Of a DNA stretch of 58,352 bases, positions 1 through 58,352 are shown piece by piece; the stretch's first letter is position 1; each line of letters starts with the position of its first letter. The stretch is from Kiritimatiellota bacterium (GTDB lineage: Bacteria; Verrucomicrobiota; Lentisphaeria; Oligosphaerales; JAADHN01). The notes under the pieces are model-generated. The model made no database searches, had not been told where the DNA came from, and saw only the letters and a program-made list of their open reading frames with translations. Location: contig JAADHN010000005.1 of the NCBI GenBank assembly GCA_013151865.1, positions 1-58,352 on the forward strand, in the 5' to 3' direction. Both the position numbers and the translations under genes were made by a program.

Positions 1-300
1 GCCTGCACCGGATTCACGCCCGAACTGTTTCGGAAGCACCTTGTTCAAGCCCGGGATTTCCTGGATCGGACCGCGGCGGACAGTTTGATCGTCGACTGCT
101 GGAATGAATGGGGTGAAGGCGAGATACTCGCTCCGCACGCCGAGTACGGATTCCGTTTGCTGAAACAGATCCCCAAAGTCTTCGCTCCGCGGGAATCGCC
201 GCGTCCGGTCGTCGTTCCCGAGGATGTCGGGCTCAAAGTGCCGGAGATACCGGGGCTCTGGGAACGGGTGAACCGCCCGCCGTTTCGGAAAACGGAGTAA
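1..300 (+). CDS. C-terminal fragment of a WbsX/GH99-like domain protein
   Basis: The reading frame is open from the first base and ends at a TAA at 298-300, so the 5' part lies outside the window. The visible 99 residues carry WNEWGEG followed by an acidic/aromatic stretch. This is the hallmark end of the WbsX-type (glycoside-hydrolase-99-like) TIM-barrel family, which is found in polysaccharide-processing loci and sometimes attached to glycosyltransferases. The last 40 residues are a Pro-rich tail without a recognisable domain. Function is inferred from the motif alone. The rest of the protein, and whether it is secreted or fused to a glycosyltransferase, cannot be seen. Confidence 0.7.
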   Translation, partial: ACTGFTPELFRKHLVQARDFLDRTAADSLIVDCWNEWGEGEILAPHAEYGFRLLKQIPKVFAPRESPRPVVVPEDVGLKVPEIPGLWERVNRPPFRKTE

Positions 301-474
301 ACGGAATGCCTCGACAGTCCGCGAGCGGCCGGCCATTTCGGCTTGTGTCCCTCGGGTTGACCGTCAAGGGCGCCGATTGGCGTGGCGCGCTTCGGGCCGG
401 CGACAAGAAAAAGAAAACGCGCCCCGGCTCTTCGGTTTCAGGGCCGTAACGGGAAAAGGAAAGGCAACAGCACC

Positions 475-1227
475 GTGAGTTCCCCCAATTGCAATGCCGC
501 CCGGCTGGTCGAGGCCGGACGACGGCTCTGTTCCCGAGTGAGCACCCTCCGCTTCGGCCCGCCGGTCGCGGTTGTGTACAACCCGCTGGTTTATGCTCGG
601 CGTCCGTACGAACGATACCTCGAACTATACGGCGCCGGCCCCAAGCGCGTAGTGTTCGTCGGCATGAATCCGGGGCCGTTCGGCATGGCCCAGACCGGAG
701 TGCCGTTCGGCGAAGTCGCCGCTGTTCGGGATTTCCTCAAGGTCCAGGCGCCCGTGGGCGCACCGCCCGTCGAACACCCCAAGCGTCCCGTGAACGGTTT
801 CGCCTGCCCGCGCTCGGAGGTCAGCGGACGCCGTCTCTGGGGCGCTGTCCGGGCGTTCTTCGGCACACCGGAGCGATTCTTCGCCGACCACTTTGTGGCG
901 AACTACTGCCCTCTGGTCTTCATCGAAGAAAGCGGTCGGAACCGCACCCCGGACAAACTGCCCGCCCCGGAAAGGATCCCTTTGTTCGCGGCCTGCAATG
1001 CGCATCTACGCCGGACGGTCGAGGTATTGCGGCCCGATTGGGTGATCGGCATCGGCGCTTTTGCCGAAGCGCGCACGCGCGAGGCTGTGGAAGGGATGCA
1101 CGTGCGAGTCGGTCGGGTCCTGCATCCCAGTCCGGCAAGTCCGGCGGCCAACCGGGGGTGGCGCGCTCAGGCCCGCGCCGCACTTGTGGAATTGGGACTG
1201 TGCACGGGCGATTGCCCCGAGGACTGA
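475..1227 (+). CDS. SMUG1-type uracil-DNA glycosylase
   Basis: This is a base-excision-repair enzyme that removes uracil (and, in the SMUG1 family, 5-hydroxymethyluracil) from DNA. The catalytic/uracil-binding motif GMNPGPFGMAQTGVPFG sits at about residues 62-78, and the DNA-intercalation motif HPSPASPAANRGW at about 218-230. Both are diagnostic of SMUG1 rather than Ung or Mug. I chose the GTG at 475 (250 residues), preceded by an AAGGAAAGG-like ribosome site. The frame is open back to 382, but that extension is Arg/Lys-rich and unlike the family. Bacterial SMUG1 proteins are about this length. It stands alone, 30 bp upstream of a secreted-protein gene to which it has no obvious functional link. 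Confidence 0.9.
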   Translation: MSSPNCNAARLVEAGRRLCSRVSTLRFGPPVAVVYNPLVYARRPYERYLELYGAGPKRVVFVGMNPGPFGMAQTGVPFGEVAAVRDFLKVQAPVGAPPVEHPKRPVNGFACPRSEVSGRRLWGAVRAFFGTPERFFADHFVANYCPLVFIEESGRNRTPDKLPAPERIPLFAACNAHLRRTVEVLRPDWVIGIGAFAEARTREAVEGMHVRVGRVLHPSPASPAANRGWRAQARAALVELGLCTGDCPED

Positions 1228-1257
1228 CCGCGGGGACCGGGCAATACACGGAGGCGT

Positions 1258-4200
1258 ATGATGAAGGACGTCCTGCGCATCAAGCGCTTGCGCCGGGCTG
1301 CAACAGGGATGACACTCGCCGCCGGCTTGGCGATGGGCCAGGGCATGTGCAGCGCGGCAACCGGTTCGGCGTTGTCGCCCGTGCCGATAACGGTCGTGCC
1401 GGCGCTGAAAACGTCGCCGCCCCGCCTGGACGGCAAACTGGACGACGCTTTCTGGAAGGAGGCGGCCGACACCGGTCCCTTCCTTTCCGCCGACGGCAGC
1501 GTGGCGCCCCGGGCCGCCACGTACGCACGCTTGGCGCGGACGCCGCAAGCGCTTTGGATCGCGGTGGACTGTGCTGAACCGCGCATGGATCGACTGACGG
1601 TGCGACGCACCGAACGCGACAGCGCGGTCTGGACGGACGACTGCATCGAAGTTTTTGTCCAAGCCCCCGGCCGTCCGTACCTCCATTTTGTGGTCAACCC
1701 GCGCGGCACGATGTTCGACGAACGGGAGCGAGACGCACGCTGGAACGGGCGGTGGTCCGCCGCGGCTTTTCGGGCGACCAACCGTTGGAGTGTGGAATTG
1801 CGCCTGCCGTGGTCCACGCTGGGCGCGACGCCCGCAGAAGTGCGGGAATGGCGGGTGAACGTCTGCCGTTCGCGCCGGGCCAGGTTCGAGTTGTCGGCGT
1901 GGTCGGCAACCGGCGGCGGGTTTCACGAACCGGATCGGTTCGCCCGCATCCTGTGCGTCGAGGGGCCTTGGGCCACCGGAATTCGCTGGCGGTTCGTCTC
2001 CCGTCGCGAACTCCGTGCGGATGTGGACTGGGCGCCGGCGGGTGCAGCCGGCGCCTTGAAGGTCCGAATCAACGGTCGCCTCGGGCTCGGTCCCTACCGC
2101 ATCGAACGGGAAGGCAGGATCCCCGTGCTCCTCGAGGCGCGCCGGGCCGGGCGTGTGGTGCTCCGTGCCGCGACCGTGGCCGCGCTCCTGCCGGTGGACG
2201 CGGCTTTGGCCGCAGCAGCGGCCCGGTTGAAAGGCATCGAGAACGCGACCGAGACGGTCGGCGAAGCGCGCCAGCGGTTACGACGCCGAATCGAGGCGCT
2301 GCGGAGCCTGGTCCGGGATGCCCCGCCCGACTTGGAACGCGAGTTGGTGCGGGAGGCCCGGTGCGTCGAGGCGGAGGCCTCGTATCTACGCGCGAAGGCG
2401 GCCGTCGCCGCCGCAGGCGCAGCGCCGGACGGCATCGTCTATGGCATCGCGTCTTCACTGCAAAAACTGCTCCCCGGAGTCCCGTTCGACGGCGCTCCAG
2501 GCGGTGCGTTGGAACTGGACGCGGCCCGCCGAGAGATGGACGCCGGCCAGGTGGTGCTGTTCGCCTTCGACGCCCCCCTGACGTCGATCACGGTCAAAGT
2601 CTCGGACGCACGCGGTCCCGGGGGCAACACGCTGGCGGCAGCGGCCTTCCGCGTCCGGCGCGTGGGACTGGTCCGGACGGTGCGCCCGGTGTACCGGGTC
2701 GAGCATGTCGGCTTATGGCCCGACCCGCTGCTGCCGTTTGCGCCGTTCGACGTGGCCGCGGGCGGATTCGTCTCACTCTGGGTGGACGCCCGTGTGCCGC
2801 CGGGCACGCCGCCCGGCATCTATCACGGCAAACTGACGCTCGACGCTCTGAACGCCCGACCGACCGTGGTTCCCATTGTCGTGCGCGTGCGGGATTTCAC
2901 AATTCCGGTCCGCCCCAGCCTGCGCACCGCCTTCGGTCTGGGACCGCGCTGGCGCATTTCGCAGGATCGGGACGCGTACATACGCAACCTCCTCGAACAC
3001 CGTGTATCGCCGTACTCGGTGGGCGCGCCGACACTCGAAGCGGCGCCCCTGTTCGACTGGCGGAATGTTCGTATCCTGGAAGCGCGCCTCGAGGCGGACC
3101 GTGACGGAATGGCCACTCTGCATGTGACCGACGCTGCCGGCAAGCCCCGCTGTTTCCCGGCCCGACGCGTGGCTTCCGATGCGCCCGGGCTGTTGCGTTT
3201 CGATCTGTCCGGATGCCGGGGAATGGTTCGGTCCTGGCGGCTGGACCTGGTCGGTCCCCTGCGTGCTGCCGGGAAGGTCCGGCTTCTTTTCAAGGATGGA
3301 AAGATGCGGCACCTCGACAACGGCGAGCGCTCAGCGGTATTCGCCGCGGACGGTTGGCTGGCGCAATGGCCGTCGTGGTCGTCGACTCCGTGGGGGGAGC
3401 ACGAGGACGTACCGGCGCGTTGGAATTGGAAGGCCCTGGACGCGGCCTTGGATCGTTACGTCCCGCAGGGGCTGACCGGCCTGCGCATTGCAATGCGCCG
3501 TCCTCTCGCCGGATGGGCGCGTGCCTGGCAGGACCACATGCGACCGAAAGGGCTGCTTCCGCTCTGTTACACGTACCTGTTCGATGAACCGCGCCCGGAA
3601 GATTACCCCAAACTGAACCGGGTCATGGGCGAAGTCAAGCGCGCAGCTCCCGGCCTGATGAACATGATGACGGCCCGCAGTTTCCCGCCGGAACTGCATT
3701 ACGTGGACATCTGGTGCCCGGAACTCTTTTCGTTCGATCCGGCCAAAGCGGCGGCGGAACAGAAACGCGGCCGTGCCGTCTGGTGGTACGTCGCATTCAG
3801 CACGCGCCACCCATACCCCAACGTGTGGGTGGATTACCCCGCGCTCGACTGCCGCGTATGGCCGTGGATGACCTGGAAGCACGATCTGGACGGCATGCTC
3901 TACTGGAGCGTGACCGCGTGGACTCGTTCCGATCCCTGGCGAAGCGCCCAGACATTTCCCGGCGCCAACGGCGACGGCTCGCTGCTGTATCCCGGGCGGA
4001 ACGGCAAGCCGGTGGACTCGATCCGTTGGGAATGCCTGCGCGACGGTCTGGAAGATTACGAAGTCTTCTGCTTGCTCGAAGCGGGTGTGCGCGAACTCCG
4101 CAAAAAGAAGATCGAGCCCGACCTGCTCCAGAAAGCCGCGGCTTTGCTGGCCATCGACGATCAGGTTGTGCACTCCTACAAATCATACAATCCCGACCCA

Positions 4201-5064
4201 CAGGCATACCTCGCCGCCCGAGCCGACATGTCCGATCTGCTCGAACGCATTGTGAAAGCGCTCGGTCACGAGCCGAGAATCACGGGGCGGCCTCGATTCC
4301 GTCCGGGTGTTGACCTGGCCGGCGTCCCCGACGAATCATCAAACGGCGCCGTTTCCGCCGCGGTCGCCGCGACAGCGTGGATCTGGCCGGAACCACACCC
4401 CGAGTCGGGCCTGGTCCTCAGCTACGCATTCGACAACAGGCTCCCCTTTGCGGCGGACCTGTCCGGCAACGGCATGCACGGCACAGTGGTGCGCGCCAAG
4501 CGCGTCCCGGGTGTGTCCGGGCAAGCGTTGCGCATTTCCGAACATGCCGCCGTGATCCTTCCGTCCGGGGCGGACCTGCTGGGCACGCAACCGGCGCAAG
4601 GCAGCATTGCGGTCTGGGCCCGGCCGGCCTTCGCCGCGAAAGACGTGCCGTCGGACCAGTGGAAAGGCTACCACGTGCTTTTTTACATCATGCAGACCGA
4701 CGGCAACGGACTGCCCGACGGCTACGACGAAATCGGCCTGTATATCCACGGCCGCCATCTTTATGCCCGATGCGCGGGCCGGGCCGGCGCGTTCGCCCGA
4801 ATCCCATCGCCCTTGACACGCGGGCGTTGGACCCACCTGTGCCTCACTTGGAATCGCGACGAACGTTCTTTGTATGTGAATGGCAAGCGTGTCGTGCGCA
4901 AGGTCGGCCCATATCCCCTGCCGAAGCTCGATGAGTTCCGAGGGGGCCTGGGCTGCCATCCGCCGCACCGTGGCTGGCCATGGAACGGCGATCTGGACGA
5001 GTTCCGCGTGTATCGCCGGTGTCTCAGCCCCGACGAGATCGCGCGTCTCGCCCGCCGGAAATGA
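1258..5064 (+). CDS. Secreted CBM9-like / DUF4091 / LamG multidomain protein
   Basis: This is a 1268-residue exported protein. An N-terminal signal peptide spans about residues 1-34 (basic start, then an Ala/Gly/Leu core). Residues about 40-245 resemble the CBM9-like fold (LDGKLDDAFWKEA, DDCIEVFV). The central part ends in a DUF4091 module, with a YLFDEPRPEDY motif near 775 (the carboxylates expected of a TIM-barrel glycosidase-like fold) and the typical IRWECLRDGLEDYE near 922. Residues about 1050-1265 form a LamG/concanavalin-like jellyroll (LSYAFDN near the start, DLDEFRVYRRCLS at the end). DUF4091 proteins are presumed glycan-active, but the reaction is not established. GGAGG at 1250-1254 precedes two consecutive ATGs (1258 and 1261); the second has the better spacing. 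Confidence 0.85.
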   Translation: MMKDVLRIKRLRRAATGMTLAAGLAMGQGMCSAATGSALSPVPITVVPALKTSPPRLDGKLDDAFWKEAADTGPFLSADGSVAPRAATYARLARTPQALWIAVDCAEPRMDRLTVRRTERDSAVWTDDCIEVFVQAPGRPYLHFVVNPRGTMFDERERDARWNGRWSAAAFRATNRWSVELRLPWSTLGATPAEVREWRVNVCRSRRARFELSAWSATGGGFHEPDRFARILCVEGPWATGIRWRFVSRRELRADVDWAPAGAAGALKVRINGRLGLGPYRIEREGRIPVLLEARRAGRVVLRAATVAALLPVDAALAAAAARLKGIENATETVGEARQRLRRRIEALRSLVRDAPPDLERELVREARCVEAEASYLRAKAAVAAAGAAPDGIVYGIASSLQKLLPGVPFDGAPGGALELDAARREMDAGQVVLFAFDAPLTSITVKVSDARGPGGNTLAAAAFRVRRVGLVRTVRPVYRVEHVGLWPDPLLPFAPFDVAAGGFVSLWVDARVPPGTPPGIYHGKLTLDALNARPTVVPIVVRVRDFTIPVRPSLRTAFGLGPRWRISQDRDAYIRNLLEHRVSPYSVGAPTLEAAPLFDWRNVRILEARLEADRDGMATLHVTDAAGKPRCFPARRVASDAPGLLRFDLSGCRGMVRSWRLDLVGPLRAAGKVRLLFKDGKMRHLDNGERSAVFAADGWLAQWPSWSSTPWGEHEDVPARWNWKALDAALDRYVPQGLTGLRIAMRRPLAGWARAWQDHMRPKGLLPLCYTYLFDEPRPEDYPKLNRVMGEVKRAAPGLMNMMTARSFPPELHYVDIWCPELFSFDPAKAAAEQKRGRAVWWYVAFSTRHPYPNVWVDYPALDCRVWPWMTWKHDLDGMLYWSVTAWTRSDPWRSAQTFPGANGDGSLLYPGRNGKPVDSIRWECLRDGLEDYEVFCLLEAGVRELRKKKIEPDLLQKAAALLAIDDQVVHSYKSYNPDPQAYLAARADMSDLLERIVKALGHEPRITGRPRFRPGVDLAGVPDESSNGAVSAAVAATAWIWPEPHPESGLVLSYAFDNRLPFAADLSGNGMHGTVVRAKRVPGVSGQALRISEHAAVILPSGADLLGTQPAQGSIAVWARPAFAAKDVPSDQWKGYHVLFYIMQTDGNGLPDGYDEIGLYIHGRHLYARCAGRAGAFARIPSPLTRGRWTHLCLTWNRDERSLYVNGKRVVRKVGPYPLPKLDEFRGGLGCHPPHRGWPWNGDLDEFRVYRRCLSPDEIARLARRK

Positions 5065-5386
5065 GAGCCCCGGAACGTGGAGGACGGCGGGGCAGAACGG
5101 GAACACGGTGGGGCGACAAAAAGAGTTGACGCACGGCAAGGCTGAGCACATTCCGGGAATTGAGGGGACTCCAGGAACTGCAGCGGCTTCGCCGCAACGC
5201 CTACTGAGCGCAGACGGAACCACGGAGGGGCGCCGATGAACGCGCATGGCCGGGAACAAACCGCGTGAAGGACGCCCTCCTCCCCATTGCCTCTATGTCC
5301 TCTGTGCTCTCTCTACGGTGAGTCATTGCCCTTTCCGAGCGTGCGGAACGACCGAAACCGGCGCGGTGAAGTCCCGCCCGTCGAAC
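5065..5386. other. Gene-free spacer between convergent genes, with short repeats
   Basis: This 322 bp stretch lies between two convergent genes and contains no credible coding region. It holds a small palindrome (GCGGC-TTC-GCCGC, about 5181-5193), a segment starting AACCACGGAGG at 5218, and a purine/pyrimidine-asymmetric segment at 5290-5322. The reverse complement of that last segment contains GAGAGAGCACAGAGGACA, which recalls the dispersed CACAGAG-type repeats seen in many environmental bacterial genomes. I see no clear rho-independent terminator. Confidence 0.4.
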
Positions 5387-8300
5387 CTACTTCGGTAACA
5401 CACGAAACCGGCGGGCCTGGGACGGGGCGGTGCGGAACCAGGTACGGCCGTCGCGGTGCTCGACGGGCACGACGGCCAGTTTCCTGCCCGCGTCGTCCTC
5501 GGCAACGACCTTCGCGGCCCTGTGCAGACCGACATCGAACACCGCGCCGAGCGGGACAGGAATGAGCAGGCGCTGCCCGCCGTCACTTCGGAGGACCACG
5601 GCTCCGTTCGTGGCGATCTCTCCGAAGTCAAGCACAGCGCGGTCGCTGTTGTTATGTGCGGCGTACTGTGCGGGATCGGCGCCGGGCCCCAGGGGATGCG
5701 TGGACGTCTCGAACCGGACGGTACGGACCCGGCCCTCGCGGTCGCGTTCCACGTTGACCGTGCCGAGAAAGAGTTCGGTGCTCTTGCCGTACAGCGGTTC
5801 ACGTCCTTCTTTGTTGTACAACCCCACCACGAATTGGTAGCGCCCTTCCCCGCGGGCCGGCAGCGTGAAAGTATGCGGTCCGTCCAGAAGCGGGGCGCCC
5901 GGCTTCCATTCGGGCGTGCGGAGACTGGACCAGTGATCGTTCTGGAACCGGATGCCGCGACGGTTGCGGAAGTGCCAGAACACCAGCAAATCACGCTCGA
6001 TCTTTCGGGACGGAATCCACTCGACGCCGATTTGAAAACGGCCGCCGCCCAGATCTTTGAACCGGACGGCCCGGGCCTGAATGGGATGGGGGTCCACCGT
6101 GGGATGCCACCAGTGCGAACGCGCATCGGCATACACCACGTTGTCGAAACGCGCGAAGTCCGCGATGTGCCCGTCGATCCGCGCGGTCCAGGCCTCGCTT
6201 CGCGGTCCAAGCGTCATCGAGCCGTACTGCGGCAGCACATGGCCGGCCACGTGCCAATCCTCCGGGGCGAGATTGACATACACGTGCCGGTCGCCTTCAT
6301 ACGTCACCCACAGGCGCCGGAGCCGGTTGTAGCGGGACGCGGTCCCGGCGTCCAGCCATTGTCCGGGACGGTCGCCTTCGTAACGGATATGCGTCACGCG
6401 CCTGCCGGTGTAGGCCCGTCCGAACGCCTGGAAGAGGTAGTACTCACGGACGACCTCGTGGGGTGCTTTCATGAGTTGGTGACCGATGAAGCCCGTGCGT
6501 CCGAAGGCTATGGTCATGGCACGGTAGTGGTCCCGTTCGCGGCTCGTCATCACATAGCTGCTCCAGCCCGACCCGTAGCCCCATTCGAGCCAGCGCTCGT
6601 AGTAACTCATGCCGTGGTTCGACTGTTTCGGGTGTACGACAATCAGTTCCGGGGTCACGGCCACGGGCATGTGCTCTTCATCATGCGGTCCGCTGGTGCC
6701 GCCGTCGTAGAGTCCGGCAAGGGTCGTGCCGAGCCCCTCGAACAGCACCGGCCCGCCGTACAGGGCGTGATCGAATTCTACCAGTTGCCGCGTAACGGAA
6801 TGGGTGTAACGGATCATGCCGGCGCCGGGTGCACGGGCGTCATAGTCTATGTGACCGGTCGGCATGATGTCGTGATAGGCGGCATTGCAGCCGTATCGGC
6901 GGCGAATCTCAGGGCTGAATTTTCTGACATAGTCCATGAGTTTGGAAGACTTGAGGAACCAGGCTTTGACCGAGCTGCCCTGCCATCCTTTCTCCTTGGA
7001 CCCGTCGGGATTGAGCGCGCAATCTTCTTCGCGGAAATCCTCGGCGCTCGGGTAATAGTCGTAATAATTCTCGTGTACACAAAAGCGGTGCCCGAGGCCG
7101 ATGGCGGTCTGGGCCAGCGCCCGCAGCCCCGCGTCCCCGCCCTGCCCCGCATTGGCGGGCAGAGTGTTTGGATATGTCCTGTCGTAGCCGTCGCGCTGCC
7201 ACACATGCTTGATAATGACGAAGTGATCCAGGCCGTATTCTGCCATTTGACGCAGCCAAAGGGCGTCGTCGGCGAAGTTCCCGCTCCATACATCCAGAAT
7301 CACACGGTGGGAGAGATCGTCCAGGAACGGCGACGGCGGGTATGGAGTGTTCGGCAGGACTTCTTCGTACCGGCTGCTGAGGGTCAGGTAGAACACGTCG
7401 TGCAGCGGGTTGTGGCGGCCGTCGGTCAGACGCACATACGTACTTCCCGTGCTCCCGATCTTCGACGCGTTCGAGTGCCACAGGTCGCCGGCCACGGCCA
7501 GGTACAGCGCCTCGCGTTCGCGGTACTGCACCGCCGGACCAAGAGGCGCGGTCACGGTCTGGTCGCCGAGTACCGTCATATTGACGCCGGTAAACACCCC
7601 GGCCGGAGCTCGGAACTCGATTTGCAGCGACTTGCCCTGGAGGCCCCAGCGCACTTGCAGGCGCGCCGCGGAGTACGCAGATTTGCCGGCAGCGACCGAG
7701 TACGTGCATTCGAGGACGCCGATTTCGGCATCGAGATGCATGGCCTCGAACCGCGGCGGGAGGGGACCGGTGTACTTCGGGCCGAACCGCATCGAGCCCG
7801 CGAACGGCGGCGGCTTCATGACCGTTCCGTGACTGCGTACCGTCAGGGCCGCCGTCGGACCGGCGGCCGGGTGCAGTTCGAACGCAAGATCGTCGCGCCG
7901 GTCCCGGGCCGTGAACACCACCGTGTCGCCCCGACGGCGGACCGTGTTTTCGACCTTCTCAAACGTAGACGGGCACACTCCGCGCGCTCCCGGGCCCGAC
8001 ACGGGGGCAAGGTCTTCGGCTGCGAACTCGGCGGCCCGAGAGAAGTCTTTGCGCCGGCGTTCCGCGATCTCCTGTTCCGCGGCCCGGCGCGCGGCGGCGA
8101 TCTGCTCCGGGGTCCCGGCCTCGATGTCCGCCTTGCCCCAGAGTGCCCAGTCGTCGGTCGTATTGCGGGCGGGACCGGGATCCACCGCGAGCTGGAGCAG
8201 GATGCGACGGCCGGCGTAGCGGTCCAAATCGATGCGGAGTTCGCGCAGCCCCTTCCATTTGCACAGCTTCCTGAAAACCTCGCTGCCGTCCACCGTCACG

Positions 8301-8725
8301 ATATAGTCCACGCCGTCGCTGTGGGGTGCGTCTTCCCGGATACCGACGCTGATGACCAACCGAATCGGTTTCACCGGCGGCAAGTCAAGTCGGAAATTCG
8401 CGAAGGTCAGGCCCGGTCCTTTCCGCCACGGACAATGCGCGAACCAGACGGGCCTGCCCTGATTGCTGGAAACCATGCGGAACTGAACACCGGTGGCCGG
8501 GTCCTCGCCGCGCCAGCCCATGCCGAGAAACACCGGGCCCCCGTGGTCGTACAGGCGAAAGCCGATCCGGGCCAAGGGCCGGTCCAGCAGTCGATACTGG
8601 CCCGGCTTGATGCGGATCAACGGCTGTCCCGTCGCGGGGTCCGCGGCGGATCGGGCCGGTATGTCGCCGACGATGAACATGGCGATTGCGATGAGAAATG
8701 TGGTGTTTCGATTCGTCCGAAACAT
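5387..8725 (-). CDS. Large secreted TIM-barrel-like glycosidase-related protein
   Basis: This is a 1112-residue secreted protein. The ATG at 8725 is chosen because it starts a signal peptide (MFRTNRNTTFLIAIAMFIVG) and is preceded by AGAAGGAG at good spacing; the frame itself is open far upstream. Residues about 45-175 resemble NPCBM/jellyroll modules that end in DDWALWGKADIEA. A long Ala/Arg helix follows at 175-210. The region about 440-820 has the look of a (beta/alpha)8 hydrolase (HENYYDYYPS, AAYHDIMPTGHID, VLFEGLGTT), comparable to DUF5696/GH101-like barrels. The C-terminal 250 residues are beta-rich. Substrate and catalytic residues cannot be assigned with confidence. The antisense strand also has long open frames here, which are compositional shadows. 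Confidence 0.75.
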   Translation of the reverse strand: MFRTNRNTTFLIAIAMFIVGDIPARSAADPATGQPLIRIKPGQYRLLDRPLARIGFRLYDHGGPVFLGMGWRGEDPATGVQFRMVSSNQGRPVWFAHCPWRKGPGLTFANFRLDLPPVKPIRLVISVGIREDAPHSDGVDYIVTVDGSEVFRKLCKWKGLRELRIDLDRYAGRRILLQLAVDPGPARNTTDDWALWGKADIEAGTPEQIAAARRAAEQEIAERRRKDFSRAAEFAAEDLAPVSGPGARGVCPSTFEKVENTVRRRGDTVVFTARDRRDDLAFELHPAAGPTAALTVRSHGTVMKPPPFAGSMRFGPKYTGPLPPRFEAMHLDAEIGVLECTYSVAAGKSAYSAARLQVRWGLQGKSLQIEFRAPAGVFTGVNMTVLGDQTVTAPLGPAVQYREREALYLAVAGDLWHSNASKIGSTGSTYVRLTDGRHNPLHDVFYLTLSSRYEEVLPNTPYPPSPFLDDLSHRVILDVWSGNFADDALWLRQMAEYGLDHFVIIKHVWQRDGYDRTYPNTLPANAGQGGDAGLRALAQTAIGLGHRFCVHENYYDYYPSAEDFREEDCALNPDGSKEKGWQGSSVKAWFLKSSKLMDYVRKFSPEIRRRYGCNAAYHDIMPTGHIDYDARAPGAGMIRYTHSVTRQLVEFDHALYGGPVLFEGLGTTLAGLYDGGTSGPHDEEHMPVAVTPELIVVHPKQSNHGMSYYERWLEWGYGSGWSSYVMTSRERDHYRAMTIAFGRTGFIGHQLMKAPHEVVREYYLFQAFGRAYTGRRVTHIRYEGDRPGQWLDAGTASRYNRLRRLWVTYEGDRHVYVNLAPEDWHVAGHVLPQYGSMTLGPRSEAWTARIDGHIADFARFDNVVYADARSHWWHPTVDPHPIQARAVRFKDLGGGRFQIGVEWIPSRKIERDLLVFWHFRNRRGIRFQNDHWSSLRTPEWKPGAPLLDGPHTFTLPARGEGRYQFVVGLYNKEGREPLYGKSTELFLGTVNVERDREGRVRTVRFETSTHPLGPGADPAQYAAHNNSDRAVLDFGEIATNGAVVLRSDGGQRLLIPVPLGAVFDVGLHRAAKVVAEDDAGRKLAVVPVEHRDGRTWFRTAPSQARRFRVLPK

Positions 8726-8780
8726 GATGCGGGGGCTCCTTCTCTTGCCATACCGTTTTTCGCAGGCGTTTACCGATCGT

Positions 8781-8854
8781 CTCGGAACAATCCGGAGCGC
8801 GGGCCAACCCGCAGGCTCTGCAAAATCGTTGGGACAATTCTCAGACGCATTGTA
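8781..8854 (+). repeat. 74-nt repeated element, copy A
   Basis: This aligns without gaps to 21411-21484, with about 51 of 74 positions identical by eye. The best-kept parts are TCGGAACAATCCGG at the left and GGACAATTCT near the right. It lies in the 245 bp gap between the genes that end at 8971 and start at 8725, and reads antisense to both. The second copy reads in the same direction as its downstream gene, so a simple conserved promoter is unlikely; a decayed dispersed repeat is more plausible. Confidence 0.5.
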
Positions 8855-8970
8855 AACCCCTGCACCTCCGACGACTCTTTGCGTCGAATTCACCCGCAAA
8901 TCGTCGGCGTGTCGGCCCCCGGTGCACCATTTCACGCTCGGTCTGCGGCTTGTGCACAGGCCCCGGGAAT

Positions 8971-10323
8971 TCAGAACGCCGGCGGCGGGCGCGAAGTCAT
9001 GGCCTCGTACGTTTCCGGCATACGGTCTCGCGGGCCGATGGCGCGCCATTCCCCGACCCACGGCAGGACCGGACGGGCGCCCAACTCGACGTCGGCCGTC
9101 ACCAACCCCTCCCGGCCGTCGCTGGAGGCCAGGATGCGCCCGAGCCGGTCGATGACCAGACTGTTGCCGCTGTAGACCGACGGTACCATGTACACGCCGT
9201 TGTCCCGGGCGCGGACGCGAAACGTGGTCTCCCCCTCGACCCGTCCGTCCCGGTCCGGCCACGTGTTGCCCCAGGTGGGAGCGAATACCATTTCGGCGCC
9301 GCGCATGGCGAAGCAGGCGGTGGCCTCCGGGAAAAACCAGTCGTAACAGATGGCCATGGCAATGATACCGAAATCGGTTTCGAACACGGGGTATTCCGTA
9401 CCGGGCGTGATCCCTTGCAGCCATTCTTCGCGCGGCAGGTGCACCTTGCGATAACAGCCGGCGACGCGCCCCTCCCGGTCGAGCAACACGGCCGTGTTGT
9501 ACAGCGTCTCACCGCGGACCTCGGGCAACCCCGCCACAACCCAAAGGCGGTTACGCCGCGCCGCTTCGCCCAGGCGGGCCGTAGACGGACCGGGAATCGG
9601 TTCGGCACAGTCCCAAGCCCGCTTCCCCGTGCCGGGCACGGTGAGGGTTTCCGGCAGGCAGACGATGTCCACTCCCGCCTCGCCGGCCGCGTCCACCTGG
9701 GCGCAAAACAGATCCAGGTTCCGCTCGGGCGTGCTGTCCCGTGGTATCAGCCACACCGTCCCGACCCGCACCTGTCGCGGCGCGGGGGGCGACCCCGGAG
9801 TCATCCCCGCGAACTGCCAGACGCAACGGCCGCCTTTGAGCCACTTGACATCCAGAGCGAGGCGTGCAGCGTCGGCCCCCTCGGGCGCCTGCAGCACGTC
9901 GCGGAACTCGAACGCACCGTCGTGCACGAACGGCCCCCGCACCAACATCCCGGCAGGATGGAGTTCGCGCTCTCCTTCGAGCCAGGTCACACGCATCATC
10001 AGCGATTGCCGCGGGTTCGGAACGCCGCACAGCCGTCCCGAGCCGGTCATGCCGTACCACTGTCCCGCCTCAACGCCCTCGATGCGTTGTTCGACGCGCA
10101 TAACGCTCCAGGGACGGCCCGGTGCGTCGAAGACGAGGCCGCCCTCCGGCGCCGGTCCGACACGGCACGCGGCCGCCCTCCAGGCCGGGGGGCGCGGCAC
10201 CCAAGCCCTCGGCGCCTCTCCGCCGGTCGCTTCGAATCGCGGCTCCCGCACGAGCCCGCCGTCGGCCGCACTTGGGGCCGTCGCCGCACAAGCGGCTGTT
10301 GCCGCCGCATGATTGCACCCCAT
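8971..10323 (-). CDS. Carbon-nitrogen hydrolase with N-terminal accessory domain
   Basis: This is a nitrilase-superfamily amidohydrolase of 450 residues. The three catalytic residues are visible: Glu in CLPETL (about 224), Lys in YRKVHLP (about 292) and Cys in ICYDWFFPE (about 325). The catalytic domain occupies only about residues 180-440. The first 170 residues form an extra beta-rich region (WSVMRVEQRIEG, LALDVKWLKGG) that looks like a carbohydrate-binding-type domain, which is unusual because most family members are about 270-300 residues. Start choice is uncertain: the ATG at 10323 is used, but a TTG at 10401 in the same frame would add 26 residues, and neither has a strong ribosome site. 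The substrate is unknown; amides or N-carbamoyl compounds are typical for the family. Confidence 0.8.
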   Translation of the reverse strand: MGCNHAAATAACAATAPSAADGGLVREPRFEATGGEAPRAWVPRPPAWRAAACRVGPAPEGGLVFDAPGRPWSVMRVEQRIEGVEAGQWYGMTGSGRLCGVPNPRQSLMMRVTWLEGERELHPAGMLVRGPFVHDGAFEFRDVLQAPEGADAARLALDVKWLKGGRCVWQFAGMTPGSPPAPRQVRVGTVWLIPRDSTPERNLDLFCAQVDAAGEAGVDIVCLPETLTVPGTGKRAWDCAEPIPGPSTARLGEAARRNRLWVVAGLPEVRGETLYNTAVLLDREGRVAGCYRKVHLPREEWLQGITPGTEYPVFETDFGIIAMAICYDWFFPEATACFAMRGAEMVFAPTWGNTWPDRDGRVEGETTFRVRARDNGVYMVPSVYSGNSLVIDRLGRILASSDGREGLVTADVELGARPVLPWVGEWRAIGPRDRMPETYEAMTSRPPPAF

Positions 10324-10494
10324 TTTGGACCAAAGAAATGCCACTGTCCCAGCCTTTCCTGTTGCTCGAAACACCGCAGGGCTTGGCTCGGTCGTTCTCA
10401 ACCGGCTGTCGCACGAATCGCCGACGCGTCTCGTCGCGGTTGTGCCAAGGCGGATGCGACAGACCCTATTCCGAAAGATCGAGACCGCAGGGAG

Positions 10495-13299
10495 CTACTT
10501 TCGAGTCACCCAGATGGGGGAAGACCAAGCCATCTCCCCGTCTTCCTGGATGCAGCGCAAATAGTAATAGGCTTTGCCGCCGGCCGGGAGAGCGGCGTCC
10601 TCGAATTCGAGACTGTGTCGGTTGCCGGCGGGGTCTGTGCTGTAAATGAACTCATTGTTGCGGACAATCTCGATCCGCCGAATCTCGCGGGGAGCGATGA
10701 CCGTCGCCTGGAACCGCGGAGCGCCCGCGATCTCCACTTCCTGTCCCATGACTGCCGGTCCCATCCGGAAATCGAGCACAATCACCTCGGTGGCGGCATA
10801 CGTACGGCGGGCGCGCAAGGCCTCGAGTATGGCTTGCCGGGAGTGGTCTTTTGCGTAAACGCAGGCATAAGCGCCGTGGGTCAGGCCGTGATCGGAACTG
10901 GCGATCAGCCCCACCTTCACGCCTTTGGCCAGAGCGTCCCACACATAGTGCCCAGGCAGTTTGACCCGGGCTTCGCGGGGCGCGCCGAGGAATTCGTAAG
11001 AGCCCCGGGCCTGGAACATCTCGGCCACGGGTTCCCACCGGGGGTCCCAACGGCTCCAATCGGTGGCGGCCGCTCCGTCGGCCAACTGGTGCGGAATGAC
11101 CACGGCGTTCCGGCCCTTCAAGGCCCGGAAAAGATCGGCGGGGGCGTCGTCCTCGAGGCACGGTTCTCCCCGTTTGACGTACATGACGTTCTTGTGTCCG
11201 CCGCGCACCCGCATCGAGCCGCCGTGCTCGTAGCCGTAGATGGGCGTAAAGCGGTCGCGGATATAGAAGAGATCGCAGAGCTTCTCGGATCGCCACCACA
11301 TGTACTCCTGCAGCGGCCGGGGCTTGCGGTCATACCGGTGTTCGAGGATGTCCTGATCGTGATCCGAAATCCCGAGGAAGTCGAGCCGGACGGCATTCAA
11401 CGCGTACCGATACGTCTCCAACAGAGACCCGTCACGAGTCATGCCGCACCGTGAAATATCGGTGTGCCGATGGAGGTCGCCGAAAAGGAGCCGGTACTGC
11501 TTTCCGCCGGCCCGAATGGTATATGGGGCGCGTTTGGGTTCATTGATGTCGCCCGCCGGCTGTTCCGGCTGTTCCGGCGTCAGTTCGAGCGCGACGGCCT
11601 GTTTCGCCAGGGGAACGGTCGCAACCCACACGTTGTTATTGATGGGGACTTCGGCTTTTTCGACGTGCCGCCCGTCACCCGGGTATGCGACCCAAAGCCT
11701 CCCGTCCGGCCCCCACGCCCGACTGAGGCGTTGGTCGTTTCGCCCCCCGCTGCCGAGCAGGAGCGCGGGCCGGCTCCATGCCCCCCCATCGTACCGTGTG
11801 ACAAACGTTGCCCAAATGCCGCGGCTCTGTCGGACCTTCCCGCCCGTTCGCGCGTTCCATCGAATAATGGCGGAGAGGTGACGTGCGAACAGGACGGGGC
11901 GCCCCATGGAATCGACGGTCAGTTCGGGAAGTTCCCACATCCCCCGCAAGTCGGGACCGAGCGCCGCCCGGAGAGAGGCTGTCGGCGCCAGGCGCCTGCC
12001 GTTGCTCAGGCAGACGAGACCGAGGCGGCGCGTGCGATGAATTGCGGGCCGGGGTTTGCCGTGTTTCCCCCAATTCGGCCCGCCGTCGTCCCAGGCCACC
12101 CAGAGACGTCCGTCGGGAGCGTAGGCCGCCGTTGCATGGGCTTCGCGTCGAGGCGTCCCGGCCACAAGGATCGGCTTCGAAGGGGCGGCCCCGCCCGGGG
12201 GATACACCCGAAGGAATACGTCGAAGCTGCCGTTCCGATAGGAATCCCAGACAACAGCCAGGCGGCCGTCCGGACCGACGGCGACGGACGGGCCCCAATC
12301 GTCCCCGGGGTCCGTGGTGACCGAACGAACCTCACGCAGCCCCCCCACGGTAAGCTCCCCCATGAGGATGTCGTACTGCCCGTCCTGTTCCGCCTGCCAG
12401 ACGAGCCGCACCCCGCCGTCGCGGCCCGCGGCGAGTTTGTGGTTGAAATCGCTCCCCGGCGAACGGGTCAACTGCACGGGCCGACTCCACTTGTCTCGGT
12501 CCCTGCGCGCGGCCCAGAGGTCCCACCGGCCATCTCGGTTCTCAGACCAGACCGCCCAAACTCCGGCTTTGCCGGCGGGCGCCAGCACGACCCGAAAAAA
12601 ATCACCCCGGTGTTCCGTCAGGGGTGCGGGGCGAGACCAGACGCCGCGCGGGTCCCGCACGGCCCAGAGCAAGACATCGTTCTTGCCGTCCCAGGATTGC
12701 CACGCGGCCCAGACACGTCCGTCCGCGGTGCAGGCGATCCCGGGGAATTCGTCCTGGCTCCCGGCGTCACTGAGCTGAACCGCCGCCGGCACGCGCTGGA
12801 CGCGAAAACGTCCATCGAGGAACGTCGCCGTCCCCTCTGCAGTCATCCGGGCCAAATCGACGGAAAACTCGCCCTGCTCGGAAACAAACCGGACGCGCCC
12901 GGTTTCGGCGACCTTCCCCAGGGAGACCCAAATACCCTTGTTCCGCCTCATGACCAACACCCGCCGCCGCTTGCCCGGCCGCGCCCGCGTCCCCCAGGTT
13001 CGGCAGACCCAGGAATTCTCCGAAACTCGATCACCCGGCTCGAAAAGCATCGGACGGACGGTTTCCACCCGGGCCCCGACCGCGGAGACCGACCCGGTGC
13101 ACACCGTGTTGGGACCGAGACGCTGCTGGACGAACTCCACCAGCAACGCAATACGTTCTCCCCGCGAATCCGTTGGAGCGGCACAATGTCCGCTCCCGGA
13201 CACGACGGCCACCAGGAGCGCGGCGAGCATCCCCCGCCGAATGCAGCGCCCCGGAAAAAGACTTCTTTCCGGTCTTGTCGAACCTCGGTTGCGAATCAT
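10495..13299 (-). CDS. Secreted beta-propeller + PHP/DUF3604 metallohydrolase-like protein
   Basis: This is a 934-residue protein. The ATG at 13299 opens a signal peptide (Arg-rich start, then MLAALLVAVVSGSGHCA) and follows GAGAGGA. Residues about 170-570 carry repeated blades with Trp/Asp signatures (VWAAWQSWDGKNDVLL, WAVWSENRDGRWDLWAARRD, RLVWQAEQDGQYDI), as in TolB- or sialidase-like propellers. From about 600 a PHP-type domain of the DUF3604 family begins: GDLHRHTDISRCG, ISDHDQ, YGYEH and SSDHG supply the His/Asp metal ligands. A C-terminal beta domain ends the protein. PHP domains are metal-dependent phosphoesterases, while the activity of DUF3604 is not established. The gap to the transglutaminase gene upstream is 67 bp, so co-transcription with the MoxR operon is possible. 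Confidence 0.85.
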   Translation of the reverse strand: MIRNRGSTRPERSLFPGRCIRRGMLAALLVAVVSGSGHCAAPTDSRGERIALLVEFVQQRLGPNTVCTGSVSAVGARVETVRPMLFEPGDRVSENSWVCRTWGTRARPGKRRRVLVMRRNKGIWVSLGKVAETGRVRFVSEQGEFSVDLARMTAEGTATFLDGRFRVQRVPAAVQLSDAGSQDEFPGIACTADGRVWAAWQSWDGKNDVLLWAVRDPRGVWSRPAPLTEHRGDFFRVVLAPAGKAGVWAVWSENRDGRWDLWAARRDRDKWSRPVQLTRSPGSDFNHKLAAGRDGGVRLVWQAEQDGQYDILMGELTVGGLREVRSVTTDPGDDWGPSVAVGPDGRLAVVWDSYRNGSFDVFLRVYPPGGAAPSKPILVAGTPRREAHATAAYAPDGRLWVAWDDGGPNWGKHGKPRPAIHRTRRLGLVCLSNGRRLAPTASLRAALGPDLRGMWELPELTVDSMGRPVLFARHLSAIIRWNARTGGKVRQSRGIWATFVTRYDGGAWSRPALLLGSGGRNDQRLSRAWGPDGRLWVAYPGDGRHVEKAEVPINNNVWVATVPLAKQAVALELTPEQPEQPAGDINEPKRAPYTIRAGGKQYRLLFGDLHRHTDISRCGMTRDGSLLETYRYALNAVRLDFLGISDHDQDILEHRYDRKPRPLQEYMWWRSEKLCDLFYIRDRFTPIYGYEHGGSMRVRGGHKNVMYVKRGEPCLEDDAPADLFRALKGRNAVVIPHQLADGAAATDWSRWDPRWEPVAEMFQARGSYEFLGAPREARVKLPGHYVWDALAKGVKVGLIASSDHGLTHGAYACVYAKDHSRQAILEALRARRTYAATEVIVLDFRMGPAVMGQEVEIAGAPRFQATVIAPREIRRIEIVRNNEFIYSTDPAGNRHSLEFEDAALPAGGKAYYYLRCIQEDGEMAWSSPIWVTRK

Positions 13300-13366
13300 C
13301 AGTATGGTCCTCTCGAAACATGCGGCGACAGTCGGACTTCGGATTCGAGGCGTGCACCCACATCGC

Positions 13367-15895
13367 TCACCTGAAACGCGTACCCAGGGCGGCATGGATG
13401 CGCATGGCGGCTTGAAATACCTCCTCAACTTGGCGGTCGGCGACCTCACGGGGACTGAACAGTGCCGTCCGAACGGCGGCGGCGATCTTTTCGTATTCGG
13501 CGCCGATCCCCTGACGGCGGCGGTGGAGCCAGTCGGCGTATTCGCCGATGTCCATTCCCGGCGGGCGACGATATCCGCGCAAACAGAGCAGTTCCCCGGC
13601 CATTTCGGCCGCCAGAAAAACGGTTTGCGGTGTCCGCAACGGATAGACCCGTCGCAGCTCGCGCCGCAGTCGCCGAATACGGTAACGCCGGTAGATGCGG
13701 GCCCAGGTCCGCCGCACCCTCTCCTTCTGGACCACAAGTCCGGCGACAAGCAAAAGACTGAACGCGGCGACGCCGCGCGTCCACGGGGAAAGTCCGCGAA
13801 CGAATGCGGTCACGCCTCGGACGAGCCGCCCCACGCGGCTTCCCGCGTGCCGCCACCACTGCGAGATCCCTCCCGCAAGTCGTTTCCAGAGGGCGTCAAG
13901 GGCGTCCCGAGCGGCGGCGCCGGCGGCACGTACGGCTGCCGGGACCCCACCGGGGCCGGCGGCCGCATCCCGAATCTCTTGGGTCCGCTCAAAAAAACTT
14001 CCCACCAAACGAGAAACCGCCCCTTCCTCGGCGTCCTTTCGAGCGCCCGCAACCACTTCGTCCTCGCCGCCCTGCACCATGGTCGCGGCCGCCAGCTCGG
14101 GGGTGCGGAGGCTCCATTGGTCGCCGAACGGGTCCTGGAAAGCGCCCAGCAGGCGGGGCACGGTCCTGAGAGAAAGCGCGGCCGGCGGCACGCCGTCGAA
14201 AGTGAGCCAACCGTAGGGCTGGACGAATATCTGCGCCCAGGCATGTGCGTGGTATTCATACACTTCGAAACACTTGGTCACCAGGTTGAAGTTGCCCGGC
14301 GCATAGCCGGCCGCAACTCGGGCAGGCAGGCCCGTGCTCCGAGCCATGACCGTCAGCGCCTCGGCGAAATGAATGCAATACCCCCGTCGCGATTCGAGCA
14401 GGAAGTACTCCAGTGGTCCCCGTCCCGGCGGCGGTGCGGTGGGCTCAAGAGTATAAGTGTAATTCTCTCGCAAGTAATTGCGCAATGCCGTGGCTTTCTC
14501 GAGATCGGACGCGGCGTCCGCGGTGATCTCGGCGGCCAATTGCCGGACTTGTTCGCCGACGGCATGTTTGGGCAAACGCAGATAGTGTTCCCTGGGCAGC
14601 GGGTCGTACCAGACCGCCGTCCCCTGCGGGTCGGGCCGGAAGGCCACGGCAGACACGCACGTATACTGGAACGGCGTGGCGGGCGTTTCGCCGCGCCGAA
14701 GGGTGGCCCCGGCCCAGGTTCGCCGGATAGGGACCGCCGCGATGCTAGAGGCGCCCTGCGTCGAGGTCGGGTCCCACCAAATCTGGTTCATCCTGAATGC
14801 GGCGAAAAGGCGGGGAGAAACGACTTTTTCGACCGTAAAGTTCTGTTCCACGCCGACAGTGTTCCGCGGGATGGGCCGACGGAGCACGGCGCGGGGCGAA
14901 CGTTCAAGTTCCCGTGACGTCCGCCAAGTCTGTCCGTCGTACACGTCGTACAGTCGTGCCAGCCAGTAGAACTTGGCATTGCATCTGACCCGAAAGACCA
15001 AGTCCTGTCCGGCCGCAGCGCGTCCGGCGCCTTGAACGGAGCTGATGGTATTCCGCCCGACCCATTCCGGAGTGAGCCGGCCCCGCTCCCGCCCCGCCTC
15101 GCCGGGCGTACCATGATCAGTCAAGTCCGAGGGGCCGCGCTGCCCGGGGGCTTCTTCCGGTGTGCGCGCTCGCGGTTTCCAGAACCGAAAGAACTCGATG
15201 CGTTGCCAGGCGGGATAACTGACGGGCGCCAAGCCGACGGACGGGCGCACCGGCTGGGGAAGCAGCACCGCCAGCGCGAACCAACCGGCCAGGAAGATCC
15301 CCAGGTGCAAAACGGCGAACAGTCCCGGCCGGTTTCGCACGCCCCGGTCGAGACTGCCGTATGTCCCCGTCGTCCCAGCCGGCGGAATCGGGGCGCCGAG
15401 TCCGGCGGTTCGAGAGGCGTACGACAGGAGGAGCACCACCACCACGAACACCAAGGCCGCGGGCAGGTATGCGGGACCGGGGGCGCCAACCCCGCCGTAT
15501 CCCGCCAGGACAGCAGCCAACAGGACCGCCAGCGCGTATTCCCGCTGGTTGGCCCGAAGGAGCAACGGGAGAAGAAGAATGCCCAATGTCTCCCCCAGGG
15601 CAAGGTCCGACGGAACGCGCCCGAGACGGCCGTAGCACCACCAGAGTCCTCCGGCAGCCAAGAGAACCTGAAGAGCACGCCGAAAGCTGTCGGGCAAAAA
15701 ACGCATCGGAAGCCGGCCCGACAGCGCCACAACCGGAAACGCAATCATCAACCCCAGGGTGAGGGCGGGATCGCCGCGCCCCCAGAGCGCGCAGACCACA
15801 CCGAGTTCAACCAGGACCACGATACCGATCTGGCGGAAAACCGGAATCACTCGCGCCCGGTGGCGCCCGTGAAAATGTGGGGTATTACGAAACAT
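13367..15895 (-). CDS. TgpA-type membrane transglutaminase-like protein (DUF3488/DUF4129)
   Basis: This is an integral-membrane protein of 842 residues. Residues about 15-235 contain six or so hydrophobic segments (DUF3488 region). A periplasmic transglutaminase-like domain follows, with the Cys-His-Asp triad visible: RRGYCIHFAEAL (Cys about 503), YHAHAWAQIF (His about 555) and WLTFDGVPP (Asp about 568). A last membrane helix lies near 715, then a DUF4129-like tail. The start codon overlaps the 3' end of the DUF58 gene by 11 bp, indicating translational coupling. This architecture, next to moxR and DUF58 genes, is the standard companion set; its role in the cell envelope is plausible but unproven. 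Confidence 0.9.
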   Translation of the reverse strand: MFRNTPHFHGRHRARVIPVFRQIGIVVLVELGVVCALWGRGDPALTLGLMIAFPVVALSGRLPMRFLPDSFRRALQVLLAAGGLWWCYGRLGRVPSDLALGETLGILLLPLLLRANQREYALAVLLAAVLAGYGGVGAPGPAYLPAALVFVVVVLLLSYASRTAGLGAPIPPAGTTGTYGSLDRGVRNRPGLFAVLHLGIFLAGWFALAVLLPQPVRPSVGLAPVSYPAWQRIEFFRFWKPRARTPEEAPGQRGPSDLTDHGTPGEAGRERGRLTPEWVGRNTISSVQGAGRAAAGQDLVFRVRCNAKFYWLARLYDVYDGQTWRTSRELERSPRAVLRRPIPRNTVGVEQNFTVEKVVSPRLFAAFRMNQIWWDPTSTQGASSIAAVPIRRTWAGATLRRGETPATPFQYTCVSAVAFRPDPQGTAVWYDPLPREHYLRLPKHAVGEQVRQLAAEITADAASDLEKATALRNYLRENYTYTLEPTAPPPGRGPLEYFLLESRRGYCIHFAEALTVMARSTGLPARVAAGYAPGNFNLVTKCFEVYEYHAHAWAQIFVQPYGWLTFDGVPPAALSLRTVPRLLGAFQDPFGDQWSLRTPELAAATMVQGGEDEVVAGARKDAEEGAVSRLVGSFFERTQEIRDAAAGPGGVPAAVRAAGAAARDALDALWKRLAGGISQWWRHAGSRVGRLVRGVTAFVRGLSPWTRGVAAFSLLLVAGLVVQKERVRRTWARIYRRYRIRRLRRELRRVYPLRTPQTVFLAAEMAGELLCLRGYRRPPGMDIGEYADWLHRRRQGIGAEYEKIAAAVRTALFSPREVADRQVEEVFQAAMRIHAALGTRFR

Positions 15896-17117
15896 CGCTC
15901 AACACGCGTCTCAAGGGGAGGCCCGGAGCGAGGAGGACGGGTTCCGGCCGACCCGGAGACCGCTTGCGGTTCGGGGCCGACCGATTCAAGCGGCGATCGG
16001 GCAACCGCCGTTCATTCCGAAAACTTTCCGGGGCCGCACAGAACCATCGGACGCCCATGCCGTGCTCGGCGAGTACGTCGAGGGCGCGCCGTAATTCCTC
16101 GTCCTCCGAGAGGCTCAAGCAGAACACGGTGCTGTCCGGCGGCAAATGTTCTCCCAAGCGGAGGGCCGCCGGAGCCAGGGGGGCCGGGCCGGGACGGAGG
16201 GCCGCCAGGCAACGAAGCACGTCCCACTCGGCTTGGGCGGACAACATGGGCGGGAGGATGAATTCCCGTTCCCCGCCGGTCGCGAACGCGGTTTGGCAGT
16301 AGAGGCCGGCGGCGTGCCGGCAGATGCTGGCCGCGGCCCGCACCTGGTATTCGAGGTTCGACCAGTAGGACCGCCCGCTGACGTACCGGGCCTCTGCATC
16401 CAGAAGTATGGCCACCGAAGCCACGGCGTGCCGCTCGAACTCCCGGACCATCAGCCGCCCCAACCGCGCGCTGCTTTTCCAATGAATGTGCCGCATCCCG
16501 TCGCTGGCGTTGTACTCGCGGACGCCGTAAAACTCCTGGCTGCTCCCCGCGGCGCCGAAAGGCGTTCCTGTCGGGGCGACCACAGCGCGACGACGGCGGA
16601 TATTGAGTTCCGGCAACGGTTCGATCCCAGGGAGGACCAACACCTTGCGTGGCAAAGAAAAGCGACGTTCACAGAGAAACAGACCCGCCGGGTCGCCTCC
16701 CCGCAAGACGACGCGGTCGAGCATGTAGTCCCCGCGCTTCATGGCCAGAATACGGCGCGGAATCATTCGACGCTCCCGCGGACCGAGCGACGGCGCCACG
16801 ACCGTTTGACGGCACTCGAGGCTGAAAGGGCAATCTTCAACGATGAGAAAAGCCTGCCGCACTCGGTTGGCCCGGTTCTCTATCAGCAACGGCATGGAAA
16901 CCCCCCGACCCGCGGCCGCTTCGCCGATGGGACCGCGTTCGAGGGAAACGCGCCGCGTGGACAGCAGAGCCGCTCCGAAGCTGGTGAGAACAAGCGCCGC
17001 GCAACCGGCCGCCAGCAGGAATGGCAGGAAACTGCGGTTCACCACGGCGACGGCGAACCAGATCACGGCCCCCGCAGCGACGGCCCACCCCCGGGTTGTC
17101 GGCCGGATGATCCGCAC
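15885..17117 (-). CDS. DUF58 domain protein
   Basis: This 410-residue protein has two N-terminal membrane helices (about 12-28 and 30-50) and a cytoplasmic-type region carrying the DUF58 signature: EFYGVREYNASDGMRHIHWKS, then SARLGRLMVREFE, near residues 195-225. The fold is vWA-like in the family. It uses a GTG start directly after the TGA of the FHA-MoxR gene (no intergenic base), and its end overlaps the transglutaminase gene. DUF58 proteins are thought to act as partners of MoxR AAA+ ATPases in assembling metal or cofactor complexes or in envelope stress response. The specific client here is unknown. Confidence 0.9.
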   Translation of the reverse strand: MRIIRPTTRGWAVAAGAVIWFAVAVVNRSFLPFLLAAGCAALVLTSFGAALLSTRRVSLERGPIGEAAAGRGVSMPLLIENRANRVRQAFLIVEDCPFSLECRQTVVAPSLGPRERRMIPRRILAMKRGDYMLDRVVLRGGDPAGLFLCERRFSLPRKVLVLPGIEPLPELNIRRRRAVVAPTGTPFGAAGSSQEFYGVREYNASDGMRHIHWKSSARLGRLMVREFERHAVASVAILLDAEARYVSGRSYWSNLEYQVRAAASICRHAAGLYCQTAFATGGEREFILPPMLSAQAEWDVLRCLAALRPGPAPLAPAALRLGEHLPPDSTVFCLSLSEDEELRRALDVLAEHGMGVRWFCAAPESFRNERRLPDRRLNRSAPNRKRSPGRPEPVLLAPGLPLRRVLSDVS

Positions 17118-18407
17118 TCACGCTTTCTCCCATTTCTCGATCGGCAAACTGTTCAGAATCCCCTCCACAACCTCTTCGGAATCCGACCATTGCGCGCGCG
17201 CCTGGAACTTGAGGGGTAGCCGATGGCTGAGCACGGCCCGGGCCACGTCGCGGACGTCGGCCGGGAGCACGTAATCGCGCCCCTGGAAAACGGCCCGAGT
17301 CTGGGCCACGCGCATCAGGGCCAGGGACCCTCGGGGACTGCAACCGTAGGCCAGGGCCGTGTGCTCGCGGGTCGCTTGGGCGAGAGCGACGATGAAGTCT
17401 TTTACACGGTCGGAAACATGAATCGTCCGCACCAGGGCCTGGCATTGGACAATGTCGGTCGAGCGAACCACGTAGGTAATGTCGTTGATGGGGTGTCGCT
17501 CGGCCTGACTGGTCAGGATATCCTGTTCGACGGCGGCCTCCGGGTATCCCATGCGAAGCCGCATGAGGAATCGGTCGAGCTGGGCCTCGGGCAGCGGGTA
17601 CGTCCCGTGGAAATCCACCGGGTTCTGAGTGGCCACCACGAAAAACGGCTTGGGCAACACGTGGGGCAGGCCGTCCACGGTGACCATGGCCTCCGACATG
17701 CACTCGAGCAGGCTGGACTGGGTCCGAGGCGTTCCCCGGTTGATTTCGTCGGCCAGAACGACATTTGCGAATATGGGCCCCGGCGTAAACACGAACCCGT
17801 TGGTACGTTCGTCGTAAACGTTGACACCGGTGATGTCGGTGGGGAGCATGTCGGGCGTGAATTGGATGCGTTTGTAGTCGCCGCGCAACGACTTGGCAAG
17901 GGCGCGCGCCAGCATGGTCTTGCCGACGCCGGGGACGTCTTCGATCAGGACATGGCCGTCACTGACCAGTCCCATCACGACCATGCGGATCACCTCGTCT
18001 TTACCGCGGAGCACGCGCCCCACGTTGGCCACCAGGCTCTCCATGGTCGCCCGGAGAAAATCGAGGTCGTACGTGGGCGGCCCATCCTGGCAGGCTCGGG
18101 TGCCGCCATCGGTGTCGAATTCATCATAGACCAGCACAGTGGCGCCGGCCTGAAGCACGTCCCGGTGCTTGAGGGGGGTGGGACCGGACACGGGCTGCCC
18201 GTTGAGAAAAGTCCCGTTGTGGCTTTGCAAGTCTTCGACGACGACCGAACCGTCGTCGGCCACGGTCACACGGGCGTGCTGTCTCGACACACCGGGGTTT
18301 TCGAGGACCAGGATATTGTCGGGACTGCGTCCGATGGTGGTCATGCCCGTGGGCAAGGGGAATTCCCGGCGAATGCCGGAACTGTCTTGGATAATGAATT
18401 TCGGCAT
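17118..18407 (-). CDS. FHA-MoxR AAA+ ATPase fusion
   Basis: This 429-residue cytoplasmic protein has an N-terminal forkhead-associated domain (about 1-100). The FHA phosphothreonine-binding motifs GRSPDN, SRQHARV and SHNGTFLNG are all present. A MoxR-type AAA+ ATPase follows (about 125-429) with Walker A PGVGKT (about 165), Walker B VVLADEINRG (about 222) and sensor FVVATQNP. Standalone MoxR proteins are about 320 residues, so the FHA domain is an added regulatory module. That suggests control by Ser/Thr phosphorylation, although no kinase gene is in the window. It is the first gene of the tight MoxR-DUF58-transglutaminase operon. Confidence 0.93.
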   Translation of the reverse strand: MPKFIIQDSSGIRREFPLPTGMTTIGRSPDNILVLENPGVSRQHARVTVADDGSVVVEDLQSHNGTFLNGQPVSGPTPLKHRDVLQAGATVLVYDEFDTDGGTRACQDGPPTYDLDFLRATMESLVANVGRVLRGKDEVIRMVVMGLVSDGHVLIEDVPGVGKTMLARALAKSLRGDYKRIQFTPDMLPTDITGVNVYDERTNGFVFTPGPIFANVVLADEINRGTPRTQSSLLECMSEAMVTVDGLPHVLPKPFFVVATQNPVDFHGTYPLPEAQLDRFLMRLRMGYPEAAVEQDILTSQAERHPINDITYVVRSTDIVQCQALVRTIHVSDRVKDFIVALAQATREHTALAYGCSPRGSLALMRVAQTRAVFQGRDYVLPADVRDVARAVLSHRLPLKFQARAQWSDSEEVVEGILNSLPIEKWEKA

Positions 18408-18464
18408 GTGTGGGATCTCGGCTCAGGCCTGCCCGCGCCGGGTGGGCGGGGGTCGGGAGGGGGT

Positions 18465-19985
18465 TCATCCCGGTACGGACCGGGGGCGCATCTGAGGAAA
18501 GAGGATCACGTCCCGGATGGAAGAAGCGCCCGTGAGAACCATCACCAGGCGATCCACTCCGAGCCCGATCCCCCCGGCGGGCGGCATTCCATGCTCGAGT
18601 GCGACCAGGAAGTCCTCATCGATCCGGCCGCTCTCGGCCTCGACGGTGTTCCGGACTCGAGCCGCCTGGTCTTCGAAGCGCCGCCTCTGTTCGAGCGGGT
18701 CGTTCAGCTCCGAGTAACCGGGCGATATCTCCTGGCCGTTAATCTCCAATTCGTACACGTCGACCAAATCCGAATCATCGGCGCACTGGCGTGCCAAGGG
18801 CACCAGATGGGCGGGCAGACGGGTGACGAAGGTCGGTTGAATCAGCGTAGCTTCAATCCGTTTCTCGTAGATCTCGTGGGTGACCTCGACATCGCTCATT
18901 TCCGGCGTCGTTTCGACCCCGATCTCGGCGGCGCGCCGCTTCTTTTCCGACGCATCGAGCTCAAACCAGTCCGCGCCCATCCGTTCGCGGACCAGGTCGC
19001 GGTATTCGATGCGACGCCACGGGCGGGCGAACTCGATCTCGACGCCGTCGGCGTTGCGGACGGTGGTCGTCCCGAGAACGCGCCGGGCCACGGTTTCGAT
19101 CATCTCCTCGACAAACGCCATCATGGTCCGGCAGTCGCCGTAGGCCTGGTACGCCTCGATCATGGTGAATTCGGGATTGTGCCGGCGGGAAAGCCCCTCG
19201 TTGCGAAAATTCCGATTCAGCTCGAAAACCCGCTCGAACCCGCCGACGAGCAGGCGCTTGAGGTAGAGTTCCGGAGCGATCCGCAGGTACATGGGGCAAT
19301 CCAGCGCGGCGTAATGCGTCTGAAACGGGCGCGCAGCGGCACCGCCCGGAATGGGCTGCAGCATGGGCGTTTCCATCTCGAGGAACCCATGTTCCTCAAA
19401 GAACCTGCGGAGTTCGCGAATGATGCGCGAGCGCAGACGGAAAACCTCTTTCACCCGGTCGTTGACCGCCAGATCCAGATACCGCTGCCGATATCGCTGC
19501 TCGATATCGGTCAAACCGTGCCATTTTTCGGGAAGCGGACGCAGGGCTTTGGCCAGCAGTTCAAACTCATTGACGCGGACGGTCACCTCCCCCATACGCG
19601 TTCGGAAAAGTGGGCCGCTCACGGTGATGATATCACCTAGATCGAGCTTCCGGAACAGGCCGTATGCCTCCTCGCCCAAACTGTTTCGCTGGGCATAAAC
19701 CTGGAGGCGGCCGGACTCGTCTTTGACGTCGGCGAAAGCGGATTTTCCCATCACTCGCAGCGCGGTGAGACGCCCGGCGACCCGGACTTCCGGGCCGCCG
19801 TCTTCCCCGTCCGCGCCCTCGAACGCCCGCCGTGCCGCAACGGTCGACGCGAGCCCGTCAACGCGATGTCCGTAGGGTTCGATCCCATTCCGGCGGAGTT
19901 CGTGCAATTTGCGGATGCGCTGAGCGCGCTGGTCGGCGGTGTTTGTCACCTCGGGCCCCGGGGCCCGGTCGCTCGTTTCAGTCAT
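18465..19985 (-). CDS. lysS: Lysyl-tRNA synthetase, class II
   Basis: This charges tRNA-Lys with lysine. It is 506 residues, the usual size. The N-terminal OB-fold anticodon-binding domain (about 55-150) is followed by the class II catalytic core: motif 1 region RRFFEEHGFLEMETPML, motif 2 FRNEGLSRRHNPEFTMIEAY, and motif 3 GGIGLGVDRLVMVL near the C-terminus. The ATG at 19985 is preceded by GGGGAA; the frame is open 110 codons further upstream, but that part does not resemble the family. It lies 57 bp upstream of the FHA-MoxR gene and reads in the same direction, so it may share a transcript. Confidence 0.97.
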   Translation of the reverse strand: MTETSDRAPGPEVTNTADQRAQRIRKLHELRRNGIEPYGHRVDGLASTVAARRAFEGADGEDGGPEVRVAGRLTALRVMGKSAFADVKDESGRLQVYAQRNSLGEEAYGLFRKLDLGDIITVSGPLFRTRMGEVTVRVNEFELLAKALRPLPEKWHGLTDIEQRYRQRYLDLAVNDRVKEVFRLRSRIIRELRRFFEEHGFLEMETPMLQPIPGGAAARPFQTHYAALDCPMYLRIAPELYLKRLLVGGFERVFELNRNFRNEGLSRRHNPEFTMIEAYQAYGDCRTMMAFVEEMIETVARRVLGTTTVRNADGVEIEFARPWRRIEYRDLVRERMGADWFELDASEKKRRAAEIGVETTPEMSDVEVTHEIYEKRIEATLIQPTFVTRLPAHLVPLARQCADDSDLVDVYELEINGQEISPGYSELNDPLEQRRRFEDQAARVRNTVEAESGRIDEDFLVALEHGMPPAGGIGLGVDRLVMVLTGASSIRDVILFPQMRPRSVPG

Positions 19986-20370
19986 TCTCTGTTCCCCGAT
20001 TGAAGCGGTGCGAACCGGAAACCGGCCCGCCGTGCGCCGCGCCCTCCCCTGTCCGCGACATGCCGTCGAAAAATCGCGGGGCGTGACGGGGCCTGCGCAC
20101 CAACCGCCCTGGCTTGATGGCTCTCGCGGACTTCCGAACAGTTGGGCCGATGGATTGTCTCGGCCAATTCCGGGACGCAGGCGAACCGGCAACCGCTGGA
20201 GCCCGACCGCAAAGGAGGCGTGACGTGCTACCCGAGGGTCCCACAACCGCCGCCGGGACGGAGGAAGGCCGCCCTCCGCCCCAACCCGACCTGTCCACCG
20301 TAGTCCCCCAGGCACGGGACGAAGATGGAAGGGCGCAAACGCTCTCGGACGATCTTTCGCCGTTTCCGCC

Positions 20371-20453
20371 TCCCGCCGAGCGGGATTACCGCTGAAGGCA
20401 GCATCGCCTGTCTACGCAAGGCACGCAGACAGGCCGAATCCCGCTTGGCGGGA
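20371..20453. repeat. Nested inverted repeat (REP-like palindrome)
   Basis: Outer arms TCCCGCCGAGCGGGATT (20371-20387) and AATCCCGCTTGGCGGGA (20437-20453) pair over 17 bp with one mismatch. Inside them GCCTGTCT (20406-20413) and AGACAGGC (20427-20434) pair perfectly. Each outer arm is also a mini-hairpin itself (TCCCGC/GCGGGA around a 3-nt loop). The result could form a cruciform in DNA or a branched structure in RNA. No U-tract follows, so it is not a typical terminator. Confidence 0.6.
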
Positions 20454-20536
20454 ACGAGATCTCACCCAAAACCGCATTCGCGTGCGGCCACGCACCCTTT
20501 GTGGCCGGGCTCCCTCTAACCTGAATAAACGGTATT

Positions 20537-20688
20537 TGCTGCGAGGACGCATCTCGCACACGTTCAGAACAGTGCCACTGACCGAGGCGGCGTTTCAACA
20601 CCGCCTTGCCCGTCGTTCACCGCAATGAGCTGAATCCGTATGAACGACGACCTATCGCGACGAAGTCCATGAAAGAATCGCGGCAAGA
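20537..20688 (+). repeat. Intergenic repeat, copy 1
   Basis: This shares blocks with 20826-20978 and 47242-47406, including GGACGCATCTCGCAC-like, GTTTCAACACCGCCTTGCCCG, CAATGAGCTGAATCCGTATGA and CGACGAAGTCCATGA. Similarity to the adjacent copy extends about 50 bp to the left (CTTTGTGG, CCTGAATAAACGG). It is non-coding in all frames, and its distribution is restricted to spacers. Confidence 0.65.
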
Positions 20689-20825
20689 AAACCGTCCAAA
20701 CAATTCCGAGATGTTCCGGATACTGTACACCGGGGAACCTGGAACGCCAAAGAGACACAACAGGCGCACAACCGGTCGCCCTTGTGGGGCAAGCGACCTG
20801 ATCTGAAAAACGCATGAGCCGTCAG

Positions 20826-20978
20826 TTGCGGGGACGCATCTCGCACGCTTTCAAAACATTGCCGCCGCTTACCGACCAAGGCGCTGGTTCTGCACGTCCC
20901 CGTCCAGCGTTCGACGCAATGACTTGAATCCGTGCAAGCTGCGCCATCTCACGACGAAGTTCGGGAATGAATCAGGCT
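20826..20978 (+). repeat. Intergenic repeat, copy 2
   Basis: This is the second copy, in the same orientation and about 290 bp to the right of copy 1. Conserved blocks are GGGGACGCATCTCGCAC, TTGCCGCCGCTTACCGACC, TTCGACGCAATGACTTGAAT and CTCACGACGAAGTTC. The central part differs from copy 1, which suggests old, decaying copies. Confidence 0.6.
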
Positions 20979-21410
20979 GGACGGCCGCCGCCAGGCGTGC
21001 GGTCCCGCACCGGCGGCATTCCCCGGAGCCGGAGGACCCCGCCCGGCCCGGCCCATTGCCCTGCGGCCGGGCACGAACAAGGAAACGCACTGTTGCGGTC
21101 CAATATTGTCCGGCCTCAAGGCGTTTTTTCTTACAGTGCACTCAGGCTCGATCTGCGCCGGGGCGCCGCACGCCGAGGCGGACGCGAAAAGGCGCAAGCG
21201 CTTCTGTACCGGGCCGACCGGTCTTCGGTGGGGACCGTCGGCTTTCTTCTTTGGCCCGTCCCGGGGTTTTCTCCGGGGAACTTGCTCAGGCCGCTCCCGC
21301 GCACGGAGGGTCCCGCGACTGAAGTCGGGGCCGGGAGCACCTGCCTGCCCATTTTTCGAGGCCGAGAATCGGGTTCCGGAGCGGGCCGTGCTTTGCAACG
21401 CAATGAGCAC

Positions 21411-21484
21411 TTCGGAACAATCCGGCGCCCGGGAGGGTGCCCGGCCGCCGTACAATCGTCCGGACAATTCTGCGACATACTGTA
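21411..21484 (+). repeat. 74-nt repeated element, copy B
   Basis: This is the ungapped counterpart of 8781-8854 (about 69% identical by eye) and abuts the proposed start codon of the TolC-like gene at 21484. Shared parts are TCGGAACAATCCGG and CGGACAATTCT. A related fragment (CCGTCCAAACAATTC, then ATACTGTA) lies at about 20690-20730. Confidence 0.5.
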
Positions 21485-23157
21485 TGAGAACCACACCATG
21501 TCATTGGCGGAGCGCTGGAGTGGCCGTGTTCGTCGCGGCCGCGGCGGCGCTCCTGCTCTCCGGTTGCACCACTTCGCGCCGGCTTGCGCAGCTCGATCGT
21601 CGCTGTCGAATGGTGCTCCAGGCCGTCCAGGAGCGCACTCGGGCCACGGCAGGACCGGAACGCCTGGACATCGACGCGTACGAAGCCGCTCAGTCAGGAC
21701 GCTACAACGGTCCACTGAAGTTGGACTTGCGCCGGACTCTGCAACTGGCTGCGCGCCACAGTCGAGAATACCAGACCGCCAAAGAGAACCTGTACGAAAG
21801 CGCCATCTCTCTGTATGTGGCGGCCCATGGCTTCGAATGGAACACGGGCAACAGTTTCGAGGCGACCTTGAAGCGCGACTTGAGTGGGCCTTCCACCTCC
21901 CTGAGCGGAGATGGTTCCCTGGACCTGAGCCGAAAGTTCGCCACCGGTGCGCGACTGAGCGTGAACCTGGCAATCACCACTCTGCGCTACCTGACGGGAG
22001 ACCGAAGCGTCAACATTACGTCGCTGGCCGGCTTGACCCTTCGGCAACCATTGCTGTCCGGACGCGGACGCTTGGTCGCGCGCGAGCCTTTGACGCAGGC
22101 CGAACGCAATGTGATTTACGCGCTGCGGGCTTACGTCCGCAAGCGCAAACAGCTCTCTTTCGACGTGGCCTCGAGCTACTACCAAGTCCTCTCCGCCCAA
22201 GACGCCGTAGACGTGGCCACGCGGAACTACGAGAACCTCAAGGCCTCCCGGGAACGTTCCGAGCTGATGGCCCAGGCCGGACGTCTGCCTGAATTCCAAG
22301 TGGACCAGGCCCGGCAAAATGAACTCAGCGCGGAATCGGCGCTGCTGACCCGCCGCAATGCACTGAAGGCGCGGAAGGACAGCCTGAAGCAGTTACTCGG
22401 GCTGCCGCTGTCGGTCCTGATCGAACTGGACCGTCGGGACTTGGGGCGCTTGGCCGCTTCGAAACTCCCCCCGCCCCCGGAGGCGTTCGCCGCCGCGGTG
22501 AGCGAAGCCCTGGACCATCGCCTGGATCTGGCCACGGTCCGCGACGAATTGGCCGATGCCGAGCGCGCGGTCAAGATTACGCGCGATGCCATGCGCACCA
22601 AACTCGATCTGGTCCTGGGCGCCAACGCCTCGAGCCCGACACGCAGCCAACTGACCGGCATCGAATGGGACCAAGGCGCCTATTCGGCGGGGGTCAGCGG
22701 CAGCCTGCCCCTGGATAAAACCGCCGAGACCGCCGCCTACCGTCGAGCCCTGATCCGCCTCGAACAACGCCGGCGCGCCGTGGCCCTGACTCGCGATCAA
22801 ATCGAAGCCGCCCTCCGGCGAGACTGGCGCGATTTGCGGACCGGGTCCGAAAACTACCGGATTCAGAAGGTCAGCGTAGACTTGGCCCGAAAACGGGTCG
22901 AAAGCACGGAATTGCTTTTCCAGGCCGGGCGGGTCAACATGCGAGACGTACTCGAGGCCAGGGACGCCCTCACGCGCACCGAGAACAACCTGACCCAGGC
23001 CCTCGTCAGTTATCGGCTGGACTGGTTGCGACTGCTGATCGACATGGAACGCCTGTCCGTGGATCCGGCCACCCTGTGGGCCGCGGACTTCGGCGTGACG
23101 CCGGCTCAAGCCGCGGGCCCGACCGGACCCGCGCCAAAGAATGGCGCACGGAAATGA
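21484..23157 (+). CDS. TolC-like outer-membrane efflux lipoprotein
   Basis: This is a 557-residue outer-membrane efflux channel protein. Residues 1-27 are a lipoprotein signal peptide with lipobox LLSGC. The rest shows the Ala/Leu/Arg-rich heptad pattern of the two OEP repeats (for example SYYQVLSAQDAVDVATRNYENLK and the mirrored C-terminal RVNMRDVLEARDALTRTENNL). It would form the outer-membrane duct of a tripartite export system together with the three genes downstream, with which it is tightly packed: its TGA overlaps the adaptor's ATG. The ATG at 21484 has no good ribosome site, but downstream GTG options would lack the basic residues needed in the signal peptide. The start falls at the edge of a repeated element. 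Confidence 0.88.
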   Translation: MRTTPCHWRSAGVAVFVAAAAALLLSGCTTSRRLAQLDRRCRMVLQAVQERTRATAGPERLDIDAYEAAQSGRYNGPLKLDLRRTLQLAARHSREYQTAKENLYESAISLYVAAHGFEWNTGNSFEATLKRDLSGPSTSLSGDGSLDLSRKFATGARLSVNLAITTLRYLTGDRSVNITSLAGLTLRQPLLSGRGRLVAREPLTQAERNVIYALRAYVRKRKQLSFDVASSYYQVLSAQDAVDVATRNYENLKASRERSELMAQAGRLPEFQVDQARQNELSAESALLTRRNALKARKDSLKQLLGLPLSVLIELDRRDLGRLAASKLPPPPEAFAAAVSEALDHRLDLATVRDELADAERAVKITRDAMRTKLDLVLGANASSPTRSQLTGIEWDQGAYSAGVSGSLPLDKTAETAAYRRALIRLEQRRRAVALTRDQIEAALRRDWRDLRTGSENYRIQKVSVDLARKRVESTELLFQAGRVNMRDVLEARDALTRTENNLTQALVSYRLDWLRLLIDMERLSVDPATLWAADFGVTPAQAAGPTGPAPKNGARK

Positions 23158-24734
23158 CGTATTTCCTTGATCGGAAACGAAATTGCAGCGACTCCCTCTC
23201 CCGTGACGACACCACCCCCCGTTGCCGTCGATGGCGCGGCGCCGCCCTGGTGGCCTTGCTGCTCGTTTGGGCCGTCGGATGCCGCCGGGCGGCAACGACC
23301 GACACCGGTCCGGAGACTTTCACGGTGCCCCGCGGCGACCTGCTGATCACGGTGACCGAGAGCGGCACGGTCGAAGCGGCGGAATCGGTCAGTATCAAGA
23401 ATGAGGTCAAGCGGAACATGCGCATTCTCGAGATGGTGGAGGAAGGGACCACCATCACCCCGGAAGACGTCAAGAACGGCAAGGTCTTGGTTCGGCTCGA
23501 CTCAAACGAACTGGAGGAGGAGTACGCCAACCGCCAGAACAACTTCGAGAGCGCCAAGGCGTCCCTGACCCAGGCCAAGGAGGGACTCGCCATTCAGCAG
23601 AGCGAAAACGACAGCCTCATCCGTACGGCGGAATTGAATTACACGTTCGCGTTGAACGACTTGAAAAAGTTGGTGGGCGACAAGCTCTCCATGCGCTATG
23701 CGGACAAAGTGCCGGAGAACATCACCCCACTGCTCGACGACCCCGACCTCGGCGGCCAGGCGCTGCAGGATCTGCGAAGTCGGCAGAGCAACATCGAACT
23801 GGACAAGGCACAGTTGTCCCGGGCGCGAACCAAGCTCGAATGGACCGAAAAGCTTTTGGGAAAAGGATACGTCACCAAGAACGACCGGGACGGGGATGCA
23901 TTCGAAGTCCGACGCTACGAACTCAAACTCGAAGAGGCACAAAGCGACTTGGACTTATACCGTCGGTACGAGTTTGTCAAAGTCTTTCAGAAGACTTGGT
24001 CGTCGGTTTTGGACACCCGCGAGAAGCTCGAACGGGCCAAGGCCATGGCTCGCTCGAAACTGGCTCAGGCCCAAGCCCAATACAACTCGCGCATGGCCAC
24101 CTTCAAGTACGAGGAGTCTCGCCTCGAACGCCTCAAACGCGACATCGAACACTGCACCATCCGTGCGCCACGTCCCGGGCTCGTCGTGCTCCAACAACCG
24201 CCCCGCTGGCAGAATTCCGGTCCACTCAAGGTCGGCAGCGACGTGAAACCCAACCAGGTGATCTTCCGGTTCCCGGACATTTCTCACATGGTGGTTAAAG
24301 TCAATATCCACGAATCCCAGATCGACCTGATCGAACTCGGCCAGAAGGCCATGATCAAAATCGACGCCGTACCGGGCCGATCCTTCCAAGGGAAAGTCGC
24401 CAAAAAAGCCATCTTGCCCAGCTCTCAGAATTCGTGGTTGAACCCGGACCTGAAATTGTATGCCGTGGAGGTGAGCATCGATGGCGAGAACAAAATCCTG
24501 CGCCCCGGCATGACCGCCACGGTGGAAATCCAAATCGAAAAACTGGCCGATGTGCTCTACGTACCGATCCAGGCAGTTCAGACGGACCCACGGGGCAAAC
24601 ACTATTGCAACCGGGTGGGCGGCGGGCGGGTCCCCGTCGAAATCGGCAAGCGCAATGAAGTCTTCGTGGTGGTTGAAAAGGGGCTGGCAAAAGGGAGTAA
24701 AATCCTCATGAGTCCCCCGGAACTGGGGCAATAG
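23154..24734 (+). CDS. Periplasmic adaptor (HlyD/MacA-type MFP) lipoprotein
   Basis: This is a membrane-fusion adaptor of 526 residues linking an inner-membrane ABC pump to the TolC-like channel. The start ATG overlaps the upstream stop (ATGA). A signal peptide with lipobox AVGC ends near residue 43. The beta-barrel/lipoyl strands (about 55-95) are split by a long coiled-coil hairpin (about 115-345, rich in Glu/Lys/Arg/Gln). Lipoyl strands (TIRAPRPGLVV) and the membrane-proximal domain (PGMTATVEIQIEKL) follow. The hairpin is longer than in canonical MacA (about 370 residues in total), suggesting a correspondingly long channel contact. Confidence 0.9.
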   Translation: MTYFLDRKRNCSDSLSRDDTTPRCRRWRGAALVALLLVWAVGCRRAATTDTGPETFTVPRGDLLITVTESGTVEAAESVSIKNEVKRNMRILEMVEEGTTITPEDVKNGKVLVRLDSNELEEEYANRQNNFESAKASLTQAKEGLAIQQSENDSLIRTAELNYTFALNDLKKLVGDKLSMRYADKVPENITPLLDDPDLGGQALQDLRSRQSNIELDKAQLSRARTKLEWTEKLLGKGYVTKNDRDGDAFEVRRYELKLEEAQSDLDLYRRYEFVKVFQKTWSSVLDTREKLERAKAMARSKLAQAQAQYNSRMATFKYEESRLERLKRDIEHCTIRAPRPGLVVLQQPPRWQNSGPLKVGSDVKPNQVIFRFPDISHMVVKVNIHESQIDLIELGQKAMIKIDAVPGRSFQGKVAKKAILPSSQNSWLNPDLKLYAVEVSIDGENKILRPGMTATVEIQIEKLADVLYVPIQAVQTDPRGKHYCNRVGGGRVPVEIGKRNEVFVVVEKGLAKGSKILMSPPELGQ

Positions 24735-24737
24735 ACC

Positions 24738-25484
24738 ATGCCGCCGACCAAGACAGAAAACGTTCCGGACCGACCCGGGACCGCCGGAACAAAGCCGCCC
24801 CCAGTGCTGCGGCTCGAAGGCGTCACCAAGGAATACGTGTTGGGCACGACTGCGGTCCCGGCCCTCCAGGGCGTCTCGTTCTCGTTGGATCCGGGCGAAT
24901 ACGTGGCCATCATGGGACCGTCCGGCTCCGGAAAGTCCACCCTGTTGAACCTGCTCGGATGCCTGGACACGGCGACGTCCGGCGCCTATTACCTGGACGG
25001 CGAAGACGTTTCGGGGCTGAACGACAGTGAACTCAGTCGGGTCCGCCGTGAGAAGATCGGGTTCGTCTTTCAGTCGTTCAACCTGATCCCGCAGATCAAC
25101 GTGCTCGAAAACATCGAAGTGCCTCTGTTTTACATGGGCTGGCACGAACGCGACAGCCGGGAACGCGCCACCGAACTTGCCCGCCGGGTCGGACTGGGCG
25201 ACCGCCTGAAGCACCGCCCCACCGAATTGTCCGGCGGCCAACGCCAGCGTGTCGCCATTGCACGCGCCCTGGCAAACGACCCACACCTCATTCTGGCCGA
25301 CGAACCCACGGGCAACCTGGATTCGCGAACCAGCGCCGAGATTATGGCAGTACTCGACGACCTGGTCAACCAGGGCCGCACCGTTGTGCTGGTGACTCAC
25401 GAAACCGATATTGCGCTCCATGCCCGGCGTGTCATCCAACTCGCCGACGGCCGGATCGTACGCGACGAGAGACGCCGCGCATGA
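24738..25484 (+). CDS. ABC transporter ATP-binding protein (MacB/LolD type)
   Basis: This is a 248-residue nucleotide-binding subunit. Walker [10 protein letters not shown] (about 60-68), the Q-loop [10 protein letters not shown], signature LSGGQRQR (about 163) and Walker [13 protein letters not shown] (about 184-195) are all intact. The sequence resembles the MacB/LolD subgroup, which powers mechanotransmission to FtsX-type permeases rather than substrate import. It starts 3 bp after the adaptor gene, and its end overlaps the permease gene by 4 bp (ATGA). The substrate of the complex (peptide, macrolide-like compound or lipoprotein) cannot be read from the sequence. Confidence 0.95.
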
Positions 25485-26752
25485 CGCTGACGTTCTTCAA
25501 AGTCAAACGCCTGACCCGACTCGGCCTCAAGAGCCTGGTCGAGCACAAGTTGCGCAGTTTTCTCACCGCGTTGGGCATCATTTTCGGAGTTGCCAGCGTC
25601 ATTTCGATGCTGGCCATCGGCGAAGGCGCCAGTTTCGAGGCGCGCGAGCAGATCCGGAGTCTCGGCAGCCGCAACATCATCATCCGGGCCCGGAAGCCGA
25701 CAGCATCGAGTTCGGCGCAGACCCGAACGAAACGGATGAGCATCTACGGACTGACTTACGACGACGCCCTCCGTATCCGCACGCTCTTCCCGAAGATTCG
25801 AGTGCTGGTCCCGGCGCGCGAAATCCCCGCCAAGGCCCGCCGCGAAGCCGTGAGGCTTCCGGTCCGGGTCGTCGGCACGATTCCCTGGTACATCCGAAAC
25901 GCCGGACTGCGCGTGATCGAAGGCCGGTTTATTAATGATGTGGACGTACGCTCGGCCGCCAACGTCTGCGTCCTGGGCGAAGCCGCGGCGCGAAAACTCT
26001 TCCCGCTGTCCCGGCCGGTCGGAAACCCGATCTACCTTGGAACCAACGCATACGTGGTGACCGGGGTGGTCCGCGGCCTGTCACAGGTGGGACGAGAAAA
26101 AGAGAAGAAAGTCGTGTACGAGGTGTATATTCCCATTTCAGCGGCCAAGAAACGGTTCGGCGAAATCACGTTGAAGCGGGAGACCGGCAGCTTCATGCTG
26201 GAGAAAGTCGAGCTGCACCAACTGACGCTGGCCGCCCCGAGCGAAGCGGCGGTCATCCCTTTGGCCAACGCCGTCCGGACCCTACTGCAGCATTTTCACA
26301 AGCAAAACGATTTCGAAATCACGGTCCCGCTCGAACTCCTGAAACAGGCCGAGGCCACCAAGCGCATTTTCAGCATCGTACTGGGCAGTATCTCGGCCAT
26401 CAGTCTGCTGGTGGGAGGCATCGGCATCATGAACATCATGCTGGCCAGCGTGACCGAGCGCACCCGGGAAATCGGCATCCGCCGGGCTCTCGGGGCGACC
26501 CGCTCGGATATTACGCTGCAGTTCCTGGCCGAAGCACTCATCCTCTCCCTGGCCGGTGGCCTGATCGGGATAGGATTGGGCGTTGCCATCCCCAAACTGG
26601 TATCGCATTTTGCCCGGCTCACAACCATCGTAACAACCAGCTCTCTGGTCTTGGCATTTGCCATTTCCGTCGCGACGGGCCTTGTCTTCGGCATCTATCC
26701 CGCAGTGCGCGCCGCGGCATTGTCTCCGATCCAGGCCCTCCGCCACGAGTGA
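25481..26752 (+). CDS. MacB-type ABC permease (FtsX family)
   Basis: This is a 423-residue inner-membrane permease. Helix 1 (about 25-45) is followed by a large periplasmic domain (about 50-290) and three C-terminal helices with the FtsX core: SLLVGGIGIMNIMLASVTER, then TREIGIRRALGA, the conserved coupling region. It is the last gene of a four-gene tripartite efflux operon with exactly the gene order channel-adaptor-ATPase-permease. In canonical MacB the ATPase is fused to the permease; here they are separate proteins. Confidence 0.93.
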   Translation: MTLTFFKVKRLTRLGLKSLVEHKLRSFLTALGIIFGVASVISMLAIGEGASFEAREQIRSLGSRNIIIRARKPTASSSAQTRTKRMSIYGLTYDDALRIRTLFPKIRVLVPAREIPAKARREAVRLPVRVVGTIPWYIRNAGLRVIEGRFINDVDVRSAANVCVLGEAAARKLFPLSRPVGNPIYLGTNAYVVTGVVRGLSQVGREKEKKVVYEVYIPISAAKKRFGEITLKRETGSFMLEKVELHQLTLAAPSEAAVIPLANAVRTLLQHFHKQNDFEITVPLELLKQAEATKRIFSIVLGSISAISLLVGGIGIMNIMLASVTERTREIGIRRALGATRSDITLQFLAEALILSLAGGLIGIGLGVAIPKLVSHFARLTTIVTTSSLVLAFAISVATGLVFGIYPAVRAAALSPIQALRHE

Positions 26753-26877
26753 TCCGAACTCCATGCTTCTCACTCAGGAGGCTGGAACGCGCCACGCCCG
26801 TTCTTGACGTCGCCTTTGTCCGCTGACCCGCTTGGCCGGGACGATGCGCGCGGAACGCATTCGAAAAGTGAGCAGCC

Positions 26878-28713
26878 ATGAAGTCTCTCATTTCTTCGGC
26901 ACTCTTGTGCGTGGCACTCGCCGCTCTCTCGACAACCGTCGCGGCCGATGTTGCGGGAGAGAAACTCCTGGCCGAGACCGACGTCTGCCGGGTCTGGCTG
27001 CTGTACCCAGTCGAAAAAGTCCGGAAGCAGGACCTTCTCGGGACCGAGACCCGGATCGACGGCGTGGTTCTGTCCGCAGCCCGCGGCGAATCCGAGCCGT
27101 TCATCCTGGTGGTCCGCCCGCGGGGGAAACGTCCGGTCATGGATCTGCGTTTCGATCTGCCGGTTTTCAAGACCGAATCGACTGCAACCGCCGAGCCGGA
27201 GTCGACGCCGGGCCTCGATTGCCGCCGCATCGGCTACGTCCAGGTGGACAGCCCCAGCGGGACCAGCGTCCTGCAGGAAGTGGGGGAACGATATCTGGCC
27301 ACGGCCGTGCCGTTCGGCTCGACCGGCCTCACCGGCGCCCTCCCGGACCGCTTGCTGCCGGAACCGCTCAGCAATGCCATGCCGGGAGAGAACACCCAGT
27401 TCTGGTTCACCATACGCGTGCCACGCCGAGTCGCACCGGGGAATTGGCGGGGCGTTCTCCTGTTGCGGATGCGGACCGGACAACCGATTTCGATCCCGAT
27501 CCGTCTCCGGGTGCGGCCATTCGCCCTGCCCCGAAGAGGCGGGCTGAAGAACACCACCTGCTGGAGCCCTCAATACCTCGCCGACGCGTGGAACGAAGAG
27601 AGGCTCCGCGCCTTCTACCGCGACTTGGCTGCGGCCCGCCAGGCCACGGATCCGATCCTGCCGTTGCCCGGTCTGAAAATCGCTCCGGACGGCGACGTCG
27701 AGATCGAAACCGCGGCCTACGAGAAAATGCTCGATTATTGTCTGAATGAACTGGGCATGACGCACGCCTTCTTCCCGCGCGTGGGCGGCGCCTGGTACAC
27801 CAACGTCTATTTCCTCTGGCACACGCCGGCGGTACTCCGGCAACGTTGGTACGGCATCTCCATATTCCAAGACGATCTGAACTTGACCGTGGCCTTCAAG
27901 AAGACGTTCGGGGCCTATGTGCAAAAAATGGCGGCCGTCTTTCGGCGCCTGCACTGCCGCAACCGCATCTATATGGCAACCATGGATGAGCCGCAAACCG
28001 CGGCCGACCTGACCGCTGTACGGCGCTTCGCCGACTTCGTTAAGACGATTGCCCCGAAAGTGCGCCTCTTCTGCACCACCTATCCGCGGCCCGAACTCGC
28101 CGGCGTCATCGACGCGTGGTGCCCTCAACGGTACGATGGGGACGAGTTCCGCCCCAATCGAGCCGCCGGGGACGAACTGATGTTCTATAAGAACTGGATT
28201 CACCTGATCGACATGCCCATGGTGAATCCGCGCCTGTACGGTTGGATCGCCCGACGGATCGGCGCCACGGGTTGGCTGACGTATGCAGTCATGGGGCGGT
28301 GGGACCGGGCCTGGGACGAACCCTACGCCATCTACCCCAACACCGGCATCAAGGCGTGGGGACTCGGCCTGTGGTGGTATCCCGCGCTTCTGCGTCCTGA
28401 AATCATCCATTCCGTGCGCTGGGAAATGATGCGAGAAGGCGCCGAGGATTACGAATACCTGCGCCTGCTCCAAGATCGACTCGACACTCTGCCCGCCGAA
28501 CGCAGGGACGCCGTGGCAGCCCGCCGGGCCCGAGCTTTCTTGCAGTCCGCGCTCAAACAAGTCATCCGCTTGCCGAGTGTCTTCCCGGACGGCGGTGGAG
28601 GCAACGACACGCCCCGCCCCGCCTATACCCGGTCGAACCGTGTCGTGGGCCGGCTTCGCGACCAGGCCGCGCATTGGATCGAGGCACTTGCACCCGCGCC
28701 GGCAGGGCCCTGA
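26878..28713 (+). CDS. Secreted DUF4091 domain protein
   Basis: This is a 611-residue exported protein with a clear signal peptide (MKSLISSALLCVALAALSTT, cut near AAA at about 23). The N-terminal half is beta-rich. The second half is a barrel-like region with an acidic motif MATMDEPQTAADL (about 362-374), and it ends in the DUF4091 signature WWYPALLR then IHSVRWEMMREGAEDYEYL (about 520). It lacks the CBM9-like and LamG modules of the DUF4091 protein at 1258-5064. Activity is presumed glycan-related but not established for the family. It follows the efflux operon by 125 bp and may have its own promoter. Confidence 0.85.
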   Translation: MKSLISSALLCVALAALSTTVAADVAGEKLLAETDVCRVWLLYPVEKVRKQDLLGTETRIDGVVLSAARGESEPFILVVRPRGKRPVMDLRFDLPVFKTESTATAEPESTPGLDCRRIGYVQVDSPSGTSVLQEVGERYLATAVPFGSTGLTGALPDRLLPEPLSNAMPGENTQFWFTIRVPRRVAPGNWRGVLLLRMRTGQPISIPIRLRVRPFALPRRGGLKNTTCWSPQYLADAWNEERLRAFYRDLAAARQATDPILPLPGLKIAPDGDVEIETAAYEKMLDYCLNELGMTHAFFPRVGGAWYTNVYFLWHTPAVLRQRWYGISIFQDDLNLTVAFKKTFGAYVQKMAAVFRRLHCRNRIYMATMDEPQTAADLTAVRRFADFVKTIAPKVRLFCTTYPRPELAGVIDAWCPQRYDGDEFRPNRAAGDELMFYKNWIHLIDMPMVNPRLYGWIARRIGATGWLTYAVMGRWDRAWDEPYAIYPNTGIKAWGLGLWWYPALLRPEIIHSVRWEMMREGAEDYEYLRLLQDRLDTLPAERRDAVAARRARAFLQSALKQVIRLPSVFPDGGGGNDTPRPAYTRSNRVVGRLRDQAAHWIEALAPAPAGP

Positions 28714-28753
28714 GGGCTTGCCATTGGCCTTGTCCCAACTAAAGTAATCACAC

Positions 28754-28791
28754 GTCCGGAGATCCTCGCGGACAGAACCGACGATCCGGAC
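28754..28791. promoter_or_regulatory. Imperfect inverted repeat upstream of the ArsR gene
   Basis: GTCCGGAGATC (28754-28764) and GATCCGGAC (28783-28791) are inverted copies apart from a 2-nt insertion. The position, 70-105 bp upstream of an ArsR-type start codon, is what an autoregulatory operator would occupy. ArsR operators are usually 12-2-12 palindromes, so the fit is only partial. Confidence 0.25.
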
Positions 28792-28796
28792 CGGAC

Positions 28797-28827
28797 GGAG
28801 GGGGGCGTTTCTCGACCCCCCCTCTCC
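28797..28827 (+). other. GC-rich hairpin in the ArsR leader
   Basis: A 9-bp stem (G-rich arm 28797-28805, C-rich arm 28819-28827, one G-U pair) encloses a 13-nt loop. No U-tract follows. It ends 31 bp before the ArsR-type start, so it may affect leader structure or reflect the end of the upstream transcript. Confidence 0.35.
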
Positions 28828-28858
28828 AAAACGCCTGCCTGGAGCAGGACTCGATCGC

Positions 28859-29221
28859 ATGGATATCGCTACCCACAACCGATTGGACGCCCGGGCCAAG
28901 GTCCTCAAAGCCCTGGCCCACCCGAGCCGACTCTTCATCATCGAAGAATTGGCCAAAGGGGAGCGTTGTGTCTGCGAATTGACAGACCTGATCGGCGCCG
29001 ACACATCCACCATATCCAAGCACCTTTCGCTGATGAAGAACGCAGGCCTGATCCTGGACGACAAGCGCGGCCTGAAGGTATACTACCGACTACGCACCGC
29101 CTGCGTGCTCAATTTTCTGGACTGTGTCGAGGCCGTACTCCACGCTTCACTGAACGAGCAGATCGCCGCGGTGCGCTGCACCAGCGAACGGGACTGCTCC
29201 CCTCCCGCCCCCGGTAGGTGA
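28859..29221 (+). CDS. ArsR/SmtB-family transcriptional regulator
   Basis: This is a 120-residue winged-helix repressor. ALAHPSRLFIIEELAKGERCVCEL at the start of the fold contains the ArsR-type CVC metal/metalloid-binding pair (about residues 40-42). The recognition helix region DTSTISKHLSLMKNAGLI and the wing GLKVYYRL follow. The CVC motif in the DNA-binding helix suggests As(III)-like thiol sensing, but related proteins without metal function keep the motif too. No arsenic-resistance gene is adjacent; the next gene (sigma-54 activator) lies 300 bp away. The start is supported by GGAGCAGGA about 9 bp upstream. Confidence 0.92.
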   Translation: MDIATHNRLDARAKVLKALAHPSRLFIIEELAKGERCVCELTDLIGADTSTISKHLSLMKNAGLILDDKRGLKVYYRLRTACVLNFLDCVEAVLHASLNEQIAAVRCTSERDCSPPAPGR

Positions 29222-29519
29222 CTTCGTTTGCGGGGAGACATGTCCGCCCCGCAGGCTTCTCCGGAGACCTGGCCGCCGAGAGAGAGGGCCTGCTTGAACC
29301 GGAGACCGGATACGGACGGGACCGGCAGCCTGTCTCCGGCGATTGTCCGGAGCTGTTTGAGGAGCCGGCCAGCCGACTGCGGTAAGATGCCGAACTCTCA
29401 GGCATCGAATCGGATAGAGCTGTCGGCTCGCCAACCCCTGCGGTTTGTGAATCGATCCGGCAGATTCGCCTCCGTTCACAATCATTTCGAGACGATCAAT
29501 ACTTGGTTGGACCGTCCCT

Positions 29520-31088
29520 ATGCCGCTCTTTTCTGAACCTCGGGACCGATTTCTCGCGCGCCTGACCGCCGCGGTGCGCGAACCGGCTGCCGATGGGATC
29601 GGCGTATTCGACCTGGTGGCCGGAGCCGCCGTGGAACACTTGTACTGCCGGTACGTGGGCCTGGCTCTCGTGGCGCCCCGAGGTCATGTGGTCACCCAGT
29701 TTCGACACCGGGGCCGTCCTTTGGGCGGCACGGGTCCGGAAACCCTCCTCCGGGAACGGGTCCGGGCTTGGCGCACCGGCGCACCGCGCCGCTGGGACCG
29801 GGAGAACACGGCATCGGTGTGGAGCATCTGGCCCCTGCTGCGAGACCGGGACTTGCTCGGGGCCTTCGCCGTACAGTGGCCCCGAACCTACGGGCCGGAC
29901 CCGCAGGCCGCCCCGGCCTTTCGGTCCGTACTCGATTTGGCCGCGTCCCTGATCGTCCGCAGCCTGACCATTGAAGAACTCCGGCGGCTGCACGAGGAAC
30001 TCTTGGACGAAAACGAATACCTGCGCGAAGAGGTCAAACTCCGCTTTCATCCGGAGAACATCGTCTGGGTCAGCGGGGCCATGGAAGAGGTGGTGCAGAC
30101 GGCGCGGCGCTTGGCCCCGACCACCGCCACAGTGTTGATCGAAGGCGAAACAGGTACGGGAAAAGAACTGCTCGCGCACCTCATCCACGAGCACAGTTCC
30201 AGGGCGAGCGGCCCGTTTATTCGGGTGAATTGCGCGGCGCTGCCCGAATCCTTGCTCGAATCGGAGTTGTTCGGTCACGTTCGAGGCGCCTTCACCGGGG
30301 CCACCAGCGACAGAAAAGGCCGTTTCGAGGCCGCCGACGGCGGCACGATCTTCCTGGACGAAATCGGCGATGTAAGTCGCAAACTGCAGGTCCGCCTGTT
30401 GCGTGTGCTCCAGGAACGGGAAATCGAACGGGTCGGCGACCATCGACCGCGGCGATTGGACGTCAGGGTCATCGCCGCGACCAATCGCAGCCTGGAAGAA
30501 GAAGTCGCTGCGGGCCGTTTCCGGGACGATCTGTACTACCGCCTGAACGTGACCTACCTGCGCATCCCCCCCCTGCGGGAACGTCCCGAGGACATCCTGC
30601 CTTTGGCCGAATACTTCCTGGATCGCTACAGCCGGGAGAACTTCAAGCAGGTGGAGAGCATTTCACCGGTGGTTGTCGACCTGCTCAGGGCCTACCATTG
30701 GCCGGGAAATGTTCGGGAATTGCAGAACTGCATGGAGAAAGCCGTGATCCTCGCGCCGGGGCGGGCCCTCATCCCGGAACTCCTCCCCAGCGCCGTGACA
30801 GCGGCCACGGCCCAGGCCCACCGCGTGGCCGCACCGGGCAAAGACGTGGCGCCCGACGCCGCTCTGGCCACCCTCGTGCACGAGTGGGTCACCGCGAGGC
30901 CCGGCCTCCCCCGGGGAGAAGTCTATCGGCGGATCGTGACCGCAGTCGAACGCCCTCTGCTGGCCGCGGCACTCGAACTCTCTCGGGGAAATCAGCTCGA
31001 AGCCAGCCGCATCCTGGGAATCAACCGCAACACCCTTCGAAAAAAACTCCGCCAGCACCGTGTCGACCCCCGCGGCCGACGCCGATAG
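29520..31088 (+). CDS. NtrC-family sigma-54-dependent activator with GAF-like sensor
   Basis: This is a 522-residue enhancer-binding protein. The N-terminal 160 residues look like a GAF/sensor domain, not a phosphorylatable receiver. The AAA+ domain has Walker A GETGTGKE (about 209), the sigma-54 contact loop GAFTGA (about 256) and Walker [12 protein letters not shown] Fis-type helix-turn-helix ends the protein ([21 protein letters not shown]). It therefore activates RpoN-dependent promoters in response to a small-molecule or redox cue. No convincing -24/-12 promoter was spotted upstream of the nearby genes, so the target is unknown. It converges on the E1 genes downstream. Confidence 0.93.
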
Positions 31089-31151
31089 GCCCTGAACCGA
31101 CAGCACACAACCCCACTCCTTCGGAGACCGGCCCTCGTCCCCGCGGCCGCC

Positions 31152-32153
31152 TCACCATGCCATGAGTTCATGGACCCCGCGGACAATGTCGGGAATTCCA
31201 GGCAGGACGATCTTCTCCAAATCCATAGACGAAGGTATGGGGGTGTCGGCGGCAGCCACCCGCAACACGGGCGCCTCGAGAACATCGAGGCATTCCGCGG
31301 CGATCCGGGCCGCGACCTCGGCCCCCACACCGCCGGTGCGGCAGGCCTCTTCCACAATCAGCACCCGCCCCGTCCGCCGTACCGACTCGAAAACCGTATC
31401 CGTATCAAGGGGTTGGAGGGACACCAAATCCACCACCTCGATGTCCGCACCTCCCTCCGCCGCGAATCCCTTCTTTACTTCGAGAGCGAGCGGGACCATT
31501 GCGGAATACGCGATAAGCGTCAGGTCCGATCCAGGTGCCGCGATTTCCGCACACTCGAGAGGCTGGACGAAGTCCGGGCCGGACACGGGTCCGCGCCGGG
31601 GGTACAGTCGCTTGTTCTCGATGAAAACCACCGGGTTGGGATCGCGGATGGCACTCTTGAGAAGTGCCTTCGCCGCAGCCGGTGTGGCGGGCGCCACTAC
31701 CTTGATCCCCGGGATCCCGACCAAGAGGTTGGTCAACATCTGGGAGTGGCTCGGTCCGTAGCCGCCCTTGGCGCCGCCGGGGGTGCGCAGCACCATGGGG
31801 ACCGTCACCTGGCCATTGTACATGTAGTGCAATTTGCCTGCGGAATTGAGGATCTGATCGAGGGTCAAAGCGATGAAGTCCATAAACATGATTTCCACCA
31901 CGGGCCGCAGGCCGAGCGTGGCCGCTCCCACGGCCATACCGACCACGCTGTTCTCGGAGATGGGCGTCTCCCACAGACGCTCGGGCCCGTACTTCTGAAA
32001 AAGTCCGCGAGTCACGCCGAACGCACCGCCGTACACGCCGATATCTTCGCCCAGCAAAACCACCGCCGGATCCCGGGCGAGTTCTTCGTCCAGGGCCTCG
32101 TTGACCGCGGCCGAGTAGTAAGTTTCGTGAGTTGGGTCGGGGAGTTCAGGCAT
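31152..32153 (-). CDS. 2-oxoacid (pyruvate-type) dehydrogenase E1 component, beta subunit
   Basis: This is a 333-residue transketolase-like subunit. LLGEDIGVYGGAFGVTRGL and the C-terminal EVVDLVSLQPLDTDTV are typical of PDH/acetoin/branched-chain E1 beta. With the alpha subunit it forms the ThDP-dependent decarboxylase that passes acyl groups to an E2 lipoyl protein. The ATG at 32153 follows GGAGGT at ideal spacing and overlaps the alpha gene by 8 bp. No E2 or E3 gene is present in the window, so the complex must be completed by genes elsewhere. The substrate (pyruvate, acetoin or 2-oxoacids) cannot be fixed from sequence. Confidence 0.93.
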   Translation of the reverse strand: MPELPDPTHETYYSAAVNEALDEELARDPAVVLLGEDIGVYGGAFGVTRGLFQKYGPERLWETPISENSVVGMAVGAATLGLRPVVEIMFMDFIALTLDQILNSAGKLHYMYNGQVTVPMVLRTPGGAKGGYGPSHSQMLTNLLVGIPGIKVVAPATPAAAKALLKSAIRDPNPVVFIENKRLYPRRGPVSGPDFVQPLECAEIAAPGSDLTLIAYSAMVPLALEVKKGFAAEGGADIEVVDLVSLQPLDTDTVFESVRRTGRVLIVEEACRTGGVGAEVAARIAAECLDVLEAPVLRVAAADTPIPSSMDLEKIVLPGIPDIVRGVHELMAW

Positions 32154-33108
32154 AAACACCTCCAAGCGCGCACCGGTCGTCGCCGGACGGGGCCGCCTGG
32201 GCTTCGGCAACCGCCTGTTCGACCTCGGCGTCCACCTCCGTACGAATCGACTCGAGCCGGTCCGGCGAAATGCCGAACTCCTCCCGGAGCCGCTTCCCGA
32301 GCAAGACGATGCAGTCCCGCTCTGCCCACCGGGCCTCTTCCTCGCGGCTGCGGTACACTCGTGGGTCGTTCTTCGAGTGCCCGCAGAACCGATAGGTCTC
32401 GAGTTCGAGCAACACCGGACCGGCCCCGGAGCGAACATGGGCGATGCATTCGGCGGCGACACGCCGAACCGCGAGAAGGTCCATGCCATCGGCGGTCACA
32501 CCGCGCATGGAATACGCCGCAGCCCGCTTGGCGATGGGAAGGCAGGATGTGGAGGCGGAGACGGGAACGCTCATTCCGTAGCGATTGTTCTCGCACACAT
32601 AGAGCACCGGCAGTTTCCACAGCGACGCAATGTTCAGCGACTCGTGAAACGTCCCCTGGTTCGCCGCACCATCGCCGAAAAACGCCAGGACAAGGCGAGA
32701 TTCCTTGCGGTACTTGAGCGCAAACGCCGCACCCGTGGCAACAGGAATACCCCCGCCGGTGATCCCGTTGGTTCCGAGAAACGAATGGTCCATGGCGCAC
32801 ATGTGCTGGGAACCGCCCCGGCCGCCACAATAGCCGATCGTTCGTCCCATCAGTTCGCCGAAAACACGGACAGGGTCCAAGCCCCGGGCCAAAAGGTGAC
32901 CGTGCCCCCGGTGATTGGAAACGATGTAGTCCGTGTCGGCCGCCGCGGAGATCACACCCACGGCGCAAGCCTCCTGACCGATACAGAAATGCGAGGTGCC
33001 GCCCAGCGCCCCACGCTCGAATAGGTCGCTCAACGTCTCCTCGAAGCGGCGAATGAGCAACATCTTGCGGAAACAATCGAGAAGAAGGTCTATCGGTTTC
33101 GGTTCCAT
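32146..33108 (-). CDS. 2-oxoacid (pyruvate-type) dehydrogenase E1 component, alpha subunit
   Basis: This is a 320-residue ThDP-binding subunit. The ThDP/Mg motif GDGAANQGTFHESLNIA ends with CENN (about 146-175), and the phosphorylation-loop-like region YRFCGHSKNDPRVYRSREE is typical of PDH E1 alpha. HFCIGQEACAVG near residue 40 is also conserved. The ATG at 33108 is chosen because the family begins LLLDCFRKMLLIRRFEE; the frame is open 57 codons further upstream without similarity. It is the first gene of a two-gene operon with the beta subunit. Confidence 0.94.
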   Translation of the reverse strand: MEPKPIDLLLDCFRKMLLIRRFEETLSDLFERGALGGTSHFCIGQEACAVGVISAAADTDYIVSNHRGHGHLLARGLDPVRVFGELMGRTIGYCGGRGGSQHMCAMDHSFLGTNGITGGGIPVATGAAFALKYRKESRLVLAFFGDGAANQGTFHESLNIASLWKLPVLYVCENNRYGMSVPVSASTSCLPIAKRAAAYSMRGVTADGMDLLAVRRVAAECIAHVRSGAGPVLLELETYRFCGHSKNDPRVYRSREEEARWAERDCIVLLGKRLREEFGISPDRLESIRTEVDAEVEQAVAEAQAAPSGDDRCALGGVYA

Positions 33109-33547
33109 GGGGCTGTCCGTTCCAAACCTATCGAGGACCTGCGGAGTTCCGCCCTCGAGAGGCCGTTTCTCGTCGTGGAATACGCTGCAAAGTCCCCGTC
33201 TCGGTCGAAAAGGGCCGGAATCAGCTGCGAACAAGTGCTCCGAAAACAGCCCACACAGTAGCATAACGTCCGGCATCATCCAATCATTGGCGTCATGGGG
33301 CCGACGGTCCGCAGCGACAAGTTCGACTTGCGTCCCCCCAATACCGTGCCATACCTGTTCGTTCTACAAGCAACGGCGGTGCCCGAGCCCCGGGGTATCG
33401 ACCAGACCCCACGCGATCGGCGTCCAGGCGCAACCCTTGCCGCGGGCGGCCGCGGCCCCGTCAAAGCCGGGGCCGGGCGCCGTTGCCGTGGCTCAGTATC
33501 CAGGGGTGTTTCCTGCCCCGAACGCGTTGTTGTCCCATTGGAGGCGT
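33109..33547. other. Intergenic region between divergent genes
   Basis: This 439 bp region separates the E1 alpha gene (- strand) and the glycosyltransferase gene (+ strand). It has no credible coding region; promoters for both must lie here, but I cannot point to convincing -35/-10 boxes. No repeat copies are seen. Confidence 0.4.
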
Positions 33548-34792
33548 ATGGAGTCGATCCTGCTCTATTTGACGGCACGCTACCCCGTGCACAGTGAAAC
33601 GTTCGTGCGGCAGGATATTGCGTTGCTGCGCGAACAGGGACTGCCGCTTCTGGTGGCGACGCTGGCCCCCGGCGACTGCCGCCCCAAACCCGAGTGGCCC
33701 AAAGCCGTATTGCTCGGGAATGCACTCGCGGCCGGAAATCCAACGGGGCAAGCGAACAAGATGGCCCGCGCCCTGCCGCCGTCCTGGCGTCGCCGAGTCG
33801 CAGTCTGGCGAAGACGGCACTCGCTGCAGGCCCTGATCGACTTGGTGCGCCGGCACGGTATCCGTCACATCCACGCGGAGTTCGCAGACATCGCCGCGGT
33901 CCTGGCGGCCGCGGCCTCGAGGCGTTTGGGACTCACGTATTCGGTCGGGGTCCACGCTCGGGACGCGTACGTGTTCCGGTACGACGTCGGGGGCGTGCTC
34001 GCACCGGCCCGGATGTTGACGGTCTGCAACCGGGCCGCCTTGGACCGGCTCCGGGAATTGTTCGCAGACCAACCCGGGGCGCCGCCGCTGCACGTGGCGC
34101 CGCATGGCGTGGTCTTGGACGACTGGCCGTTCGAGCCCCGAGTCCCGCGTCCGGGAGACACAGCACGCCCCTTCCGAGTATTGTTCGTTGGTCGGCTCGT
34201 CGAAAAGAAAGGACTGCCGGTACTGTTGCACGCCGCGGCACAGGCGATAGCGGATGGTTTTCCGGTGACGGTCGCCGTCATCGGTGCGGGCCCGCTGGAA
34301 CGAGCCTGGCGGACCGAAGCGGATCGGACCGTGGGGCAAGAACGCATCGAATGGCTCGGCCGGCTCTCTCGTGCGGACGTGCGGAAGTACATTCGGGACA
34401 GCGACTGCCTCGCAGTCCCGTCAATCGTAGCCTCGGACGGCGACCGGGACGGCATCCCGAACGTGATCATCGAGGCCATGGCCTCCGGAACACCGGTCGC
34501 GGCCGCCATGGTCGGGGGCATCCCCGAAGTGCTGAATGCCCGAACCGGCTGGCCGTTTCCTCCCGGAAACTCCGGTGCACTGGCCCCACTGTTCCAGGCA
34601 ATCCGGGAACAACCCGAGACCGTTCACACCAAACTCCGCGCTGCCCGGGAACGGGTTGAGGCCGAGTTCGACGCGCGCAAACTGGCACGCGCCCGAGCGG
34701 CGCTGTTTTGGAAAGCTCTCGCGGGATCTGGTCCGCCGCCGAACAACGCATCGCTTTCAACCCGATCCGACGAAAAAGGAAGCCCTGTATGA
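33548..34792 (+). CDS. Glycosyltransferase family 4 protein
   Basis: This is a GT-B fold sugar transferase of 414 residues. The C-terminal donor-binding half has RVLFVGRLVEKKGL (about 215), IGAGPLER, and the EX7E-type motif region IPNVIIEAMASGTPVAA with GGIPEVL (about 305-330). The N-terminal acceptor half begins LYLTARYPVHSETFVRQDI, typical of exopolysaccharide or colanic-acid type transferases. GGAGG precedes the ATG at 33548 at good spacing. The frame is open back to about 32996 but overlaps the E1 alpha gene there. The 3' end overlaps the MurJ-like gene by ATGA. Confidence 0.92.
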   Translation: MESILLYLTARYPVHSETFVRQDIALLREQGLPLLVATLAPGDCRPKPEWPKAVLLGNALAAGNPTGQANKMARALPPSWRRRVAVWRRRHSLQALIDLVRRHGIRHIHAEFADIAAVLAAAASRRLGLTYSVGVHARDAYVFRYDVGGVLAPARMLTVCNRAALDRLRELFADQPGAPPLHVAPHGVVLDDWPFEPRVPRPGDTARPFRVLFVGRLVEKKGLPVLLHAAAQAIADGFPVTVAVIGAGPLERAWRTEADRTVGQERIEWLGRLSRADVRKYIRDSDCLAVPSIVASDGDRDGIPNVIIEAMASGTPVAAAMVGGIPEVLNARTGWPFPPGNSGALAPLFQAIREQPETVHTKLRAARERVEAEFDARKLARARAALFWKALAGSGPPPNNASLSTRSDEKGSPV

Positions 34793-36492
34793 CCGCCCCC
34801 CTCCGCTCCGCCGCCGATGACGCCTTGCAGAAGGGGTCGATCGCCCGTCAAATCTTCTCGTCGCTTGCCATCGTGGCCGTATGCTGGATCTTCCTGCGGG
34901 TGGGCAGCCTCATCGTTTCGGTGGCCATCAGCCACACCTGGCATCCGAACGACCCGGTGGTCTCCGCCTACGCTTTCCTGTTCCGGCAGCTCATTATGGT
35001 CTTCCTATATCCCTCGGTCCTGAATGTATTTCGCCCCGCCTTCATCCCGCTATACAACGAAATCAAGAAAGCCGAAAGTCGGGAGGCGGCCCTCGTTTTC
35101 GCGGGCGGCGTGCTCGAGATCGGACTCTTGTTCACGCTGGCGGTATTTGGTGTCCTCTGGGCGTTTCCGGACGGGACCGTCAACTTCATGGCCCCCCATT
35201 TCACCCCGGAACAGCACGCGGCCAGTGTGCGAATGCTGCGGGAAATGGCCCCTGGGATCCTGTGCCTCCTGTGGGCGGAGATGTACCTGATTATCTTCCA
35301 TGCCGAAAAGAAGTTTGCTTTCCCGCACGGGGCCGAGGCCGTCCAGAAAATCGCCTGGGGCGTGGGGATTGTCGTGGCTGCCCGCGCGTTGGGCTGGCAG
35401 CATCGCGCCATCGGCCTGAGCTACTCGGCAGCCTGCCTGATCCAACTGGCCATCAACTCGTTCGGCATGGTCCGGACATTCGGCTGGCTGTTCAGGCGAG
35501 TCGGGTTGCGCTCCTGGGGCCGGCGCTGGGGCCTGCGGATCGGGACCCTCGCGCTGCCGTTGGTGGTCGGTGTTCTCGGGGCACGGCTCCGCGACCTGTT
35601 GACCCACTGGCTGCAGAGCAGTCTGGCCGCGGTCTCGTACGTCAGCGTCGAGTTCGCCCGGCAATTGACCAATCTGCCGGTGATCTTCCTCGGGACCATC
35701 GTCAGCATCGTCATGCTGCCGCACCTGGCGAGCATCCTGCACAGCAACGGCAGGGAGAGTCATCGGCAGACGGTCCAAGGCACGGTCGAGACCCTCTGCC
35801 TGTTGTCCATCCCGGTGATCGTCGGCGTGCTGGTGCTCGCACCCGAACTCATGGCCCTGGTCTTCATCCCACCCACATGGGGCGCCGCCGAATACGGACT
35901 CTGCGCCGAAGGCGCGCTCGCCATGCGAATGATCGCCCTCGGCTTCATGTTCGTCGTGGTCGAAAACATCCTCATGCCCGGCCTGTTCTCCATCCAAAGC
36001 ATGTGGTGGCCCACCCTTTGGGGTTTGGCCGCCAGCGTCTTCCAGATCCTCTGCCTGGTGGGACTGGCAGAGGCGGATCTGGCTCGCGACAGCCGAATCC
36101 TGCTGGCGGGCGTCGCCTTTGTCTATCCCCTCAGTCGCATCTTCAAGAACGGCGTGCTATTGATGGTTCTCCGGCGTAAAATCGGGCTTTTCCCCGGCAA
36201 AGACCTGCCGGTTTTCGCAGGAAAACTCCTGCTGGTGGGCGGTGCATCCTTCGGCGCCGCATTCGCGGTGCACCGGGCCTTCGGCCTGGTGTCCGGCGGC
36301 ATTCCAGTCGGCCGGAGCATGCTGGCCTACAAAGGACTGCTCGTACTGCAACTGGCCGTGCCGTCGGCGGTCATGGCCGTGGTTTTTGCGGGAATGGTTC
36401 TGCTGGTGGGATACCGGGCGCACCTGCTCGCCCTGATCAAAGCGGTCCGTGACCGCAAGGCCGCCCGGGGAACGCCGGCGGCGACTTCGTGA
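34789..36492 (+). CDS. MurJ/MviN-type lipid flippase
   Basis: This is a 567-residue polytopic inner-membrane protein of the MOP superfamily, with about 14 hydrophobic segments. It carries the MurJ-like FRPAFIPLYNEI near residue 80 and FARQLTNLPVIFLGTIVSIVM-like segments in the second half. MurJ flips lipid II for peptidoglycan; close relatives flip other lipid-linked glycans. The coupling to a glycosyltransferase gene (ATGA overlap) makes a role in exporting a surface-polysaccharide precursor as plausible as cell-wall synthesis. AAGGA lies upstream of the start. The protein is somewhat longer than E. coli MurJ (511). Confidence 0.85.
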   Translation: MTAPLRSAADDALQKGSIARQIFSSLAIVAVCWIFLRVGSLIVSVAISHTWHPNDPVVSAYAFLFRQLIMVFLYPSVLNVFRPAFIPLYNEIKKAESREAALVFAGGVLEIGLLFTLAVFGVLWAFPDGTVNFMAPHFTPEQHAASVRMLREMAPGILCLLWAEMYLIIFHAEKKFAFPHGAEAVQKIAWGVGIVVAARALGWQHRAIGLSYSAACLIQLAINSFGMVRTFGWLFRRVGLRSWGRRWGLRIGTLALPLVVGVLGARLRDLLTHWLQSSLAAVSYVSVEFARQLTNLPVIFLGTIVSIVMLPHLASILHSNGRESHRQTVQGTVETLCLLSIPVIVGVLVLAPELMALVFIPPTWGAAEYGLCAEGALAMRMIALGFMFVVVENILMPGLFSIQSMWWPTLWGLAASVFQILCLVGLAEADLARDSRILLAGVAFVYPLSRIFKNGVLLMVLRRKIGLFPGKDLPVFAGKLLLVGGASFGAAFAVHRAFGLVSGGIPVGRSMLAYKGLLVLQLAVPSAVMAVVFAGMVLLVGYRAHLLALIKAVRDRKAARGTPAATS

Positions 36493-36534
36493 TTCCCGCC
36501 CGGCAATCCCTGCTTTCCGCACGGCATCCCAGTG

Positions 36535-36588
36535 GCTGTAATCTGCTCAATCCATGGACGTCGTCGCCAGAGGGCGCAGTTCACTTGT
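36535..36588 (-). repeat. Intergenic repeat, truncated copy
   Basis: On the - strand this matches the right end of the intergenic repeat: GAACTGCGCCCTCTGGCGAC then GACGTCCATG, about 30 of 35 positions in the core compared with 47362-47390. The rest of the repeat is absent. It lies between the convergent MurJ-like and OPT-like genes. Confidence 0.5.
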
Positions 36589-36632
36589 GAGGAAGACAGT
36601 CCCCCCCGAAGCGGTCCGGCGCGACAAACTCA

Positions 36633-38624
36633 TCAATACGAGAGCATCGATACGGACTTGGCTATCAAGGCGATGGCGACGGACGCCATGGCGACCAGTC
36701 CCATGCCGCAACCGTATCCGGCCAGGAGCACGGGCGCGTATTGTCGCCATTGTTTGCCGAACCGCTTCAACAGGTAGTACCGGCCGATCAGCGCCCCCAT
36801 CAGCTCCGGGATCACGGCGCCGGGCAACGCCGACCCGAGCCCACGCACAAATCCATACATCAACAGAGTGGGCAAACCGAGGGTGGAGAGCAGCAGGAAC
36901 ATGCCGAGACCGATCCCGAAGCCGATACTCACTACCAGTGGTTTGAGGGCTTCAAAGAAAATCGAACTTCCCGCCATGGTCGAACTCATCAACAGGCAAG
37001 TATTCAAGGCCTGCAATTCCCAGATTTTTTGCGTGAACGGATAATGGTCCGAAGGAATGGGCGCCAGCTTCCAAATGTAATGGGAAAAACAGATTGTCGA
37101 GATCAAAACGATCGGAATGACCACGATCTCCGTCTTGATCACGCTGCTTAACTTTGTGCCGGTCAGCTCGACCACTCGGAACCCGCGTACCGACCGTCCA
37201 TAATCGTGCAGTGGAATCGGGGCGAACCAAATGGCCACGCCTTTGTAGCCGCTCAGGATGAAGGCGGCCTCTCGAACAAGGGGAATGCTTACGGCTTGGC
37301 CGGCCAGTCCTTCGAGCTTGGCCGTGGCATACGAGATGAGCGGTGTGTAGATGAAGCCGTACCCGAGGAAAAACCACCAGGGAAACCCCGGAACCAACCA
37401 CGTGCTGATGGCAAGATAGCTGACCGTGGAAAAGAGGTATATGCCCAAGGCTACCCAGATCGGAATATCGCCCCGACGCGGGTTGCCCTTGCGCAAAATG
37501 CTCAAGGCCGTGCGGAAACTGGGCGGCCCCGACCCGACCGCGGCCGTCCTGCGGCGGCGGCCCCTCAGCAACGGCAGGACGATTTGTAGAATGCTGTAAG
37601 CGCAGATTGAAAACGTGATCCCGATCCCGAACGAGAGATAAAAGTCGATATTGTTGCTGAAAAGCGTGTCCACCACCTGCATCCCGGGTCGCCACGTCGT
37701 CAGGACCCCTGCATGGTAAAGCGCCGGATTAAGCGCCAGCTTGATCACAAAAGCCAGGGCCCCGCCGATCACGGCCCAGAACGGCAGCACCATGCCGGTG
37801 ATGACCAGTCCCAGCGAGAAAACCAAGTTGACCGGAGTCGCCGGAAAGATGTTCTGGGTCACATTGGTCAGATCCATCCAGGGGATGGGAATGAGCTGAA
37901 CCGGATGCGCCAGGAACGCCCCGGTCAAGGCCGGAATCCCCACATAGAAGAACCCGAAAGTCAGTCCCATGACCCCGCCGATCGAAAAAACCCGCCAGCG
38001 CCACCGGGTCCCGGTTTCCTTGGACTCGGCCAACGCCAGGACACCCTGTGCCCCGACGGGCGCCATGGGAAAAGGCAGTTTCTCCACATCGTTGGTCAAA
38101 CGGTACAGGACATACCCGAGCCCGAAGTTGTCGATTCGGGTGATGACGAACATCAACGCCATGAGCGCAATGGGGCCTACCCAATATCGCGTGAAAAAGG
38201 TGCGGCCTTGTTCGCGGATGATTTCGGCCTGCGGCGCAACCCAACTCGGGATGCCTTGCGCGATGCCCATGGCCATGGCGGCGGGCGATTGGACCAGGTA
38301 TTGTCGCCACAGCAGTCCCCAGAAGGGCGTGGCAAGTGTGATCCCGGTCATATAGAAGAGGATATAGACTTCCTGCTGTCGCAGGTTCCGCAAGGAACGT
38401 TTGGCGACCTCGGCGAACAGGATCACCGTGACCCAGCGGGCCGCCGGCCCCAGGCCCTGGCCGATGATCAACTGCAGGTACATCGAGCCCGGGACCATGA
38501 AAAAGGCCAGGAACAAGGCGCCCACGATCGTCTTGACCCCGAACCCGTCCTCGAACACCTCCGGCGGGTGCATCAGGTTCCGGAATTCCTGCAGTTCTTT
38601 GTCTTCCCGATACCGGTCGCTCAT
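36633..38624 (-). CDS. OPT-like polytopic membrane protein (DUF6785-type candidate)
   Basis: This is a 663-residue protein with about 14 hydrophobic segments and short loops. The segment around PFPMAPVGAQGVLALAE (about 195-210) and the pattern of paired helices recall the oligopeptide-transporter (OPT) superfamily and the DUF6785-type membrane proteins of PVC bacteria. I cannot confirm the family without a search. It is separated from the large permease gene upstream by only 84 bp on the same strand, suggesting a two-gene operon. A transport role is likely; substrate unknown. Confidence 0.7.
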   Translation of the reverse strand: MSDRYREDKELQEFRNLMHPPEVFEDGFGVKTIVGALFLAFFMVPGSMYLQLIIGQGLGPAARWVTVILFAEVAKRSLRNLRQQEVYILFYMTGITLATPFWGLLWRQYLVQSPAAMAMGIAQGIPSWVAPQAEIIREQGRTFFTRYWVGPIALMALMFVITRIDNFGLGYVLYRLTNDVEKLPFPMAPVGAQGVLALAESKETGTRWRWRVFSIGGVMGLTFGFFYVGIPALTGAFLAHPVQLIPIPWMDLTNVTQNIFPATPVNLVFSLGLVITGMVLPFWAVIGGALAFVIKLALNPALYHAGVLTTWRPGMQVVDTLFSNNIDFYLSFGIGITFSICAYSILQIVLPLLRGRRRRTAAVGSGPPSFRTALSILRKGNPRRGDIPIWVALGIYLFSTVSYLAISTWLVPGFPWWFFLGYGFIYTPLISYATAKLEGLAGQAVSIPLVREAAFILSGYKGVAIWFAPIPLHDYGRSVRGFRVVELTGTKLSSVIKTEIVVIPIVLISTICFSHYIWKLAPIPSDHYPFTQKIWELQALNTCLLMSSTMAGSSIFFEALKPLVVSIGFGIGLGMFLLLSTLGLPTLLMYGFVRGLGSALPGAVIPELMGALIGRYYLLKRFGKQWRQYAPVLLAGYGCGMGLVAMASVAIALIAKSVSMLSY

Positions 38625-38708
38625 GATGTGCCGCTCTGCTCTCTTGCTCGCAACCGCCCACGTCCAGCGACCGCCGCCGACACCGGCAAGTGCGCCGGGG
38701 CGTTCCGC

Positions 38709-41700
38709 TCACGCCAGCAACCGGGCGTCGGCGAACAGTGTGCTGCCCCGTTCATAGTACCGTTCCTGGGACTGGGTGTTCTGGGACCGCCAGCGAAGCA
38801 GGTGCTTGCGGAGCCCTTCCAGGAACGGCTGATTCGCCGTTTTCCAATTGGACTCTTCGCCGGCGGTCCGAGTCAGGTGCATGGTAATGCGATAAGCGCC
38901 GACCGCGTCATCGAAGTAGGCATAGACTTCCACCCGCTGGTTCACGCCCAGGTCGAAAGGCGCCAGGGAGACGTTGTACACCATGGCCCAGACGGGCTGT
39001 TCCGCTTCCTCGTTCCTTCCCCGCTCGCGGACCCGGCCGAGCCCGATGGGTTCCGCCACAAAGCGCCCGCTCGACGCCTCGGAATTCAATTCGAAATAGG
39101 AATACAGGTAGCCCAGCACCGCCAGGACCCGCTCTTCGTCGTAGCTGAAAGGAAAATCCACTTTCATCTCATCTCCCTCTGGAATGGGCAGCGCCCATCT
39201 TCGTTTTCCGCTCGGCACGGCGGCACGGGTGGCCAAAAGGGCCGGGTAAATGGCGCTGATCAAAACCGTGGCGATCGCCATGAAAATCACCATGACCACG
39301 GTCAACGACGAGTAATTCATGTTGACGGCACTCATCCAACCGAGCGCAACGATGATTTTGCTCAGTGACTGCCCCACCAGATACCCGGCCACGGCCCCGA
39401 CCACTCCGAAAACCAGGGATTCGGCCAGGAAGAATACGGCCACATGCGTCGGATTCAGGCCGATGGCGTTGTAAATGCCGATTTCTCGGCGGCGTTCCAT
39501 GACCGCCCCCAACATGGTGTTCAGAATAATCGTTGCGCCGATGATCAGCGGAATGATGATCCGCGCCATGCCCCCGACCTGCTTTCCCATGCTGGGGAGC
39601 AATCCGTAAGTCCCGGCTCGAATCACGGCGCTGCCTTTGTCCATCGGCACTTCTTCCCGCAATCCCAGGAGCAGTCGATTGTTGCTGAACCGGATTACCC
39701 GGTTCGCTTCCGACCAAGCGGTCCGGGCATCCGGAAAGCGCACGGCCAGGATCCGAGTCCCGGCCCCGCCCAACAAGCGGGCGAACCCCGTCGAGGTGAT
39801 CGCCACATCCTGGGCTCGCACCGGGGCGCTCCCGGCCGTGGGACTGGCCGAACCCTGGGCCGCGGCTTCGTGCATGGTCTGGGCCTGCTTCTGCGCTGCG
39901 GCAAGCGAGGCCGTCTGCTCGAGAGGCAGCAACGGAACGCCCGCAATGTCCTTGATCGCCTCGAAGCGTTCGTCGTCCACCAACCCGACGACTTTCAATT
40001 CCACCCCGTTCAGCACCAACCGGGCGGTTCCGAGGTTCTCCGGGGTGATGTCCACGAACGATGCGGCCCGGACCGACAACACCAGTTCGGCCGCATCGTC
40101 CCCGGACAGCCACCGTCCCGCCACCAGGGGAATGGACTGCACAAAACCGTCTTCGGCCTTTTCGAGCCCCAACATCACTTTGGCTTTCAGCTCCTTGTCC
40201 GATCCTGGACGGGTCAATTCGTACGGCATGTACCCCCCGTATTGATTCAAACGCTGGGCCCAGACTCGTGAGACCACCTTCCCGTGTTCGGCGAACAGAG
40301 CGCGCAAACTCCGGACCACAGTCCGATCCAAGGCGGCAAACCCGGGGTTCGTGTATAGATACCCATCGTACGGCGGCGATTCGGGTAAGCGCGCCCGAGC
40401 CGGGCGTGCACTTTCGGTCACGCTGGTAAAGGACAGCATGGTAAAGGTCACCAACACCACGGTGATGCAGGTCAAACCCGTGCGAACCCGGCGGCGCTTC
40501 ATGTTGTTCACTCCCACCGAAAACGCCACCCCCGCCAAGCGTGAACGCGACGCATCGGAAGAGTCGGTGTCCGTGAATTGGTTCAGCACCTTGGCCATTT
40601 CCTCGTCGAACCGGGCATAGAGGATCCAGCTCACGAACAAGGCCAGCCCGAGCATCACGAAGGCAATCAGAACGATGGTCGGAGCATGAGTCAACTGAAA
40701 AACCGGATGCACGGTCCGCAACCACAGGAACGTGACCGCGAACACGCCGGCGAACCAAGTGATCTGGCGGGTCACCTGTGTGAAGGGACAAGTCAGTTTC
40801 ATCACGAAAAAACAAAATGGAATGACCAGGCCGAGGAAGATCACAACCGCTTTGACCATGTCGTTCGAAGTGGCGAGAATAGCCGGGTAGGCCCGATACT
40901 CGACCCCAAGCGCCTCGGTGGCGCGGTCGAGGAACTGTTGCATGCGCCCGCGCTTGCGCAACTGCGCGGCTTGGTCGAGCAGGCGCCCGGCTTCCGTGTG
41001 CAGCTCTCGGGCCAGTGCATTGTGCACCCCCTTGCTCTCGAGTCGGTTGAGTCGATCTTCATCCAGCACCCATGTATCGTGAGCCGTGGCATAGCGCAGG
41101 GCCTGGGCCGGCAGTTCCCCCTGGACATAACCGGCCCCGGTCGGATGCTCCGGAGAACTATTCAGCAGCAATCCACGCCCCAGGCGCAGTTTGACCGGCA
41201 AATCAGGCGGGACGAAGATGGCGGCCACGCCGCCCGCTACGGTATGGAGATATTTTTTCGTGGCTCCGCGGTTCGGACTGACGCCCGACAGTCCGAAACT
41301 CATGGGCGTACTTTCCTGGAGCGCGTCGATCACGTCGATGCTGCGGACCGGCTCGAACGTCAGGGGTTCGATCAGTCCCACAAGATCGTATTTGACACAT
41401 GGAAACGTCGCCAGGATACGTTCCGTCACGGCCAGCGAACTGCCCAAGTTCGAAGAAAAACGCGTCTCCATGCGTCCCAGGTCGAGCGCGGCCGCAATGC
41501 GTCCTTCCCGGTCGAACCCGAAAACTTCCGAGTAGTAACCGGCGCCGCGCCGCAGCATATGCGCCACCGCACTGCCGCGCCCGTCGCTCAACACGGGGTA
41601 GTTCATGTTCACATCGCCGCGGACCGGTTCCCAAAACGCTCCCTGAGCCAGGACACGCCACGGCCGGAGGACGACCAGAGCATCCGAGACGGGCAGCTTG

Positions 41701-43637
41701 GGGACGGTGAGAGAAAAAGCATCCACTTTGCGGACCAACATTCGCGTCATGGCGCACATGTCGCGTCCGGGGACCTTGTACCCCTCGGCCAGCACGCCGC
41801 GGTCGAAGAGCGCGGGCAGGTAGGCCTCGAGAAAAGTCCCAATGCGCTCTACGTTCCGGCGGGGCAAGTGCTCGATATCGTCCAACGTGGTGTAGCGGTA
41901 TCGGCGGATATCCTGGACCGTAAGCAATGCCACCGAAGGCACTAACGCCTGGTTTCCGAACAACGTCGGCGTGGCAACGGGCTCGGCAAGATGATTCGAC
42001 CAGGCAACCCCGGCATTGTTCAAGATCGTGTCTTCGAGTCGGTTCGAGATACCTCGCTCCTCCGAGACCGACTCGGCCAAGCGGAGGGTGTCCCGCGAGA
42101 ATTTGACCACCGCCTTGACCAGGTCCGGGTAGTCGTAGGTCTGCATGTGGCTCTGATTGAAAAACCCGACCCGATCATTGTGGAACGAACAATCAAGAAA
42201 GCAGTACAGGACCGACTGCTTGCCGTTCAGCAGTTCCCGAAGCTCCCGGTTGCTCCGGTTTTCGGTCAAGTCCGCCCGGATCCCGGTGGCTGCCGTCCGA
42301 GCGTTCCGAACCACCTCGTCGAAAGCCGCCTGCAGTCGGGCGCGCTCGGGTCCGCTCAGCTTCGCGAACGCAGTGCGGCGCCCGAACTTGTTGAAAAGGC
42401 TGACCAAGCGCACCCAAACGTCGCCGTCGGCCCGAATCCGCCGCACATTCTTCTTGATCGCAGCGCGCCGTTCCGGGTCGGTTTCCCGTCGCAGGGCCTG
42501 GAGGAGGTGGGCGATGTTCTGACGCCCCTCGTTCAACCGTGTCGTCAGCAACTCCTGGATCGGTTTGCGCAGTTCCGTAGTCTTGCCCGCCACGGTCGAG
42601 GTTTCTGTCCGGACCCTCTCGACGAGGTCCGCAGACAGAGTCCGGCGGTACGCCTCGAGTTTGTACATCTCGGTGGCGAGTTCATCTTCCAACCCCTTGT
42701 CTTCCTCCTCGAGCACCGATTCCGGCGCGAACGTATACCAAGCATACGCCCGCGCCCCGGCCATTCCGGATCGGTGGGCATTCACGACCGAGAAAACCAC
42801 CGTTCTGGAAACCGGGCGTGCTGCGACGGCCCGAAAAACACGGAGAAAAATCGCCAGGTTCGCCGCGGCCTCGGCCCCTGGATCGACGCCGGGACAGATC
42901 GAGGAACTGTCAAGGGCCACCTGGAAATGCACCACCTCGTCGGCGTTCGACGTACCCGGAATAATGGCCCAGTAGTCGTCCAACGCGATACGCTGCCATC
43001 GTCTCCGATCCGCTCGGAGTCGAACCTGCGGCGCCGGGAGCCGACGCGCCAAGTCGCGGACCGCTGCAACCGCCTCTCGAGGGACGAGAAAGCGTGGAAT
43101 CGTGAGAGGGGCATCCACCTGCTTGCAGCGCGCCTGGTACGCCGATGTTTCGGCCGGCGCCAAAAAAAGCACCACACTCGCACCTGATTGGATCACGCTC
43201 AGCCAATTCCGCTCGCAGTCGAATTCCATCACGGCCGCAGCGCCCTGGAGCTGGCGTGATCTGAGGTCCTCGGGTTCGCCCCGGCCGGCGTATACCAGCC
43301 GCCCCTCCCAGCCCGCCTCGGGCAGGTTGCCCGGGTCGGCCAGGTTCGCTCGCAGCGGCAGGATCGGCCAGCGTCGTTTCCCGACGGACAGTTCGCCTCG
43401 CCCCGGCGACAGCACCGGATGCCGGAACCGAATCGTGCCGGTTTCGGGCGCCAGTTTCACAAACTCCGCAGCCACGTACCGGGCCGCGGCGGCGTTTCCC
43501 GGGTACCCTGCGGAACGTTCCGGAAAGCGCCGGCAAAGCGCTGCGGCTTCGTCGTACACAGTTCCGGCTTCGGAGCCGGTCGCTGTCGCAGCGATCATCA
43601 GGAACGCCAGGACACTTGCCAAAACCGATGTCATCAT
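38709..43637 (-). CDS. Giant M28-peptidase-like / FtsX permease fusion
   Basis: This protein has 1642 residues. A signal peptide (MMTSVLASVLAFLMIAATA) leads into an M28/PA-like ectodomain (about 25-360). The metal site appears degraded: where M28 enzymes have an HxD and a GADDN-type motif, this has VALDSSS and PGVDPGAEAAANL (about 232-255). A helical/coiled region and a second soluble region follow, then three helices (about 925-1005). The FtsX/MacB-type permease core comes next, with a helix near 1052, a periplasmic domain, and IIIPLIIGATIILN then ERRREIGIYNAIGLNPTHV near 1365-1400. A C-terminal soluble domain covers about 1485-1642. No ATPase gene is adjacent. The start is the double ATG at 43634-43637; no strong ribosome site is visible. 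Confidence 0.82.
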   Translation of the reverse strand: MMTSVLASVLAFLMIAATATGSEAGTVYDEAAALCRRFPERSAGYPGNAAAARYVAAEFVKLAPETGTIRFRHPVLSPGRGELSVGKRRWPILPLRANLADPGNLPEAGWEGRLVYAGRGEPEDLRSRQLQGAAAVMEFDCERNWLSVIQSGASVVLFLAPAETSAYQARCKQVDAPLTIPRFLVPREAVAAVRDLARRLPAPQVRLRADRRRWQRIALDDYWAIIPGTSNADEVVHFQVALDSSSICPGVDPGAEAAANLAIFLRVFRAVAARPVSRTVVFSVVNAHRSGMAGARAYAWYTFAPESVLEEEDKGLEDELATEMYKLEAYRRTLSADLVERVRTETSTVAGKTTELRKPIQELLTTRLNEGRQNIAHLLQALRRETDPERRAAIKKNVRRIRADGDVWVRLVSLFNKFGRRTAFAKLSGPERARLQAAFDEVVRNARTAATGIRADLTENRSNRELRELLNGKQSVLYCFLDCSFHNDRVGFFNQSHMQTYDYPDLVKAVVKFSRDTLRLAESVSEERGISNRLEDTILNNAGVAWSNHLAEPVATPTLFGNQALVPSVALLTVQDIRRYRYTTLDDIEHLPRRNVERIGTFLEAYLPALFDRGVLAEGYKVPGRDMCAMTRMLVRKVDAFSLTVPKLPVSDALVVLRPWRVLAQGAFWEPVRGDVNMNYPVLSDGRGSAVAHMLRRGAGYYSEVFGFDREGRIAAALDLGRMETRFSSNLGSSLAVTERILATFPCVKYDLVGLIEPLTFEPVRSIDVIDALQESTPMSFGLSGVSPNRGATKKYLHTVAGGVAAIFVPPDLPVKLRLGRGLLLNSSPEHPTGAGYVQGELPAQALRYATAHDTWVLDEDRLNRLESKGVHNALARELHTEAGRLLDQAAQLRKRGRMQQFLDRATEALGVEYRAYPAILATSNDMVKAVVIFLGLVIPFCFFVMKLTCPFTQVTRQITWFAGVFAVTFLWLRTVHPVFQLTHAPTIVLIAFVMLGLALFVSWILYARFDEEMAKVLNQFTDTDSSDASRSRLAGVAFSVGVNNMKRRRVRTGLTCITVVLVTFTMLSFTSVTESARPARARLPESPPYDGYLYTNPGFAALDRTVVRSLRALFAEHGKVVSRVWAQRLNQYGGYMPYELTRPGSDKELKAKVMLGLEKAEDGFVQSIPLVAGRWLSGDDAAELVLSVRAASFVDITPENLGTARLVLNGVELKVVGLVDDERFEAIKDIAGVPLLPLEQTASLAAAQKQAQTMHEAAAQGSASPTAGSAPVRAQDVAITSTGFARLLGGAGTRILAVRFPDARTAWSEANRVIRFSNNRLLLGLREEVPMDKGSAVIRAGTYGLLPSMGKQVGGMARIIIPLIIGATIILNTMLGAVMERRREIGIYNAIGLNPTHVAVFFLAESLVFGVVGAVAGYLVGQSLSKIIVALGWMSAVNMNYSSLTVVMVIFMAIATVLISAIYPALLATRAAVPSGKRRWALPIPEGDEMKVDFPFSYDEERVLAVLGYLYSYFELNSEASSGRFVAEPIGLGRVRERGRNEEAEQPVWAMVYNVSLAPFDLGVNQRVEVYAYFDDAVGAYRITMHLTRTAGEESNWKTANQPFLEGLRKHLLRWRSQNTQSQERYYERGSTLFADARLLA

Positions 43638-43873
43638 TGTGCGGGTACCAAAGGGGGTTGCGTTTCGGGCTCTTTCCTTCTTGCAGTTCACCGAGTCGCC
43701 AGCCGTCCGGGATATACCGCAGGGCAAGTCGCTTCTTCGCTCCCGGGATTCGACGCGGCCATCACACCCCACGGCCCCGCCCCTTGCCTGCAACGCCACA
43801 CAGAATTCATCCAGCGGACAGAGCCGACTCGGGTGGATCTCGCTTTCGCGTCGGCCGGGTACGCCGGACGAAA

Positions 43874-44183
43874 CCCGGTCTGAAAATCTGCCCTTGAAGA
43901 CCGAAATCACGATCACCGTATTGCCTGTGAAAAACTCGACGCCGACCGCCAGGATGAAACCGAGGCAGAACAGCGGACCTCCCGGAAGTCTTGCCGCACC
44001 GACCCGCAGCGCGTCGGCTCCGGCGCCCACCGTCGAGGCAAAAACCGCGTCAAACAAGACAAGCACGCCGTTCCCCCGCGCGAGGACGAACGCGCGGGAG
44101 ACAGCCATACGGGTCTGGATCACGTCTGCATCGGCGATCCACTCCAGGATTTCGGCCGGCGCTCGCCCCCCCTCCCGACACAT
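43874..44183 (-). pseudogene. N-terminal remnant of a formate/nitrite transporter (FNT) family protein
   Basis: About 103 residues read like the start of an FNT channel: PAEILEWIADADV, then ASTVGAGADALRVGAARL, GFILAVGVEFFTGNT and VIVISVFKGRFSDR. FNT proteins have GAELFTGN at exactly this point after their second helix. The homology then stops; the remaining four helices are missing in every frame. The frame stays open into the downstream permease gene, so no stop separates them, but the bridging residues are not FNT-like. A real FNT protein is about 270 residues. Confidence 0.6.
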
Positions 44184-44266
44184 TCGACATCTGAGAGGCC
44201 TTTGTGTCGTTGTTCGGGGACCGGCGCGGCGATGCCGACCGGCGCGCCGGCCGGGACAGTTTCGGC

Positions 44267-45271
44267 TTATCCAGCCGGGTCCCGGACCGGAAATTCCGCA
44301 TCGAGGACGACCGGGCGCTTTTCGCGGACGGAGCGCCTCAAAGCCGCCTCGAACTGAAGCTCGCGCAGACCCGCGACGCCCGGTACGGGGGCGGGCAACT
44401 CGTCCCGGATGCTGTCGATCCAGGCGGACAGGGACTTCTCGAAGGACGCGCCGTATCGATCCCAGCGCGATTTGTCCCGAGGCAGGCCGATTCGCTGCTC
44501 GCGATTGCCCCGATAATCCAGAACGTCCATGTCCCCGTCCAGCCCCCGGAGCACAATGCGCCCATTCTCAAAATTGCAGCCAAGTTCGAACAACGGAAAA
44601 CGGAAATCCATGCCCGTGAGGCCGACGAGCGTGCCGGTGGCGCCCGCTTCGCAGACAAAGGCCGCGGCAACATCCGGAGCCGCGATGCCCGCCCCTTTGC
44701 GCTCAACACCGCCTTCGAGTGCCGTCAGAGTCCGAACCGGACCGGCAAGGAAAGCCACCAGATCGATGCAGTGACTCCAACAGGCGTAATGGGCCCAGCC
44801 CGCAACCTGCACCACTTGGCCGAAGTCGCGAGATGCAGCCAGTTCACGGGCCAATCGGGTCTGCTCGAAAAACCGGTAATTGAAGACCATGGCGGTTTCG
44901 CATTGAACCCGCGCAGCCTTGTCGAGCATTTCCCGGCCGAGGAAAAAATCTTCCTCGGTGACGTGCGCCTGACCGTTTCGGGCCACGAGCGGTTTTTCGA
45001 AAAAGAGTCGCCGCGGCCCGGAGTCGAGGAGGGCCATGGCTGCCTCGTACCGGTCCATTTCTCGGGTGAGCACCAGCACCCCGTCCGGCGCAGCCGCCAC
45101 CAAGTCGGCCGGCGAGTCCACCACGACCGCCCCCAGAGAGGCGGCGCACGTCTCGGCCCTGGCCCGCGTGCGATTGTAGACCGACAGCTTGACGTCTTTT
45201 CGGCGCGCCAAGTACGGCAAGTAGTTGTTGCGCGCCACGTTCCCGGTCCCGCAAATCCCCAGTCGCAACAT
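44267..45271 (-). CDS. Gfo/Idh/MocA-family oxidoreductase
   Basis: This is a 334-residue NAD(P)-dependent sugar-type dehydrogenase. A Rossmann start is visible (RLGICGTGNVARNNYLPYL), followed by FFEKPLVARN, the EKP motif with the conserved Lys (about 96), and WAHYACWSHCIDLVAFL containing the family's substrate-side His/Asp. The ATG at 45271 follows AGGGAGA. It has no operon partner; the tRNA-Gly lies upstream. Substrates in this family range from inositols to amino-sugars and glycosides, so a precise role is not assignable, though it fits the saccharide-degrading theme of the window. Confidence 0.92.
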   Translation of the reverse strand: MLRLGICGTGNVARNNYLPYLARRKDVKLSVYNRTRARAETCAASLGAVVVDSPADLVAAAPDGVLVLTREMDRYEAAMALLDSGPRRLFFEKPLVARNGQAHVTEEDFFLGREMLDKAARVQCETAMVFNYRFFEQTRLARELAASRDFGQVVQVAGWAHYACWSHCIDLVAFLAGPVRTLTALEGGVERKGAGIAAPDVAAAFVCEAGATGTLVGLTGMDFRFPLFELGCNFENGRIVLRGLDGDMDVLDYRGNREQRIGLPRDKSRWDRYGASFEKSLSAWIDSIRDELPAPVPGVAGLRELQFEAALRRSVREKRPVVLDAEFPVRDPAG

Positions 45272-45488
45272 CGGTAGCGTCTCCCTTTCCGTAACCCCGT
45301 CGCGCGACCGGGGTCCCGCCGGACACTCCAGGCGCCGCCCAAGGCGGAACTGAGTGTTTTCATCCTGGGGACCCAGGTCGACACGGCGACCGTGCGGGCG
45401 AGCGGATGGAGATCAACCGCGGCATTCCATCTCGGGAATCGACCAGCACTACGTGGAGACCGCGTACCCGGACGTGTATATACAAAAA

Positions 45489-45562
45489 TGGAGCGGGCGA
45501 AGGGAATTGAACCCTCGTAGCCAGCTTGGAAGGCTGGAGCATTACCACTATGCTACGCCCGC
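45489..45562 (-). tRNA. tRNA-Gly (anticodon TCC)
   Basis: A 74-nt cloverleaf including an encoded CCA. The acceptor stem GCGGGCG/CGCCCGC, anticodon loop CTTCCAA between CCAGC and GCTGG, and the T-loop TTCAATT are all intact. It reads GGA (and GGG by wobble) codons. Confidence 0.95.
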
Positions 45563-45886
45563 ACCGACGAGACCGACGGCAGACCTGAATCCGCGCCGAA
45601 AAGCAGAAAGGCATCACGGACTCAAAGCAAGAATAACATAGTGCTGCCTCAGCACGAGTCAAACGACAAATAGAGACGAAGCGACCGTCTTCGAACTCGT
45701 CGTGGTCCGACTGGCCGGGCCCTTCAAGTCATGGCATAGTATTGCCCGCGCCCCGTGTTCCCATTCTCCAGCGTGCGGTCCGCACACCGGAATCCGGAAC
45801 GGAACCGAGGGAGTTCGAGCGGATATGGTCGCGCCGGCCCGCCGCTGCACTCGGCGGGGCGGAGCCGACCGTGGGGCGTGGCTGTT
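45563..45886. other. Spacer between divergent tRNA genes
   Basis: This is 324 bp without a credible open frame. It carries the promoter-like boxes for tRNA-Gly at 45635-45662. No equally good promoter was found for tRNA-Leu. Confidence 0.4.
45635..45662 (-). promoter_or_regulatory. Sigma-70-like promoter for tRNA-Gly
   Basis: On the - strand TTGACT (45662-45657) is followed after 16 bp by TATGTT (45640-45635), about 70 bp upstream of the tRNA-Gly 5' end. The boxes match 5/6 and 4/6 of the consensus. The position and orientation fit, but no transcript evidence exists here. Confidence 0.4.
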
Positions 45887-45971
<85 letters not shown>

Positions 45972-46102
45972 TTCTTCCCGTTCAAATGCTGGTCGTCCTC
46001 CAACCAAGGCCCGACCGCGGCTTTGCGACCAGCCGGTTTCGTGCCGAGAAGGACGGAAAAAACTATGGAAAAAGGCTGCCGCTTGCCTCGACACGCATCG
46101 AC

Positions 46103-47200
46103 TTACCTGCGCACTCGCCCTGTCCCGCCTCCGGTCATCAGCGCTTCGACATCGGCACGTGTGGCGTAATTGAAGTCGGCGGGAATCGAGTGTTTGAGGC
46201 ATGATGCCGCGGCCGCGAACCGAATCGCCCGCTCCGGCTCCTGCAGGTCCCGCTCCGCCAAGGAGTAAAGCAGTCCGGCGGCAAAGGCGTCCCCAGCACC
46301 GACACGGTCGACGATCGCATGAATCGCATACGGCGTGTAGGCGCCGCGGGAATCGGTCGGAGCAAACCACGCCCGGTCCCGGTCGCGTTCGTAAAGCACG
46401 GCCCCCCAGTTGTTGTGCGTGGCCGACACACTCTCCCGCAACGTGATCCCAACCCGTTTGACATTGTCGAACTCCTCGCAGATACGGCGGGCCACTTCCA
46501 GGTAACCCTCGATATTGAGTCGCCCGGCCTCCACATCGGTGTCGGCGGCCCGGATGCCGAGCATGTTGTCCGCGTCTTCCTCGTTGGCGATCACAAGGTC
46601 GACGAACGGCATCAGCTCCCGCAGGGTCTGCCGCGCCAATTCTCGAGGCGCCGAAGCCGGCGCCCAGCGCCAAAGCTTGCTGCGATAATTCAGGTCGCAG
46701 GATACGGTCAAACGATGCCGATGCGCAACTTCGAGCGCTTGCCGAAGGGCTTGGGCGGGCCGTTCCCCCGTTGCCGGCGTGATGCCGGTAAAATGGAACC
46801 CGCTCGCCCCCGCAAAGAGCCGTTCCCAATCATAGACCGCCGGGTCCGCGGTTACGAACGCGGAGCCGTCCCGGTCGTAGGTCACATGGCTCGGACGCTG
46901 GTTGGCCCCGGGCTCGACGTAATACAACCCGAAGCGCCCGAAATCCGTTCGAACGATGCCGGACACGTCCACCCCAAGCTTTCGCAACGCCATTACACAG
47001 GCGTCAGCCACCGAATTCCGGGGCAGGACCGTAACAAAGGCCGTATCGGCACCCAATACGGCCAGAGATGCCGCAACATTGGCCTCGGCCCCGCCGAATG
47101 TGAAATCCACCACCCCCGGCAGCGCCTGCGGGAACCGCTGGAATTCCCGGGGACCGATCCGCCCCATGACTTCGCCGAAAGTAACGATTCGTCCGCTCAT
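46103..47200 (-). CDS. PfkB-family sugar kinase, 2-keto-3-deoxygluconate-kinase-like
   Basis: This is a 365-residue ribokinase-fold kinase. The N-terminal GGAEANVAASLAVLG is the substrate-binding signature and DRVGAGDAFAAGLLY near residue 300 the ATP/catalytic signature with the catalytic Asp. The start FGEVMGRI and the long lid region around RICEEFDNVKRVGITLRES resemble KDG kinases, which phosphorylate KDG in pectin/alginate or Entner-Doudoroff-type catabolism. The ATG at 47200 follows GGGAGA; the open frame extends upstream into a repeat and is not used. It fits with the polysaccharide-degrading enzymes nearby. Confidence 0.88.
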   Translation of the reverse strand: MSGRIVTFGEVMGRIGPREFQRFPQALPGVVDFTFGGAEANVAASLAVLGADTAFVTVLPRNSVADACVMALRKLGVDVSGIVRTDFGRFGLYYVEPGANQRPSHVTYDRDGSAFVTADPAVYDWERLFAGASGFHFTGITPATGERPAQALRQALEVAHRHRLTVSCDLNYRSKLWRWAPASAPRELARQTLRELMPFVDLVIANEEDADNMLGIRAADTDVEAGRLNIEGYLEVARRICEEFDNVKRVGITLRESVSATHNNWGAVLYERDRDRAWFAPTDSRGAYTPYAIHAIVDRVGAGDAFAAGLLYSLAERDLQEPERAIRFAAAASCLKHSIPADFNYATRADVEALMTGGGTGRVRR

Positions 47201-47672
47201 TTGCGCGTTCTCCCGCTGCCCCGAACCATGCATGGGCCATCTGCTGCAATGGCGCATCTCACACATCTTCAGGACACTGCCGCCGCCCACCGACCGAGAC
47301 GGCGCTTCAACATGGCCTTGCCCGGCCCTCGACGCAAGACGCAATGACCTGAATCCGTATGAGCTGCGTCCTCTCGCGACGGAGTCCATGAGTTGATCGG
47401 GGCAACCACTCCAGATATGTTGCCCAACACGAACCCCGCGCCGAACCGATGCGGCCTGTTCGACCGGGGCGCCGTTCGCCGTCCAAAAGGAATATACGTG
47501 CCCCCAGGGCGTATTTCGCCGAGTGTCGGGGAGGTTGGCGGCAAGCCGCTTGATCCTCGAGACCGCACAAGTACGTTACGCCACACGGATTGATGGGACC
47601 GCCCGATCCAGTCGGAACCTTGCCGGGTCCGTGTGTTCTTTTCTGGCCTCTCTCCCGAAAGACGCCGAGTTC
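47201..47672. other. Intergenic region between divergent genes
   Basis: This 472 bp region contains the third repeat copy at 47242-47406. The remaining 266 bp has no supported gene. It must contain the start signals of the ABC permease gene, whose exact start is uncertain (GTG at 47673, or further upstream at 47523 or 47628). Confidence 0.45.
47242..47406 (+). repeat. Intergenic repeat, copy 3
   Basis: Same orientation as copies 1 and 2, about 26 kb away. It begins TGCTGCAATGGCGCATCTCAC and ends CTCTCGCGACGGAGTCCATG with TTGATCGGGGCAAC. It is the longest version, with about 13 extra bases compared with copy 1 (GCCGCCC and ACGCAAG insertions). It lies between divergent genes (kinase and ABC permease). 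Confidence 0.65.
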
Positions 47673-49328
47673 GTGAAACAAACCACCACTTTTCAACGGA
47701 CACTCGTGTACGCGCTTCTCGTGGCCGGGACCCTGCTCTTCTCGCTGCCTTTCGTTTGGATGGCCTGTACCAGCATCAAAGTGGACCGCGAACTGTTCGC
47801 CGGCGGCCTGCGCCTGTTGCCCATCCCACCGCGACCGCCGCAGAAGAGTCCGTATATCGACACGCGGTATTACGACCTGACGCCGCTCCCGGGCGCGATG
47901 CCGGCCGGGTTGGACGCCGCCCTGCGGGGCTTCCTCCGGTCTCGCGGAGTCTCACCCCCGCCCGGCGTGAATCCCGCCGAAATGGAGCATGTCCTGGTCC
48001 AGGGCCTGTATCGCAAACTCCGGCGCCTGCTGCCCGAAGACGTTTGGACCGGGGGGAATGACGACATCATAGCCGCCGCCGCCAAACGCATCGAGCCGGC
48101 GATGATCACCCGCATCGTCGACGATACCTACCGCCGCCTCTGTTTCGGGCAACTGCGGGTGCGGAGCATCGACTTGCAGGATCAGGTCTTGGGCGACGGT
48201 CGCCCGTATTCTCGAAGATTCACCAACCGCACTCCCGAAACCGCACACTTGGCGGACGGCGAAGAGAAGGGATTGCACTTCGCGCGGATAGCCTACGACT
48301 TCTCCCGCGGAGATCGCGTGGTCCTCAGTGAGACGTTTTCCCTGAGCTTCGACGCCCGGCGCCTTCAGCGGCTCCAGCTCTACATGCGACCCGACGATAG
48401 TTGGCACGACCTGACATTGACCGTCGAAATGGCGGGCGCACGCTATGTGGCGGAACGCTCGACCCCCCTCGCGAACTTCAATTGGAGCATGCTCACCTGG
48501 CAACGTCCCGGTCCGGACGACCGCTCGACAAAGATCAAGACTTGGGTGCTGCTGCGCAAGCAGGCGGACGCCCCCGACACGGCCGGCAATCCCCGAAAAC
48601 TGAAAATCACCCTGGAAATTCGCCGGGCCGGGCCGTTGCGGGCGTGGTGGAACAAATTGCGCTTGAACTACGAAAGGGTACTGGATTTTATCCCGTTTTG
48701 GCGTTATGTCCGCACGAGCCTGTTTCTGGTGGTGGTCAACGTCGTACTAACGCTTTTCTCCTGCTCGATCGTGGCATACGCCTTCGCGCGCATCCAATGG
48801 CCGGGACGCGAGTTCTGCTTCATCCTCATGCTTGCCACCATCATGATCCCCGGCCAAGTGACCATGATCCCCCATTTCCTCATCTGGAAAAACGCCGGTG
48901 CGTACAACACTCTCACTCCGCTCTGGTTCGGCCGCGCGTTCGGCAATGCCTTTTTCATCTTTCTGCTCCGGCAGTTCCTCAGAGGAATCCCGCGCGACCT
49001 CGAGGATGCCGCCCGAATCGATGGGTGCGGCCATCTGCGCATTTACTGGCACATCATGCTGCCGCTGGTCAAGCCCAGCCTTGCCGCCATTGCGATTTTC
49101 ACTTTTATGGGGACCTGGAACGATTTCATGGGACCGCTCATCTACATCTCCGACCAGCGGCTCTACCCCCTCGCATTCGGTCTGTACGCATTCGCCGTTC
49201 AGGTGGGGAACAACCCGGCCCTCACCATGGCCGCGAGCTTGCTTATGACCCTGCCGGTCGTGGTTATCTTCTTCTTTGCCCAAAAGTACTTCATACAGGG
49301 CGTAACGCTCACCGGGATGAAAACCTAA
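47673..49328 (+). CDS. Sugar ABC transporter permease (MalG-type) with large insertion
   Basis: This is a 551-residue inner-membrane permease, roughly twice the usual about 280. Helix 1 (about 11-33) ends WMACTSIK as in CUT1 permeases. The next about 310 residues are a hydrophilic, partly beta-rich insertion (about 36-345) with no family I recognise. Then come the normal remaining helices with the EAA coupling loop EDAARIDGCGHLRIYWHIMLP (about 445-465). The typical end YFIQGVTLTGMKT is present. The GTG at 47673 is chosen for its distance to helix 1. No partner permease, binding protein or ATPase is adjacent. It is followed by a GH51-like enzyme, which suggests oligosaccharide import. Confidence 0.85.
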   Translation: MKQTTTFQRTLVYALLVAGTLLFSLPFVWMACTSIKVDRELFAGGLRLLPIPPRPPQKSPYIDTRYYDLTPLPGAMPAGLDAALRGFLRSRGVSPPPGVNPAEMEHVLVQGLYRKLRRLLPEDVWTGGNDDIIAAAAKRIEPAMITRIVDDTYRRLCFGQLRVRSIDLQDQVLGDGRPYSRRFTNRTPETAHLADGEEKGLHFARIAYDFSRGDRVVLSETFSLSFDARRLQRLQLYMRPDDSWHDLTLTVEMAGARYVAERSTPLANFNWSMLTWQRPGPDDRSTKIKTWVLLRKQADAPDTAGNPRKLKITLEIRRAGPLRAWWNKLRLNYERVLDFIPFWRYVRTSLFLVVVNVVLTLFSCSIVAYAFARIQWPGREFCFILMLATIMIPGQVTMIPHFLIWKNAGAYNTLTPLWFGRAFGNAFFIFLLRQFLRGIPRDLEDAARIDGCGHLRIYWHIMLPLVKPSLAAIAIFTFMGTWNDFMGPLIYISDQRLYPLAFGLYAFAVQVGNNPALTMAASLLMTLPVVVIFFFAQKYFIQGVTLTGMKT

Positions 49329-49492
49329 CTCCCGGCGACCGGAACACGGTGCAGGGCGAGCACTCGGCAAATCGGCCGGACGCGGCCCGCATCCAAGCCC
49401 GGGCGGTGCGGAGTGACCATTTCCGTCTCTGCCGGCGTCCGCCACGGGCGCCTTCGCGCCGGAATACCTGCGAATCGGAGCGTTCGCCTTCC

Positions 49493-51379
49493 ATGCAAAG
49501 CATTCGACTCAGGATCAGACAGCTTTCGGCAGTACTGGGCCCCGCGGCCTCGCTGGCATTGGGCGCCGCGACACCGCACGAGGGCAACCTGCTGCAATGT
49601 CCCGGGTTCGAAGTCCCGCCGCAGGCGTGGCACGCACACGGGGCCCCGGGGCGGTACCGCATTGCTCCCCGCGCCGGTCGCAACGGCGGGCACGCCCTGC
49701 AGTACTCGAAGCAGGCAGGCACGGGAGAGGCCCGCGAAAACTCGCATTTCGATCAGATCGTCGCCGTGCGGCCGAACACACTTTACGTCGCCGGCGCCTG
49801 GTTCCGCTCCGAAACCGGCCTGCGGCCCGTGTTGCGCTTGGCCGACATGGACTGGCAGACCTTGCGTTTGGCCCAGGCGCCGCTCTGCCCCGATTGGCGA
49901 GAGGTGCGCGTCATGTTCGACTCGGGGCGCCGCACACAGGTTCGGTTCCAGATTTTCGGCGGCAGCCTCACCCAGATGCGAGAAAGCGGACCGGGGACCA
50001 GCTTCGGCGACGACTGCTACCTGCGACGGGCGACCCCCGCGGACCGGCGCGAATTCGCTTCGTGCCGGGTACGGGTGACCCCGCAGCAAGTCGTTCGCAG
50101 AATCAATCCACTCATTTTCGGGGCCAATTTCCTGTTCATGGTCGACACCGACGCCGCTTTAGCCGACGGCCGGGTCGCCGAGGCTCTGCGCGGTATCCCC
50201 TGCCGTTTGTTGCGATTCCCCGGGGGCGACGTGGCGGACAACTACCATTGGAAGACGCATACCCTCGACAACCCCAAGTGGTGGCCCACCAAGCAGGGCC
50301 CGGACACCACCGACACGGACGAATTCATGGCCTTCCGTCGAAAAGTCGGGGCCGACGCCATCCTGGTGGTCGATCTCGAGTCCGGTTTCGTGCACGACAA
50401 CATCGAGGCCGCCGTACAAGAAGCCGCCGCATGGGTCGAGTATTGCAACCGGCAAAAAGGCTACGGCGTCCGATACTGGGAGATCGGCAATGAAACCTAC
50501 CTCTACAACCCGGGACCGAAGCGTCGCCACAAACGCGTACCGGTCAGCGCGCGCCAATATGCCCGGGCCTATCTGCGGTTCTCGCGCGCCATGAAAGCCG
50601 TCGATTCCTCGATCAAAGTCGGTGCGGTGGGCCCGATCTCCCCGGATACCACCGTTTCGTTGGGGGATAGGAAAGACACAACGCCGTGGTGGCCGACAGT
50701 CCTCGATACGACACGCGACGAACTGGACTTCGTGGTCGTGCACCAATACTTCCGTGTGCCCCCCAACGCCCCGCTCGACGTCGCGCGCGGAATCATTCGG
50801 CTCCGCGCCTTCCTCGAAACGCATCTGCCCGACCGGCGCATCGAGATCGCCCTGACGGAATGGAACATCAACAAGACCGGGAAACTCCGGGGCGTGGACC
50901 GGCTCCTGACCGTTGCGGAAGCAGTCGGCGAGTTCCTTCGAGGCGGAGTGGATCTGGCCTGCTTTTGGCCCATGCGGTTCCGCAGCAAGGTATGGCGCGC
51001 CGCGGCGTTGCTCGATATCGACACCGGCGAACCACTGCCGGCATATCGAGCGTTGCAGGTCTTTGCCTCGAGCAACGGAACGCAGCTCGTGGAATGCCGA
51101 GTGTCCAATCCCATGATCTACGCCTGTGCCACCGTCTCGGCAACGGACGGAGAGCTGGTCGTTTTCCTGATCAATCGGTTCCGCGAAGGCGACGCGGTCA
51201 CTGCGGAGATCGCAACGGACGGTGCGAAGTTCGCACATGCCCGGGCCGTCACGCTGCACGCCCCCTCCAAGGGAGCGAGCGGGATCCTCTCGAGCCCCGC
51301 GCCGGTCGACTTGCGGAACGAATACTGGATCTGTCGTCTGCCACCGCAATCCCTGACCCGGATCCGACTCAGCCGTTGA
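49493..51379 (+). CDS. GH51-like (clan GH-A) secreted glycosidase
   Basis: This 628-residue protein has a signal-peptide-like start (MQSIRLRIRQLSAVLGPAAS) and a jellyroll carbohydrate-binding-type domain (about 30-185). A TIM barrel follows with the two clan GH-A carboxylates: YWEIGNETY (acid/base Glu about 332) and IALTEWNINK (nucleophile Glu about 455). The layout and RFPGGDVADNYHWK near 245 resemble alpha-L-arabinofuranosidases of GH51 or the GH39/GH79 relatives. The substrate is probably an arabinose- or uronic-acid-containing glycan, but the exact family needs a search. It lies 164 bp after the ABC permease and reads in the same direction. Its last bases overlap the convergent glycosylase gene. 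Confidence 0.85.
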   Translation: MQSIRLRIRQLSAVLGPAASLALGAATPHEGNLLQCPGFEVPPQAWHAHGAPGRYRIAPRAGRNGGHALQYSKQAGTGEARENSHFDQIVAVRPNTLYVAGAWFRSETGLRPVLRLADMDWQTLRLAQAPLCPDWREVRVMFDSGRRTQVRFQIFGGSLTQMRESGPGTSFGDDCYLRRATPADRREFASCRVRVTPQQVVRRINPLIFGANFLFMVDTDAALADGRVAEALRGIPCRLLRFPGGDVADNYHWKTHTLDNPKWWPTKQGPDTTDTDEFMAFRRKVGADAILVVDLESGFVHDNIEAAVQEAAAWVEYCNRQKGYGVRYWEIGNETYLYNPGPKRRHKRVPVSARQYARAYLRFSRAMKAVDSSIKVGAVGPISPDTTVSLGDRKDTTPWWPTVLDTTRDELDFVVVHQYFRVPPNAPLDVARGIIRLRAFLETHLPDRRIEIALTEWNINKTGKLRGVDRLLTVAEAVGEFLRGGVDLACFWPMRFRSKVWRAAALLDIDTGEPLPAYRALQVFASSNGTQLVECRVSNPMIYACATVSATDGELVVFLINRFREGDAVTAEIATDGAKFAHARAVTLHAPSKGASGILSSPAPVDLRNEYWICRLPPQSLTRIRLSR

Positions 51380-52064
51380 CCGCTCCGGCGCCGAAAAGAG
51401 CGTCCCGGTACGGTTTCCGCGAGTAGCAACGTTTGCCGTGTTCGACCATGAGAGCATGAAACTCCTGGTAGGCCGGCACGGACGGCGGCAACTGCCGCCC
51501 GCACCAAGCCCGCACTTGTTCGAGAGACGCTTCCGGGGGCGCCAATCTCAGTGCTGACAGAAAGCGACGGGTGTAGGCGTCCACCACCATCTCCAACTCT
51601 CCGTAGGCATACAATCGAATGCTGTCGGCCGTTTCCGGCCCCACGCCCCACACCTCCAAGAGTTCCGCCCGAGTCGGCGTGCGCCCATGCAGGGAAAGAT
51701 AGAACCGCGTGAATTCGAGGAGCTTCTTCGCCTTGACGTTGTAATAGCCGCTGGGACGGATGGCGACTTTCAACTCGGAAAGAGGTATGGCGAGCAGCTC
51801 GTTCGGCGTGAGCCGACCGGCCTTTTTCAGACGCCGCAGCGCCTGTTCGACGTTCGGCCACGCCGTGTTTTGGGTGAGGATCGCACCGACGCAGATTTCG
51901 AACCGCTCGCGCTCGTTCCGCGGGAAGTCGTAGCGCCCCGGGTGATAGCCGTGAACGCTCCCGGTTTTCGTCGGGTTCGTCCCGGCAAAATCAAGCACCG
52001 GCCACCAACCCTGGGGGCCATACGCTTCCAGCAGGTTAGCGTAAAGACGTTCAAGCGTCGTCAT
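51369..52064 (-). CDS. Endonuclease III-like DNA glycosylase (HhH-GPD), non-lyase type
   Basis: This is a 231-residue helix-hairpin-helix glycosylase. The HhH motif LLEVWGVGPETADSI (about 130-144) and the conserved catalytic Asp in VVDAYT (about 157) are present. Where endonuclease III has a catalytic Lys (GVGRKTA), this has Glu (GVGPETA), and only two cysteines remain in the C-terminal region, so the [4Fe-4S] cluster is absent. This pattern matches monofunctional 3-methyladenine-type relatives such as MagIII. The ATG at 52064 overlaps the stop of the upstream Cys-rich gene (ATGA); a TTG at 52073 is an alternative. Confidence 0.88.
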   Translation of the reverse strand: MTTLERLYANLLEAYGPQGWWPVLDFAGTNPTKTGSVHGYHPGRYDFPRNERERFEICVGAILTQNTAWPNVEQALRRLKKAGRLTPNELLAIPLSELKVAIRPSGYYNVKAKKLLEFTRFYLSLHGRTPTRAELLEVWGVGPETADSIRLYAYGELEMVVDAYTRRFLSALRLAPPEASLEQVRAWCGRQLPPSVPAYQEFHALMVEHGKRCYSRKPYRDALFGAGAVNG

Positions 52065-53080
52065 CGGTTCCAACTATTCAACGACCGCGGCTTGCCAAAA
52101 ATCCCCGCCTCCCGGGCCTTCGCATAGCCATCGCCCGTGACGGCGCTGCCGCAGATATTCCATTCGCGGGATGTCACGACGCCGTCGCCGTATGCACAAA
52201 CCGCCCGGACAGCGGGAATGCAGGCGAGCAGCCGGTCGAACAGGGCGCGGGCCGGCATCGTCGCTCCCGGCATGAGTCCGAGTTTCTGGAAAACGTCCAA
52301 GTCCTTCTTGTAATCCCGGACCAGACCGCAGTCATGGACGCAACGGCCGGTTCCCGGATGAAACCCGTCGCAGCAGTCGCACACCATGCAGCATCCTTCA
52401 ACCAGCACGATGGGCACGTCAGGATCGCGGCGAATGCGCTGAAACAGTTCCCAAATGGTGTCGTTGGGACGGGGATCTTTCCCGCCGGTCGCTCAGTACC
52501 AGCAGCAGAGACACATGAGGTGATGCGGGCGAACGAACAGACGTTCGCCTGCGGCGATTCCCTTTGCGCTCCGGAGGCGGGCCGCCTGCCGATCCGCGTC
52601 GGAACGGCGGGCCACAATCGTCGCCCAACCGCGTTCCCGCACGGACTCGTAGGCGCCGCGGCGGGCGTGCTCGCAGCCGCACCACTGCTCCGTGTCCCAG
52701 GCACACAGGCCGTCGAGCGATGCAATCCGCTCGAACAGCAAAGCGTACAAGTAACGAGCGCGCCGTACGGCGCCCGGCACGAGCCCCAGACGTTGCAGAA
52801 CATCGAGGTCGCGTTTGCGGTTGAACACGTCATCGGCGGACGACGCGGAAAGGCTGTCCGGAGAGACGCGTCTGTAGTGGGGAAGTTCGTCCGCCGGGGA
52901 AGTCAGACGAATCGTCAGCGTCGGATCGCGCCCCAGCCGGTCGAGGACCTCATGCGCCCGCTTCCGGTCGATGAGCGGACACTCGACCCCGGCCGCCGCA
53001 CACACGGTCGCGGGCAATTGGTGGGCGCGCAAAGCGACGATCGGCGACGAACACAGACCGTCGGATGTCGAATCGTGCAT
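52061..53080 (-). pseudogene. Cys-rich two-repeat protein interrupted by an in-frame TGA
   Basis: Two halves in the same frame are separated by a TGA at 52493-52495. The upstream half (195 residues from the ATG at 53080) ends RPHHLMCLCCWY. The downstream half continues ATGGKDPRPNDT, then LVEGCCMVCDCCDGFHPGTG. The halves are homologous: both contain DLDVxQxLGLxPG, then a xARxLxxxLxxxI pattern and a Cys near AxG/W. The complete protein would have 339 codons including the TGA. I do not recognise the family. The downstream half is coupled to the glycosylase gene by ATGA. Possible explanations are a nonsense mutation (for example GGA to TGA), a sequencing error, or recoding. Confidence 0.65.
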
Positions 53081-53382
53081 CACGTTTTGGCGCTCCAGGT
53101 CCCTGTAGTCGGCCGCCGAGCTTCGGAAAGAACGGGAAAACCGTATGCGACCCCGATCCCGCCCAGGGCGTTGCCGCAAGTGATCCGTTCGATCTCGATT
53201 CGTTCACCGCAAGACCGACCGAACCATGACATTGTGGCTCGGGACGGCCCGGTCCGAGGGGCTCGGACTTCTGCTGTTTTCAAGAACGCACTGCGGTCTC
53301 GACGGTTCCGCGCCACGGCGACGCCTCCACTGCGGCGGGTGATGCTCCGCGGCGGTTGCGATTTGTCAGGCATCCAAGATGG
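53081..53382. other. Spacer without recognised features
   Basis: 302 bp separate the Cys-rich gene and the GH43-like gene, both on the - strand. I see no gene, repeat or terminator in it. Confidence 0.4.
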
Positions 53383-54468
53383 TTACCGTTCGCCGTCCTT
53401 CTGCGGGCGGAGGCCGAAAAACCAATGGGTGTAATGCCCGGCCCCGCCTGTGAAACCGCACAGTCCGATCGTCCGAACAGCCCCGTCTGCGTCCGGCACG
53501 AACGTCAGAATCGGGCCGAACGCGAAGCGCACCGGCGCCCGGAGCCAATCGTTCAGGTACTTCTTCCGGCAGGGAGTGAAACTGCGGCCGTCCGACGAAA
53601 CATACAGGGCCGTCTTCATGCCGCCCCGCTGAAAATGCTCGACTTGAGCAAAAACCAACCGGCCGCCGATCCATTTGCCGTCCAGCGGCTCAATGGCCCG
53701 GATGTCGCCCGTCGCCCGCAAAACCACCTCCGGCGGCGTCCAAGTCTTTCCGCCGTCCCGGCTCTCGCACAGGCTGACGGTGTATCGCCCCTGCGAATCG
53801 GCACGACGGTAATAGAGCAGCACGCGGCCTTCCTCTCCAGGAGGTGTAACAAGGATCGGATCGTCCAGTTGTCCCGTTTCGGATACGACCGGAGCGGTCC
53901 GACGGTCGAATGGCCCGAGCGGGGTCGCCGCCGTGGCGAGGCCGATGCTGCGCGGCCCGGCCCCGTCCGAACGCCCTCGGCCCGAGTAGGCCACCAGGAT
54001 ACGTCCCCCCGCGACACAGGCCGTCGGGGTCGCCACACCCCCGGCGTCCCATGCGCCGGCTTCACCCCGCGGCAGGACTTCCCCGCGGTAGCGCCAATTC
54101 CTGCCGTCGTCCGACTCGTACGCGTGCACCGAGGTACTGTACGTGTTTGGGTGAAACGGACTAGTCCACGGCACCACGTCGACATACGCCCAATAGTGTC
54201 CATTCACATTGACCGCATTCATCTGTCGGACACTGAATCCGTGGACAGGCAGTCGCACGGGCGGAGTGTCGTCCAGGCGGACCTCAAACGACTTGGGCGG
54301 GACGCCTGCCCCGACCGAGGCGGACGCCGCTGCCGTGGCAAGCAGCACCGCGGCCCGGACGCAGCCGCGCGCCGTTCCAAGGTTGGGGCCGGTCGAACGG
54401 CCGGCGGCGACCGTGTCCCAGATTCCATTGTCCTGTTCCCCTGTGCCCCGGAACGTGATCCCCGACAT
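53383..54468 (-). CDS. Secreted GH43/GH32-like five-bladed propeller protein
   Basis: This is a 361-residue protein with a hydrophobic, Ala-rich export segment (about residues 38-55) after an unusually long N-terminal region. The body has propeller-type repeats: VNGHYWAYVDVV, SDDGRNWRYRGEV, GGRILVAYSGRG, LDDPILVTPPGEEG and the Asp-box SRDGGKTW. This pattern fits the GH43/GH32/GH68 superfamily or sialidase-like proteins. LDDPIL may be the central acid, but I cannot pick catalytic residues safely. It starts 3 bp after the stop of the upstream SGNH gene, so the two are co-transcribed. Confidence 0.75.
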   Translation of the reverse strand: MSGITFRGTGEQDNGIWDTVAAGRSTGPNLGTARGCVRAAVLLATAAASASVGAGVPPKSFEVRLDDTPPVRLPVHGFSVRQMNAVNVNGHYWAYVDVVPWTSPFHPNTYSTSVHAYESDDGRNWRYRGEVLPRGEAGAWDAGGVATPTACVAGGRILVAYSGRGRSDGAGPRSIGLATAATPLGPFDRRTAPVVSETGQLDDPILVTPPGEEGRVLLYYRRADSQGRYTVSLCESRDGGKTWTPPEVVLRATGDIRAIEPLDGKWIGGRLVFAQVEHFQRGGMKTALYVSSDGRSFTPCRKKYLNDWLRAPVRFAFGPILTFVPDADGAVRTIGLCGFTGGAGHYTHWFFGLRPQKDGER

Positions 54469-54471
54469 GCG

Positions 54472-56355
54472 TCACGGCTTGGCCGCCGGCATGGCGGGCT
54501 CGGCGGAACGCTCGGGGCGGACTTCTTCCGGGTCGGCGAGAAAAAACAGTTTCAGCTCGTCGACAAACAAAGCATGCCCGCGGTCGTCCGGGTGGTTGAT
54601 GGCATTATCGAGCAGCGTCAGGTACGGAATTCCCTCAATCCAAAGGTGCGCCCAGCGTCGGGAGGCGTCTGCAATGCCAACGCGGTGTTCGCGTCCGAAT
54701 TCTTTAAGATAGCCAACCGCCTTGCGGATTTCGGGTGTGCGCATACCGGCCCCGGCGCCCATCCAGTCCGGCCGGGTGAAATGCGGCGTCAGGATGATGA
54801 CTTCCCCACCCAGGGCACGCACTTTCGAGACAGCCTCGTCATAATTCCGAAAGATCATCTCCCGGTCGAACCCCATGTCGTTCACGAATTCGATGACCAC
54901 CAGGTCCGGACGATGGGACAACACCTCCTTGTCGAACAGCGGCAACTTGCTTTTCGAGTTCCACCCGCCGGTGCCCGCATTGACGTACCGAATGTGCGAT
55001 TCCGGAAAACGACAGCGCAGCCAATCGGTGAAAGCAAGCGGAAACGCTTTGTCCGGACTGCTGGCGTTCCCGCCGCAAGTGACCGAGTCGCCCCAGAAGA
55101 CAACAGTCAGGTCCTTGCCTGCCGCAAGCTTGGCCCGGGTCTTGGGAATGAGTGCGGCCTTGGCTTCGAGTTCTCCCTGGCCCGGTTCCGGAAACGGCGG
55201 GCCGATGGGATAGATGTTGTCCCGCGTCAATTCGCGACAGTGATAGGGAAGATACACATTGCACAGCGGTGCACTATACAGGTCGGGCCGGGGCGGTTTC
55301 GGGACCATTTTATGCTCGTTTCCGCGCCGGAGGACCACTGTCCCGTCCGAGCGCACGGCGAGCGTGTCGATACGCATGAGGCTGACGGCATAGTCCATGT
55401 ATACCCGGGTCTTGGGGCCGATCCTGCCGTCCGGCAGCCGACCGACGCGGCCCCAGACTTTGTCGGCGCGCCAGTCTTTTCCCTCGAGATACAATTCGGC
55501 ATCCGGTCCTTTGCCCACCTTGATGCGCAACGACGCCGGGTCCAACACCCCGGCAATGGTCGTGCCACGGGAGCGACACAGCTCGAGCGCAGTCCCGCGG
55601 CCGTAGCCGCGAGGTGCTTCGTCGGTCAACACGGCCGCTTCGTCATGCACCTCGATCCGCCGGGGCGACTGCAATTCGAACGTGGTTGCGTCGGGAACGG
55701 TGACGGGCGTGCCGTCGACCAGCATCACCCCGGGTTTAACCGTAATCTTCATCCCACCGGCCGGAACTACTTCCATCCCTTTCATCACCAGAGGATTGAT
55801 GCGGATCCCCGCCTTGGGATCCACCGGTTTGAGTTCGCGTTCCACAGAAACGTCGTCCCAATACATAACTGCGCCCTCCATGCCCGGCCGTTGGCCGGCC
55901 TGATACAACTGAAGCCTCAAGCGTGTATTCACGGAGTTGCGGTACTTGACTTCCAACTTGACCCACTTGCCGCGTTCTCGGGTGGACGCACCCGCCAGGG
56001 TGCTCCAATTCAGAGAATTGATGCTGAGCTTCGGAACAACCCCGAACGTCTGCTCCGGTACGAATACCCAGGCGGACGCCTTATACACGGCCCCGGGCGT
56101 GGCGTTGAACTCACGGTACCAAACCGACAAACCATAACGGTTTTCCGGCGCTTCTCGAATCGCCCAGGCACCGCCGTGCGCTTTTTCGTTGGAACGCCCC
56201 GCCGGCCCCCAGCTCTTGCGCCAGCCCTTCCCGATCTCGACGGGTTTCTCGAAGCCGTCCCTGAACAAGATGTCCCCCGCGCCGGAAAACGCCAGCAGAC
56301 ACAAGCCGGCGGCAAATACTCGAGACAGACGCGAACGGCATGACGAACGTTTCAC
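54472..56355 (-). CDS. Secreted SGNH-hydrolase (GDSL esterase-like) with N-terminal binding domain
   Basis: This is a 627-residue protein. The GTG at 56355 is chosen because AAAGGAG lies 9 bp upstream and a signal peptide begins there (KRSSCRSRLSRVFAAGLCLLA). A jellyroll carbohydrate-binding-like domain (about 30-180) and a middle beta region precede the SGNH catalytic domain: block I GDSVTCGGN (Ser about 424), the Gly block NAGTGGWNS, the Asn-type block, and block V NHPDDRGH (Asp/His about 590). SGNH enzymes in such settings usually deacetylate xylan, pectin or other glycans. It is followed immediately by the GH43-like gene and preceded by another SGNH gene, forming one locus. Confidence 0.88.
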   Translation of the reverse strand: MKRSSCRSRLSRVFAAGLCLLAFSGAGDILFRDGFEKPVEIGKGWRKSWGPAGRSNEKAHGGAWAIREAPENRYGLSVWYREFNATPGAVYKASAWVFVPEQTFGVVPKLSINSLNWSTLAGASTRERGKWVKLEVKYRNSVNTRLRLQLYQAGQRPGMEGAVMYWDDVSVERELKPVDPKAGIRINPLVMKGMEVVPAGGMKITVKPGVMLVDGTPVTVPDATTFELQSPRRIEVHDEAAVLTDEAPRGYGRGTALELCRSRGTTIAGVLDPASLRIKVGKGPDAELYLEGKDWRADKVWGRVGRLPDGRIGPKTRVYMDYAVSLMRIDTLAVRSDGTVVLRRGNEHKMVPKPPRPDLYSAPLCNVYLPYHCRELTRDNIYPIGPPFPEPGQGELEAKAALIPKTRAKLAAGKDLTVVFWGDSVTCGGNASSPDKAFPLAFTDWLRCRFPESHIRYVNAGTGGWNSKSKLPLFDKEVLSHRPDLVVIEFVNDMGFDREMIFRNYDEAVSKVRALGGEVIILTPHFTRPDWMGAGAGMRTPEIRKAVGYLKEFGREHRVGIADASRRWAHLWIEGIPYLTLLDNAINHPDDRGHALFVDELKLFFLADPEEVRPERSAEPAMPAAKP

Positions 56356-56556
56356 AGCAGTTTCTCCTTTGGGCTGGGCAGCGCCCCAACAAGGGCGCAA
56401 CCGTAGGCATGTCGTTTCAAAGGACCGAGTCCCGGCTGGAAAAAACGGCCGCGGAAACTTCACGCCGTCTTCGCGAATCGATTGCCGGAAGTCCTCCAAC
56501 TCGATCCAGCCTGCTTTACCGCCCATGGATGTGCAAGGACCGGGGCGTCGCGACAT

Positions 56557-57231
56557 CTACTCCCCGCCGAGGTGCTCACGAATGCAATTCGCGACCGTGT
56601 CCGCCGCAATCTCCACGCCTTTCGCAGACAGATGCACCCCGTCCTTGCCGAGAATACTGTCGATTCCCTCCCGAAACAAGGGCGTGTACAGATCGTCGAC
56701 AGGGATATTCATCTCGGCGGCCACTGCCTTCGCCGCCATGTTGTACCTGGGAATATCCTTTTCGTACCGCACGACACGTCCATACCCGGAGGACGCTTGG
56801 TAGTTCTCGTTGACCGGCGTGGTCAGGGCGAAAATGATCGTCGCGTCAGTCTTCTCCCGAAGCCGGCCAAGGATCTTGCGCAGATTGGCCGCATAAACCT
56901 CGACCGTATGGCGACGTTTCTCGGCGTCGAAGAGCCACATGTCATGGAGTCCGCAGTTGATGTGGATGACGGCGGGATTGCGCCCCTCCAGCCAACGGTC
57001 GAGGTTCTTCAACGTGTGCACCGTGTCGCTGCAATTGTCCTTCGGCGCCCACACACGCGCGATGCTTTCCAAACGCTTCCGCACGCCGGCCTGATAACTC
57101 ATCCGGATCGAGTCACCGAGCAAGATGACCTCCGGAAGCGCCTTCGCCTCCGACGCGGTGTCCGCGGCAAGCGCCGTAAAGGCGGCTGTCGAAGCCATAC
57201 CTGCCGAGAAGACTGTGATCGCAATGTTCAT
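56557..57231 (-). CDS. Secreted SGNH-hydrolase, small form
   Basis: This is a 224-residue single-domain protein. A signal peptide (MNIAITVFSAGMASTAAFTA, cut near ALA) is followed by block I LLGDSIRMSYQ (Ser about 39), block III-like INCGLHDMW, and the C-terminal block KDGVHLSAKG with Asp/His (about 197-200). This is the GDSL/SGNH esterase layout, as in carbohydrate acetylesterases. The ATG at 57231 follows AGGAAAGG. It is about 80 bp downstream of a jellyroll protein gene and 201 bp upstream of the larger SGNH gene, all on the same strand. Confidence 0.9.
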   Translation of the reverse strand: MNIAITVFSAGMASTAAFTALAADTASEAKALPEVILLGDSIRMSYQAGVRKRLESIARVWAPKDNCSDTVHTLKNLDRWLEGRNPAVIHINCGLHDMWLFDAEKRRHTVEVYAANLRKILGRLREKTDATIIFALTTPVNENYQASSGYGRVVRYEKDIPRYNMAAKAVAAEMNIPVDDLYTPLFREGIDSILGKDGVHLSAKGVEIAADTVANCIREHLGGE

Positions 57232-57310
57232 GGTATGCCTTTCCTGTTTCCTATTGCCCAACATCGTCCTGCAGGCTCGCGCCACCCCTTTCACCTTCCC
57301 CGCGCCGGCC

Positions 57311-58060
57311 TCAGTTTCGACCTCCCTCCGGGGGTGTCGCGGCCCACGGCAGGTTGCCGCCGGGCCGAACCAGCAAACGATAGAAGTCGCACGTGCCGTG
57401 GCACCCCCAAATGCCGATCTTCGTGTTTGGACGCGCGCCGACGTCTCGCAACATGAGCACGTCGGAATCGTCCACTTGCAGCAGTACGGCATTCCGTCGC
57501 GCACTGTACCGGCACCGAAAAACGTGCCGCTTGCCGGGGTCCCTCCACCGGTTGAGACGAGCCAGATGTTTGTACGTGGTCTTGCCCGTTTTCGGATCGG
57601 TGGTCGCCAACCATGTCGCCACGGTATACGAGGCCACGAACACGCATACGGCCTGATCGAGCACACCGTCCTTCACCGTCGGCGCCAGGAAGAACCCCGG
57701 CGCGGTCCCATGCTCCGGCCCAATGCTGAATTCGACCTCGAACTGGGCCTCGGTCAGCCCTGTGTCGAACATCAACAGCACGTTGTCCAGCTTCTGCTTG
57801 CGCTGTGCGGCCGTGAAAGCACCCGTCCCGAGCGAATCCTTCCGTTGAATGAACTGCGGCGTGCTCGACTGGTGCGGAAGGCGCAGGGGCGTCCACAGCG
57901 AACGGTCCCACGCCCCCTGGGCGAACGAGACTTTCAGGTTCCCCTTCTGTTTGGCGGAGTCCGCAACACCTCCTGGGACCCGAACCCAAAAAACGGGCAG
58001 GGCCAAAACCACCACCGCAAATGCAACCGACCGACGCCGGTTGCGACCTGAACAATTCAC
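57311..58060 (-). CDS. Secreted LamG/DUF1080-like jellyroll protein
   Basis: This is a 249-residue protein. GTG at 58060 with AGGAGAAGG upstream opens a signal peptide (RRRSVAFAVVVLALPVFWV). The mature part is beta-rich: FEVEFSIGPEHGTAPGFFLAP, VFRCRYSARRNAVLLQVDD and GIWGCHGTCDFYRLLVRP, which look like the concanavalin-like fold of DUF1080 (3-keto-disaccharide hydrolase-like) or LamG domains. The family cannot be fixed by eye. It starts the - strand run of four secreted glycan-related genes at the right end of the window. Confidence 0.7.
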   Translation of the reverse strand: MNCSGRNRRRSVAFAVVVLALPVFWVRVPGGVADSAKQKGNLKVSFAQGAWDRSLWTPLRLPHQSSTPQFIQRKDSLGTGAFTAAQRKQKLDNVLLMFDTGLTEAQFEVEFSIGPEHGTAPGFFLAPTVKDGVLDQAVCVFVASYTVATWLATTDPKTGKTTYKHLARLNRWRDPGKRHVFRCRYSARRNAVLLQVDDSDVLMLRDVGARPNTKIGIWGCHGTCDFYRLLVRPGGNLPWAATPPEGGRN

Positions 58061-58352
58061 CTGCCTTCTCCTCTGTTGTTTCGTGACGCCCTCAATGTAC
58101 CCCGTGGTTGTCCCGTGCGCACCCGACGTCCGTGGTCTTGAAAGTGAAGCTGCCGCAAATTGGGTTCGAACCGACGTTCTCCGCGCGGGGCCCGGGAGTT
58201 GGCTGCCGTCGCTCGACGCCAGGAGAATTCGGTCGTTTCCCATTGCAGTTGTCCATTCTTTCAGCTACCTTTCTTCCCGTCTCCGGCAGACCCACGACAC
58301 CACGCACCTGTTCGCAGTGCACTGGAGGGGCCGGTGCGAGTACCGCCGAGCC

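Follow-up and report, generated by a model that had tools for sequence, protein, structure and literature searches.

The gene that we call GIANT encodes what is, with a probability of about 0.6, the large permease subunit of a multi-component Type VII ABC envelope machine that would have recruited proteins of the OPT superfamily, as judged from sequence comparisons and structural models. It lies on a 58,352-nucleotide stretch of DNA from a Kiritimatiellota bacterium (contig JAADHN010000005.1), termed here the window, and is followed on the same strand, after a gap of 84 bp, by the membrane protein gene OPTB. The multi-gene machine is apparently undescribed so far, and a search of the open-access literature retrieved no paper that deals with DUF6785/DUF6784 or with an FtsX-OPT system. 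The features of both genes are as follows.

38709..43637, minus strand: GIANT gene, 1642 codons encoding 1642 aa, by HMM, profile and model evidence
43578..43637, minus strand: signal peptide or N-terminal membrane anchor of GIANT, residues 1-20, by hydropathy and a model helix
41802..43559, minus strand: PA plus M28-like domain of GIANT with metal ligands lost, residues 27-612
42228..42725, minus strand: helical insertion inside the M28-like domain, about residues 305-470, by model secondary structure
41148..41765, minus strand: beta-rich domain of GIANT, about residues 625-830
40569..41105, minus strand: helical stalk plus further transmembrane helices ahead of the FtsX core, about residues 845-1023
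39213..40475, minus strand: MacB/LolC-type FtsX core of GIANT, about residues 1055-1475
38712..39170, minus strand: conserved C-terminal domain of GIANT, residues 1490-1642
36633..38624, minus strand: OPTB, membrane protein of OPT/YSL fold, 663 aa

The original prediction had read GIANT as one gene of 1642 residues, and this frame was confirmed, the domains following in the order PA/pseudo-M28 ectodomain, beta domain, helical stalk, extra transmembrane helices, FtsX core and C-terminal domain. Translation probably starts at the ATG at 43637 with a signal-like N-terminus (hydropathy 2.04 over residues 1-19; a helix in the model); the frame stays open to an upstream ATG at 44183, a less likely start. 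The permease core was also borne out, by a Pfam match to FtsX (PF02687, E=2.7e-13, residues 1361-1471) and by matches of a profile of the C-terminal half to MacB (1.3e-19) and LolC (1.8e-13) in PDB. The predicted separate C-terminal domain is present, conserved and outside known families: its pattern is LAPFDLGV...W..N..FL..LR..LL.WR, of which LAPFDLGV is kept across all layouts, and its 150 residues matched no PDB chain and no Pfam family. By analogy with MacB-like topology this domain would be cytosolic. The "long helical ectodomain" described earlier needs correction, being mainly a helical insertion in the M28 domain, with the beta-rich domain, which had no match in Pfam or PDB profile searches, and a helical stalk following it.

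An M28/PA domain with lost metal-binding residues had been proposed for the ectodomain, and this proposal held. The single GIANT sequence matched M28 with E=0.019, below the Pfam cut-off, while a profile of 25 homologues retrieved PA-M28 aminopeptidases in PDB at 1.5e-20, with weaker matches to transferrin receptor (2.8e-8) and nicastrin (1.8e-9); thus significant matches were obtained for both M28 and FtsX. The AlphaFold model, which covers residues 1-1060, is confident (pLDDT 83.5, pTM 0.81), and M28 aminopeptidases were its best fold in Foldseek (2.5e-14). Among 103 GIANT homologues the first metal His and the bridging Asp are each kept in 4, the catalytic Glu in 2, and the ligand Glu and the last His in none, which rules out an active M28 peptidase. 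Asp243 and Asp586, which from their motif positions do not appear to be metal ligands themselves, are kept in 102 of the 103, and residue 288 (window 42774-42776), which aligns with the M28 catalytic Glu, is His in 66. This His could form a putative repurposed binding site together with the two Asp. Judged from the alignment, the metallopeptidase site is dead, yet not drifting freely.

For OPTB, the only significant PDB matches of the model in Foldseek were to barley Yellow Stripe 1 (E=1.1e-10, TM 0.62-0.69), in agreement with the OPT-like gene predicted at this spacing and on this strand. OPT/YSL proteins are transporters of the plant iron-uptake type. Several OPTB orthologues exceed the Pfam OPT cut-off (best 7.6e-11); the window protein itself has no Pfam match and, taken alone, the OPTB profile is modestly similar to OPT (hhalign 54%). 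A search of the OPTB profile against PDB sequences gave nothing, so the assignment rests on the fold and on the orthologue Pfam matches. DUF6785 proteins matched canonical OPT at 94.9% (4e-8) and OPTB at 87.6% in hhalign. Given fold, orthologue Pfam matches and profile matches, OPTB and DUF6785 are best seen as OPT-superfamily proteins, OPTB chiefly by fold.

The conservation of the neighbourhood was studied in two sets of loci, most of the genomes compared being metagenome assemblies. In the first, 45 loci from the same order as the window genome, OPTB comes next after GIANT in 44, and the one remaining locus stops at a contig edge; this is the tightest-linked pair, and ATPase genes lie nearby in 39 of the 45. 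Of 60 related genomes, 32 have OPTB, and full-type GIANT occurs in the same 32 plus one at a contig end. The second set comprised the best 80 of more than 580 relatives in genome_contigs, ranked by identity/similarity, which belong mainly to Desulfobacterota, with Planctomycetota, Lentisphaerae and Kiritimatiellae records as well. Taking as adequately sequenced those with at least 9 kb upstream left 55 loci among these best 80, again dominated by Desulfobacterota; GIANT is present in 53, an ABC ATPase in 53, a short FtsX in 51 and DUF6785 in 54, and all four occur together in 50. Thus the pairing of GIANT with the OPT-like gene, first proposed from one genome, recurs as direct adjacency in 53 of these 55 loci, most of them from other phyla. 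The usual companions are one or two MacB/LolD-type ATPases, the short FtsX and DUF6785/6784; a PqqD-like protein is often encoded too, and an unnamed product of about 300 aa recurs. No HlyD homologue was found near GIANT in the 45 loci of the order or in the 80 best of more than 580 relatives, and no OPTB relative was found on plasmids.

The system occurs in at least three bacterial phyla, although its distribution is patchy, since only 10 of 96 genomes in a drawn sample of the phylum have OPTB. Relatives are present in the named isolates Oligosphaera ethanolica DSM 24202, Desulfatibacillum alkenivorans and Desulforhopalus singaporensis, and the system can therefore be tested. The OPT pair may also act independently, because in four Desulfobacteraceae loci DUF6785-OPTB persists with neither GIANT nor ABC close by; in these loci (L143:1-9927, L135, L164 and L171) BamA-like and arginase genes replace ABC-GIANT upstream of the pair, and L143 has a TamB-like gene upstream as well.

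The statement that GIANT has no adjacent ATP-binding subunit is correct for the window contig, but neither for the family, as the counts above show, nor for the genome. A search for a MacB/LolD-type ATPase, suggested at the outset, was successful, the genes being mostly in cis and, in the window genome, on contig C44, where an orthologous ABC-FtsX-ABC block lies next to a PqqD-like gene. The three proteins of the block are 71, 55 and 74% identical to those of a planctomycete cis module. Sister systems of the window copy all carry ABC-FtsX-ABC in cis: the planctomycete loci L114 and L121, closest to it, have the order ABC-FtsX-ABC-GIANT-OPTB, and L124, also close, has GIANT-OPTB-DUF6785-ABC-FtsX-ABC. 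In phylogenetic trees the window OPTB (0.93) and GIANT (1.00) group with L114, L121, L124 and L169; the C44 FtsX (1.00) and one C44 ABC (0.97) group with L114, L121 and L124; DUF6785 on C167/C135 groups with L121, L124 and L169 (1.00). The other C44 ABC gene (8595 in L233) has no small informative clade. The genome holds five GIANT-OPTB pairs and as many FtsX-ABC modules, of which three lie in cis and two elsewhere, and the second separated GIANT (C12a) and its FtsX-ABC (C157) both group with L073. By sequence comparison the operon is thus split in this genome, with GIANT-OPTB apart from ABC-FtsX-ABC-PqqD and DUF6785. Because the partners are on other contigs and the trees are congruent, the absence of an adjacent ATPase is put down to a local rearrangement. 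Contamination is unlikely to have caused the split, C44 and C116 being alike in tetranucleotide profile (r=0.987) and GC.

Other observations concern the same genome. Directly upstream of GIANT lies a truncated formate/nitrite transporter-like fragment (43884-44153, minus strand; PF01226, E=3.2e-7, positions 1-92 of 240, below the cut-off), which looks like a rearrangement remnant. Two of the five GIANT copies (L010:2409-7215 and L011:7760-12660) are split over two overlapping frames by frameshifts, either real or from assembly. Many more DUF6785-type genes are found on contigs C167, C135, C101, C169, C34, C14, C35 and C43, and beside those on C167 and C135 there are no GIANT, OPTB or ABC relatives. 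The window also contains a tripartite-pump type set of HlyD, ABC ATPase and MacB-like permease genes (23076-26752, plus strand), 12 kb from GIANT; it is an unlikely partner, being MacAB-like, on the opposite strand and with an ATPase that resembles the cognate ones less (47% versus 70% for C44).

Two readings of the isolated window pair were weighed against this background. It could be a decaying, relocated operon fragment without function, as its separation from the partner genes and the transporter remnant, a sign of rearrangement, might suggest; however, both genes are intact over their full length, OPTB and GIANT are 62% and 41% identical to their planctomycete homologues and the partners are kept elsewhere in the genome, which makes decay improbable. 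The original prediction instead suggested an ATPase-independent receptor or sensor made of GIANT and OPTB alone. Since neither the ATPase nor DUF6785 is encoded in cis, the window pair could indeed work alone, and it is the tightest-linked pair; nevertheless the cognate module on C44, the cis modules of all sister systems and the match of five pairs with five modules render this reading very improbable. The ATPases and second FtsX in the operons of relatives, together with the trans module, argue strongly against an ATPase-less system, and the C44 ATPases are the presumed motor of the window GIANT.

We therefore return to the multi-component machine. GIANT and the short FtsX, which lacks a large periplasmic domain, would form a heterodimeric permease, assembled with one or two MacB/LolD-type ATPases, OPTB, DUF6785/6784 and an accessory PqqD-like protein; in the window genome, GIANT-OPTB would be served in trans by the C44 ABC-FtsX-ABC-PqqD module. 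ATP binding and hydrolysis would be transmitted through the FtsX helices and the stalk to the periplasmic head, the dead PA/M28 fold serving as a binding or docking platform and the OPT-fold pair as a membrane path or substrate-binding site. The analysis shows the domains, the lost ligands, the OPT fold, the conserved neighbourhood, the congruent trees and the split operon; we infer the physical complex, its coupling to ATP, its use of the C44 module, its direction and its substrate. GIANT may also sense or gate a ligand. Peptides or peptide complexes are handled by the M28, PqqD and OPT folds alike, so that a peptide- or chelate-like substrate is slightly favoured over a lipid or glycolipid. 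By analogy with what is established for Type VII ABC transporters, which typically act at the periplasmic side and take their function from a partner (PMC12646458), ATP-driven mechanotransmission most likely works the pseudo-peptidase head and the OPT-fold subunits.

A rather unlikely alternative is a machine for envelope lipids, lipoproteins or glycolipids. Its FtsX pair would pull a membrane-anchored molecule out of the membrane, as in LolCDE or YbbAP-TesA, and pass it to the pseudo-M28 head, with the OPT fold as flippase or scaffold. All host groups are taken as double-membraned, which counts for it, as do the BamA and TamB-like genes beside DUF6785-OPTB in Desulfobacteraceae. Envelope genes next to the system in some Desulfobacterota suggest lipids or glycans. 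Some Desulfobacterota loci have an upstream GT28-type glycosyltransferase and a DUF2334 protein, but these genes occur in 15-17 of the 80 loci (best 80 of more than 580) and are absent from the Planctomycetota and Lentisphaerae loci among them; moreover, lipid transport by OPT proteins is not known. What Type VII ABC systems extract is mostly lipid-like (PMC12646458), which again speaks for it.

The proposal has a bearing on several protein families. DUF6785/DUF6784 and the presumably cytosolic new domain of GIANT gain a testable role. The known OPT proteins are secondary (proton-coupled) transporters, and we know of no description of their energy coupling with Type VII ABC systems; a conserved operon that joins both suggests a novel energy coupling. 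We tentatively consider that a Type VII ABC motor drives the OPT-fold pair through the giant permease, with the dead peptidase as substrate-binding head; such an ATP-powered OPT system would, if true, be a new transporter class in at least three phyla.

Type VII ABC proteins are known as mechanotransmitters. GIANT shares with the MacB/LolCDE/FtsEX-like systems the FtsX core with its MacB-like periplasmic core, dedicated LolD/MacB-type ATPases (in cis at most loci, presumably in trans on C44 for the window copy) and a periplasmic partner domain. It differs from them in the fused pseudo-PA/M28 head, the extra transmembrane helices before the FtsX core, the conserved, probably cytosolic C-terminal domain and the two OPT-superfamily partners, and from MacAB-like tripartite pumps in having no adjoining HlyD/MacA adaptor at its loci. 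OPTB resembles the OPT/YSL family (barley Yellow Stripe 1; PF03169) in fold, in a partial profile match and in the LPFP motif region, but its sequence is distant and its gene keeps company with those of an ABC motor and of another OPT-superfamily protein, DUF6785/6784. In both sequence and structure the ectodomain comes closest to YwaD-type PA-M28 aminopeptidases, but it lacks their catalytic and metal residues and has a helical insertion. Nicastrin, nicalin and transferrin receptor are, like GIANT, membrane proteins with an M28 or PA-M28 fold and a lost metal site, the first two being parts of larger complexes, whereas GIANT is bacterial and fused to an ABC permease; it may thus represent a bacterial counterpart to the nicastrin-like dead peptidases in membrane complexes.
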